Below, piece after piece: positions 1 through 48,246 of a stretch of 48,246 nt of DNA. Source of the DNA: an uncultured Oscillospiraceae bacterium. Its GTDB lineage: Bacteria > Bacillota > Clostridia > Oscillospirales > Oscillospiraceae. Below the pieces are notes generated by a model that was not told the DNA's origin, did no database searches, and worked only from the letters and a program-made list of their open reading frames with translations. The translations under genes and the position numbers were made by a program. The stretch's first letter is position 1. Each line of letters begins with the position of its first letter. The stretch covers positions 1 through 48,246 of the forward strand of contig CATLFX010000016.1 in NCBI GenBank assembly GCA_949935795.1, read 5' to 3'.

Positions 1-28
1 AGGCAGCTACCGCCTGAAAAGATGTAAA

Positions 29-62
29 CCGCCCGCCCCGGTCAGGGCGGGCGGTTTTTTAT
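29..62 (+). terminator. Intrinsic terminator of an upstream gene outside the window
   Basis: A 10-bp perfect stem (CCGCCCGCCC at 29-38 and its complement at 45-54) with a 6-nt loop is followed by a T-run. A TAA at 25-27 just before it could be the stop codon of a gene that begins left of the window. Too little of that gene is present to identify it. Confidence 0.85.
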
Positions 63-68
63 TTGCCC

Positions 69-97
69 TTGACAGCAGCCTCCTACAGGTGTAGTAT
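69..97 (+). promoter_or_regulatory. Sigma-A promoter of BlaI/BlaR1 module 1
   Basis: TTGACA at 69-74 and TAGTAT at 92-97 are separated by 17 bp. The -10 element lies inside the left operator half, so a bound BlaI-type repressor would block RNA polymerase. Confidence 0.8.
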
Positions 98-120
98 ACA
101 GGAAATACTACACCTGTAGG
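82..120. promoter_or_regulatory. Double BlaI-type operator (39-bp inverted repeat)
   Basis: Two 16-nt arms (82-97 and 105-120) are perfect inverted repeats around a 7-bp spacer. Each arm also contains its own dyad, CTACAGGTGTAG at 83-94 and CTACACCTGTAG at 108-119. This fits the TACA-N2-TGTA operator known for BlaI/MecI/CopY repressors. The left arm covers the -10 box and the right arm runs into the Shine-Dalgarno sequence (AGGAGG, 118-123) of the regulator gene. That geometry implies tight autorepression. Confidence 0.85.
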
Positions 121-130
121 AGGTTTTGCT

Positions 131-496
131 ATGCTGAAGCTGTCGGAGCGGGAGTGGCTGGTTCTAGGGGTGCTGTGGGACAGCGGCGGGGCCGCTCTGG
201 GGGAGGTGACCCAGGCCCTGCAAGAGGAAACCGGATGGAACCGGAACACGGTGCTCACCTATCTGACCCGGATGGAGGCCAAGGGCCTGGTGGACATCGA
301 AAAGGAGGGCTATCCCCGGCGCTACCGGGCGGCGCTGAGCCGGGAGGACTGCCAGGCCCAGGCCCGGGACAGCTTCCTGCGCCAGGTGTACCGGGGGTCC
401 ACCGGGGACCTGGTGGCGGCGTTTCTGAAGGAGAAGCCCATCTCCCAGGAGGAACGCGGCGAACTCCGCCGCCTGCTGGACGAAATGGAGGTCTGA
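131..496 (+). CDS. BlaI/MecI/CopY-family transcriptional repressor (module 1)
   Basis: This 121-residue protein has the usual length and layout of the BlaI family. An N-terminal winged helix (KLSEREWLVLGVLWDSGG, then NRNTVLTYLTRMEAKGLV) is followed by a C-terminal dimerisation segment. It should act as a dimer on the double TACA-N2-TGTA operator at 82-120, which overlaps its own promoter. In characterised systems the repressor is cleaved when a BlaR1-type membrane protease senses its signal, and such a protease is encoded next (697-2661). The ATG at 131 follows AGGAGG with 7-nt spacing. Unlike modules 2 and 3 in this window, the repressor and protease genes do not overlap; a 200-nt repeat-bearing gap separates them. 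The inducing signal is unknown. Confidence 0.9.
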   Translation: MLKLSEREWLVLGVLWDSGGAALGEVTQALQEETGWNRNTVLTYLTRMEAKGLVDIEKEGYPRRYRAALSREDCQAQARDSFLRQVYRGSTGDLVAAFLKEKPISQEERGELRRLLDEMEV

Positions 497-685
497 GTTC
501 CTTTTTCTTGTAAGAAAAAGGAACCGAAAAAGAACTTTTAGATCGCTGACGGTTTGCCGCCGAAGCCTGTAAAATTTCTGCCCGGCAACGGACAGCGTCC
601 TAAAGAGGACAAGAAAACTTTAGTTCGCTGACGCCCAGTGTAAAAGCTTTCAAATTACCGCCCGACAGCGGACATTTCCTTGGGA
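497..685 (+). repeat. Dispersed hairpin repeat plus two tandem degenerate units
   Basis: Directly after the stop codon lies a 13-bp stem (GTTCCTTTTTCTT at 497-509 paired with 512-524). It is followed by AAAAAGAACTTTT and a block containing TCGCTGACG and a CTGCCCGGCAACGGACA-like motif. A second, degenerate copy of that block follows at about 610-675 (TTCGCTGACG...CGCCCGACAGCGGACA). Related copies lie at 11290-11480, 14215-14262 and 32138-32160. The 200-nt space between blaI-like and blaR1-like genes consists almost entirely of this repeat. Confidence 0.75.
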
Positions 686-696
686 GGTTTTATGTT

Positions 697-2661
697 GTGA
701 CTGATTTTTGGTCTTTTCTATTGCAGACCCTCACCGCTTCCGGGGTGGCGGCGCTGCTGCTGGCCGTCAAGGCCCTGCTCCGGGACAAGCTTTCTCCCCG
801 CTGGCAGTTCGCCGTGTGGGGTATTCTGGCCGTCATCCTGCTGCTCCCGGCGGGGTACGGCGGGCGGTATGTCCTGGTCAACTGGCCCTTGTGGGTGGAG
901 GCGCTGAAATCCGCCCTCACCGGCCAGTTCGGGACGCTGACCAAGGTGATTGCCCCCATCCCCCTGCCCCCCTCCGATCCGCTGGAGACGGTGTTCGACT
1001 GGCTGTTTCTGGCCTACGTCCTGGGGGTAGCTGTGCTGCTGGTTCTTCGGTACGCAGCCTCCTATGTCCGCCTGCGGCTGGCGCTGAGAAAGGGCCGCCC
1101 CGCTCAGGAGGACCGGGTCCGGGCGGTTGCGGAGCGGTACGGCCTGCCCTGCTGTCCCACCGTGGAGGTGGAGGGCCTGCCCACCGCCTTTATCTGCGGG
1201 GTGCTCAAGCCCGTGATGGTCCTGCCCGCCGGAGTGGAGACGGATGAAAAGGTGATCCTCCACGAGCTGCTCCACCTGAAATACCGGGATGTGATCTGGG
1301 GCTGGGCCATCGCCTTTTTCCGATGCCTGCACTGGTGCAATCCCCTGCTGTGGTACTGCGCCGACCGGGCGGGCAACGATTTGGAGTCCCTGTGCGACCA
1401 GCGGGCGCTGGAGCGGCTGGAGGGGGAGGAACGCCGGGACTACGGCCGGATCCTGCTCAGCATGGCGGACGAGCGCTACGCCCGCACCCCCGGCACCTCC
1501 TCCGCCGCCAACGGGGGCAGAAACATCCGGCGGCGCATCGAGGCCATCGCCCGGTTCAAGCGCTACCCGGCGGGGATGGCGCTGGCGTCGGTGTGCGTGG
1601 CGCTGGCGCTGGCGGCGCCCCTGATGGTGGGCGCCCGGGCGGAGGACGTCAACAGTGTGCCGGGCAGCGGCGTCCAGCTGCGCATGGCCGCCGCCCGCAC
1701 CACCTGGTGCACTACCTCAGCGGGGGCCTTTGACGCCTACGCCAAAGCCGTGCTCATCCAGCGCTATGATTACCGGGCCATGTGCGCCCCCTTGTCCCAA
1801 CAGAATGAGCTGGCGGCGGAGGGCTGGTCCATAGATGGCTCGGGTGACTGGCGCTGGCCCGACATCAGCTGGAAGGACCGGGTGAACCTCACCGGCGGCT
1901 ATCAGATCTACAATCTGACCCCGGTGGGGGAGAACGCCTATGAGGGACTGCTGGTCATCGAGCTGTACAGCCCGCCCGACGGGCAGGAGTGGAGCGGCCA
2001 GACCTCGGAGCGCTGGCTGGCGGTCCAGTGGCTCCGGGCGGAGATGGAGGGGGACCGCTGGGTGGTCATCCCTCAGGAGGGCATCCGGGCTGTACCGGGG
2101 GACCAGCGGGTTGGCGGCAACCTGGGCCTGCCCTGCAAGGTCTACGAGGCCCAGCATGGCGACTGGCTGGTCCAGGCCCGGTGGCAGACCGCCGCCAGCG
2201 TCAATACCTTGGTCCAGGGCAGCGACGGGATGTGGATTTCCAGCTCCCTGGATTCCACCCCCAAGCCCCACACCGAATTTGACCGGGGCTATTATCAGTA
2301 CCAGTTCTGGGCGGTCTACACCGGCGACCCGGACAAAAAGAGCGGGTATACCAGCATCAGCCTCGCCACCGCGCCCGTCTATGGGGAGAAAGACCGGGAG
2401 CTGGAGCCTATCGACCCAAAATATCTGTGGACAGACAGCAGCGGAGGCGACAACTGGGGGGACGGCTTCGGCAACCGCAAGTTGGAGGACGGCTGGGAGG
2501 ACATGGTGTTTCTCAACGGCGGAGGCGGCGGTGTAGACTGGGGCGCGGAAGGAGCTTACCTGGCTCCAACCGCCTACCAGGCGGAGCTCTACCTCAACGG
2601 CAGAGAGGTGGGGGAGCTGACGCTTCTGCCAGTGGAAGGAGGAAAATGGATTGAACCTTGA
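697..2661 (+). CDS. BlaR1/MecR1-type M56 membrane metalloprotease (module 1)
   Basis: This 654-residue integral membrane protein has M56-peptidase architecture. Hydrophobic helices lie near residues 5-25, 45-60 and 100-125. A cytoplasmic zinc-protease domain carries HELLH at residues 189-193 (HExxH). A further membrane helix lies near residues 285-310, and about 340 residues of C-terminal extracytoplasmic domain follow. No penicillin-binding SxxK site is evident in that domain, so the ligand is probably not a beta-lactam in the classical way. By family, signal binding triggers the protease and removal of the partner repressor. The start is GTG 697 behind GGGAGG (682-687); the nearer ATG at 692 opens only a two-codon frame. 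The gene overlaps the next one by 11 nt. Confidence 0.85.
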   Translation: MTDFWSFLLQTLTASGVAALLLAVKALLRDKLSPRWQFAVWGILAVILLLPAGYGGRYVLVNWPLWVEALKSALTGQFGTLTKVIAPIPLPPSDPLETVFDWLFLAYVLGVAVLLVLRYAASYVRLRLALRKGRPAQEDRVRAVAERYGLPCCPTVEVEGLPTAFICGVLKPVMVLPAGVETDEKVILHELLHLKYRDVIWGWAIAFFRCLHWCNPLLWYCADRAGNDLESLCDQRALERLEGEERRDYGRILLSMADERYARTPGTSSAANGGRNIRRRIEAIARFKRYPAGMALASVCVALALAAPLMVGARAEDVNSVPGSGVQLRMAAARTTWCTTSAGAFDAYAKAVLIQRYDYRAMCAPLSQQNELAAEGWSIDGSGDWRWPDISWKDRVNLTGGYQIYNLTPVGENAYEGLLVIELYSPPDGQEWSGQTSERWLAVQWLRAEMEGDRWVVIPQEGIRAVPGDQRVGGNLGLPCKVYEAQHGDWLVQARWQTAASVNTLVQGSDGMWISSSLDSTPKPHTEFDRGYYQYQFWAVYTGDPDKKSGYTSISLATAPVYGEKDRELEPIDPKYLWTDSSGGDNWGDGFGNRKLEDGWEDMVFLNGGGGGVDWGAEGAYLAPTAYQAELYLNGREVGELTLLPVEGGKWIEP

Positions 2662-3241
2662 CAGAGAAGGGCTGTACCGCGGCCTGTCCAACGCCGCCTG
2701 GGGATACCTGTTCCTCAATTTTGATTTGAATCTGGGGACCGTCAGCGTCACTCCCCGGTTTGTGGGCTGGCTGTTGTTTGTGGCCGCCATACGGGATCTG
2801 GCCCAGGAGCGGCGGGACCTGGCCCTGCTGCGGCCCCTGGGCCTGCTGCTGGCGGCGTGGAACGGGGCGGACTGGCTGCTGTCCTGGGCGGGCGGGAGCG
2901 CGGGCGGCCACATCCTGTTTCTGGACCTGCTCATGGCGGCGGCAGGAGTCTACTTTCATTTCCAATTTCTCACCGACATGGCGGCGCTGGCGGCGCGGTA
3001 TCAGCCTGAGGGCGGAAATCTGGACCAGCGCCTGCGCCGCCGCAGGACCGTATATATCCTGCTCATCACCGCGGTGGCTATCCTGGTACATCTGCCCACG
3101 GGCCGGTACGCTGAGCTCCAGGGCCATGTGGCCCTGGGTCTGAGCGTTATTGCCCTTATCACCGCCCTGTTCATCATGGTGGGCACATTTGAGCTGCGCG
3201 GCCTTTTCCGGGAGGAGGAAGCCCCGGGGCCGGAGGCGTAA
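2651..3241 (+). CDS. Hypothetical polytopic membrane protein co-translated with BlaR1 module 1
   Basis: I do not recognise the family of this 196-residue protein. It contains about five or six hydrophobic segments (for example near residues 30-48, 65-80, 95-115, 135-152 and 160-178) and a short charged C-terminus. No catalytic motif is visible. The likely start is TTG 2651, placed 8 nt after AGGAGG. It overlaps the stop codon of the protease gene by 11 nt, so translation is probably coupled. Its place as the last gene of the regulator operon suggests it is either the output or an accessory of the sensor. This is inference from position only. Confidence 0.7.
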   Translation: MNLDREGLYRGLSNAAWGYLFLNFDLNLGTVSVTPRFVGWLLFVAAIRDLAQERRDLALLRPLGLLLAAWNGADWLLSWAGGSAGGHILFLDLLMAAAGVYFHFQFLTDMAALAARYQPEGGNLDQRLRRRRTVYILLITAVAILVHLPTGRYAELQGHVALGLSVIALITALFIMVGTFELRGLFREEEAPGPEA

Positions 3242-3245
3242 AACG

Positions 3246-3290
3246 AAAAACCGCCGCAGTGGGGACACATTCCCAGCTGCGGCGGTTTTT
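3246..3290 (+). terminator. Intrinsic terminator closing the module 1 operon
   Basis: CCGCCGCAG at 3251-3259 pairs with CTGCGGCGG at 3277-3285, flanked by A5 on the left and T5 on the right. It directly follows the stop codon of the membrane protein. Confidence 0.85.
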
Positions 3291-3332
3291 CCGTCTTTGC
3301 AAAATGTTCACATTCTTTTGAGACTTTTTTTA

Positions 3333-3361
3333 TTGCAATCTCCGCCCCACTATACTATACT
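3333..3361 (+). promoter_or_regulatory. Sigma-A promoter of the O-antigen-ligase-like gene
   Basis: TTGCAA at 3333-3338 and TATACT at 3356-3361 are separated by 17 bp. The gene starts 59 nt downstream of the -10 box. Confidence 0.7.
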
Positions 3362-3419
3362 GAGAAAGCTACCCACAAAATAACGCGGGACGCCCCGCTG
3401 AACAATAGGATGTGTTGCT

Positions 3420-4847
3420 ATGAACCAGCTCCGCGGGAGGCTTCAGAACGCCTCCAGGGCCCGGCTGCCCATGATCCTGGCCGTCTATATCCTCTGCCAG
3501 CCCCTTATCGATGTGCTCACCGGCCTGGGGGCCCAGGCGGAGCACCCCGTCACCGTCGGGGTGGTGGTCCGGTCGCTGGCGATCGTGCTGGCGTTCCTGT
3601 ACGCCGTGTTCGTCAGCGATTTTCCGGGAAAAAAGCGGTGGATGATCTATACCGGAGTGCTGGTGGGCTATCTGGCTCTGTTCATGGTCTACATGTTCAC
3701 CTTGGGCGGGCTGTCCCTGTGCGTGGGCAACGTGAAGGAAGTGGTCAAGACCTTTTTCGCCCCCTTCGTGCTCATCTTCCTGTGGGCGGTTTACAAGCAG
3801 TTCGGCTACCTGGTGACCTGCGAGACCATCGCCTGGGCCGGCGGGCTGTACGCCTCCGTCATCCCCATCGCCGTGGCCACCCGGACCAGCTTTGTGTCCT
3901 ACGGCAACTCCGGCTACGGCTACCGGGGCTGGTTCTACGCCGCCAATGAGGTGGGGTGCATTATGGCCATCGCCGCCCCCTTCACCATCTGGTACTGCCT
4001 GGAGGTGTTCCCCACCGTCACCAAAAAGACCTGGTGGAAGGCTGTTCTGGCCGCCTGGGCGCTGGTCGCCGTGGCCATCAGCGCCAACTCCCTGGGCACC
4101 AAGATTATCTTCGGCTTCACCGCCCTGTACTGCGCGGCCGCTTTTGTGTGGCAGCTAGTCCGCCTGGTCCGGGAGCCCAGCCGAAAGCATATCATCCAGG
4201 CCACCGCCATGGGCGCTATGCTGGTCATCACGCTGGCGTCCTTCCTGGGCTCGCCCCTGCAAAGTTATTTGAATCGCATTTACGGGCCGCTGCTGGACAA
4301 TGAGCCGGAGATCACTTTGGCTTCCTGGGGCGAGGAAATCGAGCGGGCCGCCGACGGCACCTGGCTGTATGAGCTCATCAAGGCCAACCCGGCGCTGAAG
4401 CGGGTGGACCAGATTCTCAGCCGCCGGTTCATCAGCGCCTCCCCGGCCGTCCAGGTGTACACCGAGAGCGGCCTGGCGGGCAAGCTGCTGGGCATCGGCT
4501 ACGCCAACGCCTCCGCCTACAGCCGTGAAATGTACTTCATGGTGGAGTTGGACCCCTTGGGCATTCTGGTCCGCCACGGCATCGTGGGCTTCATCCTGTA
4601 CTACGTGCCCTATCTGTGGTTCATCGGCTGGTCCATCGTCCAGTTCTTCAAGCGCCCCGCCCAGCGGCTGGCCAGCCTGCGCTGCGCCACCACGCTGTAC
4701 TGCACCCTGGCAGGCTTTGCCATCTCCGTCATCGCGGGCCACGCCCTGGTGTCCCCGGCGGTGGCCACCTTTGTCCTGGTGGTGGGTATGCAGCTCTGGG
4801 CCCAGATTCAGGAGCAGAACAAGCTGCCCAAAGGGCAGAAAGCATAA
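3420..4847 (+). CDS. O-antigen ligase/Wzy-like polytopic membrane protein
   Basis: This 475-residue protein has about ten to twelve hydrophobic segments. A large polar loop at roughly residues 285-385 lies between late membrane helices (from about EPEITLASWGEEIERAADGT on). That is the layout of the O-antigen ligase/polymerase superfamily, in which a periplasmic or extracellular loop carries the functional arginines and acts on undecaprenyl-linked sugars. In a Gram-positive organism it would more likely polymerise or attach a capsule or cell-wall glycan. It is monocistronic, with its own promoter and terminator, and no glycosyltransferase genes lie next to it. Only a weak Shine-Dalgarno (AGGA) precedes ATG 3420. 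Confidence 0.65.
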   Translation: MNQLRGRLQNASRARLPMILAVYILCQPLIDVLTGLGAQAEHPVTVGVVVRSLAIVLAFLYAVFVSDFPGKKRWMIYTGVLVGYLALFMVYMFTLGGLSLCVGNVKEVVKTFFAPFVLIFLWAVYKQFGYLVTCETIAWAGGLYASVIPIAVATRTSFVSYGNSGYGYRGWFYAANEVGCIMAIAAPFTIWYCLEVFPTVTKKTWWKAVLAAWALVAVAISANSLGTKIIFGFTALYCAAAFVWQLVRLVREPSRKHIIQATAMGAMLVITLASFLGSPLQSYLNRIYGPLLDNEPEITLASWGEEIERAADGTWLYELIKANPALKRVDQILSRRFISASPAVQVYTESGLAGKLLGIGYANASAYSREMYFMVELDPLGILVRHGIVGFILYYVPYLWFIGWSIVQFFKRPAQRLASLRCATTLYCTLAGFAISVIAGHALVSPAVATFVLVVGMQLWAQIQEQNKLPKGQKA

Positions 4848-4853
4848 CGCGAA

Positions 4854-4877
4854 ACGCCCCGCTCTGCGGGGCGTTTT
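4854..4877. terminator. Bidirectional terminator between converging genes
   Basis: ACGCCCCGC (4854-4862) and its complement (4866-4874) form a 9-bp stem with a 3-nt loop. T4 follows on the plus strand and A3 precedes it, so it can serve the ligase gene and the converging ruvX gene. Confidence 0.8.
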
Positions 4878-4879
4878 CG

Positions 4880-5302
4880 TCAGTCCCGGCGGCGGGCCAG
4901 CCAGGTCAGATATCCCTCTAAAATGAGGCTGGCCGCCACCGCGTCCACGTTTTCCCTGTGGGCCTTCATCTTCTTCCCCGAGGCGTGGAGAATCTGGTGG
5001 GCCTCAATGGTGGTACGCCGCTCGTCCCACAGCCGCACCGGCATCCCGGACTTCTCCTCCACCAGAGCGGCGAAGGAGCGGTACAGGTCTGCCCGTGGGC
5101 CCTCGGTGCCGTCCATGTTCCGGGGGAAACCCATCACCAGCTCCTCCGCCTGGCGCTCCCGGGCAATTTGGGCAATCTCCTCCGCCACCCGTTCCGGGTC
5201 CCTGCCCCGGATCACCGTAGTGTATCCTGTCAGCAGCCCGGCGGCGTCGGACACCGCCACCCCGGTACGGGCGTCGCCGTAGTCAATCGCCATCACGCGC
5301 AT
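4880..5302 (-). CDS. ruvX: RuvX/YqgF Holliday-junction resolvase-like, pre-16S rRNA nuclease
   Basis: This 140-residue protein has the RNase-H fold signature of RuvX: AIDYGDARTGVAVSD at the N-terminus, GFPRNMDGTEG in the middle, LWDERRTT, and DAVAASLILEGYL near the end. The acidic residues of the first and last motifs match the metal-binding site of the family. YqgF takes part in 5' processing of 16S rRNA in E. coli and is widely annotated as a putative Holliday junction resolvase. ATG 5302 was chosen because MRVMAIDYG is the normal N-terminus; an upstream TTG at 5326 would add eight non-conserved residues. It is divergent from the rpmG operon. Confidence 0.9.
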   Translation of the reverse strand: MRVMAIDYGDARTGVAVSDAAGLLTGYTTVIRGRDPERVAEEIAQIARERQAEELVMGFPRNMDGTEGPRADLYRSFAALVEEKSGMPVRLWDERRTTIEAHQILHASGKKMKAHRENVDAVAASLILEGYLTWLARRRD

Positions 5303-5373
5303 CCCAAATTCCCCCAATTGTTTCAATGACCAGGGCTTTCCGCGCCTGCGGCGTGGAAAACGCTGATGGACAC

Positions 5374-5402
5374 ATTATAATTGCAAAAACAACGCTTGAC
5401 AA
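5374..5402 (-). promoter_or_regulatory. Promoter of ruvX, sharing its -35 with the divergent rpmG promoter
   Basis: On the minus strand TTGTCA (5402-5397) and a consensus TATAAT (5379-5374) are 17 bp apart. The -35 box is the same CTTGACAAG (5395-5403) used in the other direction. Confidence 0.65.
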
Positions 5403-5424
5403 GCCCCTTCCGGTGTGATATTCT
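5396..5424 (+). promoter_or_regulatory. Promoter of the rpmG-secE-nusG-rplK-rplA operon
   Basis: A consensus TTGACA (5396-5401) and TATTCT (5419-5424) with 17-bp spacing lie about 210 nt upstream of rpmG, leaving a long untranslated leader. Confidence 0.8.
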
Positions 5425-5635
5425 ATCAGCACCTGTGAGCAGGGCTTTCTTTTTGTGCGTATTTTTACGGGGTACGTCCAAAAACCCTGGCTCCCCCGAG
5501 GACCACAGGGAGGCAATGCGCCGACCCCCCGCAGCCATTCAAAACGGGCGTACTGCGCCCGCTTCAGGCGTCGGAGTCGGCAAAGGCTTCCGGCGCTTTT
5601 TTGCTGGACGCCAAATTCAAAAGGAGGTGCCGAGA
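5425..5635 (+). promoter_or_regulatory. Structured 5' leader of rpmG with an internal terminator (possible attenuator)
   Basis: The leader holds a hairpin at 5545-5561 (CGGGCG/CGCCCG, 5-nt loop) and then a terminator-like hairpin. In the latter, GCGTCGGA (5568-5575) pairs with TCCGGCGC (5589-5596, one G-U pair) and T6 follows at 5597-5602. The rpmG Shine-Dalgarno AGGAGG follows at 5621-5627. No long reading frame with good initiation was found in the leader. The remaining 5303-5425 stretch holds the divergent promoters. Confidence 0.6.
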
Positions 5636-5800
5636 ATGGCGAAAGCCGGTAACCGTGTGAAGATCGTCCTGCGCTGCTCCGAGTGCAAACAGCGCAACTA
5701 CAACACCAAGAAGAACAAGCGCAACACCACCGAGCGCCTGGAGCTCAACAAGTACTGCCCCTTCTGCAGAAAGCACACTCTGCACACCGAGACTAAGTAA
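5636..5800 (+). CDS. rpmG: 50S ribosomal protein L33 (zinc-binding form)
   Basis: This 54-residue protein has the standard size of L33 and begins [14 protein letters not shown]. Two CxxC pairs, CSEC and CPFC, mark it as the zinc-ribbon (C+) form rather than the zinc-independent paralogue that replaces it under zinc limitation. It is basic and should bind 23S rRNA near the E site. ATG 5636 follows AGGAGG at 5622-5627 with normal spacing. The open frame continues upstream, but that extension lies in the leader and has no ribosome site. The rpmG-secE-nusG order is the common Firmicute arrangement; no tRNA-Trp gene lies between rpmG and secE here. Confidence 0.95.
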
Positions 5801-5836
5801 TGAGCGCCGCTCACAAGGAAAGAAGGGTTAAAGTTA

Positions 5837-6124
5837 ATGTCTGAACAGGAAAAGCGGGACAACGCGCCGCAGGAGTCCGTAAGCTCCGAGAAAAAGGCCA
5901 AGGCTCCCAAGGAGAAGAAGAAGGAGAAAAAGCCCAACGCCGTCCTGCGCTGGCTGAAGGACCTGAAGGGTGAGCTGAAAAAGGTCACCTGGCCCACCGC
6001 CAAGGACGTGGTCAAAAACGTGGGCACCGTCATCCTGTGCGTCATCATTGTGGGCATCTTCATCTGGGTGTTCGACTTCCTGGCCCGCGCTGTGATCGAC
6101 GCCCTGCTCCAGCTCTTTGGTTAA
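5837..6124 (+). CDS. secE: Preprotein translocase subunit SecE
   Basis: This 95-residue protein has a lysine/glutamate-rich N-terminal tail of about 40 residues. It then carries the SecE signature LKGELKKVTWPT and one membrane-spanning helix (about residues 62-88). SecE clamps the SecY channel in the cytoplasmic membrane. It lies between rpmG and nusG and is co-transcribed with them. The ATG at 5837 follows an AAGAAGGG ribosome site. The single C-terminal helix is typical of Gram-positive SecE, which is shorter than the three-helix E. coli protein. Confidence 0.95.
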   Translation: MSEQEKRDNAPQESVSSEKKAKAPKEKKKEKKPNAVLRWLKDLKGELKKVTWPTAKDVVKNVGTVILCVIIVGIFIWVFDFLARAVIDALLQLFG

Positions 6125-6132
6125 GGCGAGCC

Positions 6133-6651
6133 ATGGCTGAGGAACTGAAATGGTATGTGGCCCACACCTACTCTGGCTACGAGAACACCGTGGCCATGTC
6201 CATTGAGCAGGCTGTGGAAAACCGCAATATGCACGACCTCATCGCCGAGGTGTCCATCCCCCTGGAGACGGTCACCGAGATTACCGACAACGGCCCCAAG
6301 ACCGTGGAGCGCAAGGTCTTCCCCGGCTATGTGCTGGTGAAGATGGTCATGACCGACGAGACCTGGCACCTGGTGCGAAACATCCGGGGCGTCACCGGCT
6401 TCGTGGGGGCGGCCAACAAGGCCATCCCCCTCACCGACGAGGAGATCGCCGCCCTGGGCGTGGAGAAGCGCGAGGTGGTGGTGGGCTACGCCGTGGGCGA
6501 CAGCGTGAAAATCACCGACGGCGCCCTGGCCTCCTTCATCGGCACGGTGGAGGAGCTGGACACCGACCGGGGCAAGGTCAAGGTGGTGGTCTCCATGTTC
6601 GGCCGGGAGACCCCTGTGGAGCTGGAACTGGACCAGGTTGAAACGATTTAA
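6133..6651 (+). CDS. nusG: Transcription termination/antitermination factor NusG
   Basis: This 172-residue protein begins with the NGN domain (KWYVAHTYSGYENTV; KVFPGYVLVKM; VRNIRGVTGFVG). It ends with a KOW domain (about residues 120-172, VGDSVKITDGALASFIGTVEEL). NusG binds the RNA polymerase clamp and couples transcription to translation or Rho. The start ATG 6133 lies 8 nt after the secE stop, so the two are translated in tandem. Length and domain order are normal for Firmicute NusG. Confidence 0.95.
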   Translation: MAEELKWYVAHTYSGYENTVAMSIEQAVENRNMHDLIAEVSIPLETVTEITDNGPKTVERKVFPGYVLVKMVMTDETWHLVRNIRGVTGFVGAANKAIPLTDEEIAALGVEKREVVVGYAVGDSVKITDGALASFIGTVEELDTDRGKVKVVVSMFGRETPVELELDQVETI

Positions 6652-6660
6652 AAAACAAGA

Positions 6661-6710
6661 GGCAGGACAGACCTGCCAGTGGGAGAGACTTCTCAGGGTC
6701 TCGTCACCAC
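6661..6710 (+). promoter_or_regulatory. rplK leader with candidate L1-binding hairpins
   Basis: The nusG-rplK spacer contains a GGCAGG/CCTGCC hairpin (6661-6677). A second hairpin is built from GTGG (6679-6682) with CCAC (6707-6710) and GAGAC (6685-6689) with GTCTC (6698-6702). In bacteria, ribosomal protein L1 represses rplK-rplA by binding a leader hairpin that mimics its rRNA site. The position and paired GTGGGA-type element fit such a site; the assignment is inferred. Confidence 0.5.
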
Positions 6711-6739
6711 CACATTTCATGTAGGAGGTGCTGTTTCAA

Positions 6740-7165
6740 ATGGCACAGAAAATTACTGGATATGTAAAATTGCAGATCCCCGCCGGCCAGGCAACTCCGG
6801 CCCCCCCTGTGGGCCCCGCCCTGGGCCAGCACGGCGTGAATATCGCCGCTTTCACCAAGGAGTTCAATGAGCGCACCAAGAAGGACATGGGCCTCATCAT
6901 CCCCGTGGTCATCACCGTGTACGCCGACCGCTCCTTCTCCTTCATCACCAAGACCCCTCCCGCCGCCGTGCTCATCAAGAAGGCGTGCAACATCGAGTCC
7001 GGCTCCGGCGTGCCCAACAAGACCAAGGTGGCCACCCTGTCCAAGGCCGACTGCCAGAAGATCGCCGAGACCAAGATGCCCGACCTGAACGCCGCCAGCC
7101 TGGAGGCCGCCATGAGCATGATCGCCGGCACCGCCCGCTCCATGGGCGTGCTGGTGGAAGAGTAA
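6740..7165 (+). CDS. rplK: 50S ribosomal protein L11
   Basis: This 141-residue protein has exactly the usual length of L11. It contains the N-terminal domain with [20 protein letters not shown] (the proline-rich hinge that contacts 23S rRNA and thiopeptides) and the C-terminal rRNA-binding domain with [16 protein letters not shown] and the [11 protein letters not shown] end. L11 forms the GTPase-associated centre with 23S rRNA helices 43 and 44. ATG 6740 was chosen over GTG 6728 because it gives the family N-terminus [12 protein letters not shown] and correct spacing after AGGAGGTG. Confidence 0.96.
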
Positions 7166-7183
7166 GGAAAGGAGGAGACACGA

Positions 7184-7879
7184 ATGGCTAAGAAAGGCAA
7201 AAAGTATGTGGACAGCGCCAAGCTCATCGACCGCGCCGCCCAGTATGACGTGAACGAGGCCATGGAGCTGGTCATCAAGACCGCCACCGCCAAGTTCGAC
7301 GAGACCGTGGAGCTCCATGTGAAGCTGGGTGTTGACTCCCGCCACGCCGACCAGCAGGTCCGCGGCGCCATCGTCCTCCCCCACGGCACCGGCAAGACCG
7401 CCCGTGTGCTGGTCTTCGCCAAGGGCGACAAGGCCGACGAGGCCCGTGCCGCCGGCGCTGACTTCGTGGGCGATATGGACATGGTGGAGAAAATCCAGAA
7501 GGAGAACTGGTTCGACTTCGACGTGGTTGTCGCCACCCCCGACATGATGGGTACTGTGGGCCGTCTGGGTAAGATCCTGGGCCCCAAGGGCCTGATGCCC
7601 TCCCCCAAGGCCGGCACCGTCACCCCCAACGTGACCCAGGCTGTCAACGAGATCAAAGCCGGTAAGGTGGAGTACCGCCTGGACAAAACCAACATCATCC
7701 ACTGCCCCATCGGCAAGGTCTCTTTCGGCCCAGAGAAGCTGGGCGACAACCTGATGGCCCTCATGGGAGCCATCGTCAAGGCCAAGCCCGCCGCCGCCAA
7801 GGGCCAGTACGTCAAGAGCTGCGTCGCCGCCGCCACTATGGGCCCCGGCGTGAAGCTGAATCCCGGTAAGTTCGCGTAA
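7184..7879 (+). CDS. rplA: 50S ribosomal protein L1
   Basis: This 231-residue protein has the full length of bacterial L1. Domain I holds the N- and C-terminal parts, and domain II is inserted in the middle. Recognisable segments are [34 protein letters not shown], the [20 protein letters not shown] signature and the C-terminal [19 protein letters not shown]1 forms the ribosomal stalk at the E site and, in many bacteria, autoregulates rplKA through the leader. AAAGGAGGAGA precedes the ATG. The usual downstream partners rplJ and rplL are absent; two terminators and a converging operon follow instead. Confidence 0.96.
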
Positions 7880-8005
7880 TTTTTCGACATAGAAAAGCCG
7901 CCGGCCGACAAGGGCGCTGCCTAAGAAAATATGGGAAAACCCAGAAATCAATGTTTTTAAGGGCAGCGGAAAACAGGGCGGCGCATTCAAATGAACAACA
8001 GCACA

Positions 8006-8045
8006 GAAAACGCCGCAGATTTTGCAAAAATTCTGCGGCGTTTTC
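8006..8045 (+). terminator. Terminator of the rplKA operon
   Basis: GAAAACGCCGCAG (8006-8018) and its complement (8033-8045) form a 13-bp stem with a 14-nt loop; the right arm ends in a T-rich tract. The 290-nt space after rplA holds this terminator, the nifU terminator at 8133-8160 and nothing else recognisable. Confidence 0.8.
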
Positions 8046-8128
8046 TTTCAAGTTCACATCGGCGTTGACATTTTGCAAGTTTCAGCCGGATAGATTCAGA
8101 CGCCTTTGTGAGGATATGGCCCGGCAGA

Positions 8129-8160
8129 CGAAAAGCCTCCCCGGCGGGCCGGGGAGGCTT
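8129..8160 (-). terminator. Terminator of the nifS-nifU operon
   Basis: AAGCCTCCCCGG and its complement form a 12-bp stem (8133-8144 / 8149-8160). On the minus strand it is followed by T4 and lies just after the nifU stop codon. Confidence 0.85.
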
Positions 8161-8168
8161 CCTTAATC

Positions 8169-8595
8169 TCATTCGTGGTGGTCGTGCTCGTGGCAGCAGG
8201 AGCAGTCGCCGTCACAGAACTGCTCCGCATCGTAGGCGATGCCGTTTTTGTCGTAGTAGTCCTTAATGGCCGCACGGACCGCCTCCTCCGCCAGCACAGA
8301 ACAGTGGATCTTGTGGGCGGGCAGACCGTCCAGGGCCTCCACCACCGCCTGGTTGGTGAGGCTCAGGGCCTCCTCCACCCGCTTGCCCTTGATGAGCTCG
8401 GTGGCCATGGAGCTGGTAGCGATTGCACTACCGCAGCCAAAGGTCTCAAACTTCACGTCCACGATGACCCCATCCTCAATCTTGAGGTACATCTTCATGA
8501 TATCGCCGCATTTGGCGTTGCCCACCTCGCCCACGCCGTCGGCGTTCTCGATCTCACCCACGTTCCGGGGATTGCGGAAGTGGTCCATCACTTTT

Positions 8596-8609
<14 letters not shown>
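8169..8609 (-). CDS. nifU: Iron-sulfur cluster scaffold protein, IscU/NifU N-terminal type
   Basis: This 146-residue protein starts MLYSEKVMDHFRNPRNVG and carries the IscU cluster ligands. They are the cysteine in GNAKCGD, the cysteine in TFGCGSAIATSSM and the cysteine in HCSVLAEEAV, plus an aspartate after the first cysteine. It assembles transient [2Fe-2S] and [4Fe-4S] clusters with sulfur delivered by the cysteine desulfurase encoded immediately upstream. The C-terminus ends in an unusual cysteine/histidine-rich tail (CDGDCSCCHEHDHHE) that could bind metal. The frame extends upstream, but ATG 8609 gives the conserved N-terminus and has an AGAGGAG site. It overlaps nifS by 14 nt. Confidence 0.93.
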
Positions 8610-9783
<1,174 letters not shown>

Positions 9784-9842
9784 GACTTGTTCCATCTCCT
9801 TAGAAGTCCGTGGAAAAAGGACTGATTTTTGATTTCGCCCAA

Positions 9843-9871
9843 ATCATACCGTAAAAAGCATACCTTGTCAA
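9843..9871 (-). promoter_or_regulatory. Promoter of the nifS-nifU operon
   Basis: On the minus strand TTGACA (9871-9866) and TATGAT (9848-9843) are 17 bp apart, about 60 nt before the nifS start. No IscR-like gene is adjacent. Confidence 0.8.
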
Positions 9872-9916
9872 TAGGAATTATAGAAATTCTTTTGGAGAGG
9901 CCGCGCCGCTGCAAAA

Positions 9917-9955
9917 CCAAAGCCCGCCCACGCGGCTGCGCATGGGCGGGTTTTC
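9917..9955 (-). terminator. Terminator after the HIT gene
   Basis: CCCGCCCA (9923-9930) pairs with TGGGCGGG (9943-9950). On the minus strand the stem is followed by CTTTGGTTTT, and on the plus strand by TTTT. The rest of the 9872-10107 spacer shows no gene or other convincing signal. Confidence 0.7.
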
Positions 9956-10107
9956 TGCCGTTTCCCTATGAAATGTTCAAATCCGCGTGATAAAAGTTCT
10001 CCAGGCTCAGTAGCCGCCGCTGAAGGTCCGCCGGGGATTAGGCATACTCTTTGACGCTGGCCCCGGGCCCCCAGTCCGTGCTGCGGGCGGCGCTGTCACC
10101 GCCGGTC

Positions 10108-10467
10108 TCAGCCGGGAGGCCAGGTCATATCCCGCCCCGCCAGCACATGGAAGTGCAGGTGGGGCACGGACTGCCCCGCCTGGGGGCCGCAGTTGGACAC
10201 CACCCGGAAATCGGTGATTCCCAGCTCCTTTGCCACCTTGGAGATGGCCTCAAAGCAGTGGGCCACAACATAGGAATTGCTCCCGTCAATCTCCCCGCAG
10301 GAACCGATGTGGGCCTTGGGGATGACCAGGAAATGAGTGGGCGCTTGAGGGTCGATATCATAAAAAGCGTAGCAGACCTCGTCTTCATACACCTTGTTAG
10401 AGGGAATCTCCCCCTTGATGATTTTACAGAACAGGCAATTGGGGTCGTAATTCAATACGTCGGACAT
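10108..10467 (-). CDS. HIT-family nucleotide hydrolase/transferase
   Basis: This 119-residue protein is a standard histidine-triad enzyme. CLFCKIIKGEIPSNKVYEDE lies near the N-terminus, HFLVIPKAHI in the middle, and the triad QSVPHLHFHVLAG (HxHxH) near the C-terminus. Bacterial HinT-like proteins hydrolyse nucleoside phosphoramidates and aminoacyl-adenylates. ATG 10467 follows AGGAGG. The start is only 14 nt after the stop of the preceding unknown gene on the same strand, so the two are probably one operon. alaS lies further upstream on the same strand, behind a separate promoter. Confidence 0.92.
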   Translation of the reverse strand: MSDVLNYDPNCLFCKIIKGEIPSNKVYEDEVCYAFYDIDPQAPTHFLVIPKAHIGSCGEIDGSNSYVVAHCFEAISKVAKELGITDFRVVSNCGPQAGQSVPHLHFHVLAGRDMTWPPG

Positions 10468-10481
10468 GGGTAAGCCTCCTC

Positions 10482-11276
10482 TCAAACGGGTTTGAATTGG
10501 TTGGCGGCCGGGTCGTAGGCATAGCCCACACCGGCCAGCTTTTCCGTCAGCTCGGTTTTGTCCGCGTCCAGCCCTTCACACAGGGCGTCCAGGCTGGAAT
10601 ATTCGTCCCGGAGCTTAGTGTTCACAACGCTCAGCAAAATATTGGGGTCTTGCGGTATCATAGGATCACCCTCCCTGATGGCGGTAAGCATGACAGTATG
10701 TGTACCTTGAACTTGAACAATTTCTCCCTCTTCTTCCGGACGCTCATAGCCCACCGCGTCGTAGTATTCCTCGGAAAAGTTCAAGACTGCCGGGTCAAAT
10801 TTGGCCTGCATGGCTTTGACTTTCTTAAATGGGTCAACAGGGGTCAAGCCAAATTCCTTTACAATTGCAGACAGGGCCTTATCCTTTTCCTCGAAAAACT
10901 TCGCCTGGTACTCATTCTTCCGGGCGGCGGCGTCCTCCGCCGCCAGCTCCTCATACTGTTTCCGATTCATCCAGAAAATCTGGCTCAGCGGGTTGGCGTC
11001 CTGGCAATAGAGGATGAACGAGAGGAACTCCCGGAAATCGCTGGCCACCGGGAGCACGTAGGTCCCCCGTTCCCCCATAGATGGGTCCACGCAGAACACC
11101 CGCTCATCCTCGGGCAGAAGGATGAAGTGGACGCCGTCGCAGCCGATCCGGCCCACAAATTCCGCATCCACCGGGGTGCAGTAATAGGCGAAGCCGTCCG
11201 CTCCGCTCTGGAGCAGTCCAATGGAATCAAAATTGATGTCCAGCGTCCGGAAGCGCTTCAAATCGTCTCTTGTCAT
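10482..11276 (-). CDS. Conserved hypothetical protein of gut Clostridia, unknown function
   Basis: I do not recognise a characterised domain in this 264-residue soluble protein. It is acidic and has no signal peptide or membrane helix. The pattern TYVLPVASDFREFLSFILYC with aromatic residues around IFWMNRKQYEEL resembles a group of uncharacterised proteins I associate with Lachnospiraceae and Oscillospiraceae. That resemblance is from memory only, and a distant SUKH-like fold is a guess. ATG 11276 (MTRDDLKRFRTLD) has a GAGG site. It is followed closely by the HIT gene. Its promoter (11352-11380) lies inside a dispersed repeat. Confidence 0.6.
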   Translation of the reverse strand: MTRDDLKRFRTLDINFDSIGLLQSGADGFAYYCTPVDAEFVGRIGCDGVHFILLPEDERVFCVDPSMGERGTYVLPVASDFREFLSFILYCQDANPLSQIFWMNRKQYEELAAEDAAARKNEYQAKFFEEKDKALSAIVKEFGLTPVDPFKKVKAMQAKFDPAVLNFSEEYYDAVGYERPEEEGEIVQVQGTHTVMLTAIREGDPMIPQDPNILLSVVNTKLRDEYSSLDALCEGLDADKTELTEKLAGVGYAYDPAANQFKPV

Positions 11277-11289
11277 ATCTTCATCCTCA

Positions 11290-11480
11290 CTTCTCAATTG
11301 CATTGCCTTCGCCGCCGGGCAGAACCGGAACAAACCGCTGCCCGGCAGCAAATTAAACCGCTGTTTTTTAACGATGTCAAAACGTTTCGTCGCCGGGCAG
11401 AACTAAAACCTATTACTGTTTCTGTCCGTCAGCGAACCAAAAGTTCTTTTTGCCTACTTTTTCTTACAAGAAAAAGTAGG
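11290..11480 (-). repeat. Dispersed hairpin repeat region downstream of alaS
   Basis: Reading on the minus strand right after the alaS stop codon, CCTACTTTTTCTT pairs with AAGAAAAAGTAGG (11480-11453). AAAAAGAACTTTTGG and TTCGCTGACGG follow. Then come three units built on CTGCCCGGC or CTGCCGGGC (around 11400, 11340 and 11320). The order matches the copy after the blaI-like gene at 497. The stretch also carries the promoter of the unknown gene. Confidence 0.75.
11352..11380 (-). promoter_or_regulatory. Promoter of the unknown gene and HIT gene
   Basis: On the minus strand TTGACA (11380-11375) and TTTAAT (11357-11352) are 17 bp apart, about 75 nt before the start codon and inside the repeat block. 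Confidence 0.7.
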
Positions 11481-14168
11481 TCACAGGCCCAGCTTCATGG
11501 CGACCACGTTGTCCACCATGGCCAGCGCGTTGTCCAGCATGAGCACGTCCTTGCCGCCGCCCATGGCGGAGTCGGGCTTGCCGCCGCCGGAGCCGCCCGC
11601 GATGGCGCACACCTGCTTGATGATGTCCCCGGCCTTGACGCCCTTTTTGACGGCCTCCTTGCCGCAGGCGCACAGGAAGGTGATCTTGCCGTCGTTGACG
11701 CAGGCCAGCACCGCCACCACACAGGAGTCCTTTTCCCGGAGCAGGTCGCCCATCTGGCGCAGGCGGGCGCCGTCAGCCTCGGGCACGGTGGCCGTCAGCA
11801 CCTTCAGCCCGCCCAGCTCATGGGCGCCAAACATGATGCGTTCGGTCTCCCCCGCCGCCTCCTTGGCCTTGTACTTCTCTATCAGCTGATGCATGGACTT
11901 GATCTCGCCCATGACATTCTCCGCTTTCTCCCGCAGCTCATGAGGCTTAGCCTTCAACACCGACGCGGCCTGAACCGCCATCTGGTAGACATCCTCGAAG
12001 AACTGCAAAGTCTCCTCACCCGTGGTGGCCTCGATGCGGCGCACGCCGCTGGCCACAGAGAACTCGTTTTTGATACGGAAGCAGCCTGCCTTCGCGGTGT
12101 TGTCCAGATGGGTTCCGCCGCAGAACTCCACGGAGAACCCGTCCCCCATGTCCACTACCCGGACAGTGTCGCCATACTTCTCTCCGAACAAGGCAATGGC
12201 TCCTCGCTGCTTGGCCTCCTCAATGGGCAGCACATCGGTACGCACCTCATAGCCGGACAAAATGGCGTCGTTGACGATGCGGCTGACCTTGGCAATCTCC
12301 TCTACAGTCATGGCATTGAAGTGGGTAAAGTCGAAACGCAGCCGGTCCGGTTCCACCAGGGAGCCTGCCTGGTGCACATGGTCGCCCAGCACCTCACGCA
12401 GGGCCTTGTCCAGCAGGTGGGTGGCGGTGTGGGCCCGGGCCACGGCCTTCCGGCGCTTCAGGTCGATCTGAGCGCACACGGTATCCCCCACTTTGAGCAC
12501 GCCCTCGGTCATCTTGCCGTAGTGCATATATTTGCCGCCCTTATTCTTCTGCACGTCGGTGACCTCGAAGCCCACTTTGTCGGCAAAAATCACGCCGTGG
12601 TCGGCCACCTGGCCGCCCATCTCGGCGTAGAAGGGGGTCTTGTCCAGCACCACAATGCCCTCCACGCCGGGCATCAGCTCCTCGGCCAGCTCGTTTTCCA
12701 CCACCAGGGCCATCACCTTCACCCCGGCGACTGCCTTGACCGTGTTGGCGCTGTCATAGCCCACAAACTCAGTCTCCGGCACGTCCTTGCCGAACTCCAC
12801 GCCAGCCCAGCCCAAATCGCCCAGGGCCTCCCGGGCCTTCCGGGCCCGCTGGCGCTGCTCCTCCATAAGCTGCTTGAACTCGGCCTCGTTCAAATCCATC
12901 CCCTGCTCTTGGACCATTTCCAGGGTCAGGTCGATGGGGAAGCCGTAGGTATCGTACAGCTTGAAGGCGTCCGCGCCGGAGAAGGTTTTCTCCCCCTTCT
13001 CCTTGTGGCCGGCCAGCATCTCGTTGAAAATTTTCAGGCCGCCGTCGATGGTCTTGGCGAAGTTCTCCTCCTCCACCCGGATAACCTTGGTGATATAGTC
13101 CTGACGCTCCCGCAGCTCGGGATAGTGGCCTTCGTTCTCGTGAATGACAGTGTCGCACACCTGATACAGGAAAGGCTTGTTGACGCCCAGCAGCTTGCCG
13201 TGACGTGCGGCCCGGCGCAGCAGGCGGCGCAGCACATAGCCCCGGCCCTCGTTGGAGGGCAGCACACCGTCACAGATCATGAAGGTGGCGGAGCGGATGT
13301 GGTCGGTGATGACACGCAGGGACACGTCCTTCTCCCGGGTCTCGCCGTAATGGGCGTGGGTGATCTCGGACACCTTGTTGGTGATGTTCATCACGGTGTC
13401 CACGTCGAACAGGGAGCCCACCCCCTGGCACACGCAGGCCAGACGCTCCAGGCCCATGCCGGTGTCGATGTTTTTCTGTTTCAGCTCGGTGTAGTGGTCG
13501 TTTCCGTCGTTGTCGAACTGGGAGAACACCACGTTCCACACCTCGATATAACGGTCGCAGTCGCAGCCCACGGTGCATCCGGGCTTGCCGCAGCCGTGCT
13601 CGGGTCCCCGGTCGTAGTAGATCTCGGAACAGGGGCCGCAGGGGCCGGAGCCGTGCTCCCAGAAGTTGTCCGCCTTGCCGAACTTAAAAATGCGGTCGGC
13701 GGGTATGCCGATCTCCTCATTCCAGATGCGGAAGGCCTCGTCGTCGGCGGGGGTGGTCTCGTTGCCGGCGAACACGGAGGGATACAGGCGGCTGGGGTCC
13801 AGCCCCACCCACTCGGGAGAGGTCAGGAACTCCCAGGCCCAGTGGATGGCGTCCTTCTTGAAGTAGTCGCCGAAAGAGAAATTGCCCAGCATCTCGAAAT
13901 AGGTGCCGTGGCGGTCGGTGTGGCCGATGTTCTCGATGTCGCCGGTGCGGATGCACTTCTGGCAGGTGGTGACCCGGTGGCGGGGGGGCTCCTGCTCCCC
14001 GGTGAAATAGGGCTTCATGGGGGCCATACCGGAGTTGATGAGCAGCAGAGACGCGTCGTTCTGGGGGATCAGGGAGAAGCTGGGCAGGCGCAGGTGGCCT
14101 TTGGTCTCGAAGAACTTCAGGAACATCTCCCGCAGTTCGTTCAGGCCATAGGGTTTGGGATCGTACAT
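11481..14168 (-). CDS. alaS: Alanyl-tRNA synthetase
   Basis: This 895-residue protein has the full AlaRS domain order. A class II catalytic core begins MYDPKPYGLNELREMFLKFFETKGH with the RVTTCQKCIRTGDIENIGHTDRHGTYFEMLGNFSFGDYF block. A tRNA-recognition region follows, then the editing domain with HTATHLLDKAL and CGGTHLDNT (zinc-binding His/Cys). The C-Ala domain ends with a glycine-rich GGSGGGKPDSAMGGG stretch. It charges tRNA-Ala and clears mischarged Ser or Gly. ATG 14168 with GGAGGT gives the family N-terminus; the longer open frame reaches into repeat DNA. Upstream on the same strand are an ASCH gene and an alanine-type T-box. Confidence 0.97.
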   Translation of the reverse strand: MYDPKPYGLNELREMFLKFFETKGHLRLPSFSLIPQNDASLLLINSGMAPMKPYFTGEQEPPRHRVTTCQKCIRTGDIENIGHTDRHGTYFEMLGNFSFGDYFKKDAIHWAWEFLTSPEWVGLDPSRLYPSVFAGNETTPADDEAFRIWNEEIGIPADRIFKFGKADNFWEHGSGPCGPCSEIYYDRGPEHGCGKPGCTVGCDCDRYIEVWNVVFSQFDNDGNDHYTELKQKNIDTGMGLERLACVCQGVGSLFDVDTVMNITNKVSEITHAHYGETREKDVSLRVITDHIRSATFMICDGVLPSNEGRGYVLRRLLRRAARHGKLLGVNKPFLYQVCDTVIHENEGHYPELRERQDYITKVIRVEEENFAKTIDGGLKIFNEMLAGHKEKGEKTFSGADAFKLYDTYGFPIDLTLEMVQEQGMDLNEAEFKQLMEEQRQRARKAREALGDLGWAGVEFGKDVPETEFVGYDSANTVKAVAGVKVMALVVENELAEELMPGVEGIVVLDKTPFYAEMGGQVADHGVIFADKVGFEVTDVQKNKGGKYMHYGKMTEGVLKVGDTVCAQIDLKRRKAVARAHTATHLLDKALREVLGDHVHQAGSLVEPDRLRFDFTHFNAMTVEEIAKVSRIVNDAILSGYEVRTDVLPIEEAKQRGAIALFGEKYGDTVRVVDMGDGFSVEFCGGTHLDNTAKAGCFRIKNEFSVASGVRRIEATTGEETLQFFEDVYQMAVQAASVLKAKPHELREKAENVMGEIKSMHQLIEKYKAKEAAGETERIMFGAHELGGLKVLTATVPEADGARLRQMGDLLREKDSCVVAVLACVNDGKITFLCACGKEAVKKGVKAGDIIKQVCAIAGGSGGGKPDSAMGGGKDVLMLDNALAMVDNVVAMKLGL

Positions 14169-14214
14169 GGGAATTACCTCCATATATATTGATTTATGTG
14201 ATAACAAAGGGCAA

Positions 14215-14262
14215 GGGCGTTCTTTTTCTTTGAAATGAAAAAGAACCAAAAAGAAACTTTTG
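14215..14262 (+). repeat. Dispersed hairpin repeat between the ASCH gene and alaS
   Basis: A 10-bp stem GTTCTTTTTC/GAAAAAGAAC (14219-14246) is followed by CAAAAAGAAACTTTTGGACGCG. It is the third member of the repeat family in this window, here in the opposite orientation to alaS. It fills most of the 122-nt gap between the ASCH gene and alaS; no good promoter was seen in that gap. Confidence 0.65.
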
Positions 14263-14290
14263 GACGCGAAACTTCGTTTCGCTTGGAAGC

Positions 14291-14740
14291 TTAATCCAGA
14301 TCCAGAGGGTAAACCATCTCAAACTCCTCGCACACCACCGGCATGGACGGGGAAAATTCCAGTCCGGCTTCCTCCAGCTCGGCGCGGAAAAAGTCCTCGT
14401 GGACTTTTCGCCAGTAGGCCAGGGAGCGGTCACCCTCCCCTTCCCGGCAGGCATGTTCGGCGCTCACCTGGTCGAAGGGCACGGTGTACACCCTTGTGGT
14501 GTGGGTGACGCACACCGCCTCGTCCCGGCTGTTGAGGACTACGCTGTATTCCCCCGCCTCCGGCAGCGGCTCCCCCTCCAGCGCGTACAGCGGCCCGGAG
14601 CTGGCGGTGGCGGTCTTGATGCCGGTGCGGGTCAGCTCCGCTAAGGTATCCGGGTCGGCCCCATAGGCCCAGGGTTCATAGTCCTCCCCAGCCTCCGGGT
14701 TGACGGTTTTATAAGCCGCCCACAGCTCCTGATGGGTCAT
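14291..14740 (-). CDS. ASCH-domain protein
   Basis: This 149-residue soluble protein matches the ASCH fold, a PUA-like RNA-binding or nuclease domain. ELWAAYKTVNPEAGEDYEPWAYGADPDTLAEL, then KTATASSGPLYALEGEPLPEAGEYSVVLNS, and a C-terminal EEFEMVYPLD give the pattern of the YqfB/ASCH proteins often annotated next to tRNA-related genes. Its biochemical role is not established; some ASCH proteins act on modified nucleosides or RNA. AAAGGAGG precedes ATG 14740. It is the first gene after the alanine T-box terminator, ahead of alaS. Its expression should therefore rise when uncharged tRNA-Ala accumulates. Confidence 0.8.
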   Translation of the reverse strand: MTHQELWAAYKTVNPEAGEDYEPWAYGADPDTLAELTRTGIKTATASSGPLYALEGEPLPEAGEYSVVLNSRDEAVCVTHTTRVYTVPFDQVSAEHACREGEGDRSLAYWRKVHEDFFRAELEEAGLEFSPSMPVVCEEFEMVYPLDLD

Positions 14741-14759
14741 TTCAATCCTCCTTTACAGC

Positions 14760-14973
14760 AAAAAATCCCCGCCGCGGCTCAGGGACGAAGCGTACGCTCC
14801 GTGGTACCACCCTGATTCCCTCCTGGCGAGGACACTCGTTCGTCCGGTAACGGGGACCCCGTCCCGGTCATCCCGGGAGTGCTCGGGAGCGGCCTGTCCA
14901 AACGTCCGGCGCGAGGGCTTTCACTCTCCCCTCTCGCTTTGGCGCGGCAGCCTGGACTTAACTCCGTCACAGC
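14760..14973 (-). promoter_or_regulatory. T-box riboswitch specific for tRNA-Ala
   Basis: On the minus strand the T-box core AGGGTGGTACCACGG (14813-14799) is followed by a GC-rich hairpin and T6 (14765-14760), the leader terminator. Stem I can be drawn as GGAG/CTCC at the base and GTCCA/TGGAC above the specifier loop. The 3' side of that loop reads AGGCCG, so the specifier is GCC (14893-14891), an alanine codon, followed by the usual purine. The UGGU bulge fits an A discriminator, as in tRNA-Ala. The 329-nt stretch between the ASCH and dehydrogenase genes holds this element, its promoter and the next terminator. Confidence 0.9.
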
Positions 14974-14979
14974 GGGTCT

Positions 14980-15007
14980 ATTTTACCATATTTCCGCCGC
15001 TTGTCAA
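14980..15007 (-). promoter_or_regulatory. Promoter of the T-box/ASCH/alaS operon
   Basis: On the minus strand TTGACA (15007-15002) and TAAAAT (14985-14980) are 16 bp apart. A TGG before the -10 makes it an extended -10 element. Confidence 0.8.
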
Positions 15008-15020
15008 GCGTAGAACGCAA

Positions 15021-15055
15021 AAAAGCCCCCGCCGGACGCACCGGCGGGGGCAAAA
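15021..15055 (-). terminator. Terminator of the alcohol dehydrogenase gene
   Basis: GCCCCCGCCGG (15025-15035) pairs perfectly with 15041-15051 around a 5-nt loop. On the minus strand it is followed by TTTTTT. It lies only 14 bp before the -35 box of the T-box operon. Confidence 0.9.
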
Positions 15056-15069
15056 TGGCTTTGCTTGGA

Positions 15070-16287
15070 TTAGAAGTCCACCTCAGTGTCGTAGTAGCAG
15101 CACTTGAGCAGCTTCTCCATCTCCTCCACAGAGGGCTGGCGGGGGTTGGAGCCGGTGCAGGCGTCGCCGATGGCGTTGACGGCGATGTCGTGGAGCCGCT
15201 CCAGGAACACCTCTTCGGGGACGAAGCCCTGGTCGCAGGGGTAGCTGTCCGGGCCGTACTTGCCGATGCAGTGGGGGATGTTCAGGTCGTCGTTCATCTT
15301 GCGCAGGTAGGCGATGAGGAGCTTGACCTTCTCCTCCACGGTGTCACCGCCCAGGCCCATGAAGTCGGCGATGTCGCCGTACCGCCTGGCGGCGGTCTCA
15401 TCCTTGGCGTTGAAGGCGATGACCTTGGGCAGGTACATGGCGTTGGCCGCGCCGTGGATGATGTGGGCGCCGTAGTCGGCGAAGGCCGCGCCGGTCTTGT
15501 GGGCCATGGAGTGGACGATGCCCAGCAGGGCGTTGGAGAAGGCCATGCCGGCCAGGCACTGGGCGTTGTGCATGGAGTCCCGCTTGGCCATGTCGCCGTT
15601 GTAGGAGTCCACCAGGTCGTTCTGGATCATCTTGATGGCGTGGAGGGCCAGGGGGTCGGTGTAGTCGCAGTTGGCGGTGGACACGTAGGCCTCGATGGCG
15701 TGGGTGATGGCGTCCATACCGGTGTGGGCCACCAGCTTCTTGGGCATGGTCTCGGCCAGGTCCGGGTCCACGATGGCCACGTCGGGGGTGATCTCAAAGT
15801 CGGCGATGGGGTACTTGATGCCCTTCTGGTAGTCGGTGATGATGGAGAAGGCAGTCACCTCGGTGGCGGTGCCGGAGGTGGAGGAGATGGCGCAGAAGCG
15901 GGCCTTCTTGCGCAGGGCGGGGATGCCGAACACCTTGCACATCTCCTCGAAGGTGATGTCGGGGTATTCATATTTGATCCACATGGCCTTGGCCGCGTCG
16001 ATGGGGGAGCCGCCGCCCATGGCCACGATCCAGTCGGGCTGGAACTTCAGCATGGCCTCCGCGCCCTTCATCACGGTCTCCACGGAGGGGTCGGGCTCGA
16101 TGCCCTCAAACAGCTCCACCTCCATGCCGGCCTCTTTCAGGTACGCCACGGCCCGGTCCAGGAAGCCGAACTTCTTCATGGAGCCGCCGCCCACACAGAT
16201 CATCGCCCGCTTGCCGTCAAAGGACTTCAGCGCCTCCAGAGCGCCCTTGCCATGGTACAGGTCACGGGGAAGAGTAAAACGTGCCAT
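15070..16287 (-). CDS. Iron-containing alcohol dehydrogenase (butanol dehydrogenase type)
   Basis: This 405-residue group III alcohol dehydrogenase has an N-terminal Rossmann-like domain with ICVGGGSMKKFG and AMGGGSPIDAAKAMW (NAD(P) binding). The C-terminal helical domain carries the metal ligands in DPDLAETMPKKLVAHTGMDAITHAIEAY and in GIVHSMAHKTGAAFADYGAHIIHGAANAMYLP. It should reduce an aldehyde to an alcohol with NAD(P)H in the cytoplasm, to re-oxidise cofactor during fermentation. ATG 16287 (MARFTLPRDLYHGKG) follows GGAGGT; a frame extension of five residues was rejected. A Rex-type operator overlaps its -10 box, which fits redox control by the NADH/NAD ratio. The exact substrate cannot be read from sequence. 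Confidence 0.92.
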   Translation of the reverse strand: MARFTLPRDLYHGKGALEALKSFDGKRAMICVGGGSMKKFGFLDRAVAYLKEAGMEVELFEGIEPDPSVETVMKGAEAMLKFQPDWIVAMGGGSPIDAAKAMWIKYEYPDITFEEMCKVFGIPALRKKARFCAISSTSGTATEVTAFSIITDYQKGIKYPIADFEITPDVAIVDPDLAETMPKKLVAHTGMDAITHAIEAYVSTANCDYTDPLALHAIKMIQNDLVDSYNGDMAKRDSMHNAQCLAGMAFSNALLGIVHSMAHKTGAAFADYGAHIIHGAANAMYLPKVIAFNAKDETAARRYGDIADFMGLGGDTVEEKVKLLIAYLRKMNDDLNIPHCIGKYGPDSYPCDQGFVPEEVFLERLHDIAVNAIGDACTGSNPRQPSVEEMEKLLKCCYYDTEVDF

Positions 16288-16333
16288 ATGTATTACCTCC
16301 AATATATACTGGGCAAATTGGTCCGCCCAAATC

Positions 16334-16349
16334 TGTTAAGATTTTAACA
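16334..16349. promoter_or_regulatory. Rex-type operator
   Basis: TGTTAA (16334-16339), a 4-bp spacer and TTAACA (16344-16349) make a perfect dyad that matches the core of the Rex consensus TTGTTAA-N4-TTAACAA. It covers the -10 element of the dehydrogenase promoter. Rex is the NADH-sensing repressor that controls fermentation genes, including alcohol dehydrogenases, in clostridia. Confidence 0.85.
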
Positions 16350-16369
16350 CATTGTCCCGTCCATTGCAA
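16341..16369 (-). promoter_or_regulatory. Promoter of the alcohol dehydrogenase gene
   Basis: On the minus strand TTGCAA (16369-16364) and TAAAAT (16346-16341) are 17 bp apart, about 55 nt before the start codon. Confidence 0.75.
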
Positions 16370-16449
16370 GAGGCAATCACAGCCATTTGTCAAAACCTTC
16401 ACAAATTATTTCTTAACCGCCCTTAATAAAAACTTTCAAATTTCTCCGC

Positions 16450-16477
16450 TTGCTTCTTAACCCTTTTTTGGTATACT
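16450..16477 (+). promoter_or_regulatory. Promoter of the BceAB-like operon, flanked by inverted repeats
   Basis: TTGCTT (16450-16455) and an extended -10 TGGTATACT (TATACT at 16472-16477) are 16 bp apart. GCTTCTTAAC (16452-16461) and GTTAAGAAGC (16502-16511) form a perfect inverted repeat around the -10 and start region. With a 2-nt gap the match continues outward for six more bases. Confidence 0.65.
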
Positions 16478-16501
16478 GTCCGTACCAACACAGATAGTAC
16501 A

Positions 16502-16645
16502 GTTAAGAAGCGCGGAGAAGCGGACAGCGAGGGAGCTTGGAGCGGAGCGAAGACAAAGGCCTAAGGCCCGCAAAGCGGGACCGGGGTTTGTCTGAGTCGC
16601 AGCGAAAGCGACCGAGCGCCCTGGCCGCTTCGCAGCGTGACAACA
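16502..16645 (+). promoter_or_regulatory. GC-rich structured leader of the BceAB-like operon
   Basis: The untranslated leader can fold into several hairpins. GACAAA (16550-16555) can pair with TTTGTC and enclose GGCC-TAA-GGCC and CCCGC-AAA-GCGGG; a further hairpin GTCGC...GCGAC follows. No protein-coding frame with initiation signals was found in the 374-nt space before the ATPase gene. Similar GC-rich hairpins occur at 26464-26541, so part of this may be a dispersed element rather than a regulator. Confidence 0.5.
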
Positions 16646-16661
16646 ACGGAGGTAATCAATC

Positions 16662-17429
16662 ATGGCAATCCTGGAAGTCAGTCATGTAAAGAAAGTCTAT
16701 TCCACCCGCTTCGGCGGCCAGAAGGTGGAGGCCCTGGCAGATGTGTCCTTCCATGTGGAGCAGGGCGAATATGTGGCCATCATGGGCGAGTCCGGCTCAG
16801 GCAAGACCACCCTGCTGAATATTCTGGCGGCGCTGGATAAGCCCACCGCCGGGTCGGTGCTGCTGGCGGGCCGGGACCTCACCGCAGTCAGGGAAAAAGA
16901 GCTGGCCGCTTTCCGCCGGGACAACCTGGGCTTCGTGTTCCAGGATTTCAACCTGCTGGACACCTTCTCCCTGCGGGATAACATTTTCCTTCCCCTGGTG
17001 CTGGCGGGAAAAAAATATCCGGAGATGAAGCGCCGCCTCACCCCCCTGGCCCAGACCCTGGGCATCGAGCCACTGCTGGACAAATACCCCTATGAGGTGT
17101 CCGGCGGGCAGAAGCAGCGGTGCGCCGTGGCCCGGGCCCTCATCACCCAGCCTCAGATCGTGCTGGCCGACGAACCCACCGGGGCTCTGGACTCCCGGGC
17201 GGCGGACAGCCTGATGGACCTGTTCACCAAGATCAACGCCGCCGGGCAGACGGTGCTGATGGTCACCCACTCCACCGCCGCGGCCAGCCGGGCGGGTCGG
17301 GTGCTGTTTATCCGGGACGGTCGGGTGTACCACCAGCTCTACCGGGAGAACCGTACCGACGGCCAGATGTACCGCCTTATCACCGAGACCCTCACCCGGC
17401 TCACAGACGGAGGTGAGCGTCTTGCGTAA
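16662..17429 (+). CDS. ABC transporter ATP-binding protein, BceA/MacB type
   Basis: This 255-residue ATPase has all nucleotide-binding motifs: Walker A GESGSGKTT (about residue 44), Q-loop FQDFNLLDTF, signature VSGGQKQRCAVARAL, Walker B IVLADEPTGALD and switch histidine VTHS. The FQDFNLLDTFSLRDNIFLPL segment is typical of BceA-like transporters that handle bacitracin and other cell-wall peptides. AACGGAGG precedes ATG 16662. The stop overlaps the start of the permease gene. The two-component pair (BceRS) that usually flanks such transporters is not present on either side. Confidence 0.93.
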   Translation: MAILEVSHVKKVYSTRFGGQKVEALADVSFHVEQGEYVAIMGESGSGKTTLLNILAALDKPTAGSVLLAGRDLTAVREKELAAFRRDNLGFVFQDFNLLDTFSLRDNIFLPLVLAGKKYPEMKRRLTPLAQTLGIEPLLDKYPYEVSGGQKQRCAVARALITQPQIVLADEPTGALDSRAADSLMDLFTKINAAGQTVLMVTHSTAAASRAGRVLFIRDGRVYHQLYRENRTDGQMYRLITETLTRLTDGGERLA

Positions 17430-19467
17430 CGGACTTTATCCCAAGCTGGCCGCCCAGGGGATGAAGCAGAACCGCCGGTTTTTCGTCCCCTATCTGCTGG
17501 CGCTGGCGGGACTCACCGCCGCCTTCTACGTCATGTCTGCCCTGTGCTTTGACCCCGGTGTGCTGCACATGCGGGGATTCGCCTACGTGATGGTGATGAT
17601 GCAGATCGGCATGTTTGTGGCGGGAATCCTGTCCACCGTCCTGCTGCTGTACATCAACAGCTTTCTGATGAAGCAGCGGAAAAAGGAGCTGGGCCTTTAC
17701 AATATCCTGGGCATGGGCAAGGGCAATATCGCCCTCATCCAGTGCTGGGAGAGCCTGTACACCGCCGTTCTGGGCATCGGCGGAGGGCTGGTGCTGGGGG
17801 TGGTGTTCCACAAGCTGGCCACCGTGGTCTTGGTCGCCCTGCTCCAGTTCTCCATCCCATTCAGCTCCTCCCTGTCCCTCCCCGCCGCCGTCACCACCGC
17901 GCTGTTTTTCGGCGGGCTGCTGGTGCTGGCCCTGTTCCTGAACCTGATCCGGGTACGGGTATCCAACCCCATCGAGCTGCTCCACGGCGGGAACGTGGGG
18001 GAAAAAGAGCCCCGCACCCGCTGGCTGCTGGCGGTGATCGGCGCGGTTTCCATGGGCGCGGGCTATTTTATCGCCGTCGTCACCAAGGACCCCGCCGTGG
18101 CGCTGGGCCTCTATTTCATCGCGGTGATTCTGGTCATCATCGGCACCTACTGCCTGTTCACCGCCGGGAGCATCGCCCTGCTGAAAATGCTGCGGAAAAA
18201 CAAGGGCTTCTACTACCAGACCGGCCACTTCATCGGCGTGTCCGGGATGCTGTACCGCATGAAGCGCAACGCCGTGGGGCTGGCCAACATCTGCATCCTG
18301 TCCACCATGGTGATGGTGATGATTTCGGGCACTCTGGCCCTCTATCTGGGCCAGGGGGAGATCATCGCCGCCCAGTACCCCGCTAACCTGAACATGACTG
18401 TCAGCTTCGACCCCGCTCAGGGTCAGGACGTGGATCTGGAGGGCGCGAAATCCCTGGTGGACCGCTTTGCCCGGGAACAGGGCGTGCCCGTCACCGGGCT
18501 GGACGCGGCGGAGTACCTGCATTTCAACGTGCTGGCCAACCCCGCCACCGGGCGTCTCGAGGTGGGCACCCAGGGCGACAACAACAGCCGCCGGGCCCTC
18601 TACTTTCTCACCGCCCAGGGCTACGCCGCCCTCACCGGGGACGAGGCTCCCTCCCTTCAGCCGGGAGAAACTGCGGTGTGCGGCACACTGCCCGCCGGCT
18701 TCGGCCCGGAATTGACCATTCAGGGCGTGGACAGCGGCAAAGAGGTGGGCGCTCCCCAGTCGCTCACCGCGGTTCAGACCCTGCCCGAGGTGGAGTACTT
18801 CCGCACCACCTTCGACATGAATGAGCCGCTGTGCCTCGTGGTATCCGGCCGGGACGTGCTGGCCCAGCTCTGGGCCCTCCAGAGCGAGGCCCTGGACAAC
18901 TACGCCGCCGACCTCACCGCCGTCCTGCTGGTGGACCTGGACTGCACCAACGACCAGGAGCTGGCCCTGGTGGACGCCTGGTCCGACTCCAGCATTTCGG
19001 AAGGATTTTTTGAGGGCACCGGCACCTGGGAGTACTGGCGGGTGGACAGCCGGGCCGAGATGGCGGTGGACGGCTACTCCATGGCGGGGGGCTTCCTGTT
19101 CCTGGGCGTCATCCTGGGGATCATCTTCCTGATGGCTACGGTGCTCATCATCTATTACAAGCAGGTGTCCGAGGGCTATGAGGACCAGGGCCGGTTTGAG
19201 ATCATGCGCAAGGTGGGTCTGAGCCAGAGAGAGGTCAAGTCCTCCATCCGCAGCCAGGTGCTCATTGTGTTCTGCCTGCCCATCGCGGTGGCCGCCATCC
19301 ACATCCTGTTCGATTTCAATCTGGTGGCCCGTATGCTCACCATGTTTGGGGTACGCAATGTGATGACCGTGGTGCTGTGCACCGCCGGCACACTGCTGGC
19401 TTTCCTGGCGGTATACGCCGTGGTGTACTCCCTCACCGCCCGGACCTATTACAAGATCGTCCGCTGA
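17422..19467 (+). CDS. ABC transporter permease, BceB/FtsX type
   Basis: This protein of about 681 residues has the ten-helix BceB layout. Four helices lie in the first 260 residues, with KQRKKELGLYNILGMGKGNI in the cytoplasmic loop typical of FtsX domains. Two more follow, then a large extracellular domain at about residues 315-545, then four C-terminal helices with FEIMRKVGLSQREVKSSIRSQV. The extracellular domain is the peptide-binding and sensing part in BceB proteins. The start is probably TTG 17422, 6 nt after GGAGGTG; the GTG at 17413 lies inside that ribosome site. It overlaps the ATPase gene by 8 nt. The substrate is unknown; peptide antibiotic protection is inferred from family. Confidence 0.88.
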   Translation: MRNGLYPKLAAQGMKQNRRFFVPYLLALAGLTAAFYVMSALCFDPGVLHMRGFAYVMVMMQIGMFVAGILSTVLLLYINSFLMKQRKKELGLYNILGMGKGNIALIQCWESLYTAVLGIGGGLVLGVVFHKLATVVLVALLQFSIPFSSSLSLPAAVTTALFFGGLLVLALFLNLIRVRVSNPIELLHGGNVGEKEPRTRWLLAVIGAVSMGAGYFIAVVTKDPAVALGLYFIAVILVIIGTYCLFTAGSIALLKMLRKNKGFYYQTGHFIGVSGMLYRMKRNAVGLANICILSTMVMVMISGTLALYLGQGEIIAAQYPANLNMTVSFDPAQGQDVDLEGAKSLVDRFAREQGVPVTGLDAAEYLHFNVLANPATGRLEVGTQGDNNSRRALYFLTAQGYAALTGDEAPSLQPGETAVCGTLPAGFGPELTIQGVDSGKEVGAPQSLTAVQTLPEVEYFRTTFDMNEPLCLVVSGRDVLAQLWALQSEALDNYAADLTAVLLVDLDCTNDQELALVDAWSDSSISEGFFEGTGTWEYWRVDSRAEMAVDGYSMAGGFLFLGVILGIIFLMATVLIIYYKQVSEGYEDQGRFEIMRKVGLSQREVKSSIRSQVLIVFCLPIAVAAIHILFDFNLVARMLTMFGVRNVMTVVLCTAGTLLAFLAVYAVVYSLTARTYYKIVR

Positions 19468-19474
19468 ACCACTG

Positions 19475-19507
19475 ATCCGCCCCCGATGATCCGGGGGCGG
19501 ATTTTTT
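19475..19507 (+). terminator. Terminator of the BceAB-like operon
   Basis: ATCCGCCCCCG (19475-19485) pairs with CGGGGGCGGAT (19492-19502) and is followed by T5. Confidence 0.88.
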
Positions 19508-19557
19508 GAACGCCCCCGCCATTTCCCTCATAGAATGGGCCAAAGGAGGGCTGATCC

Positions 19558-20133
19558 ATGAAAAACACCGTCCTGCTCAGCGAGGACTCCAAAAATTACT
19601 TATGCTGTTTTTACCAGACCCTGGACCAGATGGTCCAGGCCATGACCACCGCCGGGCTTACCCAGAGCATCTCCCACAACTTCATCGTCCAGATGCTCCC
19701 CCACCACCGGGCGGCCATCCAGATGGCCAGCAATGTCCTGCGCTTCACCAAAAACCAGGCCGTCCGCCGCCTGGCCCAGCGGGTCGTCCAGGAGCGGACC
19801 CAGAGTATCGACCAGCTGGAAAACGCTTTGGGCCCCGCCGCCCAGCTCATCAACCCGCAGCAGGACCTGCGGCTGTACCAGCGGCGGATGGACCTCATCT
19901 GCCGGGACATGTACGCCAAGATGAGCCGGGCTCCGGAAAACAACCAGCTGGCCGCCGTCTACCTGCGCCAGGCCCTCCCCCACCGCATGGGAGCGGCGCG
20001 CATGGCGGAGACCGCCCTGAAATACGACGTGTGCACCGAGCTGGTGCCCGTGCTCCGCTCCATCGCCGCCCAGCAGAAGCGGGAGCTCGTCCAGACCCGC
20101 ACTTTACTCAGCCGCCTGGAGTGTCAACGGTGA
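19558..20133 (+). CDS. DUF305-like protein without signal peptide
   Basis: This 191-residue helical protein carries the DUF305 hallmark MLPHHRAAIQMA near residue 45. A degenerate second copy, ALPHRMGAARMAETALKY, lies near residue 140. It appears to be an internal duplication of a four-helix, ferritin-like unit. Most DUF305 proteins are exported and linked to copper or other metals, but no signal peptide is visible here. Members of this compact form in Firmicutes have no known function. AAAGGAGG precedes the ATG. The upstream promoter is weak (TAGAAT near 19540). Confidence 0.7.
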   Translation: MKNTVLLSEDSKNYLCCFYQTLDQMVQAMTTAGLTQSISHNFIVQMLPHHRAAIQMASNVLRFTKNQAVRRLAQRVVQERTQSIDQLENALGPAAQLINPQQDLRLYQRRMDLICRDMYAKMSRAPENNQLAAVYLRQALPHRMGAARMAETALKYDVCTELVPVLRSIAAQQKRELVQTRTLLSRLECQR

Positions 20134-20137
20134 GCCC

Positions 20138-20166
20138 TTGCCTTTTGCGCTCCGTTCTGGTATACT
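20138..20166 (+). promoter_or_regulatory. Promoter of the GH13 gene
   Basis: TTGCCT (20138-20143) and TATACT (20161-20166) are 17 bp apart, with TGG before the -10 (extended element). Confidence 0.65.
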
Positions 20167-20231
20167 GAACGCCCAAACGGTTCGCGGCGGAAGTCCGCCG
20201 TAAAGCTACACAGAGAAAGGAAGTGACGCCC

Positions 20232-21542
20232 ATGTGGGCGGAGCAAAGCGTATTTTATCAGATCTATCCCCTGGGCTTCTGCGGGGCCCCCAGGGAGAAC
20301 GACGGCGTCCAGGCCAGCCGCATCGGCAAGATCGGGGACTGGGCCGGCCATATGGAGAAGCTGGGGGTCAACGCGCTGTACCTCTCCCCCATTTTCGAGA
20401 GCGACCGCCACGGCTACGACACCCGGGACTACCGCAAAATTGACTGCCGCCTGGGCACCAACAAGGAATTTGCCAAGGTGTGCAAGACCCTCCATAAGCA
20501 CGGCGTCAAGGTGGTGCTGGACGGGGTGTTCAACCATGTGGGCCGGGGCTTCTGGGCCTTCCGGGACGTCCAGGAAAAAAAGTGGGACTCCCCCTACAAG
20601 GACTGGTTCAACATCAGCTTTGACGGCAACTCCAACTATAACGACGGCTTCTGGTACGAGGGCTGGGAGGGCCACTTCGAGCTGGTGAAGCTGAACCTGC
20701 GCAACCCCGCCGTGGCGGACTACCTGCTGGACTGCGTGAAGTTCTGGGTGGACGAGTTCGATATCGACGGCCTGCGGCTGGATGTGGCCTACTGCCTGGA
20801 CAAGGACTTCCTGCGCCGCCTGCGCTCCTTCTGCGACGGGCTGAAGCCCGATTTCTTCCTGGTGGGCGAGACCCTCCACGGCGACTACAACCAGTGGGTC
20901 AACGATCAGATGCTCCACTCCTGCACCAACTATGAGTGCTACAAAGGGCTGTACTCCGCCCTGAACTCCATGAACCTGTTTGAGATCGTCCACTCCCTCA
21001 AGCGGCAGTACGGCCCGGAGCAGTGGACCCTCTACAAGGGCAAGCACCTGCTGTGCTTCGCCGACAACCACGACGTGACCCGGGCGGCCTCCATTTTGCA
21101 GAATCCCGCCCACCTGCCCCTGATGTACGGCATTTTGTTCGGCATGCCCGGCATACCCTGCCTGTACTACGGCAGCGAGTGGGGGGCCAAGGGCGACAAG
21201 TCCCAGGGAGACGACGCCCTGCGGCCCAGCTTTGACAAGCCGGAGTGGAACGACCTCACCGACGCCATCGCCGCCATGGCCAAGGCACACCGGGAGAGCG
21301 AGGCTCTGTGCTTCGGCGACTTCAAGGACCTGGTGCTCACCAACAAGCAGACGGTGTTCCAGCGCCGGACGGACAACGAGCGGGTTCTGGTGGCGGTCAA
21401 CGCCGACAGCGAGCCCTACTGGGCCCACTTCGACGCCGGGTGCGGCCGGGCGGTGGACCTGATCACCGGAGAGGAGCACGACTTCGGCGGCGGCAGCGAG
21501 CTGCCCCCCTACAGCGTGTTCTTCTGGAAGTGCGAGCGGTAA
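20232..21542 (+). CDS. GH13 alpha-glucosidase/cyclomaltodextrinase-like enzyme
   Basis: This 436-residue protein is a single-domain alpha-amylase-family hydrolase with no signal peptide, so it acts in the cytoplasm on imported maltodextrins. The four GH13 regions are visible: VVLDGVFNHVG, the nucleophile D184 in GLRLDVAYC, the acid/base E213 in FLVGETLHGD, and D281 in FADNHDVTR. The small size, with a minimal C-terminal beta domain, resembles Clostridial maltodextrin glucosidases. ATG 20232 was preferred to GTG 20223 because of spacing after AAAGGA. It is monocistronic, between its own promoter and terminator, with no sugar transporter nearby. Confidence 0.88.
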   Translation: MWAEQSVFYQIYPLGFCGAPRENDGVQASRIGKIGDWAGHMEKLGVNALYLSPIFESDRHGYDTRDYRKIDCRLGTNKEFAKVCKTLHKHGVKVVLDGVFNHVGRGFWAFRDVQEKKWDSPYKDWFNISFDGNSNYNDGFWYEGWEGHFELVKLNLRNPAVADYLLDCVKFWVDEFDIDGLRLDVAYCLDKDFLRRLRSFCDGLKPDFFLVGETLHGDYNQWVNDQMLHSCTNYECYKGLYSALNSMNLFEIVHSLKRQYGPEQWTLYKGKHLLCFADNHDVTRAASILQNPAHLPLMYGILFGMPGIPCLYYGSEWGAKGDKSQGDDALRPSFDKPEWNDLTDAIAAMAKAHRESEALCFGDFKDLVLTNKQTVFQRRTDNERVLVAVNADSEPYWAHFDAGCGRAVDLITGEEHDFGGGSELPPYSVFFWKCER

Positions 21543-21553
21543 AATATGATGAG

Positions 21554-21592
21554 ACGCGCCGCCTGACCACGGTCAGGCGGCGCGTTTTCCTT
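21554..21592. terminator. Bidirectional terminator between the GH13 gene and BlaR1 module 2
   Basis: A 14-bp perfect stem (21554-21567 with 21572-21585) and a 4-nt loop are followed by TTTT. It serves the two converging genes. Confidence 0.85.
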
Positions 21593-21598
21593 AAAGCC

Positions 21599-23992
21599 TT
21601 ATTGCTCCATCTCCGACGGCTCGGCTGGAATGGGTCCGTCGTAGTTGTTATAAAAATCCTCCGCCGCCGTCAGCAGCTTGGCGGCGACCCGGGCCGCAAA
21701 TACCGCCTCCTGGTTGGTGATGGACTCGGGGTACATTTTCACCGGGTCGGGCAGGGTGCTATCCCCTCCCCTGGCCTCCATGGAGGTGACCCGCCCCTGC
21801 TCGCCGGACAGGTCCACGGTGAACTCCCACCAGCCGCAGGGCATGTAGCTGCTGAGCAGAGCCGACATTTGGGTGGACAGAGCGACGGTCTTACGCTCCC
21901 CGTCCGCCCACCAGGCCATCAGCTCCGCCCCGCCGCTGGCGAATGTATAGCGCATGGACAGCCCGCTGGCGTGTCCGCCGTACAGCTCCTCCATGCCGGA
22001 GGACGACCATACGGCGTTACGCTCCAGGGTCTGGCCGTATACCTTGCCCGTTATCCGGACGAAGGGCCCGCCGTCCGTCTGGCCGATCTCGTAGGACAGG
22101 TCGGTGCCGGTGCTGTCGGCGGGCTGACCATTGGCGTGGAACGCTTCCGCCGCCTGAATGCACTGGACAAAGTATTCCGCCAGCTCTATCACCTCCCCGT
22201 CGGGCAGGTGCAGGTCTTCCTCTTTATTTTCTCCGATAACTCCCCCGACCTCCCGCTGGATGATGATCCGCTCCGTCGAACCGCCCACCACAACGGTGTA
22301 CGTCAGGCTCACCGGCGCTCCGATCAGATTCATTTGGATCGCGTTTCGGTCTTCGCTGGTCCAGCAGGCTCCGCCAATAACTTCCCAGCCGTTGCTGAGC
22401 TTCAGCCCGCCAAAGGACAGGATTCCCAGGGGCGCAAACTCAGATTGGCCCGCGATAAACCAGTTCATGCCTTCTGCCCTGCTGCCGGTAAGAACCACGC
22501 GGCTCCCGTCCTCGTTGTAGGAACAGCTCAGCCCAAGCGGCGGCTCAGCGGCGTTCAGCCAGTCCTTGTAGGCCCGGTCGAAATCGCATTCCATCTGCCA
22601 GGTGGTCCCCGCCTTTCCATCCGGACCGTAATGGGTCACCAGGGTGGTGTAGCTGTCCTCGCCGTGGCCGTGGAACGGGTTAAAGCAAAATCCGTTCCAA
22701 TACCAGTAGTCCAGCAGGTAGTAGCCGCCGTCCGCGCAGTCCATGCGGACCAGGTGGTGTTCGTTCCCGGACAGCGTGAGCCCGCCTTTGCCGTAGACGC
22801 TCTTGCCGTAGGCGTTGACCAGCCGGACCAGCTCGTCTCCCCTCTCCTTGGACAGCGGACGCTGCCTGGAGGGGTCGGCCAGATCTTTTTGGCGGTCGGC
22901 GTCGGTAGAGACGCCGGTGTATTGGGGAGTGGTGGTGTAGGAGGTGGAGTTGACGGCGGTATAGGATACGATGGAATCAGGGTCGATGAGGCGGGCGGGG
23001 GCGTAGTCGGTGGCCAGGGCCGTCCCCGCGTACAGCACCCCGGTGAGGGCCAGCACCACCACCCAAAAAGAGGGCTTTTTGTAGTTCAAAATATTTTTGA
23101 TGCGGTTCTGGGGGTCCCCGCCGCCGAAGGCCAGGGGGCCCGCCGGGAGCCTCCCGCCCTGGGACAGCCGCAGCAGGGAGGTGGAGTAGTCCGCCCGGAT
23201 CTCCCGGCCCATCTTCCTCAGCACCGCCTCGTCGCAGGACATCTCCATGTCCCGTCCCGCCAGGTGAAAGGCCAGCCACACCAGGGGGTTGAACCAGTGG
23301 ACCGCCACCGCAAACCAGGCCAGCGCCCGGGTGACGTGGTCACGCCGGCGGATGTGGGTGCGCTCATGGAGCAGGATATAGTCCCGTTCGCTCTCCGGCA
23401 GGTCGGAGGGCAGGTAGACGACGGGCCGGAACAGCCCCAACACAAAGGGGGAAGGGATGTGGTCGGCCAGCCGGACCCGCCTCTCTCCCGCCAGGGGGAC
23501 ACAGCCCACCAGCCTGATCCGGAGTTTTATCAGGGACAGGGCGCTGTACCCCAGCAGGGCGGCGCACCCGGCCAGCCAGACCGCCCCGGCGACGGCGCTC
23601 CAGCTGGGGGCGGCGGCCTCCTTTCGGGCTGGGGAGGCGGAGCCCGTCCCCGCCTCCTGGAGGCGGGCCAGCTCGCTGCGCTCATAGATGCCGGTTAAAT
23701 AGTCGTCCACCTGGCGGTACACGGCCTGATTGATGGATGGAGCGCCGGCGTAGACCTGTACTTCGCCGCCGTCCCTAGGCGCCTCCACCTGGATGCTGGG
23801 GGCCAGGCTGATGGGACTTTTGACGGTGTAGGGGCACAGCAGGCGCAGGAGCGCCACCGCCCACAGGGCGTAAGAGAAAGCTTTGGGCGCTTTCCGCAAA
23901 GCCAGCCGGGCCAGCAGCACCGCCAGAATCACCAGGGACCCGGTGGCGCTCATGCCCAGCACCGTAAGAAACAGCTTTTCCACTTCATTCAC
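21599..23992 (-). CDS. BlaR1/MecR1-type M56 membrane metalloprotease (module 2)
   Basis: This 797-residue protein has four membrane helices, an M56 zinc-protease domain with LLHERTHIRRRDH (HExxH at residues 209-213), and ESCDE-like MSCDEAVLRKMG downstream. After the last helix (near residues 325-345) comes a sensor of about 450 residues. The sensor is rich in aromatic residues (TTTPQYTGV, LLDYWYWNGFCFNPF) and is unrelated at sight to those of modules 1 and 3. No transpeptidase motifs were found. The GTG start at 23992 overlaps the repressor stop codon by 4 nt (GTGA). In known systems the protease is activated by ligand binding and inactivates the BlaI partner. The ligand is unknown. Confidence 0.85.
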   Translation of the reverse strand: MNEVEKLFLTVLGMSATGSLVILAVLLARLALRKAPKAFSYALWAVALLRLLCPYTVKSPISLAPSIQVEAPRDGGEVQVYAGAPSINQAVYRQVDDYLTGIYERSELARLQEAGTGSASPARKEAAAPSWSAVAGAVWLAGCAALLGYSALSLIKLRIRLVGCVPLAGERRVRLADHIPSPFVLGLFRPVVYLPSDLPESERDYILLHERTHIRRRDHVTRALAWFAVAVHWFNPLVWLAFHLAGRDMEMSCDEAVLRKMGREIRADYSTSLLRLSQGGRLPAGPLAFGGGDPQNRIKNILNYKKPSFWVVVLALTGVLYAGTALATDYAPARLIDPDSIVSYTAVNSTSYTTTPQYTGVSTDADRQKDLADPSRQRPLSKERGDELVRLVNAYGKSVYGKGGLTLSGNEHHLVRMDCADGGYYLLDYWYWNGFCFNPFHGHGEDSYTTLVTHYGPDGKAGTTWQMECDFDRAYKDWLNAAEPPLGLSCSYNEDGSRVVLTGSRAEGMNWFIAGQSEFAPLGILSFGGLKLSNGWEVIGGACWTSEDRNAIQMNLIGAPVSLTYTVVVGGSTERIIIQREVGGVIGENKEEDLHLPDGEVIELAEYFVQCIQAAEAFHANGQPADSTGTDLSYEIGQTDGGPFVRITGKVYGQTLERNAVWSSSGMEELYGGHASGLSMRYTFASGGAELMAWWADGERKTVALSTQMSALLSSYMPCGWWEFTVDLSGEQGRVTSMEARGGDSTLPDPVKMYPESITNQEAVFAARVAAKLLTAAEDFYNNYDGPIPAEPSEMEQ

Positions 23993-24345
23993 CTACTCTC
24001 GTCAATGAGCCGCTGGAGCTGCTCCACCTCCTCGGCGCTCAGCTTTTTGCGGCTGGTGAAAGCGGCCAGGAACTTGGGCAGGGAGCCGTCGAAGGCCTGG
24101 TCCACAAACTCCCGGCTCTGCCGCTCGGCGAACTCCTCCCGGCTGACCAGGGCCGTCACCATCCCGCCCTCGTTTTTGAACAGCCCCTTCTGGCACAGCC
24201 GCCGCAGGACGGTGTAGGTGGTGGACTTCTTCCAGTCCAGCTTTTCCCCGCACAGCTCCACCAGGCGGCTGGAGGTCAGCGGCTCATTGTCCCAGATCAG
24301 GGCGGCGAAGGCGGACTCCACCTCGCCCAGCCTGTACTGCGTCAT
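23989..24345 (-). CDS. BlaI/MecI/CopY-family transcriptional repressor (module 2)
   Basis: This 118-residue winged-helix repressor (MTQYRLGEVESAFAALIWDNEPLTSSRLVELC, then KSTTYTVLRRLCQKGLF) has a C-terminal dimerisation helix. ATG 24345 was chosen because it lies 8 nt after GAGAGGAG, while the alternative GTG 24354 overlaps that site. It is co-translated with the BlaR1-type protease through a 4-nt overlap. TACA/TGTA dyads lie between its promoter and start (24361-24408), which implies autorepression. Sequence identity with the other two BlaI-like proteins in this window is low, so each probably reads its own operator. Confidence 0.88.
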   Translation of the reverse strand: MTQYRLGEVESAFAALIWDNEPLTSSRLVELCGEKLDWKKSTTYTVLRRLCQKGLFKNEGGMVTALVSREEFAERQSREFVDQAFDGSLPKFLAAFTSRKKLSAEEVEQLQRLIDESR

Positions 24346-24360
24346 GACGGTCACTCCTCT

Positions 24361-24416
24361 CTGGTCTACAGTCTGTAGCCTACGGCCAGTTTACAACAAG
24401 TAGACCAGCTTGTCAA
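24361..24416 (-). promoter_or_regulatory. Promoter and double operator of BlaI/BlaR1 module 2
   Basis: On the minus strand TTGACA (24416-24411) and TAAACT (24393-24388) are 17 bp apart. CTACAgtcTGTAG (24366-24378) is a BlaI-like dyad. CTGGTCTAC (24361-24369) and GTAGACCAG (24400-24408) form a perfect 9-bp outer inverted repeat that brackets the -10. The layout mirrors module 1. Confidence 0.7.
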
Positions 24417-24470
24417 GGAAAATTTTTTCCGCGGCCCGCCCTGCCCCAGGGACATTTTTCCTCCCGGCAG

Positions 24471-24499
24471 TTGACATTTCCCCGGGAAAGCCTTATCCT
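24471..24499 (+). promoter_or_regulatory. Promoter of the asparagine synthetase gene
   Basis: TTGACA (24471-24476) and TATCCT (24494-24499) are 17 bp apart, about 50 nt before the start codon. Confidence 0.75.
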
Positions 24500-24551
24500 A
24501 AAGAATAGTCTTTTTTGCTTTTATATCCGACGAACTGGAGGATTCTTTACT

Positions 24552-26417
24552 ATGTGCGGTTTTACCGGCTTTGTGACCCGCTCCGCCCCCCCTGACGAGA
24601 ACGCGCTCCGCGCCATGGGGGACGTGATCCGCCACCGGGGCCCCGACGGTGAGGGCCACTATGTGGACGCCCACTGCGGCATCGCCCACCGCCGTCTGTC
24701 CATCATCGACCTGGAAAAGGGGCAGCAGCCCATCGTCAGCCCCGACGGGCGGTACGTCATCGCCTACAACGGGGAGACCTACAACTTCCGGGAGCTGCGG
24801 GAGGAGCTGGTTGGCAGGGGCCACAGCTTCGCCACCGACTGCGACACCGAGGTGGTGCTCCACGGCTACATGGAGTGGGGACCTGAGGTGCTGAAAAAGC
24901 TGCGGGGCATGTTCGCCTTTGTCATCTGGGACAAGGAGCGCCAGGAGCTGTTCGGCGCACGGGACCCCTTCGGCATCAAGCCCTTCTACTACGCCCAGAT
25001 AGGGGAGTTGTTCTTCTTCGGCTCGGAGTGCAAAAGCTTCCTGCCCCACCCCGGCTTCAAAAAAGAGCTCAACCCCGACGCACTGAAGCTCTACCTCACC
25101 TTCCAGTACTCCGCCCTCAACGAGTCCTTTTTCAAAGGGGTGTACCGGCTCCTCCCCGGCCACTATTTTCTCCACCGGGAGGGCCATACCCAGTTCGCCT
25201 CCTACCATGCCTTCTCCTTCCAGCCGGAAAACATGCCGCTGGAGAAGCGGGCGGAGCAGATCCGGGCGGTGGTCGCCGAGTCCGTCAAGGCCCATGAGAT
25301 CAGCGACGTGGAGGTGGGGTCCTTCCTGTCCGGCGGCATCGACTCCAGCGTCATCGCCGCCCTGTCCCGCCCGGACAAAACCTACTCCGTGGGCTTCGCC
25401 AACAAGGACTTCGACGAGACCGGGGAGGCCAAGGCCCTGTGCAGGGAGCTGGGCCTGCGCAACATCTCCAAGACCATCTCCGCCGAGGAGTTTTTCGCCG
25501 CCCTGCCCGCCATCCAGTACTACGCCGACGAACCCAACGCCAACCTGTCCACCGTGCCGCTGTACTTCCTGTCCCAGCTGGCGGCAAAGGACGTGAAGGT
25601 GGTGCTGTCCGGCGAGGGGGCGGACGAGCTGTTCGGCGGCTATATCACCTACCACACCACCAAGCCCTACCGGCTGTACCGCAAAACCCCCCTGGCCCTG
25701 CGGAAGGCGGTGGCCAAGGGCGTGTCCGGTCTGCCCCGGTTCCACGGCCAGGGCTTCCTCACCAAGGCGGCCAAGGGCATCGACGAGACCTTTGTGGGCC
25801 AGGCGTTTATCTTCGGCAATGACGAGGCGGAGCGGGTCCTCACCCCCGCCTACCGCTCTCCCCTCACCTGGCACGACGTCACCGAGCCCTATTTCGAGGC
25901 CATCGAGGGGGCCGACGACCTGACCAAAATGCAGTACCTGGACCTCCACCTGTGGCAGCCCCTGGACATTCTCCGCAAGGCGGACCGGATGACCATGGCA
26001 CACTCCCTGGAGCTGCGGGTGCCCTATTTGGACCGGGAGGTGTGGGAGGTGGCCCGGGCCATCCCCAGCGCCCAGAAGATGCGGGGCAAGACCATGACCA
26101 AGTACCCCCTGCGTATGGCGGCGGTGCCCCTGCTCCCCGACGACTGGGTCAAGCGGGACAAAAAGGGCTTCCCCGTCCCCTTTATCGCCTGGCTCCGGGA
26201 GGAAAAATACTACAACTGGGCCAAAGATTTGATCTCTCAGGATTACGTGGCGGAATTTTTCGACCAGAAGTACCTGCTGGACCTGCTGGAACGCCACTAC
26301 TCCAGGCAGGAAAAGACCCACCGCAAGCTGTACACCGTGCTGTCCTTCCTCATCTGGTATCAGGTCTACTTCCCCGAGAAGTGCAATGTGGGACCATTTA
26401 CGCCCCCCGTAAAATAA
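24552..26417 (+). CDS. asnB: Glutamine-hydrolysing asparagine synthetase
   Basis: This 621-residue protein has the AsnB layout. The N-terminal class II glutaminase domain begins MCGFTGF, with Cys2 as nucleophile after Met removal, and includes RHRGPDGEG and YNGETYNFREL. The C-terminal synthetase domain has the ATP-pyrophosphatase loop LSGGIDSSVI (about S260) and LSGEGADELFGGY. It makes asparagine from aspartate, ATP and glutamine in the cytoplasm. It is monocistronic. It belongs to the longer AsnB form of about 600-630 residues common in Firmicutes, some members of which amidate cell-envelope components; the text-book function is the safer reading. Confidence 0.93.
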   Translation: MCGFTGFVTRSAPPDENALRAMGDVIRHRGPDGEGHYVDAHCGIAHRRLSIIDLEKGQQPIVSPDGRYVIAYNGETYNFRELREELVGRGHSFATDCDTEVVLHGYMEWGPEVLKKLRGMFAFVIWDKERQELFGARDPFGIKPFYYAQIGELFFFGSECKSFLPHPGFKKELNPDALKLYLTFQYSALNESFFKGVYRLLPGHYFLHREGHTQFASYHAFSFQPENMPLEKRAEQIRAVVAESVKAHEISDVEVGSFLSGGIDSSVIAALSRPDKTYSVGFANKDFDETGEAKALCRELGLRNISKTISAEEFFAALPAIQYYADEPNANLSTVPLYFLSQLAAKDVKVVLSGEGADELFGGYITYHTTKPYRLYRKTPLALRKAVAKGVSGLPRFHGQGFLTKAAKGIDETFVGQAFIFGNDEAERVLTPAYRSPLTWHDVTEPYFEAIEGADDLTKMQYLDLHLWQPLDILRKADRMTMAHSLELRVPYLDREVWEVARAIPSAQKMRGKTMTKYPLRMAAVPLLPDDWVKRDKKGFPVPFIAWLREEKYYNWAKDLISQDYVAEFFDQKYLLDLLERHYSRQEKTHRKLYTVLSFLIWYQVYFPEKCNVGPFTPPVK

Positions 26418-26425
26418 CGAAGGAG

Positions 26426-26456
26426 CCCGCTGTGAGCCTTCACAGCGGGTTTTTTA
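26426..26456 (+). terminator. Terminator of asnB
   Basis: CCCGCTGTGA (26426-26435) pairs with TCACAGCGGG (26440-26449) and is followed by T6. Confidence 0.9.
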
Positions 26457-26460
26457 TTGG

Positions 26461-26545
26461 GGGCCCCGCAAAGCCGCCCTTTGGCTTTGTGGGGAGAGGA
26501 GGGGCAAGGAAGCGTGCGGAGCTTTCGCCGCAGGCGGAAGCGGAG
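26461..26545. other. Two GC-rich hairpins in the asnB-activase spacer
   Basis: CCCCGCAAAGCC (26464-26475) pairs with GGCTTTGTGGGG (26483-26494), and GCTTTCGCC (26521-26529) with GGCGGAAGC (26533-26541). They lie upstream of the activase promoter and so are probably not in its mRNA. They resemble the hairpins at 16550-16620. No gene is seen in the 261-nt spacer. Confidence 0.5.
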
Positions 26546-26602
26546 TATAGCGGGCTTTGCCCCGACGATGTCGAATTGCGGAAAAACCGTCAAACTATAC
26601 TA

Positions 26603-26631
26603 TTGAAAAAAGCATATCAACTCGCTATAAT
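26603..26631 (+). promoter_or_regulatory. Promoter of the dehydratase activase operon
   Basis: TTGAAA (26603-26608) and a consensus TATAAT (26626-26631) are 17 bp apart. Confidence 0.85.
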
Positions 26632-26678
26632 ATCCTCTAGGTTTTTGAATTATGGATTTATACATCAGGAGGACAGCC

Positions 26679-29618
26679 ATGATTCTGCGTGTCGGCATTG
26701 ATATCGGTTCCACCACCGTCAAGGTAGTGGTGCTGGACGAGGATAACAAGCTGCTGTTCCGCTCCTACGAGCGGCACTATTCCAAGGCCCGGGAGCGGGC
26801 CTGTGAGACCCTGCGCTCCATTGAGGATATGCTGAAGGGGAAAGACGTGCGCCTGGTGGTCACCGGCTCCGCCGGGCTGGGCGTGGCCAAGGCCGCGGGG
26901 CTGGACTTCGTCCAGGAGGTGTACGCCACTGCCGCGGCGGTGAACGCCTACATCCCGGACACCGACGCCGTCATCGAGCTGGGCGGCGAGGACGCCAAGA
27001 TCATCTTCTTCGGCGGGGCCCTGGAGGAGCGAATGAACGGCTCCTGCGCCGGGGGCACCGGGGCCTTCATCGACCAGATGGCCACCCTGATGAACGTCAC
27101 CGTCAGCGAGCTGGACCAACTGTCCCTCAAGCACGAGAAAATCTACCCCATTGCCTCCCGGTGCGGCGTGTTCGCCAAGAGCGACATTCAGCCCATCCTG
27201 AACCAGGGCGGGCGCAAGGAGGACGTGGCCGCGTCCATTTTCCAGGCGGTGGTGGACCAGACGGTGGCGGGCCTCACCCAGGGCCGGGAGCTGAAAGGGA
27301 AAATTGTATTCCTGGGCGGGCCCCTCCACTTCCTCATGGGGCTGCGGGAGCGGTTTGTGGACACCCTGCAATTGGACCAGGAACACGCCGTCTTCCCCGA
27401 AGATGGCGACTGCTTCGCCGCCATGGGGGCGGCGCTGTGCGCCTCAGACTACGAGGCCCGGCCCTTTGACGAACTGCTGCGCCTGCTGGAGGAGAGCAAA
27501 GCCGCCACTTCCGTGGTGGACACCATGCCACCCCTGTTTGAGAGCCAGGCGGACTATGACGCGTTCACCGCCCGGCACAACGCCTCCACCCCGCCCCAGC
27601 TGGACGTCAGTGCATACACCGGCGACGCCTACCTGGGCATTGACGCGGGCTCCACCACCACCAAAATCGTGCTCATCGCCCCGGACGGCGGGCTGCTGTA
27701 CACCTACTACCATTCCAACCTGGGCAACCCGGTGGCCATCGCCCTGGAGCAGCTGAAAGAAATTTACAAGCTGTGTGGGGACCGCATCAAAATCAAGGGC
27801 TCCGCCGTCACCGGCTACGGCGAGGATCTGATCAAAAACGCCTTCTCCTGCGACCTGGGGCTGGTGGAAACGGTAGCCCACTACCGCGCCGCCGCCCACT
27901 TCAACCCCGACGTGGATTTCATCATCGACATCGGCGGCCAGGACATGAAGTGTTTCAAAATCCGCAACGGCGCGGTGGACTCCATCATGCTCAACGAGGC
28001 ATGCTCCTCCGGCTGCGGCTCCTTTATCGAGACCTTTGCCAAGGCCCTGGGCTACGGCATCGCCGACTTCGCCAAGCTGGGGCTGTTCACCCAGAAGCCG
28101 GTGAACCTGGGCTCCCGGTGCACCGTGTTCATGAACTCCAGCGTAAAACAGGCCCAGAAGGACGGGGCCAGCGTGGAGGATATCAGCGCGGGGCTTTCCA
28201 TCTCCATCGTGAAAAACGCCATCTACAAGGTCATCCGCGCCGCCAGCGCCGACGACCTGGGCCAGCACATCGTGGTCCAGGGGGGTACCTTCCACAACGA
28301 CGCAGTGCTGCGGGCCTTCGAGCAGGAGCTGGGCCGGGAGGTCACCCGCCCCACCATCGCGGGCATCATGGGGGCCTTCGGCGCGGCGCTGGCCGCACGG
28401 GATCTGAAGCTGGAGAAATCAAGCCTGTTAAGTGAAACCGCCTTACAGTCCTTTACCCACACCGCCAAGCCCGTCACCTGCAACCTGTGCACCAATCACT
28501 GCTCCCTCACGGTGAACAGCTTCGACGGCGGGCGGCGGTTCATCTCGGGCAACCGCTGCTCCCGGCCTTTAGGCAAGGAAAAGACGGAGCTGCCCGACCT
28601 GTACCGCTACAAGTACCAGAAGCTCCGGGCCATGGAGGGCAGGGGCTTCGGGGACGGCTCCCGGGGCCGCATCGGCATCCCCTTCGGCCTGAACATGTAC
28701 GAGAACCTGCCCTTCTGGTTCGAGCTGTTCACCCGGCTCAACTTCGAGGTGGTCCTCTCCCCCGAGTCCTCCCGGAAGCTGTACATCAAGGGCCAGCGCA
28801 CCATCCCGTCGGACACGGTGTGCTACCCCGCCAAGCTGCTCCACGGCCACGTGGAGGCCCTGGTGGAGGCGGGGGTAGACGCCATCTTCTACCCCTGCAT
28901 GTCCTACAATTTCGACGAGAAATCTTCGGACAACAACTACAACTGCCCCGTGGTGGCCTACTACCCCGAACTGCTGGCCGCCAACATGCCGGATCTGAAA
29001 AAGACCCGGTTCCTCAACCCCTACGCCGGGCTGCACCGCCAAAAGGACTACGAGCGCATCGGCTCCCAGTGGTTTGCCGACACCTTCGGCATCCCCCGGA
29101 AGGAGGCGGTCAACGCCATCCGGGCGGCCTATCAGGCCTATGACCGCTACAAGGAGGACGTACACCGCACGGGCCAGCAGTACATCGACCAGGCCAGGGC
29201 CCAGGGCCTGCCCATCATCGTGCTGGCGGGCCGTCCCTACCACATCGACCCGGAGATCAACCACGGCATCAACGATCTGATCACCTCCTTCGGCTTTGTG
29301 CTGGTCAGCGAGGACGCCGTGGCCTTCCACGAGGAGTACGCCCCCCGGAAAGTGCTCAACCAATGGACCTTCCAGGCCCGCATGTACAACGCGGCCCGGT
29401 ACGTCTGCCAGCAGCCGGACATGGAGCTGGTCCAGCTGGTGAGCTTTGGCTGCGGCACCGACGCCATCACCGGCGACGAGGTGCGCTCCATTCTGGAGCA
29501 AGGCGGAAAGCTTTACACCCAGCTGAAAATCGACGACATCAGCAACCTGGGGGCGGTGAAGATCCGGGTGCGCTCCCTGATGGCCGCCATGGAGGAGAGA
29601 AAGCGCCGTGGAAACTGA
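26679..29618 (+). CDS. 2-Hydroxyacyl-CoA dehydratase activase-like protein (two ASKHA domains + DUF2229)
   Basis: This 979-residue protein contains two BadF/BadG/BcrA/BcrD ATPase domains in tandem. The first begins LRVGIDIGSTTVKVVVLD (residues about 3-260), with cluster-type cysteines in GSCAGGTGAFIDQ and ASRCGVFAKSD. The second begins YLGIDAGSTTTKIVLI (about 320-580), with EACSSGCGSFIET and GSRCTVFMNSS. A cysteine cluster TCNLCTNHC follows, then DUF2229 (about 660-960). In this superfamily the activator uses ATP to push one electron from a [4Fe-4S] cluster onto a dehydratase. The usual long relatives also carry the dehydratase-like domain at the C-terminus; here that part is a separate gene (30376-31668). 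ATG 26679 follows CAGGAGGA. Confidence 0.88.
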   Translation: MILRVGIDIGSTTVKVVVLDEDNKLLFRSYERHYSKARERACETLRSIEDMLKGKDVRLVVTGSAGLGVAKAAGLDFVQEVYATAAAVNAYIPDTDAVIELGGEDAKIIFFGGALEERMNGSCAGGTGAFIDQMATLMNVTVSELDQLSLKHEKIYPIASRCGVFAKSDIQPILNQGGRKEDVAASIFQAVVDQTVAGLTQGRELKGKIVFLGGPLHFLMGLRERFVDTLQLDQEHAVFPEDGDCFAAMGAALCASDYEARPFDELLRLLEESKAATSVVDTMPPLFESQADYDAFTARHNASTPPQLDVSAYTGDAYLGIDAGSTTTKIVLIAPDGGLLYTYYHSNLGNPVAIALEQLKEIYKLCGDRIKIKGSAVTGYGEDLIKNAFSCDLGLVETVAHYRAAAHFNPDVDFIIDIGGQDMKCFKIRNGAVDSIMLNEACSSGCGSFIETFAKALGYGIADFAKLGLFTQKPVNLGSRCTVFMNSSVKQAQKDGASVEDISAGLSISIVKNAIYKVIRAASADDLGQHIVVQGGTFHNDAVLRAFEQELGREVTRPTIAGIMGAFGAALAARDLKLEKSSLLSETALQSFTHTAKPVTCNLCTNHCSLTVNSFDGGRRFISGNRCSRPLGKEKTELPDLYRYKYQKLRAMEGRGFGDGSRGRIGIPFGLNMYENLPFWFELFTRLNFEVVLSPESSRKLYIKGQRTIPSDTVCYPAKLLHGHVEALVEAGVDAIFYPCMSYNFDEKSSDNNYNCPVVAYYPELLAANMPDLKKTRFLNPYAGLHRQKDYERIGSQWFADTFGIPRKEAVNAIRAAYQAYDRYKEDVHRTGQQYIDQARAQGLPIIVLAGRPYHIDPEINHGINDLITSFGFVLVSEDAVAFHEEYAPRKVLNQWTFQARMYNAARYVCQQPDMELVQLVSFGCGTDAITGDEVRSILEQGGKLYTQLKIDDISNLGAVKIRVRSLMAAMEERKRRGN

Positions 29619-30348
29619 CCTGACCATCTGCCAGCCCCTGTTTGACCAGGACCCTGTGCGCTATCTGGATATGACCGAGGCGGTGCGGCGGGGCGTCGGA
29701 ACCGCCCTCTATGCCTCCCCTACCGCCGCCCTGGTGGGCATCCCATCCCCAGATTGCCCCGAGGCCTTTGATAGCTACCTCATGTCCTGCGCCGGCATGG
29801 ACAGCGCCCGCCTTCTCTGCGGCCTGCTCCCCGGCGGGGGCGATTCCCTGGTCGCCGCCCATGAAGACTTTTACCTCCCTCTTTTGCAGGAGCGCTTCGG
29901 CCTGGGCTTTTTTCTCGAGGGCGCCAGCTTCCAGGCGGCCTATCTGGGCGATAGTCCCTGCCCCATCCCCGAAAGCCCCCTCACCCTGCGGCAGTTGACA
30001 GTGGACGACCTTCCCCAGGTGGCGGACAACTACAAACTGGAAGGGGAGGATTACCTCCGCTCCCTTCTGGAACGGGGTCAGCTGGTCGGCGGCTTCCTGG
30101 ACGACGCCATGATTGGCTTCGCGGGCCGTCACGCGGAGGGCTCCATCGGCCTCTTAGAGATTTTTCCTCCTTACCGCCGCCGGGGATTCGCCTCGGTGCT
30201 AGAGGGGCATATGATCAACCTGGAGCTCTCCCTGGGCCATGTCCCCTTTGGGCAGGTTCTGACGGACAACGCCCCTTCCCTGGCGCTCCAGCGCTCTCTG
30301 GGCATGACTCTGTCCGCTGGAACGCTCTGTTGGCTGTCCTGCGATTGA
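29608..30348 (+). CDS. GNAT-family N-acetyltransferase (FR47-like), inserted between activase and dehydratase genes
   Basis: This 246-residue protein has a C-terminal FR47-type acetyltransferase domain (about residues 130-240): the acetyl-CoA loop PYRRRGFASVLEGHMINLEL and a late DNAPSLALQRSLGM. The N-terminal half is a variable domain of the two-domain GNATs. GTG 29608 follows GGAGGAGAG and overlaps the activase stop by 11 nt, so it is translationally coupled. The D-component-like gene follows 27 nt later. Its substrate is unknown, and GNAT genes are not a known part of dehydratase systems, so it may be a recent insertion into the operon. Confidence 0.75.
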   Translation: METDLTICQPLFDQDPVRYLDMTEAVRRGVGTALYASPTAALVGIPSPDCPEAFDSYLMSCAGMDSARLLCGLLPGGGDSLVAAHEDFYLPLLQERFGLGFFLEGASFQAAYLGDSPCPIPESPLTLRQLTVDDLPQVADNYKLEGEDYLRSLLERGQLVGGFLDDAMIGFAGRHAEGSIGLLEIFPPYRRRGFASVLEGHMINLELSLGHVPFGQVLTDNAPSLALQRSLGMTLSAGTLCWLSCD

Positions 30349-30375
30349 TTTTTCCCATGAAAGGAGCCTCAACTC

Positions 30376-31668
30376 ATGGCTGAGCTGAAATACGACAAGG
30401 ACGGACGGCTTCTCTTCACCAAGGAGATGAAGGAGGAGTACACCATCCTCATGCCCCAGATGCTCCCCGTCCACTTCGGCATGTTCCAGCAGCTGCTCAT
30501 TTTGGAGGGCTACAAGGTGGACATGCTCACCACCAACCACCGGGGCATCGTGGACGAGGGCCTGAAATACGTCCACAACGACACCTGCTACCCCGCCCTG
30601 CTGGTCATCGGCCAGCTCATCGACGCCATCAAGCACGGCGGCTACGACCCCCACAAGGTGGCCCTGTTCATCACCCAGACCGGGGGCGGCTGCCGGGCGT
30701 CCAACTACATCCACCTGCTGCGCAAGGCCCTGGAAAAGGCGGGGCTGGAGTTTGTGCCCGTCATCTCGGTGAACCTGTCCGGGCTGGAGAAAAATCCCGG
30801 CTTCTCCCTCACCCTCCCCCTGGTGCGCAAGCTCATCTACGCCATGCTGTACGGCGACCTGCTGGTAAACGCCGCCAACCAGGTCCGGCCCTACGAGCTC
30901 ACCCAGGGAGAAACCGACGCCATGCTGGACCGCTGGCAGAAAACGCTCATCGACGGCTTCCAGGCGGGCAAAGGCATGAGCCGGAAGCAGATGCGGGATA
31001 ATTTCGACGCCATCCTGGCGGACTTCGCCGCCATCCCCGTCTCCCAGGAGGAGAAGGTCCGAGTGGGGGTCGTGGGCGAAATTTACGTGAAATTCTCTCC
31101 CCTGGGCAACAATAACCTGGAGGACTTCCTGCTGTCCGAGGGGGCGGAGCCGGTGGTCCCCGGCCTCACCGACTTCATGATCTTCAAGATCTTCAACCGG
31201 GAGGTGGACGTGAACATCTACGGCGGACTGTGGGCCAAAAAGAAGTTCTGCCAGCTCTTCAAGGGCTACATCGAGGCCTGCCAGAAGGACATGATCGCCG
31301 CCCTGAAAAAGACCCGCTTCCGGGCCCCCGGCACCTTTGAGAACATGCACCAGCTGGTCCAGGGCTACCTGGGGGACGGCAACAAGATGGGCGAGGGCTG
31401 GCTGCTCACCGGCGAAATGCTGGAGCTCATCCACTCCGGGGTGCCCAATATCGTGTGCACCCAGCCCTTCGGCTGCCTGCCCAACCACATCGTGGGCAAA
31501 GGCATGATCCGCAAGCTGAAGGACGACTATCCCAACTCCAACATCGTGGCCATCGACTACGACCCCGGGGCCACCAAAATCAACCAGGAGAACCGCATCA
31601 AGCTGATGCTGGCCAACGCCAAGGCCCTGGCCAAGCAGGGGAAAGAGCTTGTGGGCGCAAATGTGTAA
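30376..31668 (+). CDS. 2-Hydroxyacyl-CoA dehydratase D-component-like iron-sulfur protein
   Basis: This 430-residue protein belongs to the HgdB/FldC-like dehydratase subunit superfamily. Candidate [4Fe-4S] cysteines lie in NDTCYPALLVIG, GGGCRASNYI and CTQPFGCLPNHIVGKG. The C-terminal NIVAIDYDPGATKINQENRIKLML matches the region seen at the end of the long activase-dehydratase fusion proteins. It should work with the activase encoded at 26679-29618. No paired second subunit, CoA-transferase or acyl-CoA dehydrogenase is nearby, so a role in amino-acid fermentation is not supported by context. The natural substrate of this branch is unknown. AAAGGAG precedes the ATG. Confidence 0.85.
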   Translation: MAELKYDKDGRLLFTKEMKEEYTILMPQMLPVHFGMFQQLLILEGYKVDMLTTNHRGIVDEGLKYVHNDTCYPALLVIGQLIDAIKHGGYDPHKVALFITQTGGGCRASNYIHLLRKALEKAGLEFVPVISVNLSGLEKNPGFSLTLPLVRKLIYAMLYGDLLVNAANQVRPYELTQGETDAMLDRWQKTLIDGFQAGKGMSRKQMRDNFDAILADFAAIPVSQEEKVRVGVVGEIYVKFSPLGNNNLEDFLLSEGAEPVVPGLTDFMIFKIFNREVDVNIYGGLWAKKKFCQLFKGYIEACQKDMIAALKKTRFRAPGTFENMHQLVQGYLGDGNKMGEGWLLTGEMLELIHSGVPNIVCTQPFGCLPNHIVGKGMIRKLKDDYPNSNIVAIDYDPGATKINQENRIKLMLANAKALAKQGKELVGANV

Positions 31669-31684
31669 AGGAGGAACATCTGCC

Positions 31685-32137
31685 ATGAAATTAGCGGAAG
31701 CCTTACAGGAGCGGGCGGACCTGAACCGCCGCATCCAGCAGCTCCAGCAGCGGCTGGGCAATAACGCCATCGTACAGGAGAACGAAAAGCCCATTGAGGA
31801 CCCCAAGGCTTTGCTGGAAGAGCTGGACCGCTGCATCGCGTCGCTGGAGGACATTATCACCCGGATCAACCTGACCAACTGCCGCACCCAGGTGGACGGC
31901 GAGAGCCTCACCGCCCTGCTGGCCCGGCGGGACGCGCTGAAGCTGAAGCTGGGGGCGTACCGGGATCTGGCCTACCGGGCCAGCCAGGTGGGCCAGCGGG
32001 CCAGCGGCCGGGAGATCAAGCTGCTCAGCGCGGTCAGTGTGCCCCAGGTACAGACAGAGGTTGACGCCCTCGCCCGGGAGCTGCGCCTGCTGGACAATTC
32101 CATCCAGGCGGCCAACTGGGCCACCGAGCTGATGTGA
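31685..32137 (+). CDS. DIP1984-family (septicolysin-like) helical protein
   Basis: This 150-residue protein is almost entirely helical and begins MKLAEALQERADLNRRIQQLQQRL. LTNCRTQVDGESLTALLARRDALKLKL lies in the middle, and the C-terminus reads ELRLLDNSIQAANWATEL. This matches what I know of the DIP1984 family, small coiled-coil proteins with no established function; the name septicolysin is historical. A conserved-looking patch, RASGREIKLLSAVSV, follows the central helix. ATG 31685 follows AAAGGAGG, 16 nt after the dehydratase gene. A tRNA-like structured RNA candidate starts at its stop codon, so the pair may be functionally linked. Confidence 0.82.
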   Translation: MKLAEALQERADLNRRIQQLQQRLGNNAIVQENEKPIEDPKALLEELDRCIASLEDIITRINLTNCRTQVDGESLTALLARRDALKLKLGAYRDLAYRASQVGQRASGREIKLLSAVSVPQVQTEVDALARELRLLDNSIQAANWATELM

Positions 32138-32275
32138 CCTTTTTCCTTCAAGAAAAAGGAACCAGGCGGCAGTTGGTAGCTTTCGGAGCGAACGCGATCT
32201 CTCCGGCTGAGAATGAGCCGGACCATTGGCGGCGTCAACGGGCTGGCGCGAGGGGGTTCGATCCCTCCATGTCAC
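32134..32275 (+). ncRNA. Candidate tRNA-like structured RNA (Y-RNA-like) after the DIP1984 gene
   Basis: The segment contains a D-loop-like AGTTGGTA (32171-32178) closed by GGC/GCT. It also has a perfectly placed T-arm: GGGGG (32252-32256), loop TTCGATC, CCTCC (32264-32268). The 3' side then reads ATGTCAC, which can pair with GTGAC at 32134-32138. Inner hairpins are CCTTTTTC/GAAAAAGG (32138-32159), TCCGGCT/AGCCGGA (32202-32222) and GCGTCA/TGGCGC (32232-32249). The length (142 nt) and the lack of an anticodon arm exclude a normal tRNA. AGCGAACG (32187-32194) resembles the GNCGAANG element I recall for bacterial Y RNAs, with one mismatch. The first hairpin also belongs to a dispersed repeat. 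Confidence 0.45.
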
Positions 32276-32392
32276 TGTTATGCCCAAACCGCGCACAACC
32301 GTACCGTTACAGGGCTTTGGCCCGCATTAACACCGTACTACCACAGCGTTGACCGGAAGCGAGGGCGGGCAAGGGGAACTGCCGCCGATTTT

Positions 32393-32428
32393 CGGCCCTG
32401 TCCCGGCTGGGGCGGGGCCGCTTTATTT
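32393..32428 (+). terminator. Terminator-like hairpin immediately before the second GNAT gene
   Basis: A 12-bp stem (32393-32404 with 32409-32420, two G-U pairs) and a 4-nt loop are followed by CTTTATTT. The Shine-Dalgarno GGGAGG of the GNAT gene begins one base later. It may end the tRNA-like RNA transcript or act as an attenuator. Between 32276 and 32392 only weak pairing (TGTTATGC with GCATTAACA) was noted. Confidence 0.7.
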
Positions 32429-32439
32429 GGGAGGTTTTT

Positions 32440-33000
32440 ATGGACGAACTGAAATTTGTGGACGCCCGCACCGACGAGCACTTCCGGGCCATGTCCCTCA
32501 TCCACGCCCTGGGCTGGCGGGACACCTATGTGGACGCGGTGCCCGCCGACTACATGGCCCGGGAGATCACCGACGACCGCTGGGTAGAGGTGTTCCGCAC
32601 CAACTACGAAACCCGGAACGGCGTCCGCGGCCTGCTCCTCTACCGGGGAGACGAGCCGGTGTCCTGCCTGAACTACTGCAAGGCCCGGACCGTAAACTAC
32701 AACCCCGGCGACATCTGCACCTTTGACAACGCCGCCTACGCCGATTGGGGTGAGATTGCCTCCTTCTACACCCACCCCCAAGAACGGGGGCGGGGCTACG
32801 GCGGGCTGCTGTTTGACGAGGCCTGCCGCCGGATGAAGGCGGAGGGCTTCCAGAACGCCTTCGTCTTCGTCCTGCGGGAGAATGAGAAGGCCCGGCGGTT
32901 TTACGCCGCCCACGGCTTCGCCTGGGACGGCACCCACACCGAGATCCCCTTCCCCCATGACGCCGTCTGCGTGGACCTGCGGTATGTCAAAAAGCTGTGA
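32440..33000 (+). CDS. GNAT-family N-acetyltransferase
   Basis: This 186-residue single-domain acetyltransferase has ASFYTHPQERGRGYGGLLFDEACRRM, which contains the RGxGxG/A acetyl-CoA loop, and NEKARRFYAAHGFAWDGT near the C-terminus. It is soluble. The substrate cannot be inferred. GGGAGG precedes the ATG at 32440, but no promoter was found after the terminator-like hairpin at 32393-32428. Its expression may therefore need read-through of that structured leader. A terminator follows at 33007. Confidence 0.85.
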   Translation: MDELKFVDARTDEHFRAMSLIHALGWRDTYVDAVPADYMAREITDDRWVEVFRTNYETRNGVRGLLLYRGDEPVSCLNYCKARTVNYNPGDICTFDNAAYADWGEIASFYTHPQERGRGYGGLLFDEACRRMKAEGFQNAFVFVLRENEKARRFYAAHGFAWDGTHTEIPFPHDAVCVDLRYVKKL

Positions 33001-33006
33001 CCCTGC

Positions 33007-33034
33007 CCCGCCCTGAATCAGGGCGGGTTTTTTT
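33007..33034 (+). terminator. Terminator of the GNAT gene
   Basis: CCCGCCCT (33007-33014) pairs with AGGGCGGG (33020-33027) and is followed by T7. Confidence 0.9.
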
Positions 33035-33044
33035 ACCAAAACGG

Positions 33045-33089
33045 TTGACATTCGTAGTCCAATATGCTATAGTAGGCTTACACCAGTAA
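33045..33089 (+). promoter_or_regulatory. Promoter and candidate operator of BlaI/BlaR1 module 3
   Basis: TTGACA (33045-33050) and an extended -10 TGCTATAGT (TATAGT at 33068-33073) are 17 bp apart. TTAC-N4-GTAA (33078-33089) lies just downstream as a possible BlaI-type dyad, weaker than that of module 1. Confidence 0.7.
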
Positions 33090-33116
33090 ACCAATTGTAT
33101 GAAGGAGGGAATGGAC

Positions 33117-33500
33117 ATGGAGAACAGGCGGGACACCCTCTCCCCCAGCGAGTGGCGGGTGATGGAGTGCCTGTGGACGGGCCCCAAGACCCTGATGGAG
33201 CTGGTCCGGGCCCTCAGGGACAGCGCGGGCTGGGCCAAGAGCACCGTCACCACCATGGTGCGGCGGATGGAGGAAAAGGGGCTCATCGACTATGAGACGG
33301 AGGGCCGGACCAAGGTGTTCCGGGCGGCGCTGGCCCGGGAGGACGCGGCAGCGGCGGAGACCGATTCCCTTCTGGCCAGGGCTTTCCACGGCAGCGTGGG
33401 GCTGCTGGTCAGCTCCCTGGTGGACCGCAGCTCCCTGACCCGGGCGGATATCGACGAGCTGTACGCCATTCTGGACAAGGCGGAGGAGGAGTCAAAATGA
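33117..33500 (+). CDS. BlaI/MecI/CopY-family transcriptional repressor (module 3)
   Basis: This 127-residue winged-helix repressor has LSPSEWRVMECLWTGPKTLMEL and then KSTVTTMVRRMEEKGLIDYE as recognition and wing elements. A C-terminal dimer segment ends in LTRADIDELYAILDKAEEE. Three in-frame ATGs lie close together (33099, 33111, 33117). The last was chosen because it is 7 nt from GGAGGG, whereas 33111 lies almost on top of that site and 33099 precedes it. The stop overlaps the start of the BlaR1-type gene by 4 nt (ATGA), as is usual for such pairs. Confidence 0.9.
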   Translation: MENRRDTLSPSEWRVMECLWTGPKTLMELVRALRDSAGWAKSTVTTMVRRMEEKGLIDYETEGRTKVFRAALAREDAAAAETDSLLARAFHGSVGLLVSSLVDRSSLTRADIDELYAILDKAEEESK

Positions 33501-36118
33501 AGCCGGTTTTGATCACATCGTCCATCCTGATTCTACTGCTGGCCGCCCTGCGGCCCCTGCTCCGGGGCAGGGTAGACCCCCGTTTGCAGTACGCCCTGTG
33601 GCTCATCATCGCCCTGCGGCTGCTGGTCCCCGTGGAGCTGGCCGACAGCGCCTACAGCGCCCTGGCCTTGCTGGACCGGGCGGAGGGGCCCGCCCGCGCC
33701 GCCCAGGCCATCGGACAGGCCCATGTGCCCATCCCGGCCCAGTCCTATGACAGCGCCTACGTCCAGGTCATCCGGGAGTATGAGGAAAACGGGGTGGACA
33801 CCACCCAGCTCTCCGACCGGGAGCTGGAACGGGTGGACGCCCAGGCCCGGGAGCGCTCCCAGGGGGCCACCCTGGCCCAGCTGTTTGAGCAATACGCCCG
33901 TCCCGTATGGCTGGGCGGGGCCGCGCTGGCGGGGCTGTGGTTTCTGCTGGTGAACCTGCGCTTCCGGCGGCGGCTGAGGGCGGCGGAGCTGGCGGTGATA
34001 GACCCCTCCGTCAAGCTCCCGGTGTACGTGTCGGACGCCCTCCCCTCCCCCTGCCTGTTCGGGACCTTCCGGCCTGCCATCTACGTCACCCCCCACGCCG
34101 TCCAGAACCCGGACCACCTGCGCCACGTGCTGGCCCACGAGTCCACCCACTACCGCCACAAAGACCACTGGTGGGCGCTGGTGCGGTGCCTGTGCCTCTG
34201 CCTGTACTGGTTCGACCCCCTGGTGTGGTGGGCGGCGGCCCTGTCCCGCCAGGACTGCGAGCTGGCCTGTGACGCGGGGGCCATCCGCCGCCTGGGCGAG
34301 GAAGAGCGCATCCCCTACGGCCGCACCCTGGTGGGCATGATCGCGGCGGGGCGGTGCTCCCTCATGCAGACCGCCACCACCATGACCGGCGGCAAGCGCC
34401 GGGTCCGCCAGCGGGTGCGCCTCATCGCCCGCAGGCCCAAAACCGTCCTGGCCGTGGTGCTGGCCCTGGTGCTGGTGCTGGGCGTCGCCGTGGGGTGCAC
34501 CTTCACCGGCGCGCCGGAAAATTCCGACCCCACCACGGACAATCTGCAAGAACGGCTGCTGGACGTGCCGGTGACGCTTCAAGCGGACATTGTGAGCAGT
34601 GTGGCAGATGCCGCGATGGACGATGGAGTGGCCGTTAGCTATACGATGAACCGGCCTGAGTGGACGCAGCTGGATGCCGGACTGGGCTGGTTGCTGAACG
34701 TAACCCAGATATCTCAGGCAGAGCTTGACGAGCACCGGGACACCGGCGGCTGGGAGTGCTTTGCCCGAAACGGCGGCACCTATTTCGTCATTACCTATGC
34801 CACCGATGTGCGCTTTTACTCGCCGGACGATGCGGAGCCCTTCCACAACGCCTTCAACGCCATCCGGGCCTACGCCATGGAGCAGGTGCTGGAGACCGAC
34901 GGTGTGGAGCCCTACAGCCCGGATGAAAACCGCCAGCCCCTGGACACTCTGCAAGCCCGGCTGATGGCCCTGCCGGAGGAGTGGCGGGACAAGGTAAGCG
35001 CCTCCCCGGCCATGGGCGGCGAGGTGAGCTGCCTGGCCTCCTATGCGCTGAACGACCCCAAATGGCAGGACCTGTGGGGCGGCTGGCTGGTGGACCTGTA
35101 CCAGATGGACGAGGCCGGGATTCAGGAAAGACTGAACCAGGAGGGGCTGTGGCCCGCCGTGGACATCTTCGCCCGGAGCGGCGATCAGTATTACGCCCTG
35201 ATCTGGCCCAGCGACGGGCGGTATCAGAACAGCAATGAGTTCTGGGACGCCGTCAACGCCATCAAGGACCACGTGAAGGCCACGGTGCTGGCCACCGAGG
35301 GCGTGGAGCCCTTCGATCCCTACACCACCCCGCCCCACTTCTTCTCCAACGTGCCGTCGCCACCGCTGGAGCTGGGCAGCTACGCCATCGACGGCATGGA
35401 CTACACCCTGGTCACCTCCTATGAGCAGGTCCCGGAGGACCCGGAGCAGTGGTATCTGGCGGGCTACCTGCCCGGCTACCCCGTGTGGATGTTCACCCGC
35501 GATCGCGGCCAGGAGACCATGTTCCAGGTGGAGGACCAACTCACCCAGGTGTTCCCCTACACGGCCCGCCGCTTCGGCGGGGGGCAGACCCACGATGGCT
35601 ACGCGCCCCAGCTTATGCAGCTTCCGGGCTTCGGCTGGGGGCCCAAGGGCACCTCCGGCCCCTTCGCCGTCATCACCCATCTGTTCCAGGGGGGCGCCGA
35701 CCAGCAGTACCAGCTGACGGTCTACGACCTGGGGACCGATGCCGTCACCCCCTACGTCCACGACTGGAAAGCCCTGATGAAGGATTTTAATATGAACCGC
35801 GTCGTGACACTGGATGAGGCCAGACATTCCGCCATCATCTCCTACAGCGGACAAACTGTCAAGCTGGAATTCGACGAGGCTGAATGGGCAAACATCCAGC
35901 AGTATGGCTTCTCCGCTGAGACCTATGAATACTGCATGAACTACTATTTCAACGATGACGGCACCTTCGATCTGGCAATGCCCGTCAACCCCTTCACCAC
36001 CGATCAGATCGCCGTCTGGACGTTGCGCTTCACCGGAAACGGGTTCGAGACTAGGCCCGCCAGCTTCCGCTTTGTCCAGAGCGACGACGTCTACACCTAC
36101 ATCTCCACCATCCATTGA
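33497..36118 (+). CDS. BlaR1/MecR1-type M56 membrane metalloprotease with duplicated sensor (module 3)
   Basis: This 873-residue protein has N-terminal membrane helices and an M56 protease domain with VLAHESTHYRHKDH (HExxH at residues 214-218) and DCELACDAGAIRRLG. A further helix lies near residues 315-335. The C-terminal extracytoplasmic part holds two tandem copies of a unit of about 130 residues. They start at LQERLLDVPVTLQADIVSS (about 350) and LQARLMALPEEWRDKVSAS (about 483), and each ends in VEPYSPDEN or VEPFDPYTT. A different C-terminal domain follows. No transpeptidase motif was seen. The ligand is unknown; the tandem repeat suggests a sensor built by duplication. Translation is coupled to the repressor. 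Confidence 0.86.
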   Translation: MKPVLITSSILILLLAALRPLLRGRVDPRLQYALWLIIALRLLVPVELADSAYSALALLDRAEGPARAAQAIGQAHVPIPAQSYDSAYVQVIREYEENGVDTTQLSDRELERVDAQARERSQGATLAQLFEQYARPVWLGGAALAGLWFLLVNLRFRRRLRAAELAVIDPSVKLPVYVSDALPSPCLFGTFRPAIYVTPHAVQNPDHLRHVLAHESTHYRHKDHWWALVRCLCLCLYWFDPLVWWAAALSRQDCELACDAGAIRRLGEEERIPYGRTLVGMIAAGRCSLMQTATTMTGGKRRVRQRVRLIARRPKTVLAVVLALVLVLGVAVGCTFTGAPENSDPTTDNLQERLLDVPVTLQADIVSSVADAAMDDGVAVSYTMNRPEWTQLDAGLGWLLNVTQISQAELDEHRDTGGWECFARNGGTYFVITYATDVRFYSPDDAEPFHNAFNAIRAYAMEQVLETDGVEPYSPDENRQPLDTLQARLMALPEEWRDKVSASPAMGGEVSCLASYALNDPKWQDLWGGWLVDLYQMDEAGIQERLNQEGLWPAVDIFARSGDQYYALIWPSDGRYQNSNEFWDAVNAIKDHVKATVLATEGVEPFDPYTTPPHFFSNVPSPPLELGSYAIDGMDYTLVTSYEQVPEDPEQWYLAGYLPGYPVWMFTRDRGQETMFQVEDQLTQVFPYTARRFGGGQTHDGYAPQLMQLPGFGWGPKGTSGPFAVITHLFQGGADQQYQLTVYDLGTDAVTPYVHDWKALMKDFNMNRVVTLDEARHSAIISYSGQTVKLEFDEAEWANIQQYGFSAETYEYCMNYYFNDDGTFDLAMPVNPFTTDQIAVWTLRFTGNGFETRPASFRFVQSDDVYTYISTIH

Positions 36119-36165
36119 GCGCTTCCGCCCCGTCTGCGCGGGCGGCGGCGGGCGAAAAGAAAATA

Positions 36166-36194
36166 TTGTAGACCAGCCCGCTTTTTGGTATACT
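36166..36194 (+). promoter_or_regulatory. Promoter of the sulfite/nitrite reductase gene
   Basis: TTGTAG (36166-36171) and an extended -10 TGGTATACT (TATACT at 36189-36194) are 17 bp apart. Confidence 0.75.
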
Positions 36195-36208
36195 ACCAGA
36201 AAGCGGGC
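36176..36208. promoter_or_regulatory. 33-bp palindrome covering the -10 box (candidate operator)
   Basis: GCCCGCTTT (36176-36184) and AAAGCGGGC (36200-36208) form outer arms. TGGTA (36186-36190) and TACCA (36194-36198) form inner arms with the same centre (36192). Only one pair (36185/36199) is mismatched. The -10 element is inside it, so a dimeric or tetrameric repressor is the simplest reading. Confidence 0.7.
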
Positions 36209-36256
36209 CTCTCTCATCCGGGCGGCCCATCCATAACGAAAGGCTGTGACCAAACC

Positions 36257-37807
36257 ATGGACAAACAGTGGACCGATACCTTCCAAAAGGAGATCGAGGG
36301 CTTCAAGGACGCCATCGCCGCCTTTGACAAGGGCGAGCTGGACCGCAAAGCCTACAAGGGCGTGTCCGGCGGCTTCGGCTCCTACGCCCAGCGGGACCCC
36401 TCCAAGCATATGCTGCGCCTGCGCCTGCCGGCGGGGCGGCTCACCCTGGAGCGGCTGAAATTCCTGGCCGATTCTGTTGAGAAGGAGCGGGTGGGGCGGC
36501 TCAAGCTCACCACCTGCGAGACCATCCAGCTCCACGACCTGTCCGCCGCCCAGGTGCCCGCCCTCATGGAGGCGGCCATGGATAACGGCGTCTACACCAA
36601 GGGCGGCGGCGGGGACCACCCCCGCAACGTGATGTGCAGCCCCCTGTCCGGCGTCCAGCCCGGGGAGTGCTTCGACCCCACCCCCTACGCCGAGGCGGTG
36701 ACGGACTACCTGCTGTCTATCTGCCGGGATATCCACATGCCCCGCAAGCTGAAAATCGCATTCTGCAACGGGGCGGACGACTGCGTCCACACCGCTTTCC
36801 GGGACATGGGCTTTATGGCCCGGGAGGACGGCTCCTTCGCCCTGCGCATCGCCGGGGGCCTGGGCATGCTCAATCCCTCCATGGGCGTGCTGGTGGAGGA
36901 GCACGTCCAGCCCCGGGAAATTCTGTACTACGTCCGGGCCATGATCGACACCTTCTGCCAGCACGGAAACTATGAGAGCCGGGTGAAGGCCCGCACCCGC
37001 TTCATGCAGGAGGCCCTGGGCCCCGAGGGGCTGAAACAGGCGTTTTTGGACAACGTGGCCGCCCGCAAGGCGGAGGGCGGGCTGGACCTGCCCCGGCTGG
37101 AGGCCCCCGCCGCCCTGGACAAGGGGGACAAGACCCTGTCCCACCCCCGGGCCATCCCCCAGAAGCAGCCCGGCCTGTATGCGGTGAAATACCATCCCAT
37201 CGGCGGGCTGCTGCCGGTGGACAAGCCCGCCCAGCTCTACGCCCTGCTGAAGGACATGGCGGGGACGGAGGTCCGGGTGGCTCCCGACGAGACGCTGTAT
37301 ATCATCAACCTGTCCGCCGGCGAGGCGGAGCGGGTGCTGGAGGCCACCCGGGACGGGGCCCAGACCCGGTTTGAGCACAGCGTGGCCTGCATCGGCGCGT
37401 CCACCTGCCAGCAGGGGGTCCGGGACAGCCAGGGCGTCCTCCAGGCCATGGTGGACGCGGCGCGGGCGGCGGACCTCCCCGACGGGGCCCTGCCCCGCGT
37501 GTGCATCTCCGGCTGCCCCTCCAGCTGCTCCGCCCATCAGGCGGGGGCCGTCGGCTTCCAGGGCTGCGTGAAGCCGGTGGACGGCAAACCCCAGCCCGCC
37601 TTCCGGATGTTCCTGGGGGGCAGCGACCAGGCGGGCAAGGCCCGCTTTGGCGAACCGGCGGCCACCATCCTGGAGCGGGACCTGCCCGCCCTCATGGCGG
37701 AGCTGGGCCGGGCCGCCGCGGACGCCGGACAGAGCTGGGAGGAGTGGTCGGCGTCCCATTCCCAGGAGCGGGACGGCATCATCCAGAAATACGACGGCAT
37801 CCAATAA
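36257..37807 (+). CDS. Nitrite/sulfite reductase (siroheme, [4Fe-4S])
   Basis: This 516-residue protein has two ferredoxin-like half domains (about residues 40-110 and 310-370) and the siroheme/[4Fe-4S] region. The latter carries the coupled cluster motifs CIGASTC (C-x5-C, about residue 380) and CPSSC (C-x3-C, about residue 420). It should reduce sulfite to sulfide or nitrite to ammonia with electrons from ferredoxin. No flavoprotein partner and no sulfate-activation genes lie nearby, so sulfite versus nitrite cannot be decided. ATG 36257 was chosen for the MDKQWTDTFQKEIEGFKDA start; the ribosome site (GAAAGG) is rather far. A 33-bp palindrome overlaps its promoter. Confidence 0.88.
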   Translation: MDKQWTDTFQKEIEGFKDAIAAFDKGELDRKAYKGVSGGFGSYAQRDPSKHMLRLRLPAGRLTLERLKFLADSVEKERVGRLKLTTCETIQLHDLSAAQVPALMEAAMDNGVYTKGGGGDHPRNVMCSPLSGVQPGECFDPTPYAEAVTDYLLSICRDIHMPRKLKIAFCNGADDCVHTAFRDMGFMAREDGSFALRIAGGLGMLNPSMGVLVEEHVQPREILYYVRAMIDTFCQHGNYESRVKARTRFMQEALGPEGLKQAFLDNVAARKAEGGLDLPRLEAPAALDKGDKTLSHPRAIPQKQPGLYAVKYHPIGGLLPVDKPAQLYALLKDMAGTEVRVAPDETLYIINLSAGEAERVLEATRDGAQTRFEHSVACIGASTCQQGVRDSQGVLQAMVDAARAADLPDGALPRVCISGCPSSCSAHQAGAVGFQGCVKPVDGKPQPAFRMFLGGSDQAGKARFGEPAATILERDLPALMAELGRAAADAGQSWEEWSASHSQERDGIIQKYDGIQ

Positions 37808-37815
37808 ATGGCAGA

Positions 37816-37849
37816 CCGGGGCGGGTATTCCGCCCCGGCGCCGTTTTTT
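37816..37849 (+). terminator. Terminator after the sulfite/nitrite reductase gene
   Basis: CCGGGGCGG (37816-37824) pairs with CCGCCCCGG (37830-37838) and is followed, after 5 nt, by T6 (37844-37849). Confidence 0.8.
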
Positions 37850-37964
37850 GCGGGAGGTTTTGTGAAAAAGTCCCCAAAGGGGCTTGCGCCCAGCGGGAAA
37901 GGATGGTACATTTATGAGGAGCGAAGCCGCTCCAATCAACCTGACCAAAGGGACGTGATCCGCC

Positions 37965-40250
37965 ATGAAAGACCAGCTCAACGCCGCCCCCCTGCCCAGC
38001 GCGAATCCCTGCTATGTGAACCGGGAGCTGTCCTGGCTCCAGTTCAACCGCCGGGTGCTGGAGGAGGCGGAGGACCCCGCCAATCCCCTGTGTGAGCGGC
38101 TGAATTTCGCCTCCATCTTCCAGAGCAACCTGGACGAGTTCTATATGGTCCGGGTGGGAATGCTGATGGACACCCTCCACCTGGAGGCGGTGGACGACAA
38201 GACCGGCATGACCTCCGCGGAACAGGCCGCCGCCGTCCTGGACAGGACGCGGGAATACCTGGCCCAGCGGGACCGGATCTGCAAGGACCTGCTGCGGGAG
38301 CTGGCGGGCCAGGGGGTGGAGCTGTGCCGGTTCCACAGCCTCCAGGACAAAACCCAGTCCTTCCTGGAAAAATATTTTACCTCCAACGTCCTGCCCCTGC
38401 TGTCCCCCCAGATCATCGGGCGCAAGCAGCCTTTCCCCTTCCTGCGCAACAAGCAGATCTACGCCGTGGCCATCCTCAAAACCAAGAACGGCGGCGAGCG
38501 CATGGGCATCGTCCCCTGCGGCGAGGGGGTTCTGAGCCGGTTGGTCCCCCTCCCCGGCGAGGGCCAGCGCTTCATCCTGGTGGAGGAGCTCATCGCCAGC
38601 TTTCTGCCCAAAATCTTCGCCCATTACAAGGTGGAGGGCACGGTGCTGATCCGGCTGCTGCGCAGCGCCGACATACACATGGACGACGCCTCCTCGGAGA
38701 TGAGCGACATGCTGGCGGAGGAGTACCGCAAAAGCATGGAGAAGATGATCCGCCGCCGCAAGCGCCTGCGCCCGGTGAAGCTGGACTATCAGGGCAAGCT
38801 CACCGACTCCGTCCGGGACAGCCTGTGCCGCTGCCTGGACCTGTCCAAAAAGCACCTCTTCGCCAGCGAGATTCCCCTGGACCTGTCCTTTGTGGGGACG
38901 CTGCGGGATATGCTCCGGGACAAGACCGGGCTGTTCTACCCCCGCCGGGTGCCCCAGAACTCCCCCAACGTGGACCCCCTGGCCCCCATGACGGAGCAGA
39001 TCAGAAACCGCGACCTGATGCTCACCTACCCCTATGAGAGCGTCCGGCCCCTGCTGCGGCTCCTCCAGGAGGCGGGCCAGGACCCGGACGTGGTGTCCAT
39101 CAAAATGACTCTCTACCGGGTGGCCCACAACAGCAAGATCGTGGAGGCCCTGGTGGACGCCGCCGAGAACGGCAAAGAGGTGGTGACCCTGGTGGAGCTC
39201 CGGGCCCGGTTCGACGAGGAGAACAACATCGGCTGGTCCCGGGTGCTGGAGCGGGCGGGCTGCCGGGTGATTTACGGCCTGGACGGGCTGAAGGTCCACT
39301 CCAAGCTGCTGCTCATCACCCGGATGCACCAGGGCCAGGTGGAGTATATCACCCAGGTGGGCACGGGGAACTACAACGAGGACACGGTGCGGCTGTATAC
39401 CGATTTCGCCCTCATGACCGCCAGCCCCGAGATCGGCGCGGACGCCGCTCAGGTGTTCAACGCCCTGTCCATGGGCGAGGTGGTGGAGGACAGCCACCAG
39501 CTCATGGTGGCCCCCGCCTGCCTGCGCGGCAGAGTCGCCGCCCTCATTGACGAGGAAATCCAGCAGGCCAAGGCGGGCAGTCCCGCCTATCTGGGCTTCA
39601 AGCTCAACGGCCTCACCGATAAGCCCCTCATCGACAAGCTCATCGAGGCCTCCCAGGCCGGGGTGAAAATCGACCTGGTGATCCGGGGCATCTGCTGCCT
39701 GATCGGCGGCGTGCCCGGCTATACGGAAAACATCCGGGTGGTGAGCATCGTGGGCCGCTACCTGGAGCACGCCAGAATCTACCTCTTCGGCCTGGGAGAG
39801 CGCCGCCGGGTGTACATCTCCTCCGCCGACTTCATGACCCGCAACACCACCCGCCGGGTGGAGGTGGCCGCGCCGGTCTATGACCCGGACCTGCGGGCCC
39901 ACCTGGAGCAGATGTTCCAGGACCAGCTCCGGGACACCGCCAAGGGCCGCTTGCAGCAGCCCGACGGCTCCTACGCCCGGGCCCAGGGGGAGCTGTTCAA
40001 CTCCCAGGAGTGGTTCTGCGACCAGGCCGGCTGCGGCGCGTGGGCCCTGCCCGGGCTTGTCAAGGAGACTCCCGCCCCCAAAGCGGCGGAGCCCGCCAAA
40101 AAGCGGCCCTCTCCCCCTCCGGCGGCCCCCGGAGCCCCCGCCCCCAAGCCCTTGCCCGTCAAGAAGGCTCCCGCGCCCCAGAAACGGCCCGCCGTCAAGA
40201 TCCAGGCCCGCCGCACCGGCCTGTTAGGGCGCATTTTCGGGCGCGATTGA
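37965..40250 (+). CDS. ppk1: Polyphosphate kinase 1 with a basic, proline-rich C-terminal tail
   Basis: This 761-residue protein has the PPK1 domain order. The N domain begins YVNRELSWLQFNRRVLEEAED, followed by the head domain. The C1 domain holds the catalytic histidine in GLKVHSKLLLI (about H445), and the C2 domain ends near residue 680. It makes polyphosphate from ATP reversibly. After the family end comes a low-complexity tail of about 65 residues rich in Pro, Ala and Lys (PAPKAAEPAKKRPSPPPAAP onward), ending in ARRTGLLGRIFGRD. The tail could bind polyphosphate or nucleic acid; this is inference. It is followed by the phosphofructokinase gene after 53 nt without a visible terminator. Confidence 0.95.
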   Translation: MKDQLNAAPLPSANPCYVNRELSWLQFNRRVLEEAEDPANPLCERLNFASIFQSNLDEFYMVRVGMLMDTLHLEAVDDKTGMTSAEQAAAVLDRTREYLAQRDRICKDLLRELAGQGVELCRFHSLQDKTQSFLEKYFTSNVLPLLSPQIIGRKQPFPFLRNKQIYAVAILKTKNGGERMGIVPCGEGVLSRLVPLPGEGQRFILVEELIASFLPKIFAHYKVEGTVLIRLLRSADIHMDDASSEMSDMLAEEYRKSMEKMIRRRKRLRPVKLDYQGKLTDSVRDSLCRCLDLSKKHLFASEIPLDLSFVGTLRDMLRDKTGLFYPRRVPQNSPNVDPLAPMTEQIRNRDLMLTYPYESVRPLLRLLQEAGQDPDVVSIKMTLYRVAHNSKIVEALVDAAENGKEVVTLVELRARFDEENNIGWSRVLERAGCRVIYGLDGLKVHSKLLLITRMHQGQVEYITQVGTGNYNEDTVRLYTDFALMTASPEIGADAAQVFNALSMGEVVEDSHQLMVAPACLRGRVAALIDEEIQQAKAGSPAYLGFKLNGLTDKPLIDKLIEASQAGVKIDLVIRGICCLIGGVPGYTENIRVVSIVGRYLEHARIYLFGLGERRRVYISSADFMTRNTTRRVEVAAPVYDPDLRAHLEQMFQDQLRDTAKGRLQQPDGSYARAQGELFNSQEWFCDQAGCGAWALPGLVKETPAPKAAEPAKKRPSPPPAAPGAPAPKPLPVKKAPAPQKRPAVKIQARRTGLLGRIFGRD

Positions 40251-40303
40251 CCTGTTTATTCGGCCGAAAAGGCTAAAAATAGAGTTGGAAAGGAAGCATC
40301 ATC

Positions 40304-41389
40304 ATGAAACGAATCGGAATGCTCACCAGCGGCGGCGACTGCCAAGCCCTCAACGCCACCATGCGCGGCGTGGCCAAGGGCCTCTACAACATCTACGGCA
40401 ACGGCGTGGAGATCATCGGCTTCATCGACGGCTACAAGGGCCTGATGTATGAGGATTACAAAAAACTGACCCCCATCGACTTCACCGGCCTGCTCACCCG
40501 GGGCGGCACCTTCCTGGGCTCCAGCCGCCAGCCCTTCAAGCTGATGCGGACCCCCGACGAGAACGGCCTGGACAAGGTGGAGGCCATGAAATACACCTAC
40601 CGCCGCCTGCGGCTGGACTGCCTGGTGGTGCTGGGAGGCAACGGCAGCCAGAAGACCGCCAACCTGCTGAGCGAGGAGGGGCTGAACGTCATCGGCCTGC
40701 CCAAGACCATCGACAACGACCTGTGGGGCACCGACACCACCTTCGGCTTCCAGTCCGCCATCGGCATCGCCACCGACGTCATCGACTGCATCCACACCAC
40801 CGCCGCCTCCCACAACCGGGTGTTCATGGTGGAGATCATGGGCCATAAGGCGGGCTGGCTGACCCTGAACGCCGGCATGGCCGGCGGTGCGGACATCATC
40901 CTCATCCCCGAGATTCCCTACAACATCGACTCCGTGGTGGCCAAGATCAACCAGCGGGCCAACGCCGGCCACGGCTTCACCATCCTGGCGGTGGCCGAGG
41001 GCGCCATGTCCAAAAAAGAGGCGGAGATGTCCAAGAAGGAGTACAAAAAGCACATGGCGGAGCTGCTGGAGCAGTACCCCTCCGTGTCCTACGCCATCGC
41101 CGACAAGATCCTCAAAAAGACGGGCAAGGAAGTCCGGGTCACCGTCCCCGGCCACATGCAGCGGGGCGGCACCCCCTGCGCCTACGACCGGGTGCTGTCC
41201 TCCCGGCTGGGGGCCACGGCGGCGCTGATGATCTCCAAGGGTGAGTACGGCAATATGGTGGCCATCCACGACCACGTCATCACCTCCGTGCCCCTGAAAG
41301 AGGTGGCGGGCAAGCTGAAGACCATCGACCCCAGCTCCGACATCATCACCGAGGCCCGCCTGCTGGGCATCAGCTTCGGCGACGACTGA
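40304..41389 (+). CDS. pfkA: 6-Phosphofructokinase with mixed ATP/PPi signature
   Basis: This 361-residue protein has the PfkA fold. MLTSGGDCQALNATMRG lies at the N-terminus, LGGNGSQKTA forms the phosphoryl-donor site, LPKTIDNDLWGTDTTFGF is the catalytic loop, and VPGHMQRGGTPCAYDR the allosteric/substrate region. In ATP-dependent enzymes the first site reads GGDGS and the loop PGTIDND. PPi-dependent enzymes have GGDD and PKTIDND. Here the Gly of the ATP type, an Asn for the Mg-binding Asp and the Lys of the PPi type are combined, which is the group III pattern. Donor use cannot be read with certainty. AAAGGAAG precedes the ATG. Confidence 0.93.
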   Translation: MKRIGMLTSGGDCQALNATMRGVAKGLYNIYGNGVEIIGFIDGYKGLMYEDYKKLTPIDFTGLLTRGGTFLGSSRQPFKLMRTPDENGLDKVEAMKYTYRRLRLDCLVVLGGNGSQKTANLLSEEGLNVIGLPKTIDNDLWGTDTTFGFQSAIGIATDVIDCIHTTAASHNRVFMVEIMGHKAGWLTLNAGMAGGADIILIPEIPYNIDSVVAKINQRANAGHGFTILAVAEGAMSKKEAEMSKKEYKKHMAELLEQYPSVSYAIADKILKKTGKEVRVTVPGHMQRGGTPCAYDRVLSSRLGATAALMISKGEYGNMVAIHDHVITSVPLKEVAGKLKTIDPSSDIITEARLLGISFGDD

Positions 41390-41402
41390 ACGCGCATCCA
41401 TG

Positions 41403-41433
41403 GGACCGCCCCAGCCCGGGGCGGTCCTTTTTT
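41403..41433 (+). terminator. Terminator of the ppk1-pfkA unit
   Basis: GGACCGCCCC (41403-41412) pairs with GGGGCGGTCC (41418-41427) and is followed by T6. Confidence 0.9.
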
Positions 41434-41456
41434 GCAAAAAAAGTGGAATTTAAGGC

Positions 41457-41484
41457 GAACCTTTCGCCCCGTCCGGCGGTATAT
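41457..41484 (+). promoter_or_regulatory. ECF-type autoregulatory promoter
   Basis: GAACCTTT (41457-41464) resembles the AAC-type -35 box of ECF sigma promoters, and GGTATAT (41478-41484) is the candidate -10. No convincing sigma-A boxes were seen in this spacer. The position just ahead of an ECF gene fits autoregulation. Confidence 0.6.
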
Positions 41485-41507
41485 ATCAGTGAAGGGAGGC
41501 GGGGCCC

Positions 41508-42005
41508 ATGACGATAGACCAGTATATCCAGCGCTACGGGCGGCGGCTCTACGGGCTGTGCCGCGCCCTGTGCCCCCACCCCTTCGACGCGGACGACCTG
41601 TACCAGGAGACCTGGCTCCGGGTCCTCAGGCATATGGACTGCTACGACCCCGGCCGGGAGTTCGAGCCCTGGCTGGCCAAAATCTGTGTGAACACCCACC
41701 GCAGCGCCCTGCGGCGGCTGGCCCGCTCTCCCCTGCTGGACTTTGCCAGCGGCGAGGACAAGGACCGGCTGCTGGACTCCATCCCCGCCCAGGAGGAAAC
41801 GGACTACCTCCCTCTGTACGAGGCGGTGGGGAAGCTGCCGGACAAGCTGCGGCAGGCGGTGGCGCTGTTCTATTTCCAGGGGATGGACCTGGCCGCCGCC
41901 GCTGAAATTCTGAACATCCCCGTAGGCACCATGAAATCCCGGCTGAACAAGGCCCGGAAACTGTTGAAGGAGGCGCTGGCCGATGAGACAGACCTGCGAT
42001 TTTGA
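41508..42005 (+). CDS. ECF-type RNA polymerase sigma factor
   Basis: This 165-residue protein has sigma region 2 (YGLCRALCPHPFDADDLYQETWLRVLRHM) and region 4 (YEAVGKLPDKLRQAVALFYFQGMDLAAAAEILNIPVGTMKSRLNKARKLL). There is no region 1 or 3, as in group 4 sigma factors. It should direct RNA polymerase to a small regulon, including the GAACCTTT-type promoter just upstream of its own gene. GGGAGG precedes the ATG. The next gene, for a short membrane protein, overlaps by 23 nt and is the likely anti-sigma factor. Confidence 0.93.
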   Translation: MTIDQYIQRYGRRLYGLCRALCPHPFDADDLYQETWLRVLRHMDCYDPGREFEPWLAKICVNTHRSALRRLARSPLLDFASGEDKDRLLDSIPAQEETDYLPLYEAVGKLPDKLRQAVALFYFQGMDLAAAAEILNIPVGTMKSRLNKARKLLKEALADETDLRF

Positions 42006-42270
42006 GCGGTTCACCCCGCCCGCCCTGACGGAACGGGACCTCCGGCGGGAGCTGGAAAAGCGGCAGCGGCGCCGGCGCACCGTCCTGCTGGCGGCGGCGG
42101 GGGCGCTGCTGGAGCTGGCCCTGGTCCTGCTGGGGCTGCTGTATCTGAATATCTCCCCGGCATTGGGCGCGGGCTGTATCTGCTTCGCCCTGGTCTCTAT
42201 CGGAGGAAGCGGGGCCATCACCATTGTGTTCACCCAGAAAGGAGGCGCAAGCCGTGTCTGTCGCAGTTAA
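41983..42270 (+). CDS. Small two-helix membrane protein, candidate anti-sigma factor
   Basis: This 95-residue protein has a cytoplasmic N-terminus of about 30 charged residues (ERDLRRELEKRQRRRR) and then two hydrophobic helices (about residues 33-52 and 58-82). No zinc-binding anti-sigma motif is present. Size, membrane topology and the 23-nt overlap with the ECF sigma gene suggest an anti-sigma role; no family was recognised. It overlaps the following zinc-ribbon gene by 17 nt, so the three form one translational unit. Confidence 0.65.
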   Translation: MRQTCDFERFTPPALTERDLRRELEKRQRRRRTVLLAAAGALLELALVLLGLLYLNISPALGAGCICFALVSIGGSGAITIVFTQKGGASRVCRS

Positions 42271-43558
42271 TATGGCATTTTTGTGTTTCGCCGCGCTGAC
42301 CGCCCTCACCATCCTGATCCTCATCGGGGTGTACGTCTGCCGGGACGCCAAACGCAGGGGAATGAACGCGGTGCTGTGGACCCTTATCGCCGTCCTCTCC
42401 CCCGCCCTCATCGGATTCATCATCTACCTGCTGATACGAAACAGCTATTCCGACCTGGAGTGCCCCCGGTGCGCCGCCCCTGTGGAGGAAGACTACGTTG
42501 TCTGCCCCCGGTGCGGGGCCAGGCTGCGGCCCGCCTGCCCCGGCTGTTCCGCCCCGGTGGAGGAGGATTGGAAGGTGTGCCCCCGGTGCGCCGCCCCCCT
42601 GGACGGAGTGCTGGAGGGGGTGACTCCTCCCCGGCGGCGGCAGGATAAGGGCCTGAAAAAAATCCTGATCGCCGTGATCGCCGCGCCGGTCCTGCTCATC
42701 ATCCTCACCGTCCTGGGCCTGGTGATGTTCCAGACCACCGGCGGCACAGGCACTGCCTCCCTGCTGGAGGTCACCTTTGACGAGTACGACCAGCAGCAGC
42801 CCTCGGAGACGGTGAAAAACGCCGTCCACAGCTGGCTGGACGCGCTGGAGGTCCGGGAGGACCGGGCCTACGCCCTGCGGTACGACTACTACGACGAGCT
42901 GGCCGCTGTGAACAAACACTATTTCCTCATCTATGTCCCCGCCGGGGGCGGCCAGAGCCATCTCAGCGTTGGACTGGGTTCCGGCCTGTTCGGGTCCACC
43001 CTGAATCTGGACCTGGAACGCACTGGGGACAGCGGCTCCCTGCTGTGCGCGGAGGTCCGGGACAAGGAAAAACCCCCCAGGCTGGAAATCACCCTGGACG
43101 GCAAACGCATTCCCTGCCAGGTGTCGGTACGGGACTACAACCCCACCACCTTCTTCATCATCCCCGACTACTCCCAGCCGGAAACAGCGGGTACTCAGCC
43201 ACTCCCCGACGTTTTTTCAATCTTAAAGGTGGAGAACGAACAGTGGGACGCCGCGGTGAGCAAACAAGCGTGGGTGGAAGACCCGGACCTGCTGCGCAAG
43301 CTCATGGCGGCCATCGACGGCGGAGAGCGCCTTCCCACCAGCCATCCCATCTACGAGGGAATGGACGAGGCCTTTGCAAACAGTTTTTCCATTCTTGTCT
43401 GGTATCAGTTTTCCCCGGAGGAGTCGATCCCGTTCGCCCACTTCAGGGTGTGCAGGCAGGACGGGGTGTGCTACCTGTTTGACGACCGAATCCGCGTTGG
43501 CGGCAGCATCCGGCGGCTGGACGGGGAGTTCTACGACCTGCTGGAAAGCCTGTTCTGA
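42254..43558 (+). CDS. Membrane protein with double zinc ribbon and C-terminal extracytoplasmic domain
   Basis: This protein of about 434 residues has two membrane helices near the N-terminus. Then comes a cytoplasmic double zinc ribbon with four CxxC-type knuckles (ECPRC, VCPRC, ACPGC, VCPRC at about residues 65-115). A third helix lies at about 137-160, and an extracytoplasmic domain of about 270 residues follows. GTG 42254 lies 8 nt after AGGAGG; the upstream GTG at 42224 has no ribosome site. It overlaps the small membrane gene. Context suggests a sensor or effector of the ECF sigma response. No enzymatic motif was seen. Confidence 0.75.
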   Translation: MSVAVNMAFLCFAALTALTILILIGVYVCRDAKRRGMNAVLWTLIAVLSPALIGFIIYLLIRNSYSDLECPRCAAPVEEDYVVCPRCGARLRPACPGCSAPVEEDWKVCPRCAAPLDGVLEGVTPPRRRQDKGLKKILIAVIAAPVLLIILTVLGLVMFQTTGGTGTASLLEVTFDEYDQQQPSETVKNAVHSWLDALEVREDRAYALRYDYYDELAAVNKHYFLIYVPAGGGQSHLSVGLGSGLFGSTLNLDLERTGDSGSLLCAEVRDKEKPPRLEITLDGKRIPCQVSVRDYNPTTFFIIPDYSQPETAGTQPLPDVFSILKVENEQWDAAVSKQAWVEDPDLLRKLMAAIDGGERLPTSHPIYEGMDEAFANSFSILVWYQFSPEESIPFAHFRVCRQDGVCYLFDDRIRVGGSIRRLDGEFYDLLESLF

Positions 43559-43650
43559 CCCCCTTCCCATCCCCGCCGAAATGTGGTATACTGCCTTTCG
43601 ACTCTTTTCCCCTCTTGATTTTCCAAACGAGAAAGGCTGTGACCAATCCG

Positions 43651-44949
43651 ATGGACACGTTTTACGACCTGAGCCTGTACCTGCTGGTCTACTCCTTCCT
43701 GGGGTGGGCGGCGGAGGCCGCCTGGTACGCCGTCACCCGGCGGAAATTCTGCAACCGGGGCGTGGTGGCCCTGCCCCTGGTGCTGGCCTACGGCTTCACC
43801 TTCGTCCTGCTCATCCTGCTCCTGCCCACCCTGGCGGGGCACCATATCCTGTCCTTCCTGGCCACCATGGTGGTGTCCGCCGTGGTGGAGCGCATCGGCG
43901 ACCACTTTTTCCAGCGGGTGGGCCCCAAGATCCAGTGGACCCAGGAGCGCAGCCGCCTGCTGTCCGGCACCGGAAAGGGTCTGCTGTCCTCCGCCCTGGC
44001 GGCTGGTGTGTACTACCTGACCTATCTCATCGTCCACCCGGTGCTGATGGCGGCGCTGATGCTGACCCCCGGCCTGCTCCGGCACGCCGTGGTGATCGTG
44101 TCCTTCGTCCTCATCGGGCTGGACTTCGCCGCCGTGTTTTACGCCGTGCGCACCGGAAACGCCGCCCCCTATGAGGAGCTCCAGGCGGGCAGCGGCCAGA
44201 AAAAGCTGGCCGGGTACATTTACACCGCCGTGTGGAAGCGTCTGCAAAAGGCCTATCCGGGCCTGGAGCAGGGCCCCGGCCGGGAAGAGGGGACCTACAC
44301 CTTCGCCAAGGGGCTGTGCTGGGACAAGCTGGTGTGGGTGTTCCTCATCTCCGCCCTGCTGGGGGACATCATCGAGACCTTCTGGTGCGGCCTGGTGGAC
44401 GGCCAGTGGATGAACCGCTCCAGCGTGCTCTATGGCCCCTTCAGCTTTGTGTGGGGGCTGGGGGCGGTGGTGCTCACCGTGGCCCTCCAGGGGCTGGCGG
44501 AGAAAAACGACCGCTACATCTTCGCCGCCGGGTTTGTGGTGGGGGGCGCCTATGAATACCTGTGCAGCGTGTTCACCGAGCTGGTGTTCGGCACCGTGTT
44601 CTGGGACTACAGCGACATGCCGCTGAACATCGGCGGGCGGACCAACGTGCTGTTCTGCTTCTTCTGGGGCGTGCTGGCGGTGGTGTGGATCAAGATCATC
44701 TATCCCCCCATGTCCAAGGGCATCGAGTCCCTGCCCGCCTTGTGGGGCAAGATCGCCACCTGGATCGTGGTGTTTTTCATGGCCTGCAACGGGCTGCTCA
44801 CCGGCGGGGCCATGCTGCGCTACGGCGCCCGGCCCGCCCAGCCGGAGCCCGCCAACACCTTCGAGGAATTCATCGACCGGCAGTATCCCGACCAGCGCAT
44901 GGAGGAGCGCTGGCCCAACATGATCGTGACGGAACAGGCCGGCTCCTGA
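43651..44949 (+). CDS. CmpB-like putative ABC transporter permease, duplicated
   Basis: This 432-residue polytopic protein has two related halves. Both begin with a helix ending in a G-W/D-x-x-E motif (LVYSFLGWAAEAAWYAVTRR near residue 12; VFLISALLGDIIETFWCGLV near residue 235). Both continue with R-G-V or R-S-S before GP/LP and FVWG/AYGF. This is the pattern of the CmpB (PF06541-type) membrane family, whose transport role is only putative. No ATPase gene is adjacent. ATG 43651 was chosen because it follows GAAAGG in a leader almost identical to that of the sulfite reductase gene. An extended -10 TGGTATACT lies at 43584-43592. Confidence 0.75.
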   Translation: MDTFYDLSLYLLVYSFLGWAAEAAWYAVTRRKFCNRGVVALPLVLAYGFTFVLLILLLPTLAGHHILSFLATMVVSAVVERIGDHFFQRVGPKIQWTQERSRLLSGTGKGLLSSALAAGVYYLTYLIVHPVLMAALMLTPGLLRHAVVIVSFVLIGLDFAAVFYAVRTGNAAPYEELQAGSGQKKLAGYIYTAVWKRLQKAYPGLEQGPGREEGTYTFAKGLCWDKLVWVFLISALLGDIIETFWCGLVDGQWMNRSSVLYGPFSFVWGLGAVVLTVALQGLAEKNDRYIFAAGFVVGGAYEYLCSVFTELVFGTVFWDYSDMPLNIGGRTNVLFCFFWGVLAVVWIKIIYPPMSKGIESLPALWGKIATWIVVFFMACNGLLTGGAMLRYGARPAQPEPANTFEEFIDRQYPDQRMEERWPNMIVTEQAGS

Positions 44950-44963
44950 GCCTCGCACCCGCG

Positions 44964-44995
44964 AAAAAACCGCCCCGTCGAGGGGGCGGTTTTTT
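44964..44995. terminator. Bidirectional terminator after the CmpB-like gene
   Basis: ACCGCCCC (44969-44976) pairs with GGGGCGGT (44983-44990), flanked by A6 and T6. Confidence 0.9.
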
Positions 44996-45010
44996 CGTCA
45001 AAAATCAGAT

Positions 45011-45039
45011 GGACAACCCTGGGGAGCGGGTGTATAATA
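45011..45039 (+). promoter_or_regulatory. Promoter of the ATP synthase operon
   Basis: TGGACA (45011-45016) and a consensus TATAAT (45034-45039) are 17 bp apart, about 57 nt before atpB. No atpI gene precedes atpB. Confidence 0.85.
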
Positions 45040-45095
45040 GGGGCGCCGCCGCCTTCCAGCGGCAGTCAGAAAAGCTCGAAAGAAGGAATGCTTGG

Positions 45096-45929
45096 ATGAA
45101 GCAACACAAAAAGGGGCTGGCGGTCTGTCTGGCGGCCGCGGTCCTGCTGCTCATCGCCGCGCTGATGGCCGGGTCCCCCGGGCCGTCGGAGAGCGTGCAG
45201 GAGGCCATGCGGGACGCGGTGCTCCACGGCACGGGGCAGATCAGCCTGTTCGGCCTGATGACGGTGAACCCGGGGATGATCTCCGCCCTGCTGGTGACGG
45301 CGTTTCTGCTGCTGTGTGCCGCGCTGATCCGGGTTTTCGCCATCCCCCGGTTCCAATACCAGCCCGGAAAGCTCCAGTTGGTGCTGGAGGAGCTGGTGGG
45401 CCTGTTCGACGGCATGGCCAAGGGCAACAGCCCCCACCGAAACCGCTTTCTCGGGGCCTACCTCTTCGCCGCCGGGTCCTACATCTTTGTGGGCACCCTG
45501 TCTGAGCTGCTGGGCCTCCAGGCCGTGACCATCCACGGCCACCCCATCACCCTGCCCGCCCCGCTGTCCGACGTGAACGCCGCCATCGCTATGGGCACGC
45601 TGTCCTATCTGGTGATCCTGTCCGGCGGCGTGGCCTCCAACGGCCTGGGCGGCGTAGGCAAAACCCTCAAGGAGTTCTCCCTGCCCATATCCATGAGCTT
45701 CCGTCTGTTCGGCGCCCTGCTCAGCGGGCTGCTGGTGACGGAGCTGGTGTATTACTACGTGGCGCTGAGCTTTGTCCTCCCCGTGGTGGTGGGGGTGCTG
45801 TTCACCCTGCTCCATGCCCTGATCCAGACCTACGTGCTCACCATGCTCACCGCGCTGTACTACGGTGAGGTGTCCGAGCCTTCCCCCAAGAAGGAGAAAA
45901 AGAAAAAACTCCAGGCGAAGAATGCCTGA
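45096..45929 (+). CDS. atpB: ATP synthase F0 subunit a
   Basis: This 277-residue polytopic protein carries the essential arginine of subunit a in SMSFRLFGALLSG, on the helix facing the c-ring, and ALIQTYVLTMLTALYYGE in the last helix. It forms the two half channels for the coupling ion. The family sequence after the arginine is usually RLFGN; here it is RLFGA. The C-terminus is lysine-rich. ATG 45096 lies 9 nt after AAGGA; another ATG at 45088 is out of frame. The gene order is a, c, b, then alpha, with no separate delta gene. Confidence 0.93.
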   Translation: MKQHKKGLAVCLAAAVLLLIAALMAGSPGPSESVQEAMRDAVLHGTGQISLFGLMTVNPGMISALLVTAFLLLCAALIRVFAIPRFQYQPGKLQLVLEELVGLFDGMAKGNSPHRNRFLGAYLFAAGSYIFVGTLSELLGLQAVTIHGHPITLPAPLSDVNAAIAMGTLSYLVILSGGVASNGLGGVGKTLKEFSLPISMSFRLFGALLSGLLVTELVYYYVALSFVLPVVVGVLFTLLHALIQTYVLTMLTALYYGEVSEPSPKKEKKKKLQAKNA

Positions 45930-45962
45930 TCTCACAAAACATAAAAATGGAGGTCGCTACCT

Positions 45963-46325
45963 ATGAATAAGCTGCTGAAAAAGATGTTTGTCCTTGCCGG
46001 GGTGTTTATGCTGGTTCTGTCCCTGGCCGCCCCCGCCTTTGCCGCCGACGCCCCCAGCCAGGGCGAGCCCGCCGCCCAGACCGAGACCAGCGAGGGCTCC
46101 ACCATCGGCCTGAAGGCCATTGCCGCGGGCATCGCCGTGGGCATCGCCGCCGCCGGCGGCGCGGTGGGCATGGGCCTGGCCACCGCCAAGTCCACCGAGA
46201 GCCTGGCCCGCCAGCCCGAGGCGGAGGGAAAGATCCGCACCACCCTGATGCTGGGCCTGGTGTTCATTGAGACGGCCATCATCTACGCCCTGCTGGTGGT
46301 CATCCTCATCATCTTTGTGCTGTAA
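45963..46325 (+). CDS. atpE: ATP synthase F0 subunit c with N-terminal signal sequence
   Basis: This 120-residue protein is longer than the usual c subunit of 75-90 residues. The first 27 residues form a signal-peptide-like segment ending AFA, followed by about 20 polar residues. The two-helix hairpin then starts near residue 48. The polar loop is ARQPEA. The ion-binding carboxylate is E103 in VFIETAIIYALL, with T104 and Y108 as in sodium-binding c subunits. However, the residue aligned with the sodium-ligand glutamine of Ilyobacter is M70. Ion specificity is therefore uncertain. GGAGG precedes the ATG. Confidence 0.92.
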   Translation: MNKLLKKMFVLAGVFMLVLSLAAPAFAADAPSQGEPAAQTETSEGSTIGLKAIAAGIAVGIAAAGGAVGMGLATAKSTESLARQPEAEGKIRTTLMLGLVFIETAIIYALLVVILIIFVL

Positions 46326-46343
46326 GGCTGGGAGGGCTCTGTT

Positions 46344-46835
46344 ATGCCTCTGAATATCAATTTGCAGCAGATTCTGCTGCATTGGATGAACCTGGCCATC
46401 CTGACGGGAGGGCTCTATTTCCTCCTGTACAAGCCGGTGAAGGACTTTATGGACAAACGGACCGCCCACTACCAGGAGCTGGAGGAGCAGGCGGCGGACA
46501 AGCTGGCCCAGGCGGAGCTGCTGGAGTCCCAGGCCAAGGCCAAGCTGGAGGCGGCGGACGACGAGATCCACGACGAGCGGATGCGGGCCCAGCAGGCCGC
46601 CTCCGACGCCGCCCAGGAGCAGCTGGCCCAGGCCGAGGAGCAGGCCCGCCGGATCATCGCCAAGGCCCAGGCCGAGGCGGAGCAGTCCAAGGAGCGGGCC
46701 CTGCGGGAGTCCCAGCGGGAGATGCGGGACCTGGCCGCCAAGGCGGCGAAAAAGCTGGCCGCCAAGCCCGGCGCCGATTTCTTCGACCAGTTCCTGGACC
46801 TGACGGAGGGAGGCAAGCCCCATGAGGGACGCTAG
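46344..46835 (+). CDS. atpF: ATP synthase F0 subunit b
   Basis: This 163-residue protein has one N-terminal membrane helix ([24 protein letters not shown]). A long alanine/glutamate/lysine-rich coiled coil follows (about residues 40-140), with [22 protein letters not shown] typical of b. It forms the peripheral stalk. The length is normal for a single b subunit, and no delta domain is attached to it, in contrast to the b-delta fusion of mycobacteria. Its stop overlaps the start of the next gene by 14 nt. Confidence 0.93.
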
Positions 46836-48246
46836 AAGCCGCCTCACCGCCCAGCTGCGCAGCGCCGACCAGCCCACCGAGGCCCAGCTGGCCCGCTTCG
46901 GCGAATTTCTCTCCCGCACCTACAAGCGGAAGGTCCCCCTCCACTGGGAGTTTGACGAGACCCTTCAGGATGGCTTCCGCCTCCAGGTGGGGTCCGACGT
47001 GTACGACTGGACCCTGGACGGCCGGGTGCGGCAGTTCCAGGACTACCTGCGCCAGCTGGAGCCGGGGGAGAACGACATCGTCCCCCTCATCCGCCAGGCG
47101 GTGGAGCACTGGGAGCCCTCCCCCGCCCCGGAGGAGATGGGCGAGGTGCTGTCCGTGGACAGCGATATCGCCACGGTCAGCGGCCTGGCCCACGCCCAGT
47201 ACGGCGAGATTCTGGTGTTTGAGAGCGGGGTCAAGGGCATGGTCCAGGACCTGCGCCCCGAGGGGCTGAGCTGCATCCTCTTCGGCGACGGCGAGGAGAT
47301 CCGGGCGGGCAGCATGGTCCGCCGCACCCTGAAAACCGCCGGCATGCCGGTGGGAGAGGGCTATCTGGGCCGGGTGGTGGACGCCCTGGGCATTCCCGTG
47401 GACGGCAAAGGGGCCATCGAGCCGGAGGGCTACCGCCCCATGGAGACCCCCGCCCCCGGCATTCTGGACCGCCAGCCGGTGAACACCCCCATGGAGACGG
47501 GCCTGCTGGCCATCGACTCCATGTTCCCCATCGGCCGGGGCCAGCGGGAGCTCATCATCGGCGACCGCCAGACCGGCAAGACCGCCATCGCCCTGGACAC
47601 CATCCTGAACCAGAAGGGCAAGGACGTGGTGTGCATCTACGTGGCCATCGGCCAGAAGACCAGCTCGGTGGCCCAGCTGGCGGAAAATCTCGCCCGCCGG
47701 GGGGCCATGGAGTACACCACCATCGTCACCGCCCCCGCCGGAGCCTCCGCCGCTTTGCAGTACATCGCCCCCTACGCCGGGTGCGCCCTGGCCGAGCACT
47801 TCATGTACCAGGGGGACGACGTGCTCATCGTGTACGACGACCTGTCCAAGCACGCCATCGCCTACCGGGCCCTGTCCCTGCTGCTGGAGCGCTCCCCCGG
47901 CCGGGAGGCCTTCCCCGGCGACGTGTTCTACCTCCACTCCCGGCTGCTGGAGCGGTCCGCCCACCTCAGCGACGAGCTGGGGGGCGGCAGCATGACCGCC
48001 CTGCCCATCGTGGAGACCCAGGCGGGGGACGTGTCCGCTTATATCCCGACAAATATCATCTCCATCACCGACGGCCAGATCTTTTTGGAGAGCGACCTGT
48101 TCTTCTCCGGCCAGCGGCCCGCCGTCAACGTGGGCCTGTCCGTGTCCCGTGTGGGCGGCGACGCCCAGACCAAGGCCAAAAAGGCCGCCGCCGGGGCCAT
48201 CCGGCTGGAGCTGGCCCAGTACCGGGAGATGGAGGTGGTCACCCAG
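46822..48246 (+). CDS. atpA: ATP synthase F1 alpha subunit with fused delta (OSCP) C-terminal domain; cut by the window end
   Basis: The frame is open from ATG 46822 to the last base (475 residues). Residues about 1-75 ([20 protein letters not shown], then [21 protein letters not shown]) match the C-terminal domain of delta/OSCP, which in E. coli reads around [20 protein letters not shown] and GDMVIDGSVRGRLERL. The alpha subunit then begins with [12 protein letters not shown] and [26 protein letters not shown]. Walker A is GDRQTGKT (about residues 247-254). [42 protein letters not shown] and the [16 protein letters not shown] end of the core are all present. The delta N-terminal helical bundle is missing. 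GGAGGG precedes the ATG, and the gene overlaps atpF by 14 nt. Confidence 0.9.

Follow-up and report, generated by a model that had tools for sequence, protein, structure and literature searches.

A delta C-terminal domain fused to the alpha subunit of a gut bacterial ATP synthase, and what it may mean for the number of peripheral stalks

In ordinary F-type ATP synthases a single delta subunit sits atop F1, its N-terminal domain plugging the threefold axis and its C-terminal domain holding the b dimer, and in the usual picture there is one peripheral stalk and one a subunit, with the ion-to-ATP ratio set by the c ring alone. The locus described here lies at the end of a contig from an uncultured Oscillospiraceae bacterium (assembly GCA_949935795.1, contig CATLFX010000016.1; the window is the whole analysed stretch of 48,246 nucleotides) and joins the C-terminal domain of delta to the N-terminus of alpha. 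It raises the question of whether such an alpha subunit brings its own stalk socket, and what this would mean for the number of stalks on one enzyme.

The genes concerned all lie on the forward strand. Subunit a is encoded by atpB (45096..45929, 277 aa), assigned from NCBIfam F0F1 subunit A models, each scoring below its own cut-off (62.7 bits at best), and from PDB subunit a matches; subunit c by atpE (45963..46325, 120 aa; Pfam ATP-synt_C over residues 53-116); and subunit b by atpF (46344..46835, 163 aa; Pfam ATP-synt_B, 60.7 bits), the C-terminal stretch of which is conserved across 81 b sequences. A Shine-Dalgarno-like GGAGGGAGG (46805..46813), read from the sequence, stands 8 nt 5' of the ATG of the fused frame, which remains open through to the contig end (46822..>48246; 475 aa present). 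As atpF is a separate gene with its own stop codon and overlaps the start of the fused frame by 14 nt, there is no room for a separate delta gene; the original prediction of a single frame directly after atpF, with no delta between b and alpha, is thereby borne out.

Within this frame, residues 1-76 (46822..47049) form a delta/OSCP C-terminal domain, identified by PF00213 and by its predicted fold. The Pfam match covers residues 2-75 (profile positions 97-171 of 172) at 35.7 bits, significant against a cut-off of 22.3, and reaches only the C-terminal half of the profile; the N-terminal domain of delta is missing and no complete delta/OSCP is present. A short linker of about seven residues (77-83; 47050..47070), delimited by the gap between the OSCP and alpha matches and by alignment A1, leads into the alpha N-terminal helix region (residues 84-97; 47071..47112; helix modelled at 86-96 with low confidence), which is retained given so short a linker. 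The F-type alpha model TIGR00962 matches from residue 84 at 616.7 bits (cut-off 484.45) despite the contig end, which interrupts alpha (47071..48246). A delta C-terminal domain in the first 75 residues or so, an unbroken continuation into alpha, and the coordinates and break point had all been predicted correctly.

The alpha subunit resumes on contig C6, which begins with a 155-nt overlap (98.7% identity) with the end of the window and carries the alpha tail, gamma, beta and epsilon according to local profiles, with beta also recognized by NCBIfam. These local profiles were built from the study loci, partly from fused members, and Pfam serves as the independent check. Subunits a, c and b (in the window) and gamma, beta and epsilon (on C6) are all present, and a relative (L004) has the uninterrupted operon a-c-b-[deltaCTD-alpha]-gamma-beta-epsilon.

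The window's subunit c (45963-46325) bears an N-terminal extension of about 50 residues that resembles a signal peptide on direct reading of the translation. A simple ad hoc pattern, applied to frames taken from the preceding stop, with lengths as upper bounds and some genomes shown twice, found a signal-like N-terminal part on c in 87 of 111 CTD-alpha loci and in the single double-CTD locus, and in none of 13 full delta-alpha, 32 canonical or 14 b-CTD-alpha rows.

AlphaFold models were obtained for N-terminal parts, namely window residues 1-116 and the N-half of one b-deltaCTD-alpha relative. The former (24 sequences) has a mean pLDDT of 65, with block means of 71-85 over residues 11-70 and lower values elsewhere, and presents the order strand-helix-strand-strand-strand-helix; Foldseek returned 21 matches to it at E <= 0.001, all of them ATP synthase entries and delta/OSCP or b-delta by chain name. 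Additionally, all 24 hand-chosen diverse fused domains in alignment A1 match Pfam OSCP at E <= 0.01, and invariant columns run through the domain across these 24 sequences.

An assembly or sequencing artefact joining two genes deserves attention where the genome is 69.7% complete in 70 contigs and the window ends within the gene concerned. No frameshift was seen in the window, and the junction is open in one frame in 80/80 independent related loci (the best 80 of 584, enriched for the fusion because the query was the fused protein including the fused domain; two of them, L051 and L059, share an assembly prefix), which shows that it is not a read error. Among these best 80 of 584, the frame from the first start codon measures 573-642 aa in 78, the other two (L039, L049) having a shortened alpha end, and fused loci occur in the isolates Flintibacter muris DSM 110149, Faecalibacterium gallinarum JCM 17207 and Acutalibacter sp. 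1XD8-33. One further locus, L183, has its two parts in separate reading frames, while the nearly identical L126 shows the fusion. The survey of relatives proposed with the original prediction thus recovered the same fusion in all 80 loci, and a frameshift, which could have overturned it, did not appear. With purifying selection added, the probability of an artefact becomes negligible: the delta CTD-alpha fusion is genuine.

The selection estimates come from 14 hand-chosen pairs, in which dN/dS is 0.05-0.42 for the fused domain (13 pairs; undefined in one), 0.02-0.22 for the alpha body (all 14) and 0.04-1.0 for the less constrained stretch of linker and alpha helix. Judged from these ratios, the fused domain is under purifying selection. 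Its values do exceed those of the alpha body in 13/13 pairs where they are defined, as would suit a functionless, decaying remnant, but they lie well below 1 in the same 13 pairs, and together with the invariant columns across the 24 sequences and the conserved end of b, the putative partner, they make decay very improbable. This end of b is close to invariant: of 81 b sequences, 100% keep F150 and 99% keep L151 (numbered as in the window's b; 156 and 157 in the alignment). In E. coli the C-terminal part of b binds delta (PMC6131620, in the part available), and the fused domain probably binds b likewise.

Equally important is whether another delta or alpha is encoded elsewhere. In the window's own genome (69.7% complete) no further OSCP match exceeds the cut-off. 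Two matches stay below it, at G000:C18:29025-29279 and C1:76388-76576 (14 bits); the first was rejected as a hidden delta, being FliH adjoining FliI (FliH models fit best, under their own cut-offs), and FliH we take to be a distant relative of delta. ATPase matches on contig C30 (L137) were rejected as a second F-type alpha, as they represent A, B and D (by NCBIfam) of a V/A-type ATPase that this genome also encodes. Among 18 fusion genomes drawn from the best 80 of 584 loci, a full delta was not found in 15, and the same 15, that of the cultured Flintibacter muris DSM 110149 among them, encode exactly one alpha above the TIGR00962 cut-off; the remaining three (L064, Faecalibacterium gallinarum; L054; L079) have a second, canonical alpha and a delta elsewhere in the genome. 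The check for a separate atpH or second atpA thus came out in favour of the original prediction, in the window's own genome as far as it is assembled and in 15/18 fusion genomes, and for the 15 genomes lacking a second F-type alpha its corollary follows: barring processing, each F1 contains three fused domains. Two genomes of the window genome's genus (G011 and G155; loci L130 and L131) encode delta as a full-length protein of its own, together with a canonical alpha that belongs to a different branch, a pattern that may reflect exchange of whole operons within the genus.

Processing, by an internal start or proteolysis, would release a free C-terminal domain and an ordinary alpha, and the resulting enzyme would be near normal except for the missing delta N-terminal domain. 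An in-frame ATG, GTG or TTG occurs in the junction in 78 of the 80 loci (best 80 of 584), preceded in 43 of the 80 by a Shine-Dalgarno-like stretch in at least one case; the window has an ATG at residue 106 straight after GGAGGAG and a GTG at 109, and stand-alone CTD genes of 73-74 aa exist in four relatives. An ATG with a Shine-Dalgarno-like stretch, however, is found in only 4 of these 80 loci, start codons coincide at any one position in 45 of them at most, and no conserved internal start was seen in the junction across the set, while a protein initiated at residue 106 or 109 would lack the alpha N-terminal helix. Altogether, we consider processing improbable.

The arrangement has a direct engineered counterpart, and 9jc1_I, a chain of that engineered delta-alpha fusion, is the PDB sequence closest to the window's fused region. 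According to the available text of Ueno et al. (2025; PMC12229609), the restriction to a single stalk is argued to come from the delta N-terminal domain, which occupies the threefold axis; in the Bacillus PS3 enzyme this domain was deleted and the C-terminal domain fused to alpha (PDB 9JC1), which yielded as many as three stalks together with three a subunits, SDS-PAGE giving a mean of about two. By cryo-EM, 15% of particles had no stalk, 51% one, 26% two and 8% three, the H+/ATP ratio was 5.8 against 3.0, and the equilibrium pmf was about half that of the wild type, which the engineered enzyme does not equal in proton pumping (PMC12229609). The Discussion of the same paper notes that Acidaminococcus fermentans naturally has delta fused to alpha with the delta N-terminal domain absent, and points to two similar UniProt entries (G4Q3K6, A0A1I2C5T3). 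The kind is therefore already known, through a paragraph and a supplementary figure of that paper, and the impression given by the original prediction that the fusion is undescribed does not hold. By that description the window's protein resembles the A. fermentans fusion, with delta and alpha joined and the delta N-terminal domain missing, and the window is a further case of this kind (PMC12229609). It shares with the 9JC1 construct the order of delta C-terminal domain, short linker and alpha N-terminus, as well as the lack of a delta N-terminal domain and of any other delta or alpha; the construct, however, is man-made with a demonstrated multi-stalk state, whereas the window's fusion is natural and known from genes, with a linker about three residues shorter in the alignment.

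Other departures from the standard stator are more distant. The mycobacterial b-delta protein likewise joins a delta domain to a neighbouring stator subunit (PMC5709465), and b-delta chains are among the Foldseek matches, but there delta sits on the b chain with alpha separate, whereas in the window the C-terminal domain alone sits on alpha and b is a separate protein without a delta domain. Niu et al. (2017; PMC5709465) describe a Clostridia unit without delta (eps-beta-gamma-alpha-b-c-a) and also a delta/b fusion, and no deltaCTD-alpha fusion was seen in the accessible part of their survey. N-ATPases have no delta subunit, and their longer b resembles the A-type E subunit (PMC5706428, available text). 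Over positions 180-242 of 246, the N-ATPase b model TIGR03321 gives a weak match to the window's domain (E 0.047), yet the delta-like end would there lie on b rather than on alpha, and the window's b has no OSCP match; the N-ATPase alpha model TIGR03324 gives 530.6 against a cut-off of 750.5 on an alpha interrupted by the contig end. In the V/A-ATPase E subunit and in FliH, a stalk helix ends in a delta-CTD-like domain, but these are separate proteins, whereas the window's domain is covalently part of alpha. Finally, among PDB entries of Chloroflexus aurantiacus (9ITJ and related), 18 contain a total of 72 b chains and 6 a total of 12 delta chains, hence four b and two delta per entry, chain counts that suggest a natural two-stalk F-type enzyme; delta is there a separate 157-aa chain, in contrast to the window, and its last 70 residues match.

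The spread of the fusion was gauged from open-frame length as a proxy, with rows counted by eye. Of 148 genomes in the window's order, 88 encode an F-type alpha above cut-off, and in 29 of these 88 an alpha frame reaches at least 575 aa, the truncated one of the window's own genome excluded; 14 of the 29 frames were fetched and read, and 3 of the 29 genomes also list an alpha of canonical length. By row count, 51 of 200 genomes of the family carry an uninterrupted fused frame, the truncated own one included. For the phylum, at least 12 rows besides the window's own show an uninterrupted frame of at least 575 aa among the matches listed for 398 genomes, three of them (G016, G426, G652) in the window's order or class; a 13th (G499) has a stop within the matched stretch, yet reads as a single frame in L189. 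A phylum census of alpha (170 of 199 genomes with alpha) was left out of these counts. Extended alpha frames are accordingly common in this order, and the counts suggest that they are much rarer outside it. Acidaminococcus fermentans presumably belongs to another group of Bacillota than the window's clade.

The relatives display a whole series of arrangements: a separate full delta; a complete delta-alpha fusion (670-706 aa, e.g. L101-L106; 12 rows from 11 distinct genomes); the CTD-alpha form of the window; a double CTD before alpha (L115); stand-alone CTD genes of 73-74 aa (L108-L111); b-CTD (L116); and b-CTD-alpha (14 loci). Several of these loci are unusual in themselves. The tandem pair of delta C-terminal domains ahead of alpha in L115 (4023-6068) makes a protein of 681 aa; in L116 (385-2715, minus strand), gamma and beta share a single open frame of 776 aa adjoining the b-deltaCTD fusion; L107 (3899-4684, minus strand; 261 aa frame) has a delta with a second C-terminal domain appended; and L185 (3342-5861) encodes a b of 244 aa that weakly matches the delta CTD, then a deltaCTD-alpha of 583 aa, and has another b upstream.

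In an IQ-TREE phylogeny of 58 alphas rooted on 8 canonical ones, the complete delta-alpha fusions fall at the base of the window's clade (44 rows, support 99/92), from which it follows that in this clade the fusion preceded one or more losses of the N-terminal domain. The AU test ruled against a common origin for the full set of fusions (p 4e-7; 39 fusion rows vs 28), so the fusion arose at least twice; a shared origin of a second CTD-alpha clade (L166-L174) and the b-CTD-alpha clade was not rejected (p 0.26). The groups compared in the AU tests were named after an earlier tree had been seen, and the trees were thinned, one to 114 of 184 classified alpha rows (47 of 116 CTD-alpha rows, with duplicates and most of the 80 loci dropped) and the others to 58 and 67 rows. 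In the open-licence PMC literature searched, neither this scale nor the order of events nor the repeated origin was found.

The most elaborate form is the b-deltaCTD-alpha triple fusion, present in 14 loci (L113, L114, L119, L121, L122, L123, L125, L127, L180, L184, L192, L193, L194, L195) as a frame of 737-815 aa. At E <= 0.01, OSCP matches all 14 and ATP-synt_B 13 of the 14, with 20.7 bits in L184 against the Pfam cut-off of 28, and every N-terminal part contains a stretch like a membrane helix (best 19-residue hydropathy 1.96-2.66). A separate b lies upstream in 13 of the 14, L119 being the exception, and that of L184, L113 and L127 lacks the conserved C-terminal end. The model of one N-half (14 sequences, pLDDT 79) comprises a 132-residue helix, further helices, the delta domain and the alpha N-terminus; in the PDB it is most similar to chains of the engineered 9JC1 construct (E about 1e-5), and matches to V-ATPase chains are weak (ranks 25 and 26, E about 0.007). 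As predicted from sequence and model, the alpha of these relatives is a membrane-anchored protein. The form was not found in the open-licence PMC literature searched.

How would an enzyme with the window's alpha be put together? In E. coli the stalk touches all three alphas asymmetrically, so that delta is held in a single orientation (PMC5214741), and in Acetobacterium woodii delta binds only the completed alpha3-beta3 hexamer (PMC8904574), both according to the portions of these sources available; in contrast to the latter, the fused domain would be present from the start of assembly. Each alpha would bring its own stalk socket in the form of the b-binding domain fused to it, and with the axis plug gone this amounts to three equal b2 sockets per F1. 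Two or more b2 stalks may then attach to the same enzyme, each accompanied by an a subunit of its own, and extra stalks would raise the number of ions moved per ATP, allowing ATP to be made at a low ion gradient or more ions to be pumped per ATP. The reading we favour, with a probability of roughly 0.6, is an alpha with its own stalk socket, in an enzyme that can most likely bind more than one b2-a unit at once. Extra stalks in the living cell, and a raised ion-to-ATP ratio, would follow by analogy with the engineered enzyme, and a shortage of a or b could hold the natural enzyme to a single stalk.

A single-stalk enzyme with a tethered socket is the main competing interpretation: one b2-a unit would be bound at a time, two domains would remain idle, and the fusion would strengthen the stator joint and replace the delta N-terminal domain. 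Most engineered particles show one stalk (51%) or none (15%) by cryo-EM, and complete delta-alpha fusions, with room for only one N-terminal domain on the axis, survive in 11 distinct genomes; their persistence means that fusion alone is no proof of extra stalks and that fusion without them seems workable. Furthermore, the alpha N-terminal helix is still fairly conserved in the window's clade, where the ratio of helix to barrel identity is 0.69, compared with 0.67 in complete fused delta, 0.74 in the unfused-CTD clade and 0.84 in canonical enzymes, and is far more relaxed in the second CTD-alpha clade (0.30) and the b-CTD-alpha clade (0.22). The proposal that the helix relaxed as the N-terminal domain was lost therefore holds in the last two clades and fails in the window's and the unfused-CTD clade; with a helix no more relaxed than in relatives keeping that domain, something may still bind the helix or the top of F1. 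Against one stalk, the engineered enzyme averaged about two by gel stoichiometry and pmf, the very domain held to limit stalks to one was lost after fusion in the window's clade, and such an arrangement is hard to achieve in the 14 relatives whose alpha bears a membrane-anchored b. On this evidence, one stalk at a time is possible, though rather unlikely.

Returning to the multi-stalk reading, its broadest version, to which we give somewhat less than even odds, holds that these are natural three-socket enzymes with two or three b2 stalks, as many a subunits and a multiplied number of ions per ATP; that this architecture has two or more origins in Bacillota, and was reached in the window's clade by way of a full fusion that subsequently lost the axis plug; and that it reaches its extreme in b-deltaCTD-alpha, where three covalent b/b' stalks would resemble the three E-G stalks of V-ATPases.

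Engineering broke the one-stalk rule with this same fusion, and natural cases were predicted from three sequences (PMC12229609, in the text available). The fusion now seems common in one order of gut bacteria, including relatives of Faecalibacterium, with intermediates as well as more extreme forms. Nature may thus already make multi-stalk ATP synthases, and cultured species that carry the fusion allow a direct answer.
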